A DNA stretch of 64,000 nt from Marasmius tenuissimus (taxonomy: Eukaryota > Basidiomycota > Agaricomycetes > Agaricales > Marasmiaceae). The notes beneath the pieces were generated by a model. The model searched no databases. It was not told the DNA's origin and was given only the letters and a program-made list of their open reading frames with translations. Shown piece after piece: positions 1-64,000 of this stretch; positions within the stretch are counted from its first letter, which is position 1, and each line of letters starts with the position of its first letter. The stretch is from positions 2,232,001-2,296,000 of the forward strand of contig JAQOTA010000053.1 in NCBI GenBank assembly GCA_029532415.1, read 5' to 3'. A program made the position numbers and the translations under genes.

Positions 1-1978
1 CTCTCTTCCGAAATGTCGAATGTTGGTGTCCAAGATCTTTCGGGCGGAAAGTCTGCCAACAAATTTCGAGAAGGTCAGCATGTTAGAGAGCGATGAGAAT
101 GATGAAGCAAACCCTCGTGAATCTCAAACCGATCTGAATCATTCACAGGCTGGAAAAGGTTACTGTCGTATCCAAGATGACGAGCGAACTCGGTAGTGGA
201 AGGGTCGAATCCCCGAAGGAGTTGATATTGGTGTATCCGGTGGTATTCTTCATTGTGCCAAGAGAACCCGGCGGAATTGTCCCTATATACAAGCTCGTTG
301 GGAAGGCCGAGGCCGTGACAGGTATCAGGTGAGAGAGGGGAGCAACCATCGTTGTCAAAAGACCAATAATGAAGGGAAGAGGTTTTGCATCGGACCCTTG
401 TCATCATTGTCTTCTTGCCCAGATCGAGAGGTGGTAGGCGAACGAAGAGGTAAATTGGTTGTTGTGATTGTCGCTCGGGTTGGGCTTCAGAGTCATCCAG
501 AGAGCGGCTGGTCTCTAACCAAGCATAAGGGCAGACAAGGCCTGTGAAACGTTAAAAGGTGGAAAGGGAATACAAGCCCAACAACGTACTGTAATCGCTT
601 AAATCATCCTCCAAAGTGACTCCGCGATCGTGAAAAATTCTCCAAGCTTGCGACAGCCAGGCGTCTGCTGTAGTTGCCCACCAATTCCAACCCAGAAAAA
701 CATAAACACCGCGACGCGGTAGGCCAGTGAGTGTAAATCTTCTCGAGTTGTCAGATAGTTCAAGTGGATGATTGCCTCAAACTCACCTGGTCAGCCCATT
801 TTCCAGCACTTTTCGATCTGAAAGATGAGTGCTGGAGCTACTCCAGGCGTTATTTGCGGCGGCAATGGGCGTGATTGTCGACTTTGAGATGACAGTTGGT
901 TGGGAGACTCGTACATCGACCCATGTCGCATCATTGGCACATGGATCAATGACAATGCGGTCTACTTTCTTTGACTTGAGACTCGCCAAGAAGCACAGCA
1001 GAACATCGCTTTGAATGAGGTCTGCTGTCAAAGGCAAGTTTGACTTCCCAAACCAGGGCACTACGTATCCACCAAAGTCTGGCCCTGGTGGACCACGACA
1101 GAACACTCCCCTCCCACAATCCATCCACAACTCGTCCTGCCTCTTGCAACCCAATTGAGCCTATAACCAATTCATTTGAGTGTATCCAGATAGAACAATG
1201 GCTACTCACAGCTACACTACTGAGATACTTCTTGCTCAGTTCCCATGCATTCCCCGTCAACACCAGCTGCGAGGCCGGTACCAAATCTACAAGAAAAACA
1301 TCAGTGAAACCCAACCCAGACTATGCAACCACGTACCGTTGTACAACACGAGTGACGGAATGGACGACTTACTGTAACCATAGATTTGCGACGCATTCGA
1401 GGTCCTAGTGTGATTTGAGCATCCATAACAATGAGAATTGGACAGATGGTCCGCACAGTGTATTCGATAGCATCCGAAAGTCTTCCAAGAAAGCCTGAAA
1501 AGAGAATTGTGTAAACCATTCCTTGAGCTCGAAGATCAACGCACGTACTTTCCATGCATCTGGTCCACTATATTGCAGCATCGTGAACACCATTCCCGGC
1601 TGCTCCAGCACCCTCGCTGTACAGACCGTCCTGTCAGCCCGCAGCCTATGAATATCTTTCCACATCTCTTTCCACATCCCTTTCCACATCTCTTCACCCT
1701 CATCGTCCAAGAACCGCGGGTACGCGTAAGATCCAACATCCCTCAGCTTGAAGATCCCACCGAGCTTTACCTTAAAATACTACGACAATCATCAGGTTCT
1801 CGTAATTCGACCAACGACTGTCTCTCCTCACCTCATCGAATTCCGAAGGTTCTTCATCTTGTACTTGTACGATTGTTGTCGTATAGTTGCTGGTGTTGTA
1901 CTGATCTCCTTGGACCTGGTTGAAGGTACCTCCAGTAATCTGAAAGTTCCGCGCTTTTTGGAAGAACTGGGAGAGCAT
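1..1978 (-). CDS. Tandem family copy 1 (FNQVQGDQ-type 9-exon gene), cut by the window edge
   Basis: The ATG is at 1978. Exon 1 encodes the N-terminal motif NFQITGGTFNQVQGDQ followed by an acidic stretch ending EEPSEFDE. Later exons carry the family landmarks in order: GGIFKLRDV, ARVLEQPGMVFTMLQYSGPDA, a block around GRGVFCRGPPGP, VLENGLTR, and the SLHYWSF / HQYQLLRGFDPSTTEFARHLGY region. The last exon runs off the left edge, so the C-terminus is missing. Introns are short with GT-AG borders, as worked out for the copy at 8341-10437. This is an expanded family of unknown function that I associate with Agaricales. The middle part has a loose kinase-like look but no catalytic signature that I can defend. 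I saw no stop in the exons that I followed. Confidence 0.72.
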
Positions 1979-2239
1979 AGAGCCTGGGAGTCGAAGGGTT
2001 TGATAGAGGAGTGAAGGTGATGGTCAAAGGGTAAGGCGAGTCACCGGGATGTTGTGGACAACACATCATGCACATGCATGACGCAGAACGGCAACACTGA
2101 ATTAGGACCTGCACTGCACCACGCCCCTGATACTGTACGGCGATCGTTATCGATACGAGTTCGTGTCAACCCTCGTCCAATGTTGTTTTGATAAGGCGCT
2201 ATGCGTGGTTGACAAACCAGGTTTTGGGGAGAATTGAAC

Positions 2240-4200
2240 GTTGAACATGGATGTTGTCGGAAGAGAGGATGTCGGCCCGGGTCCGGAGCTCTGAAGTGAA
2301 GACTGTGAAGAGCTCAATAAGCGCCCACCGATGCAACCTCAACGTCAACGTTCTCACTTCGATACTCCGTCCCGAACCTCCAAGAAATATTTTTGTGGCT
2401 TTCTGAAGCTTCGCTTCAATATTATGGGGCTATTTTCTCCACCCGGAACGTGAAGGAACATCAATTTCTGAGTTCTCAGAGGGTGTGGACGTCTACTACC
2501 CAGACTCTCCAACACCTCAGCTGGTCTCAATCATAATTCCTTCATCCGTAGCGTTGACTGTGTTGGACGGCAGAACACCACCGAAAGAGACATACGTGAT
2601 TGAAGGTCGACAACCACTCTTGGCAAGCTCTTTTTACCCTCGAATCTCGATGGTACACGTCTAGATGAACACCTTCAAGTGGCTCGAGGACTTCGCATAT
2701 CGTTCAGTCGATCGAATAACTTTACATACCTCTCGCTTCAACCTCGACGTGACAACGGCGGATCCGTGCTCGGGACAACATGAACAGCAACCAAACGGCT
2801 TACCGTCGTTACTCGGGAATTCGCCGCAATGCTAACCAGCGAACGATTCACAACCGTGAGTCGGTGCCCATTCCACCCTCAGCTCGGAGAGCAACACAAA
2901 CCACGACACCACTCAAGAATCTGCATGCCTTATTGACCCACTAATAGCTTGTGTAGGTTCTTCACAGATACCGTGACCGTAGCCGCTGGTTTCTCTCTTG
3001 TCGGATAGGCGGAAGCTTCAATCTTGTTCTTCGCCATTATCGCAGCGTTGCAGCCCCAGTTATCTTCGAGGTACGTTTCCCCGGCCAGATATGAAGCAAC
3101 GGTTTACCTTAAAGTTCATTTCCGAATCCCACAGAACATCTACGGGAAGAGCCAAGGCATAACGCGAATGTTACCGATCTGCCGGTGTACGCAGAGCTAG
3201 GTCACGGTCATCCCCGCTCGAGCTTAGAGTCCTCTCCCGGGCGGTGCATTCGTACCTCATTTCCAGCAATCGAGAGAAAACGGGAAAGGTCACGGACATT
3301 CTAGCCAATCCACGTCAAATGATGGTCTATGTTCCCGGATTCTCCTAGTGCGGGCCCTGGCTTACCTATTAGGAAACTACCTTCCTTCTCCAAGGTCAGC
3401 CTATTGGCTCTGAAGTTTTGAGATTCGAGCATGATGGGCTGTGGAAGATGAGATCGCGGCTCAAGGCGCGTTCGGGCAGAGAGTCGAGTCCCATGAGAGT
3501 CGCTGGCGTTCGGAATAGATGACGGATGCGTACCAGTAGCCGCACGAAATTCCACTCGCACAGTCGGTGTGCCAGAGTCGATTACGGGCTTGGTGTCACT
3601 GTAACCACTTTGTGTGAGCCCTCGGGGTGTTTTCAGGTTGGATATCAAGCTGCGCTAGGGACAATGTGTGGATAATCGAGGATCCATAAACTCTGCGGGC
3701 TGTTGTCGGAAGGAAGTGTTGGAGTTTGATCACTCAGGCAATAACCTCAGATCCTGGAATTGACCGAGAACCAGGTCACGGACGCAGCAACTTACCGCTA
3801 GATCTGCCCAACAGACTGGTCCTTACAGGTCCCTACTTACCAGATCAAACGACTGCCGCTTTTAAACTCATAGCCAAGTTGAATTCGAATACAGATGTTG
3901 ACTTGTATCCTGCATCTATCCGACGATGCTACCTAGCAGAGAGCCGATGCCAGGACGAATATACTTATTCAGTGAGAGTCCTCTGCATTGAGGACGCCGT
4001 GAGGATCACCGGTCAGTGTCGAGCAACAATGAGAGTGGACATTCGAGTGGCTCAACGAGAGAAAGCATACAGATCAGATATCATGCAGATAACGACGAAT
4101 CAGACAGGTATAGCCACAGATGCATTATGACGGGCCTCGGATTCGACCGCGTCCAAGGTAGACGGTGGCAGAAACATCGAGATTCATGAAATAAGCACTA
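2240..4200 (+). pseudogene. Decayed membrane-protein relic, repeat unit 1
   Basis: The plus strand between family copies 1 and 2 holds a degenerate gene that recurs in most units. Around 2480-2640 a frame reads like an extracellular segment (EGVDVYYPDSPTPQLVS and onward). Near 2953-3062 there is a hydrophobic transmembrane-like stretch starting FFTDTVTVAAGF, with an in-frame stop. A Pro/Ser-rich cytoplasmic-tail remnant then runs to about 4130. Stops and frameshifts occur throughout. The layout (outside domain, one helix, long low-complexity tail) matches single-pass membrane proteins that are common in Agaricomycetes, but the identity is inferred. Confidence 0.45.
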
Positions 4201-4370
4201 CAAGAATGATGGACTAAATACTATAGCAGAAGCTCTTGAAGCGCGCCGAACCTCTGAGTACATGCGCAGTCTACTCGTGGCGAGGAGATGGGAGATGATG
4301 GAGGCTCATGAGTTGCACGGCCTGAAGAGATACAGAACGAATAACTTTACCTCCAAGTTCAAACACGATG

Positions 4371-6479
4371 TCAATCGACGTCCACATCGAGGGTCTCCGT
4401 CGTAATGGCCAGTTCGCTTGAGACCTGCGTGGGCACCGAGAGGAATACGGGGGACCAAAAACTGGTACGACCCAGTCGACCTCCAGAGGTCGTGGGTCCT
4501 ATAGTTGGCTCAACTGGAGCAGAATCTTCACTGCCTTCCGAGATGTCCGATGTTGGTGTCGAAGATCTACTTTCAGGCGGAGATTCTGTCAACAAAGTTG
4601 AAGAAGGTCAGGTAATGTGAGATAGATGAGAGTGATAAAGCAAACCTAGGTAAATTTCAAACCGATCCAAGTCATCCACAGGCTGAAAAAGGTTATGATT
4701 GTATCCGAGATGACGAGCAAAATCGGTAGTGGAAGGGTCAAAGCCTCGGTGGAGTTGATATTGATATATATGTTCGTAGCCTCCGTTGAGTATAGAGAAT
4801 GATTGGCGGTAACCTCGGAATTTGAGCTCATCGGGAAGGCCGAGGTCGCGACAGGTATTGAGTGAGAGAGGAGAGTGGCCCTCCTCGTGAAAAGACCAAT
4901 AATGAAGGGAAGAGGTTTTGCAATCGCTCAGGTCAGAGGGAAGTGGACGAACAAATAGGTAGATTGGTTGTTGTAACTGTTTCCTGAGTTGGGCGTCAGA
5001 GCATGCTGAAAAGTCGCTGACCAACTGGCCGCGAGGATAGACAAGTACTACAAAACGTTGACAGGTAGAAAGGGAATGCAAGCCTGACAACGCACTGTAA
5101 ACGCTCAAATCATCCTCCAAAGTGACTCCGCGATCATGAAAAACGCTCCAAGCTTGCGATTCCCAGGCGTAATCTATATTCCAATTCCAGTCCAACACAA
5201 CAAACCGGGGTGAGCCGGTGAGTGTGAATCTACTCGAGTGTCAGATAAACAAGTGAATGATCGCTTTCAACTCACCTGGTCAACCCATTTTCCAGCAGTT
5301 TTCGATCTGAAAGATGGTCAATGGGGCTTTCGCTCTCCCAGACATTGTTTGCGATAGCAAGGGGGGTGTTTGTCAATCTTGAAATGACGGTGGGTTGAGA
5401 GACTGGCGCAGATGTAAAGCTGATACATCCAAAACTTTTAATGACATCGCGGTCCACTTCCTTCGACTTGAGACTCGCCACAAAGCACAATAAAACATCG
5501 CTTCGAAGAAGCTCTACTGCTAAAGGCAAATCTATCTTCCCGAACCAGTGCTCCACCTTTCTTGACCCGGAAACAGGCCCCGGCGGACCACGACAGAGAA
5601 CTCCTCTCCCACAATCCACCCACAACTCGTCGAGATTCTCGCAACCCAGTTGGGCCTATAACCAGTTCATTCAAATGAATCCAAAGTTCATGTTGGCTAC
5701 TTACAGCTGCACTACCGAGATACTGCAAATTTATCCACCATGGATCCTCCCTCGACAGCGACTGGGACTGGGACTGGGACTGAGACTGAGACTGGAAGAC
5801 CGGGATCAAATCTACAGTAAATCAGTCACTGAGCTAGTGAGACCCGACCTAGACCATGCAACCACGTACCGTTGTACAATATGAGTGATGGAATTCCCGA
5901 CTTGCTGTAGCCATATATTTGTGACGCATTCGACGTCCTAGCACGATCTGAGCATCCATAATAATGAGAGGTGGAAGGAAAGTACACACAATATATTCGA
6001 TAGCATCCGAAAGTCTTGTAGAAAAGTCTGAAAAGGGAGTTAAACTGCACCTTGAACTCGATTTCAGTGGGCGTACCTTCCACGCATCTGGCCCACTATA
6101 CTGCAGCATTGTAAAAACCATTCCCGGTTGCTCTAGCACTCTTGCTGTACAAATTATCCTGTCAGATCGAGGTGTCCCCTCTTCCCACTCCCGCCTATCC
6201 CCATCGTCCCATCGTCGCGGATAGACGAAAGACCCAACATCCTTCGTCTTGAAGATCCCACCGAGCTTTACCTTGAAGTACTAGGAAAATAATCATTTCC
6301 TTGCGAATCGACGAACAACTTTGCCCCCTCACCTCATCAAACTCTGAAGGTTCCTCCTCCTTCGCTTGTACAATCGTCGTCATCGTAAAATTGTTGTTGT
6401 ACTGATCTCCCTGAACCTGGTTGAAGCTCCCGCCGGTGATTTGAAGGTTCCTAGCCTTGTGGAAGAACTGGGAGAACAT
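4371..6479 (-). CDS. Tandem family copy 2 (FNQVQGDQ-type), with a Ser-Gln repeat
   Basis: The ATG is at 6479 and the stop at 4371. The N-terminal motif is NLQITGGSFNQVQGDQ. The conserved blocks are present: GRGVLCRGPPGP, VLLCFVASLKSKEVD, VLENGLTR, SSLHYWSF and RGFDPSTTDFARHLGY. The last exon ends WSPVF, then TLDVDVD and the stop. Exon 5 (around 5700-5815) carries an in-frame hexanucleotide expansion that encodes about six consecutive Ser-Gln pairs, absent from the other copies. The exon-8 region reads in one frame, so the copy may be functional. Function is unknown. Confidence 0.74.
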
Positions 6480-6779
6480 AGAGTCTGTGGGTGCAAGGGT
6501 TTGGTAGAGGAGTGAAGGTGATGGTCGAAGGATAAGGCAAGTCGTCCTGATGCTGTGGTCAACATATCAAGATGCAGAACAGCAAAACCCAATTGGGAGC
6601 GCCGGACCAGATCCGCGACGCTGCACAATCTATCCCTTTACTGATACGAATTCCCATAGATCTTCGTTTGACGTTACTTGCATGCAACAGACTTTTGATG
6701 AGGCGTTGCGCTGCGTGATCGACGACAAAACGGGTTTCGAGGAGACCTGAACATGGAAGGTAAGGGAAGGGATTGTCGG

Positions 6780-8170
6780 CCCGAAGCCCGAACGAAAACC
6801 CTGAAGTTTAGAATTGTTTCATTGTTTCAATAAGCGCCCACCCGTTCAAGGCTTCCCGCTCAAACCACGACTATTATGATGCCAATGTTCAACGCCACTT
6901 CCTTCTGGATCTGAAAAACGCTTTGGTTGGCTCTTCCCTGTTTAAAGAACTCGCTCGTTGCATCCAGAACCCGAAGGAGTGAATTCCGTCGCTGGGGCTG
7001 CTGAATGTTTAACGCAACCCTCTGATCATCATGATCATGCGTTCATGTATGGTTTCCAAGGTACATCCCCCCGACCAGGTACAAGCTGTCTGTCCACTAT
7101 TCTAACACTCAACAGAACATTCACATTCAATGGGGGCGGCAACAACAGGCAGAACGACGACATGTCAGAGCCGTACGCAGAGTTTGTATATGGTCATCCC
7201 ATGCTAGGGAGGAGGGACACACCTCCGGCTAGACTTGTGGTCCTCTGCCGGCGCCAGGCAGTGGATTCGTAGCAAACGTTGGAAAGGTCGAGTCAATCCC
7301 CGTTGAGCTATGGACCACAACTTCTGGCTGCATTCTGGGATCCAAAGTCTCGGTCGCCTTCTCCTGATACTGGCTCTGGCACTCCTTTCGAGGACTCGAG
7401 GACTCGGAACCTCTTTTTCATCGCCGAGGAACAACACTCGAAGGTCAGATCGTACTAATTGTGGATCGTGGAGGACAAGATCACGGCGCAGACTGCGCTT
7501 CAACAGGCAGGGAGTCGGCATTCAGAGTCGGAACGGGTAGTGAATACGTACCAAACCTACGAATCCTGATCGCGGAGAATTACCCACACAGTCGGTGCCA
7601 GAGTTGATTGGGATTTGGGATCGCCGCAACTACGTTCGAGTTACGCTAGGGGGCGATGTGGACAATCGGGGATCCACGGTCCCTACGGGTCTTCAGGAGA
7701 GAAGGAAAGAACAGACTCTGGTCGCTCAGGAGACAACCAGGCTGGGACTGGTTGAGGGGCAGGTAACGGGGGACGCAGCACGACTGCAAAATCTCTCTGT
7801 CTGACAGATTGGTCCCTGCTCACTAGACCAGGTACCCGTCCCTTTCGAACTCATAGCCAACGTTGAAATTGAATATAGATGTTTACTTGTGTCCTGCATC
7901 TATTGGATAATTCAACCTAGCAGAGGGCCGATACCAGAGCGAATTTAGTCAGCGAGAGTCTGCTACGTTGAGTACGTCGTGAGTATTGCCGGTCGGTGTC
8001 GAGCAAAAACGCGAGTGGAAATTCGAGTGGCTCAATGAGAGACTTCGAGCATACAAATGTTATGGATGTAATGACAAATTGAACGGTATAACCGCTGATG
8101 CGTCTACGACGAGGCCTCGGTCTCAACCGCGTTCAAGGTAGAACGATGGCAAGCCATCAAGATTCATTAA
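6780..8170 (+). pseudogene. Decayed membrane-protein relic, repeat unit 2
   Basis: This is the same inter-copy relic as at 2240-4200, here shortened. Only the part after the membrane helix is recognisable. A frame near 7160-7260 reads SEPYAEFVYGHPMLGRRDTP and continues through Pro/Ser-rich tail-like sequence near 7330-7560. The remainder near 7600-7800 contains DVDNRGSTVPTGL. Stops break every frame, and no transmembrane segment was found in this copy. Confidence 0.4.
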
Positions 8171-8340
8171 ATAATGCTACAAGAATGGAAGACTATATAC
8201 TACAGCAGAAGCTCCTACAGCGCGCCAAACCTCAGCATCGGACGCGCCTCGTTTACTTGTGAAGTGACTGGATTGAAGAAATATTTAAGTCGCGGGGCCT
8301 GCAGAGACTCAGAACGAATAAATCTACATCAAACAGGACG

Positions 8341-10437
8341 TCAATCGACGTCCGCATCGAGGGTCTCCATCGCCGTGGCCAGTTCACTTGAGGCCTCCGT
8401 GGGTAGCGAGAGGAATGCGGGGGACCAAAACCCGGTATAGCCTAGTCGAGCTCCGGAGGTCACAGATCTTGGTTCCACTGAAGCGAGTGTTTCACACTCT
8501 TGGATGTTGGATGGCGGTGTTGAAGGTCTGCTTTCAGGTGGAGGGTCTGCCAGCGAAATTGAAGGAGGTCACGCAATGTCAGATAGATCATATGTGAGGA
8601 CAACGAAGCAGACCTTGGTGAAATTCAAAGCGATCCGAATCGTGAATAGACTGGAAAAGGTGTTGATCATATCCAAAGTGGCGAGCAAAATCGGTAGTGG
8701 AAGGGTCGAATCCCCGGAGGAGTTCATATTGGTGTATGCGGTGGTATCTTTCGCTGTACCAAGAGAACGTCTGGAAGCCGAGATGTATGAATCCAAGCTC
8801 CGTGGGAAGGCCGAGGCCGCGACAGGTAGCGGATGAGAGATGAGAGCGACCGTCTTCGTGAAAAGACCAATAATGAAGAGAAGAAGTTTCGCAATCATGC
8901 AGGTTGGAAGGAGGCGAACGAACAAAGAGGTAGATCGGTGGCTGCGATTGTCGTTTACTTTGGGGTTCAGGGTCATCTAGAGAGCCGCTCGTCTGTAACT
9001 TGGCGTAAGGGCAGACAAGGCCTGGAAAACATTAACAGGTGGAGAGGGAATACAAGTCTGGCAACGCACTATAATCGTTCAAATCATCCTCCAAAGTGAC
9101 TCCGCGATCGCGAAAAATTCTCCAAGCTTGCAACAGCCAGGCGCGTGTTGTAATGGTCCACTGATTACACGCCAACGCAATATACCGGGGTGAAGCAGCG
9201 AGTGTAAATCTACTCGAGTTGTCAGATAATCAAGGGAATGATTGCCCCAAACTCACCTGGTCAGCCCATTTTCCAGCACTTTTTGATCTGAAAGAGAACT
9301 GTTGTCGCTCTCCCAGGCATTGTTTGCGACAGCAATGGGCGTGTTTGTCGACTGTGAGATGACAGTTGGTTGGGACACTCGTGGGGGAACGAACCACGTC
9401 CCGCTACCGGCGTTGAATTCAATGACGCGGCCGTCCACTTCCTTCGACTTTAGACTCGCCACAAAGCGCAACAAAACATCTTCTTGAAGAAGATCCGCCG
9501 TCAAAGGCAAGTCTGACTCCCCAAACCAGCGCTCGAAGTATCCGATGCGAAGTGAGGCTGGTCCTGGTGGACCACGACAAATCGTTCCTCTCCCAGTATC
9601 TATCCACAACTCGCCGACATGCTCGCAACCCAATCGCACCTGTAACCATTTCATTCAAGCGACCCCAAAAATCACAATGACTACTTACAGCGAGACTATG
9701 GAGATACATCAGTACCAGACGTGGGCCACTTTTCCCCTCCGACGTCAACTGCAAAGCCGGTACCAAATCTACATGCAGCAAAACACATTAGTGAAACTCA
9801 ATCCAGAGCATGCAACCACGTACCGTTGTACAATATGAGTGATGGGATAGATGACTTGCTGTAACCATAAATTTGCGATGCATTCGATGTCCTAGCGTGA
9901 GTTGAGCATCCGTGACAACAAGAACCGGAGGGGTAGTAGTACACACAGTATGTTTGATAGCATCCGAAAGTCTCTAAGAAAAGCCTGAAAAGGGAGTTAG
10001 ACCGTTCCTTGAGATCGAAAATCAACGGACGTACCTGTCGCGCATCTGGCCCACTATACTGCAGCATCGTGAACACCATTCCCGGCTGCTCCAGCACCCT
10101 CGCTGTACAGATTGTCCTATCAGACCGAGGTTTCCCCTCTTCCCCCTCGCGCCTATCCCCATCATCCCATCGTCGCGGATAGGTGGAAGACCCAACATCC
10201 CTCAGCTTGAAGATCCCACCAAGCTTCACTTTGAAATACTAGGACAATCATCAGATTCTGGCAATTCGAGAACCAAGTTTGTCCACTCACCTCATCGAAT
10301 TCTGAAGGTTCCTCCTCCTTTGCTTGAATAATCGTTGTCGTATAGTTGCTGGTGTTGTACTGATCTCCTTGAACCTGGTTGAAGGTACCGCCGGTAATCT
10401 GAAAGTTCCGCGCTTTGTGGAAGAACTGGGAGAGCAT
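8341..10437 (-). CDS. Tandem family copy 3 (FNQVQGDQ-type), intact 557-aa reference copy
   Basis: The nine exons join in frame: 10437-10291, 10238-10035, 9984-9947, 9891-9824, 9768-9689, 9639-9257, 9209-9070, 9021-8614 and 8546-8341 (1674 nt, 557 aa). All eight introns are GT-AG and 48-67 nt long. Landmarks: NFQITGGTFNQVQGDQ at residues ~10-25, an acidic EEEPSEFDE at the end of exon 1, GMVFTMLQYSGPDA in exon 2, QIYGYSKSSIPSLILYN in exon 4, GRGTICRGPPGP and VLLRFVASLKSKEVD in exon 6, SSLHYWSF and RGFDPSTTDFAR in exon 8, and FWSPAF plus TLDADVD at the C-terminus. No signal peptide or membrane segment is visible. The family is known to me only as uncharacterised, lineage-expanded Agaricales proteins. 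The N-terminal Gly/Asn/Gln motif resembles short motifs at the start of many mushroom NLR-like proteins (inference). Confidence 0.83.
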
Positions 10438-10859
10438 TGGGCCTGTGAGTGCAGGGGTTTGATAGAGGAGTGAAGTTTATGGTCAAAATATAAGGCAAGT
10501 CGCCGGGATGCTGTGGTCAGCATATCATGAATCACGATGCAGTACCGCAGCACTGAATTGGAACCTGCGCACCACGCCCGCAATATTGTACGACAGTCGT
10601 TATCGATACGAGTTTCCGTCAATCCTCATCCCACGTTGTTTTGATGAAGCGCTATGCCGCGTGGTTGACAAGATAGGTTTTGAGGAGAGTTGAACGTTTG
10701 AACATGGACGTTGTTGGAAGAGAGGAAGAGAGGATGTCGGCCCGGAGCACCATGGTGAAGAGCTCAATAGCGCCCACCAATGTTGGGTTTCTCACGGACA
10801 CGACAACCTTCGACGTTAACACTCTTACTTCAACACTTTGTCCTAAAACTCCAAGAAAT

Positions 10860-12820
10860 ATTTCTTATGCCTTTCTGAAGCTTCGATTCGATGTTATGAA
10901 GCTCTTTTTTCTCCCGGAATGCGAAGGAACGTCAACTTCTCAGAGGGCGTGGACGTCTACTACCCAGGCTTTCCAACACCTCAGCTGGTCTCAATCATGA
11001 TTCCTTCATCCGTAGCATAGGCTGTGCTGGTTGGCAAAAACACCACTGAAAGAGTTAGACGTGATAGAAAGTCAACAATCACTCTCGGCAAGCTCTCTAT
11101 CCTCGGATCGCGATGGTGTCATTGTTCAGGTACACCCTCAAGTGGCTTCGAGGACCTTGGATATCGTGTAGTCAATGGCAAATCTTCACATACCTCTCGC
11201 TCCGAATTTGACTCGAGAACAGCGGACCCTTACTCAGGATAACAAGGATAGCACCAATTGAACGGCCTCCCGTTGTTCCTCAGGATGTCACCGCAACGTT
11301 CTCCAGCGAATAGTTCACAGCCGCAAGTCGGTGCCTATCCCACCCTTGGCTCAGAGAGCAACAAAACCACAACGCCTCCTGGTGAGCAATCGAGAATTTA
11401 CATACCTTATCAATCAATCCACTAACCTCATGTGGGTTCTTCACTGTTCACAAATCCCGGGACCGTAGCCACTGTTTCTGTTTTCGTCGGGCAGGCGGCT
11501 GCTTTGAACTTGCTCTTCACCGTTATTGCAGCCCTGATGATTTTCGGCATATGTACATCCCCTCGCTCGGGCATTCTACCCCAGGATTCATGATCCCCAC
11601 GTCCCACAGGATATATACGTTGTTCAACAACGGGCATAACGCATACGTATTCAGTCTGTACGCAGACTTTGGATGCGGTCGTTCCCTAGGGAGGGGGGAT
11701 ACACCCTTCCGCTGGAGTTGTCACTAGGAAAAAATTACCACGTTATATGCCTTTTGCCCAACCCAAAAATGCAAAAAACATTCTAAATACTTGCTATAGC
11801 GAAAACGCAGTGAAAAGTTGGCGTAATCAATTACAAATTTTGAATTTTGCCTGAATATCCGCAAAATCAAATATTTAGGCTGTTGATCCTATTTTCGAGT
11901 TTCGAAAATGCATCCAACGTGGTATCTTTTTCCTAGTGTGTAGTCCTTCGCCGGCTCCAGGTGCATTCACAGTGAAAGTGGAAAAGATCAATTCGATCGC
12001 TACAAGTTCTGGCTCAGCCACATTTCCCTGGCCCCGGCTCTAGCTCACCTTTCGAGGAACCCCCTTCGCCCCCGCCGAGTAGTCGTTGAAGATCAGATCG
12101 ACTTTGTAGTTTTGAGGTTTCAGATTGCGGTACAGGGCGCGTTTGAGAACGGAGTCAAGTCGGAGAGTTGTTACTGCTCAGACTCGGAATAGATGAACTA
12201 GTAACTGCGCAAAATTCAGCCAGGGCCAGGTCACCGTAAGTGCTTTTTGTGAGCCCTCCGTCTGTTGGTGGCCTGGATCTCGAGCTACGCTAATGACGAT
12301 ATGTGGACAATAGCCGAGAAATCCACTTCCCTGCGGGCTGGAGACTCGAGGGTCGTCGGGAGGAAGGCATGATTGGGGTCTGGTCGCTCAGGAGATTTTG
12401 GACTGAAGGTATGAGGGGGTAGCTCACCGTCGGGCTAGCTGCCACTTACTAGACTGGATGCTTATCATGTCAAAACCCGTAACCAATGTTGGTTATCATC
12501 TAGATACTTAATACTTACTAGTGCCCCGCATTTATTCGCTGATGCTGCCTGGCAGAGGTCCAAGGACAGCACGAATTCGCGAATAGAATGCCAGCGAGTC
12601 TCTTGCGTCGAACACCTTGAGTACAAACTGGCCGTCACCGGTCAGTGTCATGCGCAACGCTTGAGAGCAGAAGTTCAAGTGGTTCGACAGGAATCAAATG
12701 TAGGAAGATCATGATTTACGGAGCTGATGACGGATTGGACAGGTTTAACTTCGGAATTCAACTGTGGCTGAGGCATAACGACGGTAGAAACGGCGATATC
12801 CATTAAATAAGTATCACAGA
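10860..12820 (+). pseudogene. Decayed membrane-protein relic, repeat unit 3
   Basis: The recurrent inter-copy relic, here about 1.9 kb. An outer-segment remnant lies near 10900-11110. A hydrophobic stretch near 11450-11560 reads TNPGTVATVSVFVGQAA and continues LLFTVIAALMIF. Tail remnants run to about 12750. Several stops interrupt it. The tail is further split by a 217-bp MITE at 11722-11938. The sequence flanking the MITE matches the uninterrupted relic near 36150, which gives a clean empty site. Confidence 0.42.
11722..11938. mobile_element. CACTA-type MITE, 217 bp, TSD tgt
   Basis: The element begins CACTAGGAAAAA and ends TTTTTCCTAGTG. The terminal inverted repeat continues imperfectly for about 25 bp (TACCACGTT is shared). 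It is flanked by a 3-bp direct repeat, tgt, at 11719-11721 and 11939-11941. Three-bp duplications and CACTA termini are the hallmarks of the CACTA (EnSpm) superfamily. The interior is AT-rich with no coding capacity, so it is non-autonomous. The related relic near 36150 shows the empty site. Confidence 0.85.
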
Positions 12821-12986
12821 GATGATAGAATATGTACATACACTACAGCAGAAGCTCCTACAGCGTGCCGAATCTCTGCGTACACGCCCAGTCTACCTGT
12901 GGCGAGAAAAGAGGAGATGGTGATTTATGAGTGGGGTGGGGTGGTTTGCAGAGATACAGAACGAATGACTTTACCTCAAGCGGGAT

Positions 12987-15075
12987 TCAATCAACGTCCA
13001 CGTCGAGTGTCTCCGTCGTAGTGACCAACTCACTTGAAACCCCTTTGGGTAACGGGAGGAATACGGGCGACCAGATTCCGGTATGGCCTGGTCGTGTTCC
13101 GGAGGTCGTAGTTCCTAGAGTTGGTTCGAAGGCTGAAGCAGAATCTTCACGCGCTCCCGAACTGTCGGATATTGGCGTCGAAGGCCTTCTCTCGGGCGGA
13201 GATTCTGCCAGTAAAATCGGAGAAGGTCAGGCAAGATCGGAGAGGTGAGAGAGATGAAGCAAACCTAGGTGAATTTCGAACCGATCTGAATCATTCACAG
13301 GCCGGAAAAGGTTATCGTCATATTCGAGATGACGAGCGAAATCGGTAGTGGAAGGGTCCAATCCCCGGAGGAGTTGATATTGGTATATGCGTTGGTATTC
13401 TTCGTTGTGCCAAGAGAGCTGGAGAACCCGCTCCTATATGAAAGCTCGTTGGGAAGACCGAGGCCGTGACAGGTATGAGGCGAGAGAGGAGAGCGACCGT
13501 TCCTGTCAAAAGACCAATAATGAAGGGAAGAGGTTTTGAACTTGCCCAGGTCGAGAGGTGGTGGACGAACAAAGAGGTAGATCGGTCGTTGGGATTGTAG
13601 CTCGCGTTGGGCTTTAGGGTCATCCAGAGGGCCGCTGGTCTGTAACAAAGCGTGAGGGAAGACGAGGTCTGTGAAGAGTTAGCAGGTGGAAAGGGAATGC
13701 AAGCCCAACAACGCACTGTAACCGCTCAAATCATCCTCGAAACTGACCCCACGATTATGAAAAGTTCTCCAAGCTTGCGACAGCCAGGCGCGTGTTATGA
13801 ATCTGCAGCTATTCCAAGCCAAAAGAAGACGACGGTGACGCGGTGGGCTAATGAGTGTGAATCTACTCGAGCCGGAGTTGTCAGTTAATAAGTGAATGGT
13901 TGCCTCAAACTAACCTGGTCAGCCCATTTCCCAACACTTTTCGATCTGAAAGACGATCGTTCCTACTCGTCCAGGCATTGTTTGTGGCGGCAATGGGCGT
14001 GCTTGTCGACTTTGAGAAGATGATAGTTGGTTGGGAGACTCGTATAACACGTAACGGGTAAGAAGTGCTTGTATCAATGACGTAGTGATCCACTTTCTTC
14101 GACTTTAGACTTGCAAAGAAGCGCAGCAGAACATCGCTTTGAAGAAGATCTGTCGTCAAAGGAAAGTCCATACCTCCAAACCATCGCCCTTGGTATCCGA
14201 ACTGAAAGGCTGGTCCTGGTGGACCACGACAGAATATTCCTCTCCCAGTATCTATCCACAACTCGTTGTCGTACTTGCAACCCAATTGTGCCTGTAACCA
14301 GTTAATTTGTGTGTATTCAAATATCACAATGGCTACTCACGACTACACTATCAAGACACTTCCAGCCCAATACCCCTAAATTCCTCTTCGACACCAACTG
14401 CGAGGCCGGTACCAAATCTACAGTAAAAACATTAGTAAAACCCGACCTGGAGCGCGTAACTACGTACCGTTGTACAATACGAGTGATGGAATGGACGACT
14501 TGCTGTAACCATATATTTGCGACACATTCGACGTCCTAGTGTGATTTAAGCACCCATAACAATGAGAATTGGGCAGGTAGTACACACAGTGTATTCGATA
14601 ACATCCGAAAATCTTCCAAGAAAGCCTGGAAAGGGAGTTGGACCGTTCCTTGAGCTCGAAAATCAACGGGCGTACCTTCCGTGCATCCGGTCCGCCATAC
14701 TGCAACATTGTAAACACCATTCCCGGCTGCTCTAGCACCCTTGCTGTACAAACTGTCCTGTAAGACCAAGGTTTTCTCCCATCCCACTCCTCTCTGTCGT
14801 CCAATTCTCGTGGGTAATAGGTGGAAGACGCAACATCTCTCAACTTGAAGATCCCACCGAGCTTCACCTGAAAATACTATGACAAGTGTCAGAATATTGC
14901 GATTCGACAAATAATTGCATCCACTCACCTCATCAAACTCTGAGGGTTCCTCCTCCTTCACTTGAATAATCGTTGTCGTATAATTGTTGTTGTTGTACTG
15001 ATCTCCTTGAACCTGGTTGAAGGTACCGCCGGTAATCTGAAAGTTGCGTGCCTTTTGGAAGAACTGGGAGAACAT
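12987..15075 (-). pseudogene. Tandem family copy 4 (FNQVQGDQ-type), frameshifted in exon 8
   Basis: The ATG is at 15075 and the expected stop at 12987-12989. Exon 1 carries NFQITGGTFNQVQGDQ, and exon 6 carries GRGIFCRGPPGP and VLLRFFASLKSKKVD. The last exon is intact and ends TLDVDVD. In exon 8, around 13414-13422, this copy has one C fewer than the copies near 30821 and 37945 (gagagctgg against gagagcctgg). The frame is lost just after NELSYRSGF. The product would be truncated before the FDPSTTDFARHLGY block. A sequencing or assembly error is the alternative explanation. Confidence 0.7.
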
Positions 15076-15452
15076 TGAACCTGCGAGTGAAAGAATTTGA
15101 TAGAGGAGTGAAGGTAATGGCCAAAATATAAGGCAAGTCGCCGGGATGCTGTGGTCAACGTATCATGCAGATCTATGCAGATCATAATACAGAACCACAA
15201 CACTGAACTGGGACCTGCGCTGCACCACACTCGCGATATTGTGCGGCTGTCGTTATTGATACGAGTTCCCGTCAATCCTCATCCGACGTTTATTTGATGA
15301 GGCGCTATGCTGTGTGTGCTTGAGACAACAGGTTTTGCGGAGAGTTGAAGGTTGAACATGGACGGTGTCGGAAAAGAGGATGTCGGCCCGGAGCTCTGCG
15401 GTGAAGAGTTCAATAAGCGCCCACCGATGATCATATGTGTTGCCAGGGCAAT

Positions 15453-15564
15453 TAGGCTCGAACCACCGCTACGACGAACAGACGTTTTGATGAGTACCCG
15501 TCGATCAAAACGTCTGCGTAGCCGCGAGGCACGAGTAGTTGCGAAGAGAGTGGTATCGAGTCTA
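15453..15564. repeat. Small hairpin insertion flanked by 10-bp direct repeats
   Basis: A 13-bp perfect inverted repeat (cagacgttttgat at 15479-15491, atcaaaacgtctg at 15504-15516) has a 12-nt loop, and the stem extends outward with a 5-nt bulge. The segment is bracketed by the direct repeat ccagggcaat (15443-15452 and 15565-15574). The homologous position in other repeat units (for example near 35280) lacks it. It looks like a small insertion; its family is not recognised. Confidence 0.5.
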
Positions 15565-15619
15565 CCAGGGCAATGGGCTTCTCATGACTTAGGACTATGA
15601 TCACAACGATAACCTTCAA

Positions 15620-17150
15620 CATGAACACTTTAACTTCAACAATTCGTCCCGAACCTCAAAGAAATCTTTTATGGCTTTCTGTAGCTCTGCTTTGATATTA
15701 TGAAGCCCTTTTTTCACCTGGAATGCGAAGGAACATCAACTTCTCAGAGGGTGTAGACGTCTACCTTTCCAATGCCTCATCCAGTCTCAATAATTCCTTC
15801 GTCCGTAGCGTTGGCTTGCTCGAGGACTTGCATATCGTTCAGCCGATTGCAAGTCTTCACATATGGACCCCTCAATCCAAGCTCTCAACGGATCCTTGCT
15901 CAGGACAACATCAGGATCAACTAAACAGCTTCCCGTCGTCACTCAGGAATTCACCGCAACGCTCTCCAGCGAATGATTCACAGCCGCAAGTCGGTGCCCA
16001 TCCCACTCCCGGCTCGAGGAACAACAAAAATCACAACGCGTCTCGAGAAATTGCCTACTCACTAATGTCTTGAGTAGGTTTTTCACCAATACCGCACTAA
16101 CCGTAGCCGCAGTTTTCATTCTCGTTGTGATGGCTTCGATCTTGCTTGGCACTAGTAGTATCATCGCAGCCCCAATGATTGTTAAGATACATGATGGAAC
16201 AGCGGTATACCTGCCAGTGAGAATCTATCCCCATATTCTACAGAATCTCTGTGCGCAACAACAGGCACAACACAGACGTGTTCGAATGTACACAGGGTTT
16301 GCATCATTGCGGTCTTCCCCTGGGGAGGGGGATAAACCGCCCGATGCAAGCAGTCTCATCCACCTTCTCCCTAGATCACCCTACGAACACCCTTCGCCGC
16401 CGCCGAGGAATTCTTGTTCTCGAAAGTTAGATCGACTCTGAAGCCACGAGATTTGAACACAATGGCTTGTAAAGGACGAGGTCGCAGTGCAGGGCGGATT
16501 TAAGGTGGGGGTCAAGTCGTAGAGTTCAGACTCGGAAGGTAACAGATGAGCACCGGTGGTGACCGCACGAAATTCAGCCAGCACAGGTTTATCGGCGTGC
16601 CTGAGGCGATGTCAGGCTTGGAAGCACCGCGACTACTTTTTGTGAGCCCTCTGGGTGTTGGCGGACTGGATATCGAGTTACAGTACGGGTAATGTATGGA
16701 AACTCAGGGATCCACGTTTCTCGCGTGTTTTCGGGAGGAAAAGATAGGTTGGAATCTGGTCGCTCGGGAGATAAGCTTGGGTTGATTGAGGAACAGGTAG
16801 CAGAGGATGCGGCAGGACCCCAGAACTCACCGCCCGACAGGCTAGTCGCTGCTTACTTACCAGATCAACTGTCTGTCGTGTTTGAATTCGTGATCAAACA
16901 GATACTACCTAGCAGAGGGCCGACGCCAAAGCGAATGTTTTCAGTGAGGGTCTTCTGCATCGAGTACATCATGAGTATTGCCGGTCAGTGCTGAGCAAAA
17001 AAAAAAATTGCGAGCAGAAGTTCAGGTGGCTCGACGCTGGGGGACTTCAAATTGAAATCAAATATGTCATGGAGCTAACAACGAGGCCTCAGAGTCAACA
17101 GCGTCCAAGGTAGAATGATGACAGAAACGTCGAGATCCGTTGAATAATCA
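15620..17150 (+). pseudogene. Decayed membrane-protein relic, repeat unit 4 (best preserved)
   Basis: This is the most readable copy of the inter-gene relic. The frame from 15723 encodes NFSEGVDVYLSN, then a Pro/Ser/Asn-rich juxtamembrane stretch around 15900-16060. A second frame from about 16070 encodes a transmembrane helix beginning FFTNTALTVAAVFILVV. The two frames are separated by a probable short intron or a frameshift at about 16065-16078. Tail remnants extend to about 17000. The arrangement supports a single-pass membrane protein, but stops downstream indicate decay. Confidence 0.48.
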
Positions 17151-17321
17151 CTACAAGGACCAGAGACTATATACTACAGCAGAAGCTCCCACAGCGCGCC
17201 GTATCTCCGCGTACACACCCAGTCTGCCTGTGGCGAGGAGAGGCCGGAGATGGTAATTTGTGAGTTGCGCGGCCAGGAGAGATACGGAACGAATAACTTC
17301 ACCTCAAGTTCAAAAACGATG

Positions 17322-19409
17322 TTAATCGACGTCCACGTCAGGAGTCTCCATCGTAGTGGCCAGCTCAATAGGGACCTCTGTGGGCAATGGGAGGAATACG
17401 GGCGACCAGATTCCGGTCTGGCCTAGTCGAATTCCAGAGTTTACAGGCCTTGGAGTTGATTCGACTGGAGTGAAATCTTCACTCTCTTCTGAGATGTCGC
17501 CGGATTTTGGTGTCGAAGGTTTACTTTCGGGAGAAGATTCTGCAAATATAATTGTACTGAGGTCAGGCAACGTGAGGTAGATGAGTGATGAAGCAGACCA
17601 TGGGAAAATTCAAACCGATCCGAGTCGTTCACGGGCCGGAACATGTTATTGCACTCGAGATGATGAGCAAAATCGGTAGTGGAAGGGTCAAAGCCTCGCA
17701 GGGGCTGATATTGGTGCATAGTTAGGTATTCTTCGTTGAACCAGAAGAGTGAGTCGAAGCCGCGGTTCATGTAATCAAGCTCGTTGGGAAGGCCAAGACC
17801 GTGACATGTATCGGGTGAGAGAGCAGAGCGGCCGTCTTCGTAAAGGGACCAGTAATGAAGGGAAGACGTTTCGCACCAATGTAGGTCGGAAGGAGGCGAA
17901 CGAACAAAGAGGTAGATTGGTTGTTGCGATTGTTGCTCGAGTTGGGCTTCGGAGTATTCTGCGGGGCTATAGGCCTCTAGCTCGGCACGATGGTAGACAA
18001 GGTCTGTATAATGTTAGCAGGTGGGAAGGAAATTAATGCAAGTCTAGCAACGCACTGTAATCAGTCAAGTCATCCTCCAAAGTGACTCTGCGGTCGTTAA
18101 AAACCCTCCAAGCTTGCGACATCCACGCTCTAGCGAGACACGCCTTATTATTCCACTCTAACCAAGGCCTGAGATACGGTGGGTTATGAGCGAGTGTGAA
18201 TCTATTCAAGTTCTCAGTTGTCAGAAAAGCGATGAATACTTTAGTTTGCTGTCAACTCACCTGGTCAACCCATTTTCCAGCACTTTTCGATTTGAAAGAC
18301 GATTGTTCCTGCTCTCCCAGGCATTGTTCGCAATAGCAATGGGGGTGTTTGTCAGCTTTGAAATGACAGTTGGTTGGGAGACTTGTACGGGCGCATCGAC
18401 GCATACAAAGTCATCAGTGGCGCTGTGATCAGCTTGCTGCGACTTTCGACTTGCCATGAACCGCAACAAAACATCTTTTTGAAGGAGAAGTTCTGCCGTC
18501 AAAGGCAAGTCTGACTCCCCAAACCAGGGGCCCACGTATCCATTGTAAAAAGCTGGTCCTGGTGGACCACGACAAATGATTCCTCTCCCGGTATCCATCC
18601 ACAACTCGACATACTCGCAACCCAATTGCCACTGTAACCAGTTGGTTCAAGTGTATCCCAATATTACGATGGCTACTCACAGCTGCACTGCTGAGATACT
18701 TTCGAGCTAGACTCCTTGTATTCCCCTTCAGCATCAACTGCGAGGCCGGTGCTAGATCTACAACAAATACATCAGTGAAACTCGAACTAGAGCATGCAGC
18801 TACATACCATTGTACAATATGAGTGATGGAATGGATGCCTTGCTGTAACCATAAATTTGCGACGCATTTGAAGTCCTAGCACGATTTGGGCATCCATGAT
18901 AACGGGAGTTGGAACGAAAGTACGCACAGTATATTCGATAGCATCCGAAAGTCTTCCAAAAAAGCCTGGAAAGGGAATCAAACCGTTTCTTGAGCTTGAA
19001 GTCAGTGGGCGTACTCTCCGCGCTTCTTGCCCACTATACTGCAGCATCGTAAACACCATTCCAGGCTGTTCTAGCACCCTTGTTGTACATATCATCTTGT
19101 CAGCGCGCAGCAGAGTCCGGCCTTCCTGCTTGTCGTCCACGTCGTCCAACCACCGCGGGTACGCTGAACATCCAACATCTCTCAACTTGAAAATTCCACC
19201 GAGCTTCACTTTGAAATACTGGGATTCATGTCAAGTTCCCGCTATCCGACACAATGTTGTCTATTCACCTCATCAAATTCTGAAGGTTCCTCCTCCCTCG
19301 CTTGGACAATCGTTGTCGTGTAATGGTTGTACTGATCTCCCTGAACCTCATTGAAGTTGCCGCCCGTAATCTGGAAGTTTCGCGCCTTGTGGAAGAACTG
19401 GTTAGGCAT
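17322..19409 (-). CDS. Tandem family copy 5 (FNQVQGDQ-type)
   Basis: The ATG at 19409 begins MPNQFFHKARNFQITGG, followed by NFNEVQGDQ. The stop is at 17322. Exon 6 keeps GRGIICRGPPGP and VLLRFMASRKSQQAD. Exon 8 keeps RGFDPSTTDFAHHL. The last exon begins near ESSPESKPSTPKSGD and ends TPDVDVD. With copies 6 and 7 it shares the PNQ/SNQ start (the others have LSQ or FSQ) and the shorter Tyr/Asn stretch after the motif, so these three may form a subgroup. No stop was seen in the exons followed. Function is unknown. Confidence 0.72.
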
Positions 19410-21886
19410 CAAATCCGCGAGCGGAAGCGTTTGGTAGAGGAGTGGAGGCGATGGTCAAGAGATAAGGCAGGATCCTGTGGTCAGCATATCACGACGTGCA
19501 ACAACAAAGGCACCCAATGAGGACCTTCGCCGCACCAGATCCGTGATATTGCACGAATATTGACCTTATTGATACGAATCCCCACTTTTGAAGGCTGCAG
19601 ACCCGGCGCTGTTAGAGAATACGACTCACCGGAGTGGTGACACCGTCTCTCAAGTTCTAACTCTTTTTACGCGACGTAGGCTGTGTGGCCGTCAGACAAG
19701 CTTCAGGAGGCTTCAGGAAGAGTTGAAAAATATTGTTGGTGAACATTGAAGTTGTGGGAAGAGAGAGCTGTCGGCCCGAACTTGAACGAAATCCAAAAGG
19801 TCTCATTAGGCGCCCACCGGCACCGACAATGGCCGGGTCAAACCACAACCACTGCAACGCCAGTATCCGAATTCCAATGCCTCCCTCTGGATCTCATCCC
19901 GCCGGCGAGCAAGATAAGACGGTAGACAATCTCGTTTAAACTCACCGGACTCCCACATCGAAATCAGAGAAGCCGTCGACGGTTGCACCCGGAATGGGAT
20001 GGAGAATGAACCAACGGTACCGGTGGTATTCCGATTAGGGCATGTATGTCCATGTCTTAACCACTTCAGCTGGTCCGAAGCTGAAGCTTGAAGCTTGAAG
20101 CCTTGACGGCATTGGACGGCAGAAACAGAGGCATAGTCGAAAGGTGGGCTCCAAAAGTCGAGTTGAGCAGCCAGATATGTCTTTCTCCCCGGTTTCCTCT
20201 TCGTTACTTGATATCCTAATACGGAGAGACAGATCAGCGAGGGAAAATTGACTGTAACGTTGGCTCGACACGTACCGTGCCTATAGTTCTGAATACAAGG
20301 TTCGCGGGGCGTGAAGACCTCGAGGGAATCCATGGATAATCTCGATGGTTCTACTATTGGTGCAATCCAGTAGGTTCATTCTCAACTTTATCCGCTCTGC
20401 TATCAACAATACCTCATTTTCCTTGTATCAGACTCGTTTTGACTCAGCAAACGGTCCGAAGCCTCTCCATACCGCGAGATTCGGTGTACGGTGCCAGTTA
20501 CATGCTCGTGTCGTTGGCCATGTACCACAACAGAGGACTTGTTTCGACGATATTCGGGATTTATGCTGTCCATCCTTAGATATGTATGAACTCTTGATTT
20601 ACCCATATCAGATCGCTGACTGACGCCAGCGCGATACACTTGTATTCCGGACCCACGGAGAACCCTCACAAGAAAGCTCATTCCGGCGCCCAGAATTCGA
20701 GGTTGTCGAAGTGTGAGTCTACACCTCATCTCCTCTGCAACCTTTGAACCCGTGTCCATCGTATTTTGCCCTGCCGCCATCCATTCGTGCAACTCGAATC
20801 TCTCCTCGTCTATCAACCCGACCCACAACTTTACACGTCCCTCAAGCGACATAAATGCTCTCCTCCAAATTCCTGGGGGTATGTGGAAACCTCGAATCCA
20901 CGATCAGCTTCATCCAGGACACCCACCCCCAGTTGTAGTACCTCCCCGGCACTCGTACATATTCGCGACTAGCCACCTGAGCTGGGATCCTCGACGATCG
21001 TAGTGTAACGTTCAACAAGCGGGCTTCAAGAGCTGAGCAGAGAAGGGGTCGGAAGCAACGCGAATTGAAACCCATGCTTCATGGGTTGTAGACAGAAACT
21101 CGAGTGGGGTTACCACCACCGTACCGACGCGGTTTTGGGCTTGGATAGCGGAGATTTGGGGAAATGAGATAGCGGTGGAGATCTCTAATGGGGTGGAGAA
21201 TGGGAGAGAGTTGGATTCTCCCAAGGATCCGGTTCGCAGAGATCTATAGTTTCTATTCTCGAGGCTATCAATACATGATGTTGTTGTGTCCTCTCGCGAT
21301 TTATGTGTTCAAGTAACCAACTTGGAATTCAAGTGTGACATATAAGGCTGGAAGAATCGGACTCCATGGCCACGGCGGACTGCGAGTAGAGTATGACCAT
21401 TACCATTCGACAGCAACATCCTACTTCGGAGGACGGCCGGCTGACTACGAATGCCCCTCGTGATTCTCGTCCCCCAATAAATACTACGAACATAGATATC
21501 CCTTATTGATACAACACTGAGGGTGGTGGGGGGCGGGCGATGATGCCGGCGTTGTTCAAAAACCGGCGAGTACAAGTCCAAGTCGCTCGGCGAGAGACTT
21601 GAACCATAAAACAACCATCCCACAACAATTCGACAGGTACAACCGTCAACGGATCGACGACGGGGCATCGGAATCCAACCGCGTCTAAAAAAGAAACGTC
21701 GGGATTCATAATTTCTGAAGTACTACAAAATAGCATACTATATATAATACAGTGAAAGCTCTGACAACGCGGCAAACTTCAGCGGATGTGCCTCGTCTAC
21801 TTGTGAAGTCTGACTAAATTGAGGAGGTATTTGAGTCGCGGAGCCTACAGAAGTTCAAAACGAATGACTTGACCTCAAACAGGATG
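19410..21886. other. Intergenic repeat remnants between copies 5 and 6
   Basis: There is no complete gene here. 19730-19850 repeats the conserved upstream block seen before every family copy (gtcggcccg followed by gcgcccaccg). Around 20515-20700 a fragment is shared, at roughly three-quarters identity, with 62924-63105. At 21137-21250 a plus-strand frame reads AWIAEIWGNEIAVEISNGV and ends in a stop. It is related to shorter, broken versions near 34380 and 41460. 21300-21800 resembles the tail end of the membrane-protein relics. A 175-codon minus-strand frame at 19806-20333 has no supporting features. Confidence 0.4.
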
Positions 21887-21931
21887 TCAATCGACGTCCT
21901 CGTCGAGTGTCTCCGTCGTAGTGGCCAGTTC
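21887..21931 (-). pseudogene. Severed 3' end of family copy 6
   Basis: On the minus strand this short segment encodes the last residues of the family, ELATTTETLDEDVD and the stop. It matches the C-termini of copies 1-5 and 7. The rest of the gene lies 8.5 kb away at 30437-32462, because the transposon at 21932-30430 is inserted here. Confidence 0.88.
21926..21931. repeat. Left target-site duplication of the rve-integrase transposon (cagttc)
   Basis: cagttc directly precedes TATGGCACA and recurs at 30431-30436 directly after the right end. The other family copies have a single cagttc at the homologous position. Confidence 0.9.
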
Positions 21932-23391
21932 TATGGCACATATAGTGAGTAAAAATTACCTGTGAGATTTGAGCGACTCCGTAAGATTCGAGTTCGGCCT
22001 GGAGGTCTTCACTGAGAGCAGACTTTCGGTAAGAGATTCGGAGAGGCTGGGTTAGAGTCAAGTGAGAGTTGACTAAGGGTAACCTTCGATTCAAGGGGGG
22101 AAGCTCTCGATTTGAATGGGCCATAGCGGGATAGGACGAGATTCGATTCTAAGGGAACGCCGCTTCGTCCGAAATGCCGACGCCTTAAGTTCACACCACC
22201 TGTAGGCTGTACGTAGTCACATGCTCCCTCTTGCCCTCTTACCACCATCACCATTGTTGTGATCGTGCTCCATCGTTGCGGGTACTCTCTTCCTTCCACT
22301 GTTACAGAAATCACGGAAGTATAAACTAGTTGTTGAGCTAGTTGTCAAGCGGAGGAGCAACTGACTTTCGAGTAAGTAAGAGCAATGGATGGTGGGCTAA
22401 CAGTGACTTTTTTCCCTCCCGAGATTGGTCGGTCCCTTTCAGTCACTTTCGCAGGTTCTGCGTTGGCCTTTCGTGGTTCAACAGTGGTACTTCGCCCTAG
22501 TCTTTTAATTTTTCATTGCAGATTTTCCAACCTACTCCGCCAAAACTTCATCTCACTTTGAGCCTTGTACGGTAAGCCCGCCTGGTACGTCTCGCTGATG
22601 CCATTGTTGAATGACCTTCCACCCTTGTTAATTAGCCTCACTGGCTTGGCAAAGCCGAGGATTTTGCTGTCGACATCCAATGGTCGTGATGCACGGTCCA
22701 TGGAGTGACAAGGCAAAGCGTGGGGCTTATATAAACTTGTCTTGTTCCGTCTACAGAGGTATGGTGGAATGGAGCAATTTTCTCCACATTTAACCGTGTA
22801 TCAACGATACCAATAACTGCTGTGTGACCCCTACATCCATCTCAATAGTCAGGTCCGGTAGGCACGCCGGGAACAAGGGTCTTATTGCTTGCATGACTTT
22901 TTTTTCGTTCTTTTTCGATCGGTTGGGAGGGCCCCGCGTGCTGTGGCGACAGTTCTTAAAAAACTGTTGTACCTGGATTAAAACCGCTCGGCATACCTGG
23001 CGTTGTGCTTCTAGCGCGAGCTGTTGCTAAGGTGAGCGAGTCATCTTACTGCTTTTATCAGCGTCTAATCACCTCTCGGTAGCTTTTGGGCTTGTGGAAT
23101 ATCGCTGAGCGGCGCTTCATATCAGATGCACAGATACCCGCCCACTCACTACCATATCCGGATATCGCGAACGCCGGCCATCTTGGAGCAACAGCATACT
23201 CCCCAGGGGTCATCGGGTTCGAAAATTCGTCGGTGAAAAATTGTTTCGCTGACTGAGGAAGTTAATTTAGCGAGGTATTATAATACCCCATTTTGACTAG
23301 TTCGACTGGCACATAGAACTACACACTAAAAAATCGGCATGAGCTCGTTCAGTGCCCATTCGTAGGAGCTTCTATCTTATACCGCGTCGCG

Positions 23392-23441
23392 CCACGACGC
23401 GTTGTACTTATCGAACTAAGAACACATCTAACGCGTCGTGG
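23392..23441. repeat. 12-bp perfect inverted repeat upstream of the first transposon gene
   Basis: ccacgacgcgtt (23392-23403) and aacgcgtcgtgg (23430-23441) are exact reverse complements separated by 26 nt. They lie about 250 bp upstream of the ATG of the 14-exon gene. A role as operator or hairpin is only a guess. Confidence 0.55.
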
Positions 23442-23640
23442 ATGCGTTGAGGATTCACGCCATCTTGTATAGCGTCTCATTGATGACCATCTACCCTGAA
23501 CGGGCGGCCGGATACCGTTGTATTGACTATCCACTCCCCCTTGAAAATTTTAGGATGGAGACGCAGCCAAGGCGAGCCTAGCATAGCAGCAACCTTCATC
23601 TCGTTGCTCCATTTTCCCGTCACGGTCCTACTTCGCGGCC

Positions 23641-23649
23641 CTATAAATT
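23641..23649 (+). promoter_or_regulatory. TATA-like box of the 14-exon transposon gene
   Basis: ctataaatt lies 46 bp upstream of the proposed ATG at 23695, with pyrimidine-rich sequence between them. This spacing fits a short 5' leader. Confidence 0.45.
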
Positions 23650-23694
23650 CCACAGTTTGTCCATTCCCCTTTTGTCCCAACAGCCTCGCCCACA

Positions 23695-26600
23695 ATGCTG
23701 AACCTGGGCACCTGCCACAACGACTCTTGTCCCTTCAAAGGCTTTGAACATGAGTTTGACGCCGTGGATAGTTCCGTAACTCCCGTGTTGGCTCAGATTT
23801 GCAAGATATGCGGCTGTACTGCCAGCTTGCACGATAGAATTACTGTGAGTATTGACATACGCATCTTCGTACTCAATATCTCCGCCAAGCTAAATGATTG
23901 ATTGCACATAGGCACCTCAGCAAGAACCACAACGCACTAGCAACCGGGTTCGTTGACTCAGTCGTCCCGAATTTACGACTTTCAACACTGATCGTCTTCT
24001 CGTCTTAGCCTGTGTCTTCAATCTTCAAGGAGGCTGCAACTCGTCGGAAGCAAAGGGCCAACGAGGCGACTATCAACGGTGTTAAGGAGCAAATGGCATT
24101 CGATCCGGGTGTAAAGGTATGCTGTAGCCACCTGCATCTATCGGGGCCCCTGTGACTGACCAATAATTAGGTTCAAATGGATGCGTTTCAAGACAGCAAA
24201 AGCCACAAGCGTCCGCCCCGGAAGGCAAAAGGGACGAAACGAAAAAGCCGTGGAGATGATCTTACAGATGAGGACTCAAGTATCAGTGCCGGGAAGAAGC
24301 AAAAATCTGCGGAGGAGCTCGAGCTTCATATTGTCTTCATTGGGAGGACAGACGAAGTCTATTCCGCAGGTGGTGCAAAATGCCCCACTCCTTCCGAGTA
24401 AGTAGATAAAAGTTTTACATGCACTATCGTCGCTCAACATGTCATTCCACTGCAGATGGGAACCGATGTTCTATGAACATAAATCGATCAGGTCGGTCAA
24501 GATAACAAGCGATGACACCCCTGCCTCCATCCGGGCCCGGATCGTTGGCGCGTTCTCTGGCTCAGACGACAAACTCTTTGGCACGGACAGCACCCTCATT
24601 GAGAACTTTGTGTACCTCTGGAGGCAAGGTAACGGCCCGGGACGACCTTCCAAAGTCCGGCTCGTCAAAACGTCTCAGAACCCGGGCTTTGAGGATGTTA
24701 AGACGTGAGTACAGCCCTCTTCGGTCTAATGCTAGAATTAATCTATTTCCTTTTAGGCTCCGTGAAGCAGGCACTAATGCTGCCACTCGGCGGTTCAACA
24801 ATCGGGTATACATTGCCCTCGTAGAAGGTTCTCCAAATATCTTGCCAGCTGCCTCGGATGAGAGTGACAGTGAAGCTGCCGACGACACGCATCCTGATAC
24901 ACCCGTGAGCCGCAATAGTGCTTGTTAGTCATTGGCTTCTTCTGATTCATATTAGATGGATGATGCGACCCCAATCGTGGACGCGGAGGAAGACCCCAAG
25001 GACGCCTCCACAACGGTGGATGGTGATGGCCGTGAGTAATCGAATTGCGAACACTACAGGATATTCTTTACTGATTCTACTATAGGCGATGAGGCGAAGG
25101 GTACGGAGAGACAATATCTCTTCTCCAAGACGCAGGAAGTCTGGTCCCTGATAACGAACATGACTGCTCCGAGCAATGACATGCCTTGGGTATGTGTTTA
25201 TTTTGTCTATTTTGTCGTGTGACTTGCTGATGTATGTTCGATGAAGTGGCCTCTCAAACCGTCTGCTCCTTATGAGGAGATCATTCCGCTCGCCAACTGT
25301 GTCCTAGGACAACTCTCTAAGTACGATCGATCGAAGGACATGTGCCGCTTTCAGCCCATTGCCGAGGAGATCATAAAGCCTGATGACCTCTTTCCGTCTT
25401 TGGACTTCCTTGTTGCTTATGCAAACGCAATTGATCCGGACTCTGCGCCCGAAGACGGAGACTTTTTTACCGTGTTCAAACTTGGGGAGCACGGTTTATT
25501 TTTGATCGTCAAGGCGTTGTTTGGGATTCACCTCGGATTGAAGACCCACAATAATACCCTTCCTCTCACTCTGTACAACTCCGTCGTTGACCAGCTGAAC
25601 GCTATCGGCCATGCCCTACACACTTTGCTCCAGGAGTTCCGTAAACGTGTTGCCCGACGTTTCTATGCTCCACCTGGATTTTCCGAGTTCTTCAATGTCA
25701 TTGATGACTTCGAGTCTCTAAGGGACCTACCAGTAAGTTTACTACGTTGCTTCGCTTTCAATGAGACCCACTAAACATACAAACTCAGGTTGCCACGCGA
25801 ACTGACAGGTATCTTCTTCTCATCCTAGACCCAACCACATATCCAGGACAGACAGAAACACCAGCGGTTTTTGAACGAGTAATGAAGTTCGACTTCGGGA
25901 GCTCTACCAACCCCGAAGAGATGAATAGTTCCGCACTGCGGACAGGAGTTTACGGTCTTCATGGCCTGTTTTACTTATGTTCGCGCTTTCTTGACCACCC
26001 ACCTGTCCTTCCCGACGATGATCGCCGCAAGGACATGTATGTCAATCTTTTCCCCGTTCTTGGCATTTTCCTTGCTGCACTTACTCAGAAGATCAAGAGT
26101 GCTTCTAAGGTAAGTAGCGTATTCGGCCTCCCTTCTCAAATATTCGTCGACTCAATCGGTTATATACAGGCCTCAGGGAAGCGGAAGGAGAAGGATAGGG
26201 CTTCTCCAGGCCGAACACCACCGAGGTAATCCTGGACCTCTTCCTTTTCGCTCTATTTGCAAGCTTATGATTCATGATAGACCGGAGTCCGTCCACACAC
26301 TGTCTTCAGGCTCGGAAGATGAGGATGAGACTCCTTCTAGTGCTCATCAATTTCATTTTCGGGAGGGTATGTCTGAGTTAAATTTTTCGATAAGTGCGAA
26401 TCTGGCCTAACCAACTTCCTTCGTTTAGATTCGTTCCAAGGTCACAGAGCTGAGCCACCACCGTGTTCATCGGGATCCGTACCGCCAAAATCAAATCAAC
26501 GCCCTCGCCCTCAACCTACCGGGTTCAAGCCGACCTATGCAGCTACCGGCACATCCAGCACCTCCAGTACTGGCGTCAAGGCCAAAGAGCGGGTATGGCA

Positions 26601-26944
26601 GCACCTGGTTGATGATCTCGAATCGGAATATCTACGCCATTCTGGTCAGGCTCGCGCGTTTTACCAGGATCTCTGGATGAAATTTGCGTGGTATCCGAGA
26701 CTCCAATCTGAACCCGACCTCCGCTGGAACATCATTCGTCAACGTGCAGATTATGATATCTATAAGGTTGCAATCCGAGTATGTATTTCGGATTTCTACG
26801 GAACAGTGGCCTTACTTACCTGCATTTCTTCAGGTATTTCATTCGGACAAGCTGCAGCCTCACTTCAGGACTGAAGACATGGAGAAGTTGGCCAACGAGA
26901 TTACCCGCCTTTTGGTGAAATGCAAGGAATTGAACCATAAATAA
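23695..26944 (+). CDS. Transposon-borne 14-exon gene, 835 aa, zinc-site N-terminus and J-like C-terminus
   Basis: Exons: 23695-23844, 23912-23947, 24009-24116, 24171-24397, 24456-24704, 24757-24904, 24956-25031, 25086-25189, 25247-25732, 25789-26109, 26170-26225, 26281-26366, 26429-26778 and 26834-26944. They sum to 2508 nt with no stop. The 36-nt second exon rests on a weak donor (gttcgt) and could be skipped in frame. The N-terminus has spaced Cys/His (TCHNDSC, then CKICGCTASLH), a possible zinc site. A Lys/Arg-rich nuclear-type segment (KRPPRKAKGTKRKS) follows. A globular stretch begins ELELHIVFIGRTDE, followed by an acidic linker. A helical middle starts WPLKPSAPYEEIIPLANCV. The C-terminus reads RVFHSDKLQPHF, like a DnaJ helix with HSD in place of HPD. 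I do not recognise the family. Its place beside the integrase, in the same orientation inside the TIRs, suggests a transposition accessory protein or a passenger. Confidence 0.75.
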
Positions 26945-27194
26945 CTATTGTAAACCGTTTAAGGCTATTACTCGCCGCAATCTGGAGCACCGATTCAACT
27001 TGGAGCCATTTATCTTGAGACTGCTCAGTACTGTAGTACCATACTACCAAATCTATTAGTTATCATCACGACTGACTGGATTTAAGCGAGAACCTTTGAA
27101 CCACAAGCTCAAACATTGATATGACCGTATGACGACACCTTGATCATCAACCGTCACCATCGATCTTGATTCGCTCCTGCCAGTGCTCGCAACT
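26945..27194. other. Spacer between the two transposon genes
   Basis: 250 bp that contain the presumed 3' end of the upstream gene and the promoter of the integrase gene. No clear TATA box was identified. No other structure was seen. Confidence 0.5.
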
Positions 27195-28874
27195 ATGCAT
27201 AGTGAGGATCAAGAAGAGCTCCATGGCGACGACAACGGCGATAGCACTCACATATTTCTTCTACGTGCTGAGGTTATCGTTCGAGAGGCTTCGCTAGTCG
27301 CACAATCCATTCCTGATGCTGAAGAGTTTGCGGTGGAGAGGGCGTTAAGGCGACTGATGCGCATTTATCACATCCTTTCCAACCTCAATGATCCACTCAT
27401 AACACCCAGTGAGCTTCAGGAGCTTGTCCAAACCATTGTTGACGCAGCTCTTCCCCTAGCCGAGTTCCTTCGAAATCCTCCACCACCTCCTGCGGCCCAA
27501 ACAAGGTACATATACACGGGTCAACCAGGTCGTCCTTGTTATCAGCTCGATCTGCAGCGACTCGTGGATCTTCACGATCTTGGCTGCACATGGAAGTCAA
27601 TCGCACAGGCTGTTGGCGTGACCCGCAAAACTATCTATAATCACCTATCTCGCGCAGGTTTATCACCCGAGCGACCATCTTATAACATCATTTCCGACGA
27701 AGAACTGGATGAACTTGTTGCAGAGATAAGTCTTATGCATCCATTGGCGGGCTCGGTCATCATTATCGGTCATTTGGCGGCCAAAGGATGGCGGATTCCT
27801 CTGCTTCGAGTGCAGCAAAGCTTGCAGCGTGTTGACGCGATTGGTGTATTCGTTAGGTGAGTCGACATTCTCGTGCACATCTGTGACCTGGCTGACAGCA
27901 CAATTAGATGGAGTGGGTGCATTAAACGGAGAATATACAAGGTACGGGGTGCAAATGCACTTTGGCACCATGACGGAAACGAGAAGCTGAGGCCATGGGG
28001 ATTCTATATACATGGATGTGTCGATGGCCATTCGCGATTGATGATCTATATGCACTGCTGTAACAACAAACGTGCATCGGTTGTGGGTATGATATTTAGG
28101 GAGGCAGTCGAGATATTTGGATGGCCCAGTCGCATGCGAGCAGATTTTGGAAGGGAAAACAATGAGGTTGAACGACTGATGGTTCGCAGATGGGGAGAAA
28201 ATCACCGAGCATATCTGCGAGGGCGGTGAGTGTTTGACAAATCATGTTTTCTTCGAGCTTTCTGATCGATTATCTGCGGCCCTAGTTCAACTCAAAATGT
28301 TAGGATTGAGCGGGCGTGGAGGGATGTTCGTAAGGATACAATTGAGTCCTTTCGGAAGGTCTTCATGTATCTCACAGAGGTTCACCTCCTCGATATGGAG
28401 GATCCCCTCCACCGAATCTGCCTCTATATTGTTTACCAGCCACGTATCCAAGCGTCCCTGAACCGAACCATGGCGTCCTGGAACCATCATCGCATGCGCA
28501 CCGCCCAAAACAAGTCTCCGCTGGCGTTATATGAGTTGAGTCGGGAAACTGCCATCAACCGAGGATACTGGACGGGAGATCCTGGAGATCCCATCACTAC
28601 GACATTGGATCCCGATTATGGGCAAGAGGATGGTGACCTGCCTCCTCTGGACGAACTACAAGCAGACCCTCAGCATCCCGAGTACCGGGATTACGCCTCT
28701 TCGGCCGAGGAGAAAGCGGATGGGGTGTTTGTGAATAACGATGCTGAGATCACAGAGGGACAGCGGTTCTTCGAGTCTCATGGGTTTGATACAGGTCGAG
28801 AAGATGGAAATTGGGGGATTGACGTTTACTGCGAAGCAGTAATACTTATGGAACAATATGTAGATAGTTTATAA
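27195..28874 (+). CDS. rve-type DDE integrase/transposase, 522 aa
   Basis: Three exons (27195-27856, 27908-28225, 28286-28874) with introns of 51 and 60 nt encode 522 aa. The first ATG of the frame is used. A helix-turn-helix reads GCTWKSIAQAVGVTRKTIYN and is preceded by GQPGRP. A conserved block (SDEELDELV) and the sequence ahead of the core (RWSGCIKRRIYKV) follow. The core has D243 (ALWHHDGNEKLRPWGF), the strand YIHGCVDGHSRLMIY, D300 (SRMRADFGRENNEV) and E335 (GRSTQNVRIERAWRDVRKD). Spacing is D-56-D-34-E, as in retroviral-type integrases. The second intron falls inside GR-S next to the catalytic Glu. The remaining segment ends in WNHHRMRTAQNKSPLALYEL, then an acidic tail. The architecture matches the integrase core domain proteins of fish, corals and mushrooms. 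It is the probable transposase of the element at 21932-30430, and it looks intact. Confidence 0.88.
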
Positions 28875-29219
28875 CGACACTTAAGCCAGGCGAACGAAGG
28901 GTGATGTCGGATTCCAGGATGTTACTGGGCTAGGGATAATCGATAATCCTAGGAAATGAACCATCACGTGCTCACTGCTCAACCCGGGGAGACCGTACCG
29001 ACTCCGACACCTCTCCACGACTTGAATCGGGGATTGACCAACTCAAATCGAGGGGATCTCTTCTGTCCTCTGAGCAAATACCGTCTCGAGAAAGCTTGAT
29101 TTCTCATCATACGAGGGAAATCTCGTCCATAGAAAGTCCGTTGAAAAGGAAATCTCGCAGGCTGGACTCGAATCTCATATCACCCGAATCTCACAGATAA
29201 TTTTTACACAGTATTTGTG
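28875..29219. other. Right arm and interrupted right TIR of the outer transposon
   Basis: Non-coding. From about 29110 to 29219 it is homologous to the right end of the nested 1.2-kb element (30306-30414), so the two share about 110 bp of right-end sequence. Repeated AATCTC motifs are dense here. The terminal repeat is cut after tttgtg (29214-29219); its last 5 bp (ccata) are displaced to 30426-30430. Confidence 0.7.
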
Positions 29220-29275
29220 TATGGCACAAATACTGTGTAAAAATTATCTGCGAGATTTGGGTGATATGAGATTTG
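29165..29275. repeat. Near-perfect palindrome formed by two abutting TIRs
   Basis: The right terminal repeat of the outer element (ending tttgtg at 29219) abuts the left terminal repeat of the nested element (from 29220). This makes an inverted repeat of about 50 bp per arm with almost no loop and few mismatches. It is explained by the nested insertion and needs no separate function, but it could be cruciform-prone. Confidence 0.85.
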
Positions 29276-30419
29276 AGATTGAGCCATGAGATTTCATTCC
29301 TCAGTAAACTTAGTATGGATGAGATTTGCCTTGTGGGATGGATTACAAAGAAATTCGAGCCAGAAGACGTCCCGATTCAAGTGACCTCGAGCGAGATTCA
29401 ACTCGAGTTCGCGATCCGAGTCGAGTCGACCGTCGAAAGTCCGACTTGAGACAAGGAAATGTTGAGTTGGGGCCGTCTCCCACACTCCATCCGAGGCACG
29501 GGGTAATACTTTAGAATCCCTCAAATTTGTTACTGCCTTCGTACATATGCATAGCTCTGGTCCGACGGCCCCAGGATGAGAAAGGTGTGTGCTTGCAAAC
29601 TGCTCAATTCATCATCCCTTCTCACCAGGGCCAGACGAGAGTTGCAGCCAGTGCGAAACCAGCGGCAAAAAAAGCCTACATTAAGCTCCGACCCGCCTCT
29701 ACCAGCAGCGGCTGCGGTACAATTCTTCTTTTTCCCCATTCCACCACGACCTCTTTGATACAAAGAATGAGTAAGGCCTGGAGAGGAGCAGATATTGCCA
29801 TAAACTGAAATGACATACTACAGTGTTTTGTTAGAGTTATGGCACATTTGAGCAACCTCAAAAAAGCCCTAAAGAGATGGAATCACAATCTTGACAATAA
29901 CACACTGATTTAGCGCGTCAGGAAGCTCCCCCATAAGTAGTTTCTCCTGTGATATCACTGATTATTTGTGCATCATCTGACGACGACGACGTAGACCTCT
30001 CATGTCGGGCAACAGGACTTCTGGCGCGCTGTTTAGTGAGACCGTGCCATCTCCCAACAAAGGACTGCAAGCGACGAGCAGGAAGGAAAGTTGCCAACCT
30101 CCATGCCGGCCGTACCTTAGCTATGAGGACGACGTTCGGGAAAAGCGGCATGTCTGCGCTCGCAACGCTACTTGATGAGCTTGACTCCCTTTTCAGTGGT
30201 TTTGACTCATATCTCCCCCTGTTTTGCGGCATCCCATTCAAATCGAGATGTTTTTCTCTCAAAATGTAGGGAGCTTCGATTGAATATCTGCTGGAAACTC
30301 ACCTTGCGAGGGAAATCTCACTCATGGAAAGTCCATCGAAAAGGAAATCTCACAGGCTGGACTCGAATCTCATATCACCCGAATCTCACAGATAATTTTT
30401 ACACAGTATTTGTGCCATA
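29220..30419. mobile_element. Nested non-autonomous relative, 1200 bp, TSD tttgtg
   Basis: It starts TATGGCACAAATACTGTG and ends CACAGTATTTGTGCCATA. The terminal repeats match over about 55 bp with around three mismatches. It is flanked by tttgtg at 29214-29219 and 30420-30425. Removing the element and one duplicate restores an uninterrupted right end for the outer transposon. It shares the terminal ~55 bp on the left and ~110 bp on the right with the outer element, but the interior is unrelated and has no convincing gene. It is therefore a MITE-like derivative that could be mobilised by the same integrase. Confidence 0.87.
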
Positions 30420-30430
30420 TTTGTGCCATA

Positions 30431-30436
30431 CAGTTC
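30431..30436. repeat. Right target-site duplication of the rve-integrase transposon (cagttc)
   Basis: cagttc directly follows TGTGCCATA and pairs with 21926-21931. Confidence 0.9.
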
Positions 30437-32462
30437 GCTTGAGATCTCTGTGGGTAACGGGAGGAACACAGGCGACCAAAAACCAGTATGGCCGAGCCGA
30501 GTTCCAGAGATCGCAGACTTTGAGGGGTTTGATTCGATTGGAGTGAAATCTTCAATCTCTTCGATGTCCGATGTCATTGTCGAAGATTTACTTTCGGGCG
30601 GAGATTCTGCCAACAAGATTGAAGAAGGTCAGGCAATATCCGATAGATGAGAGAGATGAAGCAAACCTTGGTGAACTTCGAACTGATCCGAGTCATTCAC
30701 AGGCTGGTAAAGGGGCTGGTCATATCCGAGATGATGAGCGAAATCGGTAGTAGAAGGGTCGAATCCCCGGAGTTGATATTGGTGTATGCGTTGGTATTCT
30801 TTGTTGTGCCAAGAGAGCCTGGAGAACCCGCTGCCATATTCAAGCTCATTGGGAAGGCCGAGGCCACGACAGATATCGGGTGAGAGAGGAGAGCAGCCGT
30901 CGTCGTGAAAAGACCAATAATGAAGGGAAGAGGTTTTGCACTCGTCCAGGTCGAGAGGTGATGGGCGAACAAAGAGGTAGATCGGTTGTTGGGATCGTAG
31001 TTCGTGTTGGGCTTCAGAGGCATCCAGATAGACGTCGGTCTGTAACCAAGCGCAAGGGAAGACAAGGCCTGTGAAACGTTAACAGATGGAAAGAGAATGC
31101 AAGTCCAACAACGCACAGTAATCGCTCAGATCATCCTCCAAAGTGATCCCGCGTTCGTAAAAAACTCTCCAAGCTTGCGACAGCCAGGCATATCTGGTAG
31201 TTTCATTCGACTCCAACAAAAGATACTGGGATGGTTTAGCGAGTGTAAATCTACTCGAGTTGTCAGATAACCAAGTGAATGATTGCATCAAACTCACCTG
31301 GTCAGCCCATTTTCCATCACTTTTCGATCTGAAAGATTAGTGCTGACGCTCTTCCAGGCGATGTTTGCGGCGGCGGCAATGGGCGTGTTTGTCGACTTTG
31401 AGATGACAGTTGGTTGCGAGACTCGTACATCGATGTATGACGCGGACGAGGTAATGGCGATTTGCTTAGTGACGTCGCGATCCACTTGCTTCGACTTTAG
31501 ACTCGCCAAGAAGCGCAACAAAACATCGATCTGAAGAAGATCTGCCGTCAAAGGCAAGTCTGAGTCCCCAAACCATCGCCCTCTGTATCCGATCTCAAAG
31601 GCTGGTCCTGGTGGACCACGGCAAATTGTTCCCCTTTCCGTATCTAACCACAGCTCGTCTTCGTGTTCGCAACCCAATTGGTCCTGTAACTAGTTCATTC
31701 AAGAGTATCCAAATATTACAATGGTTACTCACAGCTACACTACTGAGATACATTTTGCCCCATCCCCCCATATCGCCCTTCAACTGCGATGCCGGTGCCA
31801 AATCTACAGTAAAAAGATCAGCGAGACCCGACCCAGAGCATGCCTCCACGTACCGTTGTATAATACGAGTGATGGAATCTTCGACTTGCTGTAGCCATAG
31901 ATTTGCGACACATTTGACGTCCTAGCATGATTTGAGCATCCATTATAGATGAGAATTGGAAGGATAGTACGCACAGTGTGGTCGATAGCATCCGAAAGTC
32001 TTCAAGAAAAGCCTGCAAAGGGAGTCAGACCGTGGCTTGAGGTCGGAAATCAACGGGCGTACCTTTTGTGCATCTGGCCCGCTATACTGCAGCATTGTAA
32101 ACACCATTCCCGGCTGCCCTATCACCCTTGCCGTACAAATTATCCTGTCAGCCCGCGGTCCATATCTATCTTTCCACCACTCTTCATCTTCGTCGTCCAG
32201 CCATCGCGGGTACGTGGAAGACCCAACATCCCTGAGCTTGAAGATCTCACCGAGCTTCAGCTTGAAATACTACGACAATAATCAGATTCTTGCGAATCGA
32301 AGAAGAACTGTATCCCCTCACCTCATCAAATTCTGAAGGTTCCTCCTCCTTCGCTTGTACAATTGTCGTCGTATAGTTGTTGTAATAATCCCCCTGAACC
32401 TCGTTGAAGTTGCCACCTGTAATCTGGAAGTTCCGCGCCTTGTGGAAGAACTGGTTAGACAT
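30437..32462 (-). pseudogene. Tandem family copy 6 (FNQVQGDQ-type), last exon split by a transposon
   Basis: The ATG at 32462 starts MSNQFFHKARNFQITGG. Exon 6 holds GRGTICRGPPGP and VLLRFLASLKSKQVD; exon 8 holds SSLHYWSF and RGFDPST. The last exon reads normally to PLPTEISSEL, then runs into the terminal repeat of the transposon. There the frame adds 14 residues (YGTNMAQILCKNYL) and meets a TGA. The native tail is at 21887-21931. Only about 12 residues are replaced, so the gene may still make a nearly full-length protein. I class it as a pseudogene only because its 3' end and poly(A) region are displaced. Confidence 0.78.
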
Positions 32463-34410
32463 TGAATCTGCGAGCGGAAGGGTTTGATAGAGGGGAGAGG
32501 GTGTTGGTCAAGGGATAAGGCAAGTCGCTCTGATGCATGGTGCTCAACAGCAACACCCGATTATACCATGTACGTTATTGGGACCTTCGCACGACCACTG
32601 CTTATTTCGGTAGGAATCAGACTGCTATCAACGGCGCAGTCCAAGAATACGACTCACCAAAAAAATATACCACCCTCTATGATTCTACCTCCTATCGTAA
32701 GTGCTCATTCGACGTTACTTGCATCCACACAGACTTTTGATGAGGTGCTACACTGCAGGCTTTAGGGGGAGAGTTGAAAACATAAACGAAGTTGTGGGAA
32801 GAGAGGAGCTGTCGGCCCGGGCCCGAACGAAATCCTGAACAGTGAAAGGCCCGAATAAGCGCCCATCGATGATGGGATTCTGAGTCTCAGTCAGTGCTCA
32901 CTCAAACCACGACCACCACATTAACGCCGGCATCCAAATATCCAAGCTCCAAGGCCTCCTTCTGTGTCTCGCACCTATTGACAAGTAAAAAGAGATGATA
33001 GAAAAATTTGTTTAGCGTCTCGTTTCAAGACCACAGAAGCCGTTGCGCCGCTCGGGTCCTTCGGTATCCCAAGATCTCACTCCTACCAGTGCTGAACGCA
33101 CTCGTTCAACGACGATCACGCTCAACAATCTGCAGTCTCTTGAACTCGCCGTGCACGCTAGAGGAACTTACTTTTGGTGAAAGAGCAGGGCTACCATCGG
33201 CGGTCATGATAATTACAGGTACGTGTTAGTCAAACACTACCATGCCCAACCATGCTTGACGACCTCCAGAGACCCAAGAACATTTGCTCTTCGACATGCT
33301 GTCGCTCCGTGGCTCTCAGCGTCGACTTGTCGCTTTCCCATCTTGGCCTACCTCCAATCCTCGCAGGAAGAGTCCACTTGGTGAAGAACAGAGTGGAAGA
33401 CCTGGGTTCTAAAGAGCTACGAGGACGCTCCGAGGTTTTCCAGTTGCCTCAAAATCATGATCACTATGCAGTACACGGACATGGAGTCTCCATATCCAGA
33501 TTCAGACCTCCATCTCCGAGTTCAGCAAGGTGCCCGCTACAACGCTGGGTCAGTATAATCTCTACGATAGCGCCAATTCAAGCTCAACTCACCTCCAGCA
33601 GCACTCGCGTCGAACTCTATGATTCCGAACGCCGTAGTCTTGAAGCAAGACTTCCAACGCGCTGGCCCAGACATTCCCTACGATTTATGAACACCGTGTC
33701 TTTGAATGCAACATGATCCCCACCGTCAATGTTCTCGATATCAGTTTGAGGTCATAGGTACCGGGCGTACGTCTTCTCGCCTCCGAAACCTGCATTGGCG
33801 CATTCTAACCTACATAACAACATAGACCCGATCCTGCATAGGTGGTGTTTACCGGGACAGAACTGGAAGTCGCATGAGACACCCCACCGAACGGTCCATT
33901 CGGGTACATGATTTTTGTCTTTGTCGAGCCCAGCCACCGATATGAGCAGTCTTTCGATCTTCCAAACTTCCAACACGCACTGGAAGCCCACAGGGATCGT
34001 GGGCTTTGGGTTGGAAGTGGCGAGGAGAAGAGGGATTTTTTGTAGGTTCCAGGTAAACCGGGTAGCGCCAGTAGTTGTGGGCGACGTTGGTCGGTGTAAA
34101 GTTCTCAAATCGTCATTCGTTATGCACAATGGCGATTGACCATACTCGTTTACTCTCATTTACTATGATTGCAATGCTAGTACTCCCTCAGCGTCTGTAT
34201 AGGCTCGTGACTCACCGCTTGGGCCGTGGTTCTCGACGAACGCAACGCGACGTCCAAGAAGCAGAACACGGCTATTAGAGGGATTCGGGAACTACATTAC
34301 CCGCTCGTTGAGTTGCAGCTGGAAATGGCTGGGCTCCGGGCTCCGGGTGAAGCCATCGCCAGTACCGACGCCACATTAGCTTGGATAGCGGAGGTTTATG
34401 GGAATTAGAC
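32463..34410 (+). pseudogene. Relic of a third unidentified family, first copy
   Basis: The block closely resembles 39622-41500, so it is part of a segmental duplication that includes family copies 6 and 7. The upstream part (32484-32870) is the conserved flank of the array. Plus-strand frames at about 33240-33720 read ESPYPDSDLHLRVQQG and SSSTRVELYDSERRSLEARL. Later fragments near 33950-34130 read VNRVAPVVVGDVGRCKVL and, near 34140, RPYSFT. The block ends near 34380 with AWIAEVYGN and a stop. Several frameshifts separate the pieces. I cannot name the family. Confidence 0.35.
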
Positions 34411-34439
34411 GCCGACGGAGATTTTCACAAGAACTAGTT

Positions 34440-35113
34440 TTTGAATTGGGGTCAAGGCCGCAGTTTTCGATCCCCAGAATCGCTTTTTGTCGAGCCTCGA
34501 TACACACGAAGCGAGTAGCAATCGAGAGAAGATCGATGTACTCCTCGCGAGACGTTTCTTATCTAGATTTGTCTTTGAAGAGCGACCTGGTATAGAGTTA
34601 TATCAATGAACGATGTTGGACCAAGACAGGAATGACCGCACCCTTCGTAGACACAATCCATCAAAGTGGTGAATTCCGCTCGGGTGACGTCTGGAATCAC
34701 AATTGGATTATCGTCCGAGCCCCCCTCTGCACCTTCGGTGAGCTGAGGAGAGTCGAACATGTGCTCGAGAACTTCAGATTCGCGCGGAAGGAGGTGATGA
34801 TGAGCTCTGAAAAGGGTATTATCCACTTGAAGGACGGCGATTGATTGATCAAACGCGAGTATGAGGCAAGAACAACGAGTCATGAACCCACATGGAGAAT
34901 GATCATCTTTTCATTGATGTAGTACATTAGGTCGTGAGGGATGAGAGCTGCAGTAGAGAAGGACGTCCAAGCTTGTGGTGAGCATATCGTGGGGTTCTGA
35001 TCCTCGTCGAGGTCACTGTCATCCTCAGGAAGAGAGGGGAACGTCGGTGACTGCCAACTGGCGGTGGTTTTGGTATCGCTATGACAGTCGTTACTGATAC
35101 GAGTTCCTATCAA
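34440..35113 (-). pseudogene. Decayed BTB/POZ gene, copy A
   Basis: On the minus strand an Asp/Glu-rich first exon (DDSDLDEDQNPTICSPQ) leads to YYINEKMIIL. After an intron the BTB core reads VDNTLFRAHHHLLPRES, then EGAEGGSDDNPIVIPDVTRA. A third exon reads REEYIDLLSIATRFVCIEA but has an in-frame TAA just before it, and it degrades after LGIE. No ATG opens the first exon. BTB domains mediate protein-protein contacts; this copy is non-functional. Confidence 0.65.
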
Positions 35114-35214
35114 TCCTCATCCAACGTTGCTTGCATGTAACATACTTTTGTTTTGATGAGGCACTACGCCGCGTAGTCGACGAAGCAAGTTTCGGGGAGG
35201 GTTGAACAATGAAC

Positions 35215-37400
35215 ATGGACGTTGTGGGAAGAGAGGATGTCGGCCCGGAGCTCTGCGGTGAAGAGCTCAATAAGCGCCCATCGACAACGGGTTTCTCATG
35301 ACTATCGCGACGACAGCGGTTCAACGTTAAAACGTTCTTACTTCAACACTTCGTTTTAAGCCTCTAAAAATACTTTGGGTGTCTCCCTGGAGCTTCGCCC
35401 TAGTATGATAGAGCCCTTCGCACTCGGAACGCAAAGGAGCATCAATTTCTCAGCGGGTGTGTACAGACGTCTACTGCCTTAAACCTTTCTAACCGTACCT
35501 CAGCTAGTCTCGATAATCCGCTCAGCCGTAGCCTTGATTGAGCTAGACGAACATCACCGCAAGGGACAGGCGTATCGAATCTCGATACTGTCAATGTCTA
35601 GGTGCACACCTTCAAACGGCTCAAAGACTTTGCATATCCTTTGGCCAATTGCAAGTTTTCACATACCTCTCGCACCCAACTCGACGCGACAATAGCGAAT
35701 CCTTGCTCGGGACAACATCAACTAGACGGCTTCCCGTCGTGACTCGGCATGTTACCGCATCGCTCTCCATCGACTGATTCACAACCGTGAGTCGGTGCCC
35801 ATTCCACCCTCAGCTCGGAGAGCAACACAAACCGCGCCGCCTCTCGAGAATCTACAAGCCTTATTAGGCCCACTAGTACCTCATGTAGGTTCTTCATAGA
35901 AACTGGAGTCGTTCTCGTTGTATTGGCGGCAGCTTCGCTCTCGCCCCTCACCATTGTCACAGCCTTGATGATTCTCGAGGTGCATCACCCCCCGTTCGGA
36001 TTTGGAGCAACGGTATGGCCTAGGATCCATCCCCATATCCCACAGAACATCTGTGTTACCCAACGGCGGGCATAGCGCGGAATCCATGTTTGGTCTGCAC
36101 GCGGATTTGGGGCACGGTCATACGAGGGTACACCCCCACTCGAACTTGCAGTCCTTCGCCAGGCGGCGCGCTCATATCTCTTTGCCAGTGATCAAGTGAA
36201 AGCGGGAAAGGTCGCGGACATGCTGCATGTCAAGCTATGGTTATGTTTCGGAATTCCTGGTCACCTTCTCCTCGTGCGGGCCCTGGCTCACCTGCTGGGA
36301 ATCTTCCTTTACCACCGCCGAGGAACACTCGAAGACCAGATCGACTCTGAAGTTTCGATAATCGACTACTGATTATGGGCTGTGGAGGAAGAGATCGCGG
36401 TTCAGGCTGCGTTTCGATGGGTAGGGAGTTGGCGTTCGGAGTCGGAACGGGTAATGAGCACCTACCGGTGACCCCAAGAAATTCTGCCAGCGGAGAGCCA
36501 CTTCATACAGGTCAGTGCCAGCGTTGATTTCAGGTTTGTTCTCACCGCTAATCCTTCTCGAGGCAGACAATTGGGGATTCATATACTCTGTGGACTGTCG
36601 GAAGGCTGTCATCTCCTCAGGAAGGGGGGCTACACCGCCCACTCAGACCCGTCGTCCTCCGCCGGCACCAGGTGCATTCACAGTGAAAGTTGGAGAAGTC
36701 AAGTCGATCCCCGCAAGTTCTGGCTACCGTGACGTATTGCCGTTCGGACTCGGAACAGGTAATGAACACGAACAAGTAACTACGCAAATTTCAGCTAGCA
36801 CAAGGTTACTCGCACAGTCGACGTGCCGGAGCTGACCTTGGGCTGGGTCACTATGAGTGCTTTCCGTGAGCCTTCCGTCTGTCGGTAACCTGGATTTCGA
36901 CTTATGCCAATGGCGATATGTGGACAATAGCTCAAAAATCCGCGTTCCCTGTGGGTTGGAGACCCGAGGGTCATCGGATGAAAGGGATGATCGGGGTCTG
37001 GTTGCTCAGAAGATGTCGGGCTGAAAGCATGAGGACGTAGCTCACCGTCGGGCTAGCCGCCACTTACTAGACTGAATGTCTATCATGCCAAAACCCGTAA
37101 CTAATGTTGACTATCATACAAATGCTTAGTACTTATCATTGCCCCGCATTTATTCGCTGATGTTGCCTAGCAGAGGTCCAAGGACAGAATGAGCTTGCAG
37201 ATAGAATGTCAGTGAGTCTCGCGCGTCAAGCATCTTGAGTACAAATGGGTTGTCGCCGGTCGGTGTTGTGCATAAAGTTTTCGAGTGGAAGTTCAAGCAG
37301 TTCAACAAGGAACTACAAACGTCGGAGGAACTGAAAAGGTCGAATCTCATAAGTCAACTGTGGCCAAGGTGGAACGATGGTAGAGACGTTGGTATCCATT
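35215..37400 (+). pseudogene. Decayed membrane-protein relic, unit between copies 6 and 7
   Basis: It begins with the conserved array block (gatgtcggcccgg at 35235). A degenerate outer segment lies near 35450-35800. A hydrophobic segment near 35890-35980 reads FFIETGVVLVVLAAAS. Tail remnants continue to about 36900. Many stops are present. The region near 36150 gives the empty site for the CACTA MITE found in unit 3. Confidence 0.42.
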
Positions 37401-37522
37401 GAATAAGTACAACAAACATGACGGACTACTTGCAATGGGGAGAGAGGAGATGGAGATTTTTGAATGGCGCGGCGTGCAGAGATATGGCATGAATAACTTG
37501 ATCTCAAAGCTCACACACGGTG

Positions 37523-39621
37523 TTAATCAATGTCCACATTGAGAGTCTCCATCGCAGTGGCCAGGCCACTTGAAACCCCTTTGGGTGATGGGAGGAATAC
37601 GGGGGACCAAAAGCTAGCTTGGCCTGGTCGAGGTCCAGAGGTCGCAGACCTCGATGTTGGTTCAACTGGAACGAAATCTCCGATATCTTCAATGTCGGAT
37701 ATCGGCGTCGAAGGTCTACTCTCGGGGGGAGATTCTGCCAACAAGACTGAAGGTTAGAAATTGTCAGAGCGATGAGAGTGATGAAGTGAACCTTGGTGAA
37801 TTTCGAACCGATCCGAGTCGTTCACAGGCTGGAAAAGGGGATGATCATATCCTAGATGACGAGCAAAATCGGTAGTGGAAGGGTCGAATCCGCGGAGGAG
37901 TTGATATTGGTGTATGCGTCGGTATTCTTCGTTGTCCCAAGAGAGCCTGAAGAACCCGCTCCTATATGCAAGTTCGTTGGGAAGGCCGAGGCCGTGACGG
38001 GTATCAGGTGAGAGAGGAGAGCGACCATCTTCGTCAAAAGACCAATAATGAAGGGAAGAGGTTTTGCACTCGCCCAGGTCGGGAGGTGGTGGGCGAACAA
38101 AGAGGTAGATTGGCTGTTGCGACTGTCGCTCGTGTTGGGCTTCAGAGTCATTCCAGTAATAGTCGTTGGTCTCTAACCAAGTGTAAGGGCAGACAAGGCC
38201 TGTAAAACATTAACAGGTGGAAAGGGAATGCAAGCCCAACAACGCACTGTAATCGCTCAAATCATCCTCCAAGGTGACTCCGCGATCGCGAAAAATCCTC
38301 CAAGCTTGCGACAGCCATGTGTGTTCTGTAGTTGGCCGCCAATGCCACTCCAACGAAAGATACTGGGGCGGGCCAGCGAGTGTAAATCTACACGAGTTGT
38401 CATGTAACCAAGTGAATGATTGCCTCAGAACTCACCTGGTCAGCCCATTTTCCAGCACTTTTCGATCTGAAAGATGGGTGCTGAAGCTCGTCCAGGCAAT
38501 GATTGCGATGTTTGCAGCGACGGCAATGGGCGTGTTTGTCGACTTTGAGATGACAGTTGGTTGCGAGACTTGTACATCGACCCATGACGCGGACAGGGCA
38601 GAGACGATTCTTTGAATGACGTCGCGATCCACTTCCTTCGACCCCAGACTTGCCAAGAAGCGCAACAACACATCTTCTTGAAAAAGTTCCGCCGTCAAAG
38701 GCAAGTCCAAATTCCCAAACCATCGCCCTCCGTATCCGATCCCAAAGGCTGGCCCTGGTGGACCACGACAGAACACTCCCCTCCCAGTATCTATCCACAA
38801 CTCGTTGACATTGTCCTTGCAACCCAATTGGAACTATAACCAGTTCATTCGAGTGTATCCAAAATTACAATGGCTACTCACAGCTACACTACTGAGATAC
38901 ATTTCGCCCCATTTCCCCATATCGGCCTTCAACTGCGATGCCGGTGCCAAATCTACAGCAAAAAAATCAGCGAGACCCGACCTAGAGCATGCCTCCACCT
39001 ACCATTGTACAATATGAGTGATGGAATTCCCGACTTGCTGTAGCCATATATTTGTGACGCATTTGACGTCCTAGCGTGACATGAGCATCCATAATAGATG
39101 ACAATTGGAGGGAGTACGCACAGTGTGGTCGATAGCATCCGAAAGTCTTCAAGAAAAGCCTGGGATGGGAATCAAACTATTCCTTGAGCTCGTAAATCAA
39201 TAGGCATACCCTATGTGCATCTGGCCCGCTATACTGCAGCATTGTAAACACCATTCCCGGCTGCTCTAGCACCCTTGCTGTACAAATTGTCCTGCAAGAC
39301 CAACGTTTCCCCTCTTCCCACCGCTCTCCATCCCCATCGTCCCAACGTCGCGGATAGGTGGAAGACCCAACATCCCTCAGCTTGAAGATCCCACCAAGCT
39401 TCACCTTGAAATACTACGACAATGATCAGATTCTAGCGATTCGAAAACCAATTTTATCCACTCACCTCATCGAATTCTGAAGGTTCCTCCTCCTTCGCTT
39501 GGATGATAGTCGTTGTATAATTGTTGGTGTTGTTGTTGTTGTACTGATCTCTCTGAACCTGGTTGAAGGTACCGCCGGTAATCTGAAAGTTCCGCGCCTT
39601 GTGGAAGAACTGGTTAGACAT
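37523..39621 (-). CDS. Tandem family copy 7 (FNQVQRDQ-type)
   Basis: The ATG at 39621 starts MSNQFFHKARNFQITGG. The motif then reads TFNQVQRDQ, with Arg where the other copies have Gly. An Asn/Thr-rich stretch longer than in other copies follows. Exon 6 keeps GRGVFCRGPPGP and VLLRFLASLGSKEVD and has a longer Ala/Ile insertion before VLENGLTR. Exon 8 keeps SSLHYWSFDEDGRSPLSPD and RGFDPSTTDFARHLGY. The last exon, from about 37727, begins LLAESPPESRPSTP and ends TLNVDID. No disabling change was seen in the exons followed. Confidence 0.74.
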
Positions 39622-41500
39622 TGAATCTGCGAGCGGAAGGGTTTGATAGAGGGGAGAAGGGTGATGGTCAAGGGATAAGGCAAGTCGCTCTGATGCATGG
39701 TGCTCGACAGCAACACCCGATTGGGACCTTCGCACGACCACTGCTTATTTCGGTAGGAATCAGACCGCTGTCAACGGCGCAGTCCAAGAATACGACTCAC
39801 CGGAGTAGCAACACCCTCTTTAATTCTACCTCCTGTCACGGGTTCTCATTCAACGTTCTTGCATCCACACAGGCTTTCGATAAGGTGCTACGCAGGCTTC
39901 AGGGAAAATTGCAAGATAAACGAACATCGAAGTTGTGGGAAGAGAGGACATGTCGGCCCGGGCCCGAACGAAATCCTGAAGAAGTCGATAGGCGCCCACC
40001 GATGATGGGGCTTCCACCGCAACGCTGGCACCGACCAAGTTCCAACGCCTCCTTCCGGATCTCACACCTACCGACAAGCAAAAGAGAACGATTCAAAAAC
40101 TTGTTTGGTGTCTCAATTCGAAATTAGAGAAGCCGTTGCGCTTGGGTCCTTCAACATCCCAAGACTTCACTCCTTCCAGTACCCAAAGCACTCGTTCAAC
40201 GACAATCATGCTCAATGACTCGCAATGTCTCAAATTTTCTGTGTATGCTAGGCAACTTATCTAATCGGGGATGGCGAAAGAGAAGGAATCTCATTGGCAG
40301 TTATGATCATCACGGGTACGTATTAGTCGAACACTACCATGTCCAACCCCGCTTGATGACCTTCAGAGCACCCGGGAACGTTTTCTCTTCGACCTTGTGT
40401 CGCTCCGTAGCCCTCAATGTCGACTTGTCGCTCTCCCATCTCGCCCTACCTCTAACAATTGCAGGAAGAGTCTACGTGGTGAAGAATAACGGAATGGAAG
40501 ACCTAGGTTTTAAAGAGCTACGAGGACGCTCCGAGGTTGCCTCGAAACCACGATGACTATGCAGTATACGGGCGTGGAGTCTCCATATCCAGATTCAGAC
40601 CTTCATCTCCAGGTTCAAAAAGGTGTCCACTACGACGCCAGGTGGGTCAGTGTAATCTCTACGATAGCACTAATCCAAGCTCAACTCACCTCCACCAGCA
40701 GTCGCGTCGACCTCTACGATTCCCAACGCTGTAGTCTCGAAGAGAGACTGCCAACACGCTGGCTCAGGCATTCCTACGAACGCCGTATCTTCGAAAGCAA
40801 CATGATCCCCACCGTCAATATTCTCGATATATTATCAGTTTGAGATCATAGGTACCGAGCGTACGTGTTCTCCCTCCTGACATCTGTATCCCCTCATTCC
40901 AACCTACATCATAACCACAGAGACCTAGGTCTACAGGCCTACATACATAGGATGGATGTTTACCAGGACAGAACGGGTTACTGGGATTCCATCGAACGGT
41001 CCAATCAGGTACGTGATTATTCCTGTCTTTGTCGAGCCCGGCCACCGATGCGAGCAGACTTTCGAACTTTCAAACCTCCAATGCGCACTTTAGAAGCAAA
41101 CAGGGATTGCACGGGATGGGCTTTGGGTCTGGAGTGGCGGGTGGAGAGCGATTTTTCGAAGGTTTTGGGTGAACCGGGTGGCACCTGCAGTTCTCGGCAG
41201 CGTTGGTCGGTGGAAAGTCCTCAGACTGCAATCTGTTGTGCATAACGGCAATCGACCATACTCGTTTACTCTCTTCGCTACGATCGATTGCAGTACCTCC
41301 TCAGCGTCCGTATAGGCTCGTGACTCGCCGCTTGGGCTGTGGCCCTCGACGACTGCAACGCGACGTCCAAGAAACAGAATTAGGTGGTAAGATAGGGACT
41401 CAGGAACACCAATCGCATTACCCATACTCGTGGGGTCATGGCCGATACCAACGCGGGTTCAGCTTGGATAGCGGAAGTTTATGGGAATTAGACGCCGACG
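39622..41500 (+). pseudogene. Relic of a third unidentified family, second copy
   Basis: A duplicate of 32463-34410, lacking an 18-bp insertion near 32565. Plus-strand pieces read ESPYPDSDLHLQVQKG (about 40570-40625), SSRVDLYDSQRCSLEERLPT (about 40690-40755) and VNRVAPAVLGSVGRWKVL (about 41165-41225), then a terminal AWIAEVYGN with a stop near 41490. Frames are broken between the pieces. Confidence 0.35.
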
Positions 41501-41950
41501 GAGATTTTCAATGGGATGGAGCGCATGAGGGAGTTAAATTCCCTTTTGCGGAGATCTAGAGTCTCCAACCTCAAGGTCGTCGAATACGTACTTATGATTG
41601 TCGTACTCTCGGCGGCCAATGCGACATGCCAGTGCCAGAAGACTCGAGCCGCTGGACGTCCCAGCTCGGGGTGAGCATACCGTAGGACTCTGATCCTCAT
41701 CGATGCCACTGCCGCCTGCAGGAAGAAAAGGGACCGACGGCAGCGGTGAAGGTGGTTTTGGTGATCCTGGTCGAGAGTGAAGGCCAACGAGCAGTTCCTT
41801 GATTTCCATGGAAACTTACACGGACAAGCGGATTCAATTTCTCGAAGATGGGAGCTCTGTCTTGAGGGTTTTGAGTGTGGACTTGTTCATGCCGGATCCG
41901 TAATATGCCCCAGAAACTAGAAGAAGTACTCTGAGATATCTTTTCATCCA
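41500..41950 (-). pseudogene. Decayed BTB/POZ gene, copy B (first exon only)
   Basis: A minus-strand frame from an ATG at 41809 carries the Asp/Glu-rich first exon of the BTB family (GGSGIDEDQSPTVCSPRAG). The BTB core that should follow is missing. The stretch 41950-42290 that follows holds only a short array remnant (aataagcgctcacccgatg near 42091) and no gene. Confidence 0.5.
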
Positions 41951-42289
41951 TATCATTGAGATTCTCAGCGGTCGTGACCCCTGTGAAGGAGGCTAAGTGG
42001 GAAAAGGTAAGCTAGAACGGCAACCGACGATGGAATCTAATCCCGGATAACAGGGCTTACCGGTAGTAGTCGGCATGAAGGATGAAGGGCTCAATAAGCG
42101 CTCACCCGATGATTTCTCACTCAAACCACAATTATATCCGCGATGAGTCCTGTAGACAACCTGACTGGCGGCAATTCACTACCAATGTTCATTTCAGCTA
42201 AGTGCCTATATAGACCAAACATATACTATTCTCGAGTGTCATTCTTCGACATTTGCGCTCCTGAGTGGCCACACCAGACCTGGTTGGTT

Positions 42290-43473
42290 ATCTTCTGGAT
42301 CCCTTCTTCTTCTTTCCCCCCCACTTCCGAACCTTGGGATATGAAAAGGCAAAACAGTAAGGGAAAAGCGATTGAAATGCTAGATTGACACGCACTGCGC
42401 CCATAGATGAAAGGTTTGCCCCATTTACTTCAGATGACAACGCTGGACTTGTGCCAGGGATATTCCACAGTAGTGCCTCGTTTATGATCGTCTCCACTCT
42501 CGAATCTTCAAATACCCCGTGTGGCCAAGTTTCCCAGATGTAATGATCACATATCATGTGTCGGGTTTCTGGAGAGCTCCTGATGGTTTCACGGGCCTTT
42601 GCGATCGAGATAGCTTTCTCAGCACCAATCCAAAGGGCCTCATCGGGAGTCAGAGGATTGTCGCGTCTGCACAACTCGACGTAGGAAGGCATGAGCCATT
42701 GCGGGATGTCGTAGATATCGGCAAGAACCAGCTTTTGTATTGGGTCGAGACGGTGACTTTCGATCCCTAGAATCGCTTTCTGCCGAGCTTCAATGCACAC
42801 AAAGCGAGTAGCAATAGAGAGTAGATTGGTGTAATCCTCGCGGGACGTTTATTTTCCCAGTTTGTTTTTGAAGAATGAACTGGGAGAGGTATCAGTAGTT
42901 GACGGTACGCCAAGGCAGGAATGGCTTCACCCTTCGTATAAGTAGTCCATCAAAGCGGTGAATTCTGCTCGAGTGACATCTGGAATCACGATGGGATTCT
43001 TATCCGAGCCACCCTCTGCACCTTCAATGGGTTGAGGAGAGTCGAACATATGCCCGAAGACATCAGATTCGCGCCGAAGGAGGTGACGATGAGCTCTAAA
43101 AAGAGTATTATCCACCTGGAGAGCGCGACGAGCCAAGTATGAGTATAAGATAAAGAGAAGTGTTTCGCAGACTCACGCGAAGAACAACCATCTTTTCGTC
43201 GATGTAGTATGTCGGATCGCGAGGGATGATTGGTGTGGTCGGGGAGAAGGACGATCCAACTTCCGACGAGTATACCGTAGGGCTCAGATCCTCATCGAGG
43301 TCGCTACCATCGGTAGGAGGAGAAAGAAACGACGATGACGGTGACAGTGGTCTTGGGGTTGCTGCCTGAGACAACTTGGCCTGCGAGTGCTTCACTGTCT
43401 TCAACAGATTCCATCGAGTTTTACAAGACCGAGAGGGCTCAATCAGGAGATGACAGTCTCGTTTGAAGTTCAC
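42290..43473 (-). pseudogene. BTB/POZ-domain gene, copy C (most complete, decayed)
   Basis: Exon 1 (open from about 43473 to 43177) carries TDGSDLDEDLSPTVYSSEVG and DPTYYIDEKMVVLR but lacks an ATG in frame. After an intron the BTB core reads VDNTLFRAHRHLLRRESDVF, then DSPQPIEGAEGGSDKNPIVI and PDVTRAEFTALMDYLYEG (to about 42930). A third exon (about 42880-42290) reads REDYTNLLSIATRFVCIEA, then RLDPIQKLVLADIYDIPQWL, the BACK-like helical region seen in mushroom BTB proteins. An in-frame TAA lies just before REDYTN, one codon away from the stop in copy A. The lack of a start plus the stop argue for a pseudogene. Confidence 0.65.
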
Positions 43474-43612
43474 AGCGTCTTATACTAGGTAGCCTTGAGC
43501 ATCTCCGCAGTACGACCCAGAAGCTAGAAGGAGCATTCAGAATAGAATTTGTGATTTGAGGTTGCTGGAGGTCGTGATGATTCCTGTGAAGGAATATGAG
43601 GGCTGCGGTGGG

Positions 43613-43935
43613 TGATGAGCCGGCATGACGCCTAGCGCAGAGGACTACAACATGGCTACACTACTACTTACCAGAGAGGAGTTTAGAGAGGTTAGAGGCG
43701 AGACGTAGAAGCTCAAGCACACTATCGATTCAAGTAGAGAACTACGAGCTTATATACATGTAGAGACAATAGTAAATACCATATAAGGACGACAATAGAA
43801 ATTGTACATATGAGCATAGTGAACAATAGACAATGGAACAATAGCGAATGCATTGTCCCGCATAATACAATGGCGGGAAGTATGAACCGGGACTTCGGAT
43901 ATACCGGGATCTAATTATAGTCCACGGATTCAACA
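43613..43935 (-). repeat. 3' LTR of the copia element
   Basis: 323 bp, identical to 49693-50015. On the element strand it begins TGTTGAATCC and ends GGCTCATCA. It carries several TATTGT-type repeats ahead of a TATATAAGC box. Confidence 0.95.
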
Positions 43936-43950
43936 CACCCCCTCGCTAAG
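43936..43950 (-). promoter_or_regulatory. Polypurine tract
   Basis: On the element strand GCGAGGGGGTG immediately precedes the 3' LTR. This is the expected position and composition for the plus-strand DNA primer. Confidence 0.8.
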
Positions 43951-43977
43951 TGCAGCTGAAAAGCGCATCTGAGCGAA

Positions 43978-46900
43978 TCAAGTGGACGAATAGAATTCAA
44001 GTCCAAGGTGATCTCTGAAGCGTAAGAACTTCTCATGTCCGAGATTCTTCGTAAACATGTCTGCGGGATTATAGACTCCTTCAATAAAGAACAACTCCAC
44101 TTTACCATCTTCGACACACGATCGAATATAATGATATCGAATATCGATGTGCTTGGTTCGGCGTTCTTGAACCGGATTAGATGCAATGAAGATAGAGCCT
44201 TGATTGTCTCCGCAGATTGGAATAGGACCTAAGTCGATTCCAAGTTCAGAGAGTAGCGATCTTATCCAGGAAGCTTGACGACTGCAATCCGACAGTGCCA
44301 TATACTCAGCCTCAGTGGAAGAAAGAGCTACGGTCTTCTGGGCGTGTGATTGCCACGAGAAGATGCCGCCTGCTAACTTGAAGAAGTAGCCAGTGATAGA
44401 ACGGCGTTTGATAGGATCGGCAGCCCAATCCAAGTCTGTGAACGCAAGAAGACCTCCATCAGAATCACCATCGTAGACAAGTGAATAATCTGATGTGCCA
44501 GCTAGATAGCGGCAGATATATAGAGCTTTATCGAGGTGTTCCTTCGTTGGATTAGAAGAGAACTGGGAAAGCTTCGTAACTGCATAGGCAATATCAGGAC
44601 GTGTGCCCAGCATAATGTACAGAAGTGACCCAATCACAGACTGGAATTTGGAGCGAATAGCAGGATTGACTGGACCATCGTTGGGTGTTGGCACATAGCC
44701 AGCAGGTAAGGGCGTTGGAGCACCTTTCGCATTTTGCATCCCGAAATGTTCAAGGACTTTCTTCAGATAATCCTTCTGGTCAATCATAATCTTATTGCCT
44801 TCGCGACGAATGCTCATGCGGAGAAACTCGCTAGCATCGCCCATATCGCGGCATTCCCATCGAGCCATGAATTCAGCTTTCTTCTTGTCAACAAAAGCTT
44901 TGTTAGGACCCATGAAGAGTGCATCGTCAACGTATATGATCGCATACACAACTTCACCACTCTTCGGATCTTTGCAGATGAAGAGTCCAGCATCAGAAGT
45001 CAGACGTTTGAAGCCTAATACTTCCATGGACGAGCTGAGGGTTCGCCACCACTCAAGGGCAGCTTGCTTCAGTCCATATAATGCACGACGCAGGCGTAGT
45101 ACCTTACGTTCTTGGCCCTTGACTTTGAAGCCTTCAGGTTGTTCCATGTAAATCTCCTCAACAAGATCGCCATAAAGGAAGGCGTTTTTAACATCAACAG
45201 AAGTGATGTACCAGTTTTTGAGAGCTGCGAGAGCAAGCATCATACGAACAGTCTCATAACGAACAACTGGTGAGAAGATCTCATCAAAGTCGACACCTTC
45301 GACCTGAGAGAAACCTTTGGCAACAAGCCTTGCTTTCTTGCGACCATTCGACTTGACGTCGAAGACCCATCTATTTCTGATGGCTTTGCGACCTTTAGGT
45401 AAGTCACAGAGTTCGAAGACCTTGCGCTTACGAAGGGCCTCAAGTTCTTCGTGGCAAGCGTTCTTCCATTCCTTCTGTTGCTCAACAGGCAACTTTAGAA
45501 TATCGCGGAGTGTCCACTCTCTGATGTTAGAGAAATCAGGAGTATCGGACGTTGGAAGCGAATCGTGAACTGGAACGGCATTGTTCAACAGGTAAATCAC
45601 GAATCCTACTCCCCCTTCTTGGGTCAGTCTTTCGACTACGCTTTCTTCCTCATGCGACTCAGTGGTGCTTCCACTAGGTTCTGGAGCAGGCGGAGGCGGA
45701 AGTGGACCAGGAATCCCCTTATTACCGCCTTTGCCTTTCCTAGATCGCGAAGAGCTAGGACGATCAACTGGATGTGGAGGTTCTTTATCTCCAGTGACGT
45801 TTCTCCAAGTATTCTTATTCTCTAAGTCGCGAATAATGTCTGAGGGTCTATTTGGGTTCCGCTGTTCACCAAATATATTACCAGGTTGCGTTACACCCTT
45901 CCGCTGCCTCGAAGACCGGCGTGGACCATCCGCTGCTGGTGCAGGCGGAGGAACGGCGGGTTCGCCTGGAGGCGTCGGAGGACCAGATTGAGGGAGTGGC
46001 AAATCCCCTGGCACAGGGCCACCTGCAGGTTCGTCAACCTGAGGTTCTGATCTCTTAGAAGGTTCGGAGCGATGTCTGAGATCTGGCAATGGAGTATCAA
46101 AACCGTCGTCATCAGAGTCTTCATCTTCCGAAGGAATGTTGGGATTTTCACCCAAAGTAAATGGTTCACTACCGACAGGTGTGAAGCCACGAGTTTTGGC
46201 ATCAGGACACTTATTGTATAGCGTCTCATCGAATAGTGCAGTGCTACCTTTGAATACGGAATTATTACTTCGCATGAACAGGAAACCTTTCATCCCATCT
46301 TGGTAGCCAATGAAAGTCATTAACTCACTACGAGGAGCGAGCTTATTCTTCCTACGATCTTCAGGAATGAAGACGTAGGCTGCACAACCCATAACTCGGA
46401 GATGTGAAACATCAGGTGCTTCGCCGTAAAGCATTTCGAACGGAGTTCGCCAGTTCAAACGTTGCACAGGAGTGCGATTGTAGAGGTGGACGGCGTGCAC
46501 ATGGCAGAATTCCCACCAGGACTGAGGCATACAAGCTTCAAAGCGAAGAGCTTCAGCCTTCTCATGAATAGTCCTGTTAAATCGTTCAGCACGACCATTT
46601 TGTTGTGGTGTATACGGTATGCTTTGATCCCTCTGGATCCCATACTCTTTCAGTACTGCATCGAACTTATCTCCTTTGTACTCTCCCCCTTCATCGGACA
46701 TCCAGGTCTTGACAACAGCATTGAACTGCATTTTGACCATGGTAAGGAAGTCCCTCAAAGCGGGTACTGCCTCGTCTTTCGTCTTGAGCTTGGAGGTCCA
46801 AACGTAGGACGTGCAGTCATCGAGAAAAGAGATGTAGTACTTGTACCGGTGATACGATTCAACCGGGTACGACTTCAAATCCGAATGTATGCGTTCAAAC

Positions 46901-49392
46901 GGTTTAGAAGCTCTTGTTTTAGAGTTGGGGAACGATTTCTCATGCATCTTGCCTTCAGCACAACCACGACACAAAGGTGTCTTCTTAGTAGGCATCTTAA
47001 GGTCAAGTGGGAAACCTTGCGTATGTTTCCGAGCTTTATTCAGGGCTTTATCTGATGGATGCCCAAAGCGTCTGTGCTCAATATCGTAGTCGACGTTATA
47101 AACGACCGACTTGGCCATTAAAGACTCAGCAGATGCTTTCCGCGAGTGAACCCAATAAATGGTTTGACCAGGCATATGAGGGTAGGAAACAAGCGACTGT
47201 CGTCGCTGTGATGAATAGAAGGCTAACTCCTTCGCGTTTCCACGAATTGATAGACCATCTTGAAGGAACTCTCCCATTGATAGTAGACGTATGTCCAATT
47301 GAGGTATGTAATAGACAGGGTAGAGACGCGAAACGCGCTCTGTAAGTTTCCCGTCATGTCCTTCAACGTTATGCTTAATGAAGACAGTGCCTTTACCCTT
47401 GATCTGTATTGGGTTGCCCTTATTCGCAGTATTTACGATAGGACCATCAAGCGATTCATATTCAGCGAAATCATTCAAATCATTCGTGAAATGAGAGGAG
47501 GCACCAGAATCAAGGAGCCAACCCTGTGCGTTGTTCACACTTTTCTTTCCCTTACATTGTGTACACCCCACGAAGTGGGAACTGATTGCATGACAATAAT
47601 ATACAAGTGATTCCAGATCACTACGACTACCCTGCGAACTACTGATACCAACTAATTGTGAGCATCGCTGTAGGGTCGTATCAGTTTGGGAAAGCAGGTC
47701 AAGATATGGTACTTGCCTGTCATCGTGGAAAGATCCAAGAGAGACGTCATCCGGGACGTCCTCAACCCCTGCAGCTTCGGCAATATCGTTGTCAACATCA
47801 TTACCGAATAGAGAGGTCATGTCTTCCATACCGTCGTCAGATCCCCAGTCCATCTCTACATCTTCATCAGGATCAGCGCTACGAGAGCGTTTAGAAGAAG
47901 TAGAAGAAGGAGATCCGGCTCCCTCATATCCCTCATCATCCTCCAAAAGACGCTTGGACGAGGACGCACGTGGTTGTTCAATGCGGTCCTGGAGCGAACG
48001 ATTGGTGGCGGACGTGACGATCTGTTCGAAGGGTTTGAGATACCGCGCCGTCTTAGGGGCACCAAGTCTATCAGCAAGGGAACGTGCTCCACAGACATCA
48101 TCAAATACTGACTGAGATGGCTTGAAGCCAGTGAAGGACTGCATAGCAGCCGGGTTCTTCTTGACAGCTGGCTGAGGGATAGTGCTGTCGCAGGACTTGT
48201 CCCAGTGACCAGTGAAGTGAGCTGGGGGCGGTGATCCCATAGCGCGAACAGGAGGGGCGCTGGCAATCTTGGCACGCAAGGAATTGTTGACCGCGTTCAA
48301 CGCGATACGTTCCCTGCGGTCGGTGATCGAGGAGTAAGGACGGATAGGAGTGGGAGAAGCTACGACGGATGCATAGGATGCCAGATGGGAGTGACCATGC
48401 GACCGATTGTTACCACCGTTGTTACCGCCGGCGTTGCCGGGACCCTGATGCTGGTTGATACCACCGCGGGTACCACGCTGCTGCTGCTTCTTCTTCTTAC
48501 CGTTGTTCTGGTTTGAAGAAGAGCGTTGCTGTTGCTGCTGCTGTGGTTGACGCTGTTGGCCACGCTGCTGCTGTCCACGCTGCTGTCGTTGCTGCGGCGG
48601 ACGCTGCTGCTGACCAAAGGATGGTTCACGGTTACCAGCACGCTTGACCGCAGAGAGACGGTTAGCAAGCTGAGGGTTCTGGCGCTCGTATTTGATCATG
48701 ATAGCTTCATGAACGTCGGCGACGGTGAGGGCGCTGGAGCTCTCAGGATCCCTATCAAAGTCATGAAGGGACTTGGAGGAAGCGGCGTCCCATTTGGGAG
48801 GAATAGCTGCGATGAGAAGGAGGGCTTTGATCAACTCGGGGAGTTCAACCCCGACCTCGGCAAGACGTTCAATATAGTGTTTGAACTTGGCGATGCCAGC
48901 CTGGGGATGGCTGGTGGTAAGCCGGAAGGACACCAATTTGACGAAGTCGCCATAAATGGCAGACAAGGTTGGTTCGCCATAGGTGGTGACGATGGTGGAC
49001 CAGGCTTTGGCAGCATCCATGTCCTTGAGAGGTTCAAAGACTTCCTTCGTAGAGGTCAACTGAATGATACCCATCAGCTGGAGATCTTTCTCCTCCCATG
49101 CTTCCAGCGCAGTATTGTACGCCGTGATCTGGGCATCGGTGGGAGGGTGACGATCAGGTTTGTCGTCACTGTCAGTTCCAGCTGCAGGCTGAGCAGTTCC
49201 ACCAGGGGGAGTAGTGACCGTAATGGTCGGAACAATAGGTTCCCCCAGCGGATACGTAGGCTTCTTAGCCGCACCAGTGAGGTGACGATAGAGGCCTTGA
49301 GCCTTGGTAACAGCTTCCATTTCGCCGTTATAGGTCTGGCGGAAGCCAGTGCCGTCGAAGCGACCGGAGAAGAATTTCTTAACGTCGAACAT
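43978..49392 (-). CDS. Gag-Pol polyprotein of the copia element, 1804 aa
   Basis: One uninterrupted frame from ATG 49392. The Gag part (about 1-400) lacks a canonical CCHC zinc knuckle; in its place is a long Gln/Arg-rich basic tract (near residues 255-300). Protease: DSGASSHFT at 628. Integrase zinc finger: H773, H778 (HRRFGHP), then CRGC. Catalytic core: D838 (HSDLKSYP), D900 (MSDEGGEY) and E936 (QQNGRAERFNR), D-61-D-35-E. A Pro/Ser-rich linker follows. Reverse transcriptase begins NRWVFDVKSNG and has YVDD at 1487-1490. RNase H: D1653 (FTDLDWAAD) and E1694 (SSTEAEY). All catalytic residues are present. The long antisense frame at 48526-49455 is a shadow of the repetitive Gag codons. Confidence 0.96.
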   Translation of the reverse strand: MFDVKKFFSGRFDGTGFRQTYNGEMEAVTKAQGLYRHLTGAAKKPTYPLGEPIVPTITVTTPPGGTAQPAAGTDSDDKPDRHPPTDAQITAYNTALEAWEEKDLQLMGIIQLTSTKEVFEPLKDMDAAKAWSTIVTTYGEPTLSAIYGDFVKLVSFRLTTSHPQAGIAKFKHYIERLAEVGVELPELIKALLLIAAIPPKWDAASSKSLHDFDRDPESSSALTVADVHEAIMIKYERQNPQLANRLSAVKRAGNREPSFGQQQRPPQQRQQRGQQQRGQQRQPQQQQQQRSSSNQNNGKKKKQQQRGTRGGINQHQGPGNAGGNNGGNNRSHGHSHLASYASVVASPTPIRPYSSITDRRERIALNAVNNSLRAKIASAPPVRAMGSPPPAHFTGHWDKSCDSTIPQPAVKKNPAAMQSFTGFKPSQSVFDDVCGARSLADRLGAPKTARYLKPFEQIVTSATNRSLQDRIEQPRASSSKRLLEDDEGYEGAGSPSSTSSKRSRSADPDEDVEMDWGSDDGMEDMTSLFGNDVDNDIAEAAGVEDVPDDVSLGSFHDDRQVPYLDLLSQTDTTLQRCSQLVGISSSQGSRSDLESLVYYCHAISSHFVGCTQCKGKKSVNNAQGWLLDSGASSHFTNDLNDFAEYESLDGPIVNTANKGNPIQIKGKGTVFIKHNVEGHDGKLTERVSRLYPVYYIPQLDIRLLSMGEFLQDGLSIRGNAKELAFYSSQRRQSLVSYPHMPGQTIYWVHSRKASAESLMAKSVVYNVDYDIEHRRFGHPSDKALNKARKHTQGFPLDLKMPTKKTPLCRGCAEGKMHEKSFPNSKTRASKPFERIHSDLKSYPVESYHRYKYYISFLDDCTSYVWTSKLKTKDEAVPALRDFLTMVKMQFNAVVKTWMSDEGGEYKGDKFDAVLKEYGIQRDQSIPYTPQQNGRAERFNRTIHEKAEALRFEACMPQSWWEFCHVHAVHLYNRTPVQRLNWRTPFEMLYGEAPDVSHLRVMGCAAYVFIPEDRRKNKLAPRSELMTFIGYQDGMKGFLFMRSNNSVFKGSTALFDETLYNKCPDAKTRGFTPVGSEPFTLGENPNIPSEDEDSDDDGFDTPLPDLRHRSEPSKRSEPQVDEPAGGPVPGDLPLPQSGPPTPPGEPAVPPPAPAADGPRRSSRQRKGVTQPGNIFGEQRNPNRPSDIIRDLENKNTWRNVTGDKEPPHPVDRPSSSRSRKGKGGNKGIPGPLPPPPAPEPSGSTTESHEEESVVERLTQEGGVGFVIYLLNNAVPVHDSLPTSDTPDFSNIREWTLRDILKLPVEQQKEWKNACHEELEALRKRKVFELCDLPKGRKAIRNRWVFDVKSNGRKKARLVAKGFSQVEGVDFDEIFSPVVRYETVRMMLALAALKNWYITSVDVKNAFLYGDLVEEIYMEQPEGFKVKGQERKVLRLRRALYGLKQAALEWWRTLSSSMEVLGFKRLTSDAGLFICKDPKSGEVVYAIIYVDDALFMGPNKAFVDKKKAEFMARWECRDMGDASEFLRMSIRREGNKIMIDQKDYLKKVLEHFGMQNAKGAPTPLPAGYVPTPNDGPVNPAIRSKFQSVIGSLLYIMLGTRPDIAYAVTKLSQFSSNPTKEHLDKALYICRYLAGTSDYSLVYDGDSDGGLLAFTDLDWAADPIKRRSITGYFFKLAGGIFSWQSHAQKTVALSSTEAEYMALSDCSRQASWIRSLLSELGIDLGPIPICGDNQGSIFIASNPVQERRTKHIDIRYHYIRSCVEDGKVELFFIEGVYNPADMFTKNLGHEKFLRFRDHLGLEFYSST

Positions 49393-49670
49393 GATAGTAA
49401 GAGGTTAGGTTGTTTGGTGTTGGATCTAGAAAAGACAGCATCAGCATGCGTCTAATCAACACAGGGAGCAGCCATCAAGGCGCTATGCTCAACGAGGAGC
49501 ATTGGATCCTTGAGATCCGATGTCGTCGAAGGACGTACATCAATGCCATAGATCGAGTACTCAATTAAGAGGTCGATGGCAACATGCAGGTCTAGCCTAG
49601 CTAGCCGATGACAGCAGCCTAGGGGCGCTCGTCGCTGACAGCAGCCATTAAGGCGCTCGTCATTGTAGTC

Positions 49671-49692
49671 GGGCTAACCGGGGCCCATAACC
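49671..49692 (-). promoter_or_regulatory. Half-tRNA-iMet primer-binding site
   Basis: On the element strand the 5' LTR is followed directly by GGTTATGGGCCCCGGTTAGC. GGTTATGGGCCC is complementary to the anticodon arm of initiator tRNA-Met (GGGCCCAUAACC), as in Drosophila copia, where a 5' tRNA half is the primer. It does not match the 3' end of a tRNA. Confidence 0.82.
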
Positions 49693-50015
49693 TGATGAGC
49701 CGGCATGACGCCTAGCGCAGAGGACTACAACATGGCTACACTACTACTTACCAGAGAGGAGTTTAGAGAGGTTAGAGGCGAGACGTAGAAGCTCAAGCAC
49801 ACTATCGATTCAAGTAGAGAACTACGAGCTTATATACATGTAGAGACAATAGTAAATACCATATAAGGACGACAATAGAAATTGTACATATGAGCATAGT
49901 GAACAATAGACAATGGAACAATAGCGAATGCATTGTCCCGCATAATACAATGGCGGGAAGTATGAACCGGGACTTCGGATATACCGGGATCTAATTATAG
50001 TCCACGGATTCAACA
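49693..50015 (-). repeat. 5' LTR of the copia element
   Basis: 323 bp, identical to the 3' LTR. A TATATAAGC box (plus strand about 49829-49838) is the likely Pol II promoter. Upstream on the element strand, TATTGT-type motifs recur at least four times. Confidence 0.95.
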
Positions 50016-50020
50016 GTGGG

Positions 50021-50750
50021 CTGCAGCAAATTCTTGAAGTGGGAAAAGTTCAAGAGAGAATTTTAAATGACCGGTTTGTTATATTCGGCCGGCAGGCTAA
50101 CGGCACGCAATCGGCGTTCCTGCTTCCTGCTGTTTCTTGACCTTCACTGGCTTCCCTGTCCACTGCAATGAGCGCACTAGCATCTCAGTCGAGAGCTGAA
50201 CAGTGCTGGAAAGGGAAGCCGATGGACATCTATGTATTGTTCGATACAATAGCCTCGGTGTTCCGATTGCGAAATATCTGCTCATGTGCTACTCTATCCC
50301 ATCCCGCAGCTAGTCCACAGTCAACATCATGATACGGGAACTCAGGAAGAAAGAAGCATAGATGACAACGGAAACTGCGGATTCTCAACATTCCGAACTT
50401 CAGGGGAACCTCCGAGCCGCACACAATCATTTTTGAAAGAGTCAAAATGGCGTTCAGTATTCATATCCCTGGAAGCCAGGCATTTCCCATGAGTATGGCT
50501 CGTTTCTTATGACTTGATCAAGTAGATATTTGTTATCGATAGTGGTCACCGATATAGAAACCTGCGCGTATTCCAAACATGTTCATATTTCGTCATGTCT
50601 CTTCGTGAATACGTTCCAATACCATGAGGAATCCTTCTGGAACAATTTCTGGTATGATTACCACCCCATGTCAAGGAACATTTTGCAATAACAGTACTAC
50701 CTTGCAATGCGCGCACACTACCACAGCGAGCAATCAGGGGACCTTAGCTC
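50021..50750. other. Flank between the copia element and the BTB-like gene
   Basis: No convincing gene. This is the continuation of the sequence left of the copia element; the pre-insertion site reads gctgcggtgggctgcagc. Confidence 0.4.
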
Positions 50751-50751
50751 T

Positions 50752-52355
50752 TCAGATCTTCAGATGTTGACGGTTGAGTCGATATTCGAGAAGAGCGTGT
50801 TTCAAGATAGAGACGTCCCGCAGCGAAGGCTCTGAGTTGCTGTGAGCTAGAGAGAGGCAACTCCTCCCTCGCTTCTGATTCCTGTGCCCTCTGAATGGCT
50901 TCCTCGCCTGGTCCAGCCTATTCCTAAGCCGGAGCCCATTGGCCACGAAATCCCAGATGTTTCCAATCTCTTCGATTTTAGCGGTCTGAGAGTCCTGGTC
51001 TAAGGTTTTGAGATGGCTGGTGAGGCGTTTATTTGTCTCGCGAACTTCATCCCCCAGTCTAAAACATCTCCAAAACCCAGTAGAGCAACCCATGGGACGC
51101 GGGGAGCTATGTTCCCCACAGGGAAGGCCAACGACAGTTCAAGCTACACGTCCCGTGCACTGTAGCATGTGGGTTCGCCATCCGTTTCAGCGGCGGGTGA
51201 GGTTGGTTGGACGAGGTGTTTGGCTGGGTAGACATATTCGGTTTCTGTGTGGAGGAGGGAAGAACAGAGGTGCTGTCCAGGTTCGAGAGGAGGGGTGGGG
51301 TGGATGCTCTGAATTGTCACCCGGAGCTAGTACCACTATCGTCCTACATCCTTGCGTAGCTGAGTAGGGAGAGAGGCTACCTGCATGTCGTTTTAAATAC
51401 GGAGGAGTACTACATGATGTGGGTTGGAAACCTGGGTACTGAGTTGTTGCACGGCATAGACGACTGAGAGGTAGAGTAAAGAGGCCATTCTGAGACCCGT
51501 GAAGCCAGTTATGTTTGACTTTCGACGGATATGGATTTACGCAACGTTGAGAAGCTGCTGACAGTACAACGTATCCAAGGAAAAAGTGAGCGGAAGGACA
51601 AATAGAAGTGTGAATTGGGGTGGAACGTACTGAATTCCTCGACCGAAGGATCCGAAATATTGTCCCAAGAACCCCAGCCTTCCCTGTAGTCAACGCGCCA
51701 ACATTCAAGGCAAGCCGGAGACTTCCACCAACGTTCAATTAGATACTGGCATCGAGATAGCTGTGTGCACCCAAGATGAAGGCGGAGTACAGGTACTGAC
51801 TCCGACGCATTGGCCGTGTCCTTATTCATACTCAAGGAGAGCCATCGCCGTTCTTGTCATGTGTACCGGATACGGAAGGCCTGTAGAAAATACAAACATC
51901 AGTTGATTGGAGAAATGATAGAGATTATGACGGACGGACATTCACCTCGAACACGAAAAGTGACCTATGCAGTCCTTCTGGTGCTGGGCAGACGCGACAA
52001 GCATTGATTTGACGAAGCAAATTTTGGGATTGGAATCCCCTGGCCTCTACAGGCTCATGGGTCTTCTCATCCCCAATCACAGAGTTCAGCAATGCGACGA
52101 ACTTGTTGCAAGTGATTGAGGGTAGTGCAATTGGATGGCCATCTGTTCCGCCTTCCTGCCCTTCTTCTGGAGATACCGTTGAGAACGGCTGATTCTCGTC
52201 GCAGAAACTGTCTGTGGACCTTGAGTAACTGGTTCTCTACTTTTTGGGGAAGGAAAAACGTCGGTGAACGTTCACAGTGAACAAAACCTTTGATACACCA
52301 GGAATACGGACACCGAGTAATCGATGTAATACTGAGGGTAGCGGGTGGGTGCCGG
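50752..52355 (-). pseudogene. Diverged BTB/POZ-like gene, copy D, interrupted upstream
   Basis: Near 52300 the minus strand reads RYPQYYIDYSVSVF, matching the end of exon 1 in the other BTB copies. After a likely intron it reads VENQLLKVHRQFLRRESAVL, then in a shifted frame SPEEGQEGGTDGHPIALPSI and TCNKFVALLNSV. This follows the BTB core of copies A and C position by position. A +1 frame change after AVLN breaks it. Further minus-strand frames at 51509-51835 (SRCQYLIERWWKSPACLECW) and 50752-51093 (113 codons, Arg/Leu-rich and helical) may be downstream exons; their link is inferred. The 5' part is cut off by the repeat element starting at 52356. Confidence 0.5.
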
Positions 52356-55056
52356 TGTAAAGCGCCACTCGCGGTGTATAATAAAATCTAACTCGTAGGT
52401 CAAATCCTCCCAACACTCAAGAGTGTAGCTGAAGGGTGCGGGAATCGGGGATCGGCGTTGATCGTAGGTTCCGCTCTTAGCCAGACTGCAATAGTAGGCT
52501 GAAGGAAATCTGACTCAAGAAACTATCCAACTAAGGTAGCTTCGCCTCTGAAACCAGTTCGGAGGTCAAAAGTGGGGTTCGGAAGAGAGGTTTATAGGTT
52601 GTTTCGGGAGTGTAGAGTTTGTTTGGTGCTTCAGAAGTGCGTTCTTAGGCTTCAACTAGCTTCAGAACCACTCGAACAGCGAGGGGCAACAAGACAATCA
52701 AATCAAACAATGGCAATAAGACTCCAATCAAGTCTGTCAATGACCGAAGACCAACTGTCAACGGCGAACAATATCCTCAGCTCAATTAGCTTCGGAGGTT
52801 CAACAATAGCTTAGCCAGTCAAGTCGGCGTCGCAGACAAACAATGCAAAGTCAAGGTCAAGCAAGTGTTCAATGGATTTTCTAGGTTTGGGCAAACAAAG
52901 TTCTATTCTGTTCTAATGTCTCTCCAGAAGCGCTCCCGAGTCAACTGACTACCCAACAAGTGGAATAGCTTCGTATCCTCTGAATACTAATCGTACGGAT
53001 TGCTTGGGGATTCTTGATGAAAACCCCACTGCTTATATACCCTAGGAGGCTCTAATTCTACCTAATTGTACAAATATCGAATAAACCATGCCTCGGAGGC
53101 ATAAACTACCTACTTTGGAATATACTTGGAGAGTTTTGTGTTTAATCTACGCTTTTGAACCCCAAAGTCAAAACCAATAATTTGCTTCGGAAGTATCATC
53201 AGCTTCGAACATTCTCTAACATTCTTTTCTTCCGGGTCTCTCCTATCAATGGTTCCGTTCTGCCTATCTGCCTCCGCAGCATTGATTCTCCGGTTCTAGA
53301 CCCTTCAATCGTCAGAGGTCATCCTGTTCTGTCTGCCTCCGAAGCATATACTCCCTTCGTCTGAAGCAAAGTACGTGCCTCCGAAGTGCTACTAGATGCC
53401 TATATTCATGGAGTTATCCAGTCGTTCATAGCCAGGTCGATGTCCTTCCATAGCCCGGATAATTCTGAGGTCCTGCCATCCATATGGCCGCCCCACTATA
53501 TCCAATCTTGGTGCCTTGGATACCGGGTAATAGTTCAATGGTTCAGCCAGAACTCCTACTCGATTCTTTGGTACACCATTCCTTTCTTTCCAGTCCCTTG
53601 CCTCCCAGTGCAGTTGAGCACTGTGTTTTGCCACCAGCACCAACTATGCCCTTAGTACAGTCAATATCTCCATGTACGAGTACAAGGGAGGTACCTCGAC
53701 GGTACAACTCCTTCGATCACTTCTCGATCATTGTTTAGCGCCCAGTGCCTGGTTCGGATCCACGCCTCCGAAGCGCTAATTTCCTAGTTTCCGAAGTAAA
53801 ATTTCCATTTCAGCGGCCAGTCCAGAGGTCAGTAAAAGCAAGTGCTAGGTTGTCCCAATTCCTTGCTTACTTTTCCCCGAGCGTACTATGGCACGCTTGC
53901 ATAACATTGAAGACCACTTTCGCAACTTACTCTATAGTAAGCCTTTCTACTTTCTAGATTCCGAGGCGGCCTTCTGACTTCCTCTCCAGAGTTGTATAAG
54001 CTCTGGTGGTATCCAGAAGATTACTCTGATAAGATCAAGGAGCGCCGCATCATCCTACCCATTCCACTCGACGCAGAACGAGAAGCTATCCTCGGAATCA
54101 TCTTCCAGCAGTTCTTCCTCAGTCGCCACAGATCCGTCTACTGGGGCTACGTGATTCGTTACGACATGATCCAGGACGAAATCTATACCTGCGAGGACAC
54201 CTTTGACCACTTCATTCCTCACGACGCCAGGTCTGTCATCGACATGGTCGCCGAGTCCATTGCTCAAGTTGGTTTCCTCGACTTCAAAACCGCTCGCACT
54301 CCTGGAGCCGTCAACGCTTGGATCGACGCCGTCGTCAGCTGTGCTGAGTGCCCAGCACCTCCGAAGCTTGACTATACCAAGCTCTCGTTCTTCCAGTATT
54401 CCCCTGTCATGGGTCGTTGGCTCTCTCGATCCTTTTCTTTCTATAATCCTATTTTATGCGATCCATTCTATACCGATTATCTATATCATGAAACCTTCAT
54501 TGATTCTTATTATCCTGAAGATTCCGACGTAGATAATTACTTCGGTTGGGATGAGGTAGCTCTAGCCAATATGGATGACTAGCGTAACCTGTAGTATACC
54601 TAGTATACTTGAATCAATCATGCCTCCAAAGCGAGGCCTCGACCTTATACCAAGCTTCTGAGGCTCGACTTAGTCTTGCTTTCCGACCATCCATGCTTCC
54701 GCTGTGACCTCCTCTGTCTATTCCTACTAGTACGGGTCTTCGTCAAGTCTGATTCTGTTATTCTAATCCCTAGTACAATGCCTCCGAGCCACTGGAGATA
54801 TTCCCTTGTTATGACTACAGGTCCTAGTCGTGCCTCCGAAGTGATACCTTCGTCAGTTATACGACTCCTACAGTTTTCAGAGATAAGGAGAGACGCCTCC
54901 GAGGCGCTATTCTCTCCTTATGCTAGGATCTGAGCCTTTTACTAGCCGCTCAGGACTCGCTCTAGTACTCGTATTACCTAGTCATTTCTTATCTGTTTTA
55001 TGCTAAAATCGCACAAAACAAGGCTCCGAAGCTGCTTTTTAATAGCAGGCGCTACA
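52356..55056. mobile_element. 2.7-kb repeat element with TGTAAAGCGCC / GGCGCTACA ends
   Basis: It starts TGTAAAGCGCC and ends GGCGCTACA (imperfect inverted termini). It is flanked by ccgg (52352-52355 and 55057-55060), or by ccggtg if TG is counted as target. It interrupts BTB-like copy D. A motif of the form CTTCGGAGG recurs about twenty times: mostly TTCGGA in the left part (52555-53190) and mostly TCCGAA from 53270 onward. This inward-facing, orientation-flipped pattern resembles subterminal transposase-binding repeats. TATAATAAAA near 52376-52386 could be a promoter. A second copy starts at 63125. No transposase or reverse transcriptase was recognised, so the class is unknown. Confidence 0.65.
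53888..54582 (+). pseudogene. Unidentified frame inside the 2.7-kb element
   Basis: An ATG at 53888 starts MARLHNIEDHFRNLLY; the frame continues FYFLDSEAAF and stops. The adjacent frame then stays open to 54582: LYKLWWYPEDYSDKIKERR, then EREAILGIIFQQFFLSRHRS, VIRYDMIQDEIYTCED, and an acidic aromatic end (FGWDEVALANMDD). The join needs one frameshift around 53970, or an unseen intron. Codon use and length (about 195 codons in the main frame) suggest a real protein, but I know no relatives. Confidence 0.45.
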
Positions 55057-56230
55057 CCGGTGACATTCTAAATTCGAGCACAGATGAACTTCTCGTGGTA
55101 GCATTTGATTTGGTATCTCCAGCAGTTTCCATCGTGGGCTTGTGGACGGGGAGAGACGCGAACGTGATGAGGTAGCAGGTTCAAAGGGCGCGAGCCTAAA
55201 GTGACAGCGATGTAGTGATCAGAGACAACGAGGCTCACTGAACCGGCTGGACCTGCTGAGTCTGGCAGTTAGAGGACAAGTAATGACTCGGAAGGATGTA
55301 CTGGCTCACGGATTGGAGCTTTCCCGGTTCCGAAGCTGAAAACACAGAAAAGACTAGACTTGCCAGCCAGAGATCCGTCAGAACGCGAAAAGACTCGAAG
55401 GTCAAATTTGTTTGACGCATTTGGCCTCAAGATTCTTCAAGTCGACAAACAGGCTTCAGAAGGAGCTCAGAGATGGGGTGGGTTCTGGGAAAAGAGAATG
55501 TCGATCAGCTCGGCCCGAACTGGACCCTCACGGGTACAGCGATGACGGTCCTCTCGCTCAAACTACGACTATGATCACTCAGTACTCAACGTTCAATGCT
55601 GACATGTTCTACGTCATCCTTCTGAACCTTTGATTCACGCAGGCTTGTCTTTCAAGATTCAACAGAGGCACAATTACCCGTACTCTGAGAAATGGGCGGG
55701 GAGAACACTGGCCTTCGCAGGGCTTCTTGGGCGAAGTGTTATCAGAGGGTACGTAAAGTTATCTTTTACATCGACTGCTCTGAAACCATCTGTCCACCCA
55801 GCAAAGTTTTGTTTGGTGCAATGAAGAGCGCAATGAACTGCAGTCGGACTCATCTATGAACCATCATCATCCCTTTCTCCCTGTGAATTCCACCCAACGT
55901 AGCACGCTCATATCGTCACATCCCAATAACTCCAGCGACACACCAATCATAGTTGCCAACCACCTCTCGGTCAAACACCTTTTCGCAAGTCACTACGATT
56001 TGATAAGCCCTTCCTCCAACAACGGCGGCGAATTCTTGAGCGGGAGGAGCAGGACTTGGGATGCTAGTGGCGATGTGATGAGTCGTTCCGGTGGTTTTGT
56101 GCAAGCTTCGCACCAGAGGTCCTAATTGTGACTCCGACTCTTCTCTACTGAGGAGAATAAATATTATCTTTCACTCAGACCAGCCTTCAGGGTGCCGTGG
56201 GGCTCCAGGCTTGGCATGCCTTAGTCTCCC
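55057..56230. other. Array remnant right of the 2.7-kb element
   Basis: No complete gene. 55440-55570 repeats the upstream array block (gaatgtcgatcagctcggcccg), which shows that the repeat family extends this far. Short open frames on both strands lack supporting features. Confidence 0.4.
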
Positions 56231-56233
56231 AAG

Positions 56234-56290
56234 TCAGACTCCACGATTGCTTTTTGGTGGGATGGGAGGACGCAATCAGGTGGAGTCTGA
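56234..56290. repeat. Hairpin at the left end of the DUF6589-RecQ module
   Basis: tcagactccacgattgc (56234-56250) pairs with gcaatcaggtggagtctga (56272-56290) with a 2-nt bulge and a 21-nt loop. It sits just outside the inverted promoter repeat and is absent from the right-hand copy of that repeat. Confidence 0.6.
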
Positions 56291-56375
56291 TTCAAAACGC
56301 GCCCCCTTACCCGTAGCTCGTTAGGTTTCCATATATAGATAGGTCGGCTTGCTCGGACAAATCACGTTTCATCAC
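56285..56375. repeat. Left inverted repeat and promoter of the DUF6589-RecQ module
   Basis: About 90 bp that match the reverse complement of 62116-62207. Shared tracts include TACCCGTAGCTC, TTCCATAT and GGATAGGTCGG (GATAGGTCGG on the left), then ATCACGTT. It includes a TATA-like atatatag at 56331-56338 and ends at the proposed ATG (56376). Confidence 0.72.
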
Positions 56376-59300
56376 ATGTTCTCGTTGCGTCGCGTCGATT
56401 GTATGTTTAAGCGCTTCGCCCATCATCTCAGAAGCCTTCTTACTTCCATGAGTGGCAGCTTCTACTCGTTTCACTTTAATGAAGCAAATAAGAAATCACG
56501 AGCTCCAGCGCCTCCACCCACACCTATCCCCGCAGATGCATTTTATGGTACTCCCTCAGCGCGGCACAACATCACATCTTCTACACCTGTGTCTAGCTCA
56601 TCCTCGCAAGTTGGAGTACCCAACTTGTCATCACCCCCTTCCATACCTAATAGTCCCACTCGCAAACGGCGCCATCCCGATCAAAATGACTCGCCTTTTG
56701 TCAATTATACACCCGCCAAACCACTCCAACCTCACAAAAGAGCTAAAACCACGGAAAAACCGGCCAAAAAGCCCAAGGAGATCGTGGCAGAAATCATCAA
56801 GTTCATTAAGAGATACAAGTGGGGACTCAGTGACTTTCTGTTCTGGGTTTCAGACTCGGAGGACCGTGATATGGCACACGCAATTGCTATGGAGAAATTC
56901 CTCAGTGGACGGTGTACTCACCATCCCGGCGAGATTATACACAAATGGTATAAGTCCCCCGATGGGGTGCTAGGCGCCAATATCGATGCGCAGAATCAGA
57001 TGTGGGGAACAGCAACCAAGTACTGGGAAGTCAAACAAGTACGCGCTTGTTTGACCTCCTTTGTTGCTCAAGAGGCAGTTGAACACGCGGTACAGCAGGC
57101 CCGCAAGGCTGTGAAACCAGCGGGTGGACTTCACGTCCGTATCACCGTAAAGGATACCTCTGGCTCGCACGGACATCCTGTGAAAACGGAGTGGAAGGAA
57201 ATTGGGAAGACGACGGTACCCCAAGTGAAGGAGATTCTTGTCCGCACTCAACCCTTTCTATTCAATCTTCTCACCAGCGTTGCGCGAGGATCTCCCCAGG
57301 AGAAAGAGAGGAAGACACGTCCCTTTGACATCGTGAGTAATTTGAACATTGCTTCTTCGTGAGAAGTAGCAACTAACTTTATTGGGCCCAGGTCGTCACT
57401 CACGCCCTCTCTTCTCTCAACTTCTGCCTCAACCGCCAGGCTAATTGGCTTCCTGTCGCGAGAGGACTCCTATACTTCGCCCTGTCCGCCCCTGTGGATC
57501 TGTTTGCATATGAGAGTCGCACTGGCACGATGCCTGTCTACAGTACCGTCAATACCATGCTCAGTGACCTCGGGGAGGAAGAGGGACGAGCAACCAAGGC
57601 TGCAGGAAGCGACCCCCGGGGCTGGAGAAAGCTCTTTGTTGATAATACTCAACGAAACCACCGCCAACGCGACGAACGAGTTGGTCGTGCCAATCATATG
57701 ATGATTGGCATGGCGGGATGTCTGGTTGAATACCCCCCCGGCACATTTCCTGAAACAGCACCATCCGTTGAAGACCGGAAGGCTCGTATTCTTGCCAATG
57801 ATCGAGCTTCGGTCAATGCAGAATATTATCTCCAGCTCATAAATCAGGAGCACCTGGAGACGGTCGGGACGTTGCAATGGATGCAGAATTCCACAACTCA
57901 CATTCCCGAGCTCAAAATTTATCACTCTCAGGTGTCATTGCTGTACAAAACCCGTGCAGGACGCACACAGCTCAATCCAAAACCATCCATCATTCATCCG
58001 CTTGCCACAAACAGCAAGAACGAGACAGTGACGACCGAGTTGAAAGAGGCTCTCCTGGATTTTCTCGAGCAGGCGGGTCAGACAAAGGAGTCGCACCAGC
58101 ACCGTCTTTTCCCCATTGGCGGAAATGGACTCACCTTCCAGAAAATCCACGAGCTCAAGCGTCAATTACAAAGCAACTCCAATAAACTTGAGAGTTTCGA
58201 GCTTGTGGAGCCACAGCTGGAGCGGTGGCACACGCAGGCCACGGATGTGTCGAGGATCTTTCAGACGCACTGGGGTCCACCATTGAGTAAGGACCCATCA
58301 ACTTTGGGACATAGTGCTCGGAAGATCCAACGGAAGGAGCCGCCAAATCTTAAAAAAGTTGATTATTATCCGAGCGTGCAACTTATGCACCTGGTCCTTG
58401 ATGCGAGAATGTTGGACGCGCTATGGTGAGTGGTTTAGCTTTATTTAAATCATTCTGGAACTCAGATCATTACGGTATAGTTCACACCTCCAAGTCGACG
58501 ACGTGTTTGTCTATTTCACGGAACTCAAATCAAAGAATAAGCTCCCAACTTTTGAGGAGCTCGAATCCATTGCACGTACCCTCTACCGCTGCTATAGTAC
58601 TTCCCGTGGTATCCACTATGCACTGAACGGTGCGTCCTTACCTGAAGAAAACTCAGCCTGGACCCGTTCAGTTCCTTCCGCAAACTCGTGGTCCATGCCA
58701 TCATCTGCCAACGATCCACTGTCCGCAGAGCAAGGGTTTACCAATGCCGATATGCCACCACAATTGGCAGCAACTGCAAAGAAATCAGCAAAGACAAAGA
58801 AGAAGACAAAGGCCCAGGTGGAGGCGGAGAAAGAGAGGGAGGAAATGCGACGTGTAGGTGACCGAGTCCTTGCAAACTCTATTGCATTTATGAGGGACGC
58901 TCTCCTTTTGCGAGAGGCGGCGTATGCGGCAGCTTCTGGTGACGTTGGTCGCTTCTGGGAAGTTTTTAAGGTGTGTCAATTTCCAAACCATACTAAAAAT
59001 GAAACTCAGTTGCTCAAGGTTATGCTATTCACGTTCTTTGGCTCTGGCTATACCAAATATGGTCACTATGCCCTCGAGTTCATCACTACCCTTGAGCTCG
59101 AGTCCAGCAAAGAGTTTCGCGAAGCATCACTTCGGATGATGCTCATCAATCTTTTTGGCAAACCGGGTGCCTTCTCACCCTGCGATCTGGTACAAGAATA
59201 TTTCAACCGGCTTCTGGAGTTTATAGTCGAGCGCAAGGGGAAGGAATTTGATGACCGATTCATACGGCGTGTTGTTGCACGCAATCTCCATCACCTTACT

Positions 59301-59907
59301 CGTATCAAGACTGACCTTTGATTGGGTATTGACCTTGCGAAACACTCGGGACAGCACAGCGAACCTGGTTGTAGCCCTGAGATGAAATTACTACTCGAGC
59401 TCTACAAACTTCATCAGCTTCATTATCGCATTGCTGGACGTATAATTGATTTGGAGGAGCGTCGACTGGATGATTTTCTCGAGGGCTGGAAGAAGATGCA
59501 GGGGCCGAATGGAAAAGTAAAAAAGTGGAAGGATCAAACGACCCAATACAGAGTACGTGAGGATATTCACAGACAGGTATCTGAGATGCCACAGGAGGGG
59601 GGGACCACATCCTCAGTAAACACAGCTGACACCGCTACACCCCATCAAGATCAAGGGCAGGTCACAGAGTTTGAGTCCGAATCTGATTTGGATACCAGTG
59701 AAGATTCGGAGGATGAAGTCGACGGCGAAGGAACTGGGCTTTGATGCGAGTACACTTGGCTCGATCACAGTGTGCGATGGTCAACTTGTCGCCGAGAGTT
59801 TTACGGCGGAATCTTTCCTCAAGACAACATTGGTCGAAGACGAGTGGGAAGTAGACTCAGAGGCAGAAGGCGAAGACATCCATGATAGTGATTCAGAATC
59901 TCAATAA
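56376..59907 (+). pseudogene. DUF6589-type protein, one in-frame TGA and a C-terminal frame change
   Basis: Exons 56376-57332, 57392-58425 and 58481 onward join in frame and encode 943 residues before a TGA at 59319-59321. The same frame then continues open to 59744 (KHSGQHSEPGCSPEMKLLLE), which is typical family sequence. A second frame to 59907 carries an acidic tail. Landmarks: a basic Ser/Pro-rich N-terminus (THKRAK-type, KRRHPDQND), DNTQRNHRQRDERVGRANHM, FPIGGNGLTFQKIHELKRQL, KDPSTLGHSARKIQR, NLKKVDYYPSVQLMHLVLDA, and FWEVFKVCQF followed by YTKYGHYALEF. These match the large mushroom DUF6589 proteins as I know them. Relatives have Asp in the GGDGLT motif; here it is Asn (residue 564). 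An upstream in-frame ATG choice (56448) is possible. Function is unknown; the company of a helicase suggests a DNA-mobility role. Confidence 0.72.
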
Positions 59908-59931
59908 TAAATGTACTGTTATGACGAGTAT

Positions 59932-62041
59932 CTACATGAAGCTAAAGTGAATTATCAAACTATACCAGTCGTCGGAATTGAAGGAGTGGCTCGAGTCTGG
60001 ACTTGAAGCTCGATGTTTCTTTTGTATGTCCTTCCCCAATGCTTCATCAGCATTTCGCTTTTTCTCTGCCTCTTTACGCACTTTTTCTTGGGCTTTGACC
60101 TCAATAAGCTCTTTCTCAAGGCTTCCAAGTCGCTCCAAAAGTAGCTGTTCATTACCGGTGAATCTGGGGTTTCCCTTCATCAGCCACCGTACGTGCTCGA
60201 CTGACTCTATGGAAGCAAAATGATCCAGCACTCGTTTGATTTCGTCGTTGGTGAAGAAGAGCTCTGGAGAATAGAATGCAGAGGTTATCTCGTTCGCTTT
60301 CTGGAATAGAACCATTCGAAAAGCTTTGAGTTGACGTGTACCATGGGCACACATAACGAGGGATATGTGTTTGTGCTGCTTGGGTAGCTGTAGTGGGGAG
60401 ACTTCTGTTGAGGTATGTGACCTCGATGTTGATTTTGTATTCTTTGAAATAGAGGAGAGCGGTTCTGGGAGGCATCCACTACACTTGCAGACCGCCGGCA
60501 TACATGGCGGGGGATATTCTGTACATGTAGGACATGAACACGAGGTTTCGGAGGCGGGGTTTTCATATAAGTCATCAATTGCCTTGACTTTGCACTTTGC
60601 CAGTACAAGAGAAGCAAGCCCTTGATCCATTGAGGCATTACTTCCAGTACTATGTCCCCCAGCTCTAGACATCACCCCCGTATGGCCAACTGCGGTGGAA
60701 TCAAGGGCGGTTTGTGCGCGGTTCTTGGAGTTTGATGCGAAATATATAATTCCACGTGAGTCCGAAGCCTGCACCATGCTTCCCCGCTTTGGATGTATGC
60801 GACCAAGCATCTGTAAGGCCTCATCGGCATTGCCCGGGTCGCCAAAAATGTAAACATCCTGCACTCGATCCATGTCCACCCCAATCGACAATGCACTTGT
60901 GGCAAGGATGATCTGACACTGTCCTGACTGAACCAACTTCCGTGTTTCCCTGTTGTGAGAGTCCAAGAGTGAACTGTACTCTCTGATACGTTGAGCAACA
61001 GTCTGAGGATCCCCGCCTCGAGATTTATCCAGGTAATACAAGTACCCGTGTATGCGGCTGCTGAGGTTGATTGTACCACAAAAGATAACCGACATATGAC
61101 CACTCGCGAGTACTGAGTCGAGTTCTGGAAAGGTTTGACCTTGAATGGAGGAGGAAATCTCCCGAAAGATGAGCTGGATGTCATGCCGCTGGTTCGAACG
61201 GTGTATGATGTGGGTTTTGGATGGATAGAGCCCAAGGAAAAGTGTGATTGCCCTCAAGGCCTTCTTTCCCTGCATAGTCGCGGTGAGACCCTGTATCGTA
61301 ACGTTGTCGTGCAGATGCGATTGAACAAGACCAATCTCCCGAAAGCATTTCCGGAATTTCTTTCCCCACGAAAGTAGCAGATGCACTTTGTCTATAGAGA
61401 GGGAAAAAATCCAGGCCTTGAACTTGGAATTCCGAAGTGTGTGCTCAAACTCTTTTGACGAGAGCTGTTCGGGGCTCAGAAGGATAGCCGACAGATCAGT
61501 ATCCTGCTGTGCTTGCTTCCAGAGTCCAAAAGATCCAGCCTGGTTTGCGGCACGCATGGTCTCAGAGTTGATGACCAAAGCATGCAATCTAATCTTGCTA
61601 AAATTGTCCCGCTATTGGACAGCATGAGAGCTGGTTTGATACCTAGAGAACACGAGAGAAACATACCAGTTGGTACTCCAAATAATTTGTTGGACACACT
61701 ACAAGCATCAAAGGGTGCTTTGGAAACCGCTTCATGACAGGGCGGGGTACATCTGAGTACTCGGTCGGGTGCTCAACCAGTTCTTTGACTACGAGGAGAA
61801 GAAACCCCATGTAGCCTGTCTTTCCAGAGCCGGTAGGTGTGATAGCAATCAGATCTTTCATATCCAGCGAGGCTGCGACGCCCTCCAGGACATAATCATG
61901 TGGAATGTAAGGAGTGTATTTTTGAACGATGCGAGAGATGAGAGAGAGGCCAGCTGGCGAGGAGAATAAATATGCTTCATTTGGTGTATTAGATAGCGTA
62001 GATGGGCCCGACGAGCTTGAGGCGCTCGCATTCGAGCCCAT
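59932..62041 (-). CDS. RecQ-like superfamily 2 helicase with altered Walker B, 684 aa
   Basis: Two exons (62041-61667 and 61611-59932) separated by a 55-nt intron encode 684 aa. Motif I is TPTGSGKT (K74). The Walker B position reads SIDKVHLL (D199 K200 V201 H202) instead of the DEAH-type box, so the catalytic Glu is Lys; a single GAA to AAA change would explain it. Motif III is GLTATM. Motif V reads LATSALSIGVDMDRVQDVYI. Motif VI is degenerate, QMLGRIHPKRG. A Cys cluster (CSCPTC, then CKCSGC) follows, and the C-terminus is coiled and basic. It is convergent with the DUF6589-type gene; the two stop codons are only about 25 bp apart. Its promoter is a reverse copy of its partner's. It is probably inactive as an ATPase unless the assembly is wrong. 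Confidence 0.82.
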
Positions 62042-62115
62042 CGGCAAGGTAAAGGAGACGCGACTGTGCAATGAATGTGTACGCGTCACCCTCGCGGGTG
62101 TGGGAAAAATCTACA

Positions 62116-62207
62116 CAGCACAACGTGATAAATCCGAGTTGTCCGACCTATCCAAATATGGAAGTCTAAGGAGCTACGGGTAGAGGGGCACGGTTCGAAC
62201 TAGACTA
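62116..62207. repeat. Right inverted repeat and promoter of the DUF6589-RecQ module
   Basis: Reverse complement of 56285-56375 with scattered mismatches. It lies 75 bp upstream of the RecQ ATG. Just outside it, ctaggcacgcctag (about 62205-62218) is palindromic and resembles aggcttggcatgcct near 56207 on the left side. Confidence 0.7.
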
Positions 62208-62209
62208 GG

Positions 62210-63124
62210 CACGCCTAGGATCGCTTCGAAAGAAACATGAAATGCAAATAGAATTCAAGACGATGCTCAGAGAAGCCAGGCCAAGGCAGTTTCCCAGTGC
62301 AGGCTCCCTGGACTTCGTTGCCTTGGAATTCAAAACACCATCCCCAAGCTTGCATTGGCAACACCGATAGCTGGCGATGGCTGGTACCGTCACGAAGCAA
62401 TCCACGACGACATGACCGATTGGCCTTCATGTATCTCCTTCGACCATCCCGTTCCTCCCGTACTTATGGTCCTCAGGCGATGATCCCATTTTCCATTGCC
62501 CACCGACTGCGGAGCTTTCATTGTTCCTTTCGACTTCTTCCCTCCTCGATTGCCAACCGGCTTTGATGCTGGGCAACAAAACGAGGCATAGCGCCATCCT
62601 CAAAAGACCTGTTGCTTCTGGATATTGCCATTGCCTCTCATTGTCAACGCGGCCAGAGGTTATTTACCTCCAGATCATGGTGTATTGTTGACGACCACCA
62701 GAAGGCGAGAGGAAAAAGCAGGAAACGGGATTAGACAACGAATTGAGAGTCGAGAGGAGACAGAGCGTGTCAAACATGGGAAGAGAGCCAGTGAACAATG
62801 GGACAAAAATGTTATCTGTTCTCGAACTAGAGGTGCATATCGTACTCACTCACCTTCTGCCCTCTCAGTCTGACTCTTCCTCTACTATCTAGAAAGCTTA
62901 CACAATACTTCCAGCTGATATCGTTGGCGATGTACCACAACAGAGGATTGATTTTGAGAATATTCGGGGCTTACACTGACCATCTGCTTCCTGGTGGTAT
63001 GTATGAGCTTTTCAGTTTTCCTACACACCTATCAGATTGCTGACCAGCTGCCAGCGCGGAAATCTCGACACACAAACGATCTTCACGAGGAAGCTTTGTT
63101 GCGGCTCGTGGTCATCAATATCGG
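62210..63124. other. Intergenic segment right of the helicase
   Basis: No gene recognised. 62924-63105 is related to 20515-20700 (shared gatgtaccacaacagagga-type sequence), probably a fragment of a dispersed gene family. Short plus-strand frames at 62297-62873 have no supporting features. Confidence 0.4.
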
Positions 63125-64000
63125 TGTAAAGCGCCACTCGCGGTGTATAATAAAATCTAACTCGTAGGTCAAATCCTCCCAACACTCAAGAGTGTAGCTG
63201 AAGGGTGCGGGAATCGGGGATTGGCGTTGATCGTAGGTTCCGCTCTTAGCCAGACTGCAATAGTAGGCTGAAGGAAATCTGACTCAAGAAACTATCCAAC
63301 TAAGGTAGCTTCGCCTCTGAAACCAGTTCAGAGGTCAAAAGTGGGGTTCGGAAGAGAGGTTTATAGGTTGTTTCGGGGAGTGTAGAGTTTGTTTGGTGCT
63401 TCGGAAGTGTGTTCTTAGGCTTCAACTAGCTTCAGAACCACTCGAACAGCGAGGGGCAACAAGACAATCAAATCGAACAATGGCAATAAGACTCCAATCA
63501 AGTCTGTCAATGACCGAAGACCAACTGTCAACGGCGAACAATATCCTCAGCTCAATTAGCTTCGGAGGTTCAACAATAGCTTAGCCAGTCAAGTCGGCGT
63601 CGCAGACAAACAATGCAAAGTCAAGGTCAAGCAAGTGTTCAATGGATTTTCTAGGTTTGGGCAAACAAAGTTCTATTCTGTTCTAATGTCTCTCCAGAAG
63701 CGCTCCCGAGTCAACTGACTACCCAACAAGTGGAATAGCTTCGTATCCTCTGAATACTAATCGTACGGATTGCTTGGGGATTCTTGATGAAAACCCCACT
63801 GCTTATATACTCTAGGATGCTCTAATTCTACCGAATTGTACAAATATAGAATAAACCATGCCTCGGAGGCATAAACTACCTACTTTGGAATATACTTGGA
63901 GAGTTTTGTGTTTAATCTACGCTTTTGAACCCCAAAGTCAAAACTAATAATTTGTTTCGGAAGTATCATCAGCCTCGAACATTCTCTAACATTCTTTTCT
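63125..64000. mobile_element. Second copy of the 2.7-kb repeat element, cut by the window edge
   Basis: It starts TGTAAAGCGCC and follows 52356-53239 almost base for base, with about a dozen differences in 876 bp (for example gattggcg for gatcggcg near 63220, and one extra g near 63376). The direct orientation matches the first copy. The right end is outside the window. Confidence 0.9.

Follow-up and report, generated by a model that had tools for sequence, protein, structure and literature searches.

Ends, target-site duplication and host gene

The 64,000-nucleotide stretch of Marasmius tenuissimus DNA analysed here (the window) contains a host exon that breaks off at a large insertion, and the question is what kind of mobile DNA this insertion represents and whether it belongs to a named superfamily. 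Both outer ends are exact (TATGGCACA at position 21932 and TGTGCCATA at 30430) and are bordered by exact copies of the 6-bp target-site duplication (TSD) CAGTTC (21926–21931 and 30431–30436) seen in the initial annotation; the chance of a 6-bp match is 1/4096 per copy. The same annotation treated the interval as one fully delimited transposon. The outer boundaries stand, but two elements lie between them: an autonomous element of the IS3EU type, E1 (main part 21932–29219, plus strand; last 5 bp, CCATA, displaced to 30426–30430, plus strand), and a smaller relative, E2, nested in its right end. E1 is 7,293 bp in size, carries two genes and has the terminal signature TATGG..CCATA.

The left terminal inverted repeat (TIR) of E1 (21932–22001, plus strand) matches the outer right end, which is that of E2, at 55/70 positions (79%, E = 2e-11) and the right end of E1 itself, minus the displaced 5 bp, at 50/65 positions (77%, E = 1e-8). 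The right terminal region of E1 (29103–29219, minus strand) extends up to TTTGTG, and the first 67 bp of the E1 and E2 right ends are identical. Inverted termini are therefore present as first described, but with alignments of 65–70 bp they exceed the length of about 45 bp originally given.

The interrupted host open reading frame (30386–30628, minus strand) loses its homology to paralogues at the insertion, which bears out the interruption of an exon. The joined flanks are 75–82% identical to six paralogues in the window, five of which cross the junction without a gap and with a single hexamer (exact CAGTTC in two, a variant in three). The sixth (13–504) begins beyond the junction, so the empty version ascribed to all six is seen in five. 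Compared with the paralogue reading frame 37523–37753, the insert stands in place of approximately the last 12 host codons, provided that the exon is the last one.

Integrase gene

The integrase gene of E1 (PM082_007954; exons 27195–27856, 27908–28225 and 28286–28874, plus strand) encodes 522 residues with a weak helix–turn–helix (HTH) region and an rva_4 core of the DD34E type. Introns in both E1 genes were placed by eye at GT..AG boundaries, and the resulting three-exon integrase model is identical to public annotation P0004. Both genes are open through these introns (522 and 823 residues), in line with their earlier description as apparently intact.

Pfam assigns the integrase to rva_4 with 200 bits, compared with 18.6 bits for rve. 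Among 23 sequences picked from 59 hits, including that of E1 itself, Asp300 is invariant and Asp243 and Glu335 are nearly so. The original reading, that of a DNA transposon whose integrase is of the rve type, holds. The N-terminal HTH matches are below cut-off, and the zinc integrase family is absent from a Pfam scan at E values up to 10, in which filters remove most matches above 0.1. In a Foldseek search, the predicted structure (pLDDT 78) found retroviral integrases, IstA and TnsB as matches; a search of PDB sequence profiles found no relative of this integrase.

A second two-gene element, with the same gene order and layout as E1, is located elsewhere in this genome (C11:926556–933511, TSD CACAAA), so that a further copy bounding homologues of both genes does exist. 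Over 512 codons, the integrases of the two elements have a pN/pS of 0.20 with 74% identical aligned codons; because synonymous sites are saturated, this ratio and the one given below for the partner gene, both read as a sign of constraint, are crude.

Partner gene

The second gene of E1 (23695–26944, plus strand; 13 exons, 823 residues; partial annotation PM082_007953) encodes a protein without a known domain, whose relatives were found in Marasmius only. Pfam searches with six exon stretches and three relatives gave no domain, PDB sequence profiles gave no match, and Foldseek with a poor AlphaFold model (three sequences, pLDDT 38.6) gave no matches at E ≤ 0.001. An FHSDK motif near the C-terminus resembles that of J-domains, but the idea of a degenerate J-domain found no backing in the PDB profile search or in further searches. 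An alpha-kinase partner, as in the IS3EU elements of rust fungi, was also considered and rejected: the genome has eight alpha-kinase matches, the nearest of which on a shared contig is approximately 269 kb from an rva_4 match.

Does this protein take part in transposition, or is it a captured passenger outside the transposition machinery? The second possibility deserves serious weight, even if we hold it to be the less probable one. The partner diverges faster than the integrase (48% as against 74% identical aligned codons between E1 and the C11 element), it is present at only 2 of approximately 35 rva_4 loci in this genome (lower bounds, with loci grouped by hand), and other fungal IS3EU elements, as far as the accounts cited below describe them, bear quite different extra genes (TET/JBP, alpha-kinase). 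Nevertheless, partner and integrase lie together within the TIRs of both full elements of the genome, and the partner has a pN/pS of 0.43 over 700 codons. In Marasmius sp. AFHP31 the pairing recurs in both relatives, with adjacent gene numbers (PQX77_013398/013397), and the two proteins are fused in the annotation of record P0003. That the second gene travels with the integrase, as initially proposed, is thus borne out by the C11 element and both AFHP31 relatives, and we favour an accessory borne by the element.

Superfamily assignment

The initial annotation could match the element to no named superfamily. Its TA..TA ends, 6-bp TSD, TAYGG..CCRTA signature and DDE integrase are, however, published marks of IS3EU/GingerRoot or of its fungal members. 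Repbase has listed IS3EU since 2013, and in the parts of the superfamily description used here its members always have TA..TA ends, usually a 6-bp TSD, and an IS3-like DDE transposase without an upstream HHCC zinc domain; a partner like that of E1 is unmentioned in these parts (PMC10045372). The assignment to this superfamily is made from the termini, the TSD and the domain match and not from a tree. Ginger1 and Ginger2 (TSD of 4, or 4–5, bp) and IS481EU (approximately 4, 15 or 25 bp), as characterized in the same portions of that source (PMC10045372), were rejected on the 6-bp TSD found here.

A close likeness is to the IS3EU elements of rust fungi, which in the sections cited have TAYGG..CCRTA ends, TIRs of more than 30 bp, a 6-bp TSD and extra cargo genes (PMC12730594). 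The cargo differs: in the rust and Tuber elements described there, a TET/JBP gene separates the transposase from an alpha-kinase gene in opposite orientation (PMC12730594), whereas E1 has one partner on the same strand, in which neither domain was found. Styx of Zymoseptoria, likened here by description, is 7,927 bp long with a 6-bp TSD, a transposase that the authors of its description connect with IS3EU and an inferred ancestor with two proteins; it differs in having four open reading frames (transposase, GATA-like, CCHC and DUF3577), according to the part of that report consulted (PMC10853768). A catalogued superfamily therefore matches in termini and transposase, but not in the partner gene.

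Polinton/Maverick elements carry genes for DNA polymerase, capsid and packaging. A scan of the two genes of the 7.3-kb E1 detected no Polinton-type domain in either, and the relationship to Polintons raised earlier is not supported. The published tree sets IS3EU apart from Polinton, although this split lacks statistical support and the deeper order is likewise unsupported (PMC10045372). Could E1 still represent a separate superfamily without a name, or a Polinton that has become derived and reduced, with 6-bp duplications that arose by convergence? A 6-bp TSD is typical of Polintons too (PMC10045372), and the finding of the partner in Marasmius only would also suit such a reading. Given the lack of Polinton-type domains, the TA..TA ends, a matching domain that is rva_4 and not rve, and a terminal signature shared with rust-fungus IS3EU as far as those are described (PMC12730594), we regard it as highly improbable and retain IS3EU/GingerRoot.

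A nested relative and further copies

E2 (29220–30419, plus strand) is a non-coding, non-autonomous element of 1,200 bp with its own TIRs, inserted into the last 11 bp of E1. Its TSD, TTTGTG, has its left copy within the E1 TIR (29214–29219) and its right copy at 30420–30425. E2 went unnoticed as a separate element in the initial annotation. Because E2 has its own TIRs and TSD, the autonomous element comprises 21932–29219 plus 30426–30430. A single 8.5-kb element with 29220–30419 as an internal duplication would place this segment, as observed, entirely within the outer TSD, yet it is virtually untenable, since the segment has both TIRs and a perfect TSD of its own and the 1.2-kb unit is found alone, with TSDs, on C54, C7, C18, C11 and C37. 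Seven aligned E2 copies are 87–99% alike, three of them at ≥98.9%.

When the termini were searched in this genome, as suggested at the outset, a perfect 6-bp TSD was found in 9 of the 11 end-pairs examined. All nine start and finish with TA, the C37 copy having one changed base further in; a TSD is absent from the other two pairs, namely the C31 cluster and the E2-like copy surrounding the C11 element. Left out of the 11 pairs were ends that lacked a counterpart: C27:2193056, C10:152208, C10:4666252, C37:374251, the truncated outer copy C11:958216 and the inner end C7:2111307; the C7 compound (2107923–2111606) was read except for 232 internal bases. In the more distant rva_4 lineages (loci L012–L038), no TA..TA ends combined with a TIR and a TSD came up when 3-kb stretches were scanned. 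One rva_4 pair (C5/C3) is identical over 3,050 bp, with the right end placed where the copies diverge; its left end was not found, and a TSD is therefore not claimed.

Proposed mechanism and insertion into own ends

RAGATTY repeats in one direction lie just inside the TIRs, four of them in the first 250 bp at the left end of E1. With this motif, which was chosen after inspection of the ends, six 250-bp ends hold 4, 4, 5, 4, 4 and 1 repeats in one direction (the single one at the C11 right end), and the 5,180-bp coding middle holds none. The N-terminal HTH region probably guides the DD34E transposase to these repeats. The enzyme would then cut at the TA..TA ends and join these to a target cut with a 6-bp stagger, and gap filling by host repair would leave the 6-bp duplications. 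Such binding, cutting and joining by the E1 transposase is suggested by the conserved residues, the fold and the published mobility of Styx. E2, which is non-coding and has the same ends, was presumably mobilized in trans by a transposase of this kind; its insertion site is the right end of E1 itself. The partner may plausibly serve as a DNA-binding or assembly cofactor. Taken jointly, an IS3EU/GingerRoot transposon (E1), an E2 moved in trans and an element-borne accessory partner form the explanation to which we assign a probability of about 0.9. The element is well preserved and ordinary in kind, except for its partner gene and the insertions into its own ends.

One and the same hexamer within the family's own TIR has been struck by two resolved insertions, and a third is visible on one side. 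Insertion drawn to an element's own ends is also known from IS30 and IS911, where, in the passages cited, the bacterial reaction leads to an IR–IR junction beside the end (PMC9333248); E2, unlike these, lies 5 bp inside the end of E1 with an ordinary 6-bp TSD. It is conceivable, if a long shot, that the Marasmius IS3EU lineage forms a complex with its lineage-specific partner and prefers TTTGTG inside its own TIR; autonomous and non-autonomous copies would therefore repeatedly enter one another's ends.

With a delimited two-gene mushroom IS3EU element, its empty site, its E2 family and their TSDs at hand, it becomes possible to interpret the proteins that carry the label "integrase catalytic domain" in annotations of many Agaricomycetes as likely transposases of IS3EU. 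A lineage with the preference outlined above would parallel, in a eukaryote, the inverted-repeat targeting of IS3/IS30-type elements, and end-targeting, if it holds, would link a eukaryotic superfamily to the known behaviour of its bacterial relatives.

Two nested elements

The window is part of contig C10 in the 71-Mb assembly. The initial annotation treated 21932–30430 as a single transposon; its outer ends and the 6-bp duplication CAGTTC were exact when the sequence was re-checked, but the interval contains two elements, the second lying within the last 11 bp of the first and having its own 6-bp target-site duplication (TSD). The junctions read …TTTGTG/TATGGCACAAATACTG…CAGTATTTGTGCCATA/TTTGTG/CCATA, so 29220–30419 is a second element (E2, 1,200 bp), and the outer element, E1 (21932–29219 plus 5 displaced bases, 30426–30430), therefore measures 7,293 bp. 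The left terminal inverted repeat (TIR) of E1 matches the outer right end at 55/70 aligned positions (E 2e-11) and E1's own right end, less the 5 displaced bases, at 50/65 (E 1e-8). E2 resembles E1 at its ends only (right 122 bp, 92%; left 122 bp, 81%, inverted), apart from one 16-bp match. It is a complete 1.2-kb non-autonomous element with several similar copies.

Six paralogues in the window align to the joined flanks of the insertion at 75–82%. All six had been proposed as empty sites; five span the junction with no gap there and a single hexamer (CAGTTC in two, a variant in three), and the sixth starts beyond it. The insertion is surrounded by a paralogous host-gene family of unassigned function (13–504, 4309–5001, 8177–8987, 12949–13628, 17288–17954 and 37510–38166), and a Pfam scan of four of its pieces gave no match.

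Copies elsewhere in the genome

As the initial annotation had suggested, we searched the genome with the termini. The TIR probe gave 25 matches. Eleven end-pairs were considered, the remaining ends being single. Nine of the 11 pairs have a perfect 6-bp TSD: E1 (CAGTTC), E2 (TTTGTG), copies on contigs C54 (GAAAAC), C7 (CTAGGG), C18 (TTAGTA), C11 (CAGATG) and C37 (CGGCTG), a compound copy on C7 (ATTAGG) and an autonomous element on C11 (926556–933511; CACAAA). Two pairs have no TSD, namely a cluster on C31 and the E2-like copy that surrounds the autonomous C11 element. Identity among seven aligned E2 copies is 87–99%. At C11:958216–960614, a truncated E2 copy adjoins a complete one, and the outer flanks are mirror images in 11/12 bases.

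The C11 autonomous element is a further copy bounding homologues of both E1 genes, in the same order. Identical aligned codons amount to 74% for the integrase and 48% for the partner, and in both genes non-synonymous change is lower than synonymous change (pN/pS of 0.20 and 0.43, respectively, with synonymous sites saturated).

The two proteins

The bit score of the integrase (PM082_007954, 27195–28874; 522 aa) is 200 against Pfam rva_4 and 18.6 against rve. Among 23 sequences selected out of 59 protein matches, the integrase itself included, D300 never varies, and D243 and E335 are nearly invariant; the last two catalytic residues have a spacing of 34 residues. Among the 22 fold matches of the structure model (mean pLDDT 78) at E 0.001 or better are the integrases of Rous sarcoma virus and MMTV, IstA and TnsB. 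Position on the first strand of this model suggests D243, rather than D260, as the first catalytic aspartate. The genome holds at least about 35 rva_4 integrase loci (71 matches, grouped by hand). Since some of these form near-identical pairs (C5:1594055 and C3:843697 are identical over 3,050 bp), other rva_4 lineages seem to have been mobile recently. An ORF of 545 aa without a Pfam match lies at the C5 locus, on the opposite strand.

Our model of the partner (23695–26944) has 823 aa, versus 667 aa and a later start in the public annotation, PM082_007953. A relative from Marasmius sp. AFHP31 aligns to the 823-aa protein along its full length (75%), and the annotated start likely falls downstream of the real one. 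The partner has no match among families, PDB entries or folds. A homologue search requiring shared 5-residue words (7,992 candidates scored) found three proteins, all from Marasmius and including the window's own, and a profile search returned the same three; because the search missed the C11 partner, absence outside Marasmius carries little weight.

Insertion into the elements' own ends

In the window, E2 lies within the E1 end at TTTGTG^CCATA. The converse nesting occurs at C11:926545–934716, where the two-gene autonomous element sits inside the E2-like copy at the same TIR hexamer; the flanks of this outer copy do not match. At C37:374251, TTTGTG^CCATA bears signs of a third insertion, visible from the right-hand side only; a search for its left junction found none. 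The exact left-hand junction, TTTGTGTATGGCACA, occurs at the two resolved sites only, and further places one mismatch from it number 8 versus 4 in the control, counted as sequence matches only. Ends in excess of the control number approximately 130 (533 versus 401 motif matches). Under random insertion with that many ends present, two hits of this kind among nine would have a probability of approximately 1e-10, a rough estimate that assumes independent events and uniform targets, for a window picked for an element bearing one of the two.

Superfamily and proposed mechanism

The initial annotation could match the element to no named superfamily; IS3EU fits, by its published termini and 6-bp TSD. 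Published accounts describe IS3EU termini as always TA..TA and its TSD as usually 6 bp, and place IS3EU and GingerRoot in one lineage (99% bootstrap; PMC10045372). Rust-fungus IS3EU is reported with TAYGG..CCRTA termini, a TIR over 30 bp, a 6-bp TSD, and TET/JBP and alpha-kinase genes as cargo (PMC12730594). Styx, which has been linked to IS3EU, also has a TSD of 6 bp, and an ancestor with two proteins has been inferred for it (PMC10853768). Given these features, E1 is most likely a new family within this known superfamily. Annotations of IS3EU exist for Ganoderma and Phlebopus (PMC8955403, PMC12411881). Literature searches, which covered open-licence papers and did not include the GingerRoot paper, turned up no title or abstract on E1.

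Directed RAGATTY repeats, a motif chosen by eye, number 4, 4, 5, 4, 4 and 1 per 250-bp end and 0 in the 5,180-bp coding middle; they may be binding sites. End cleavage would then be followed by strand transfer at a 6-bp stagger, with the partner as a putative cofactor and E2 presumably mobilised in trans.
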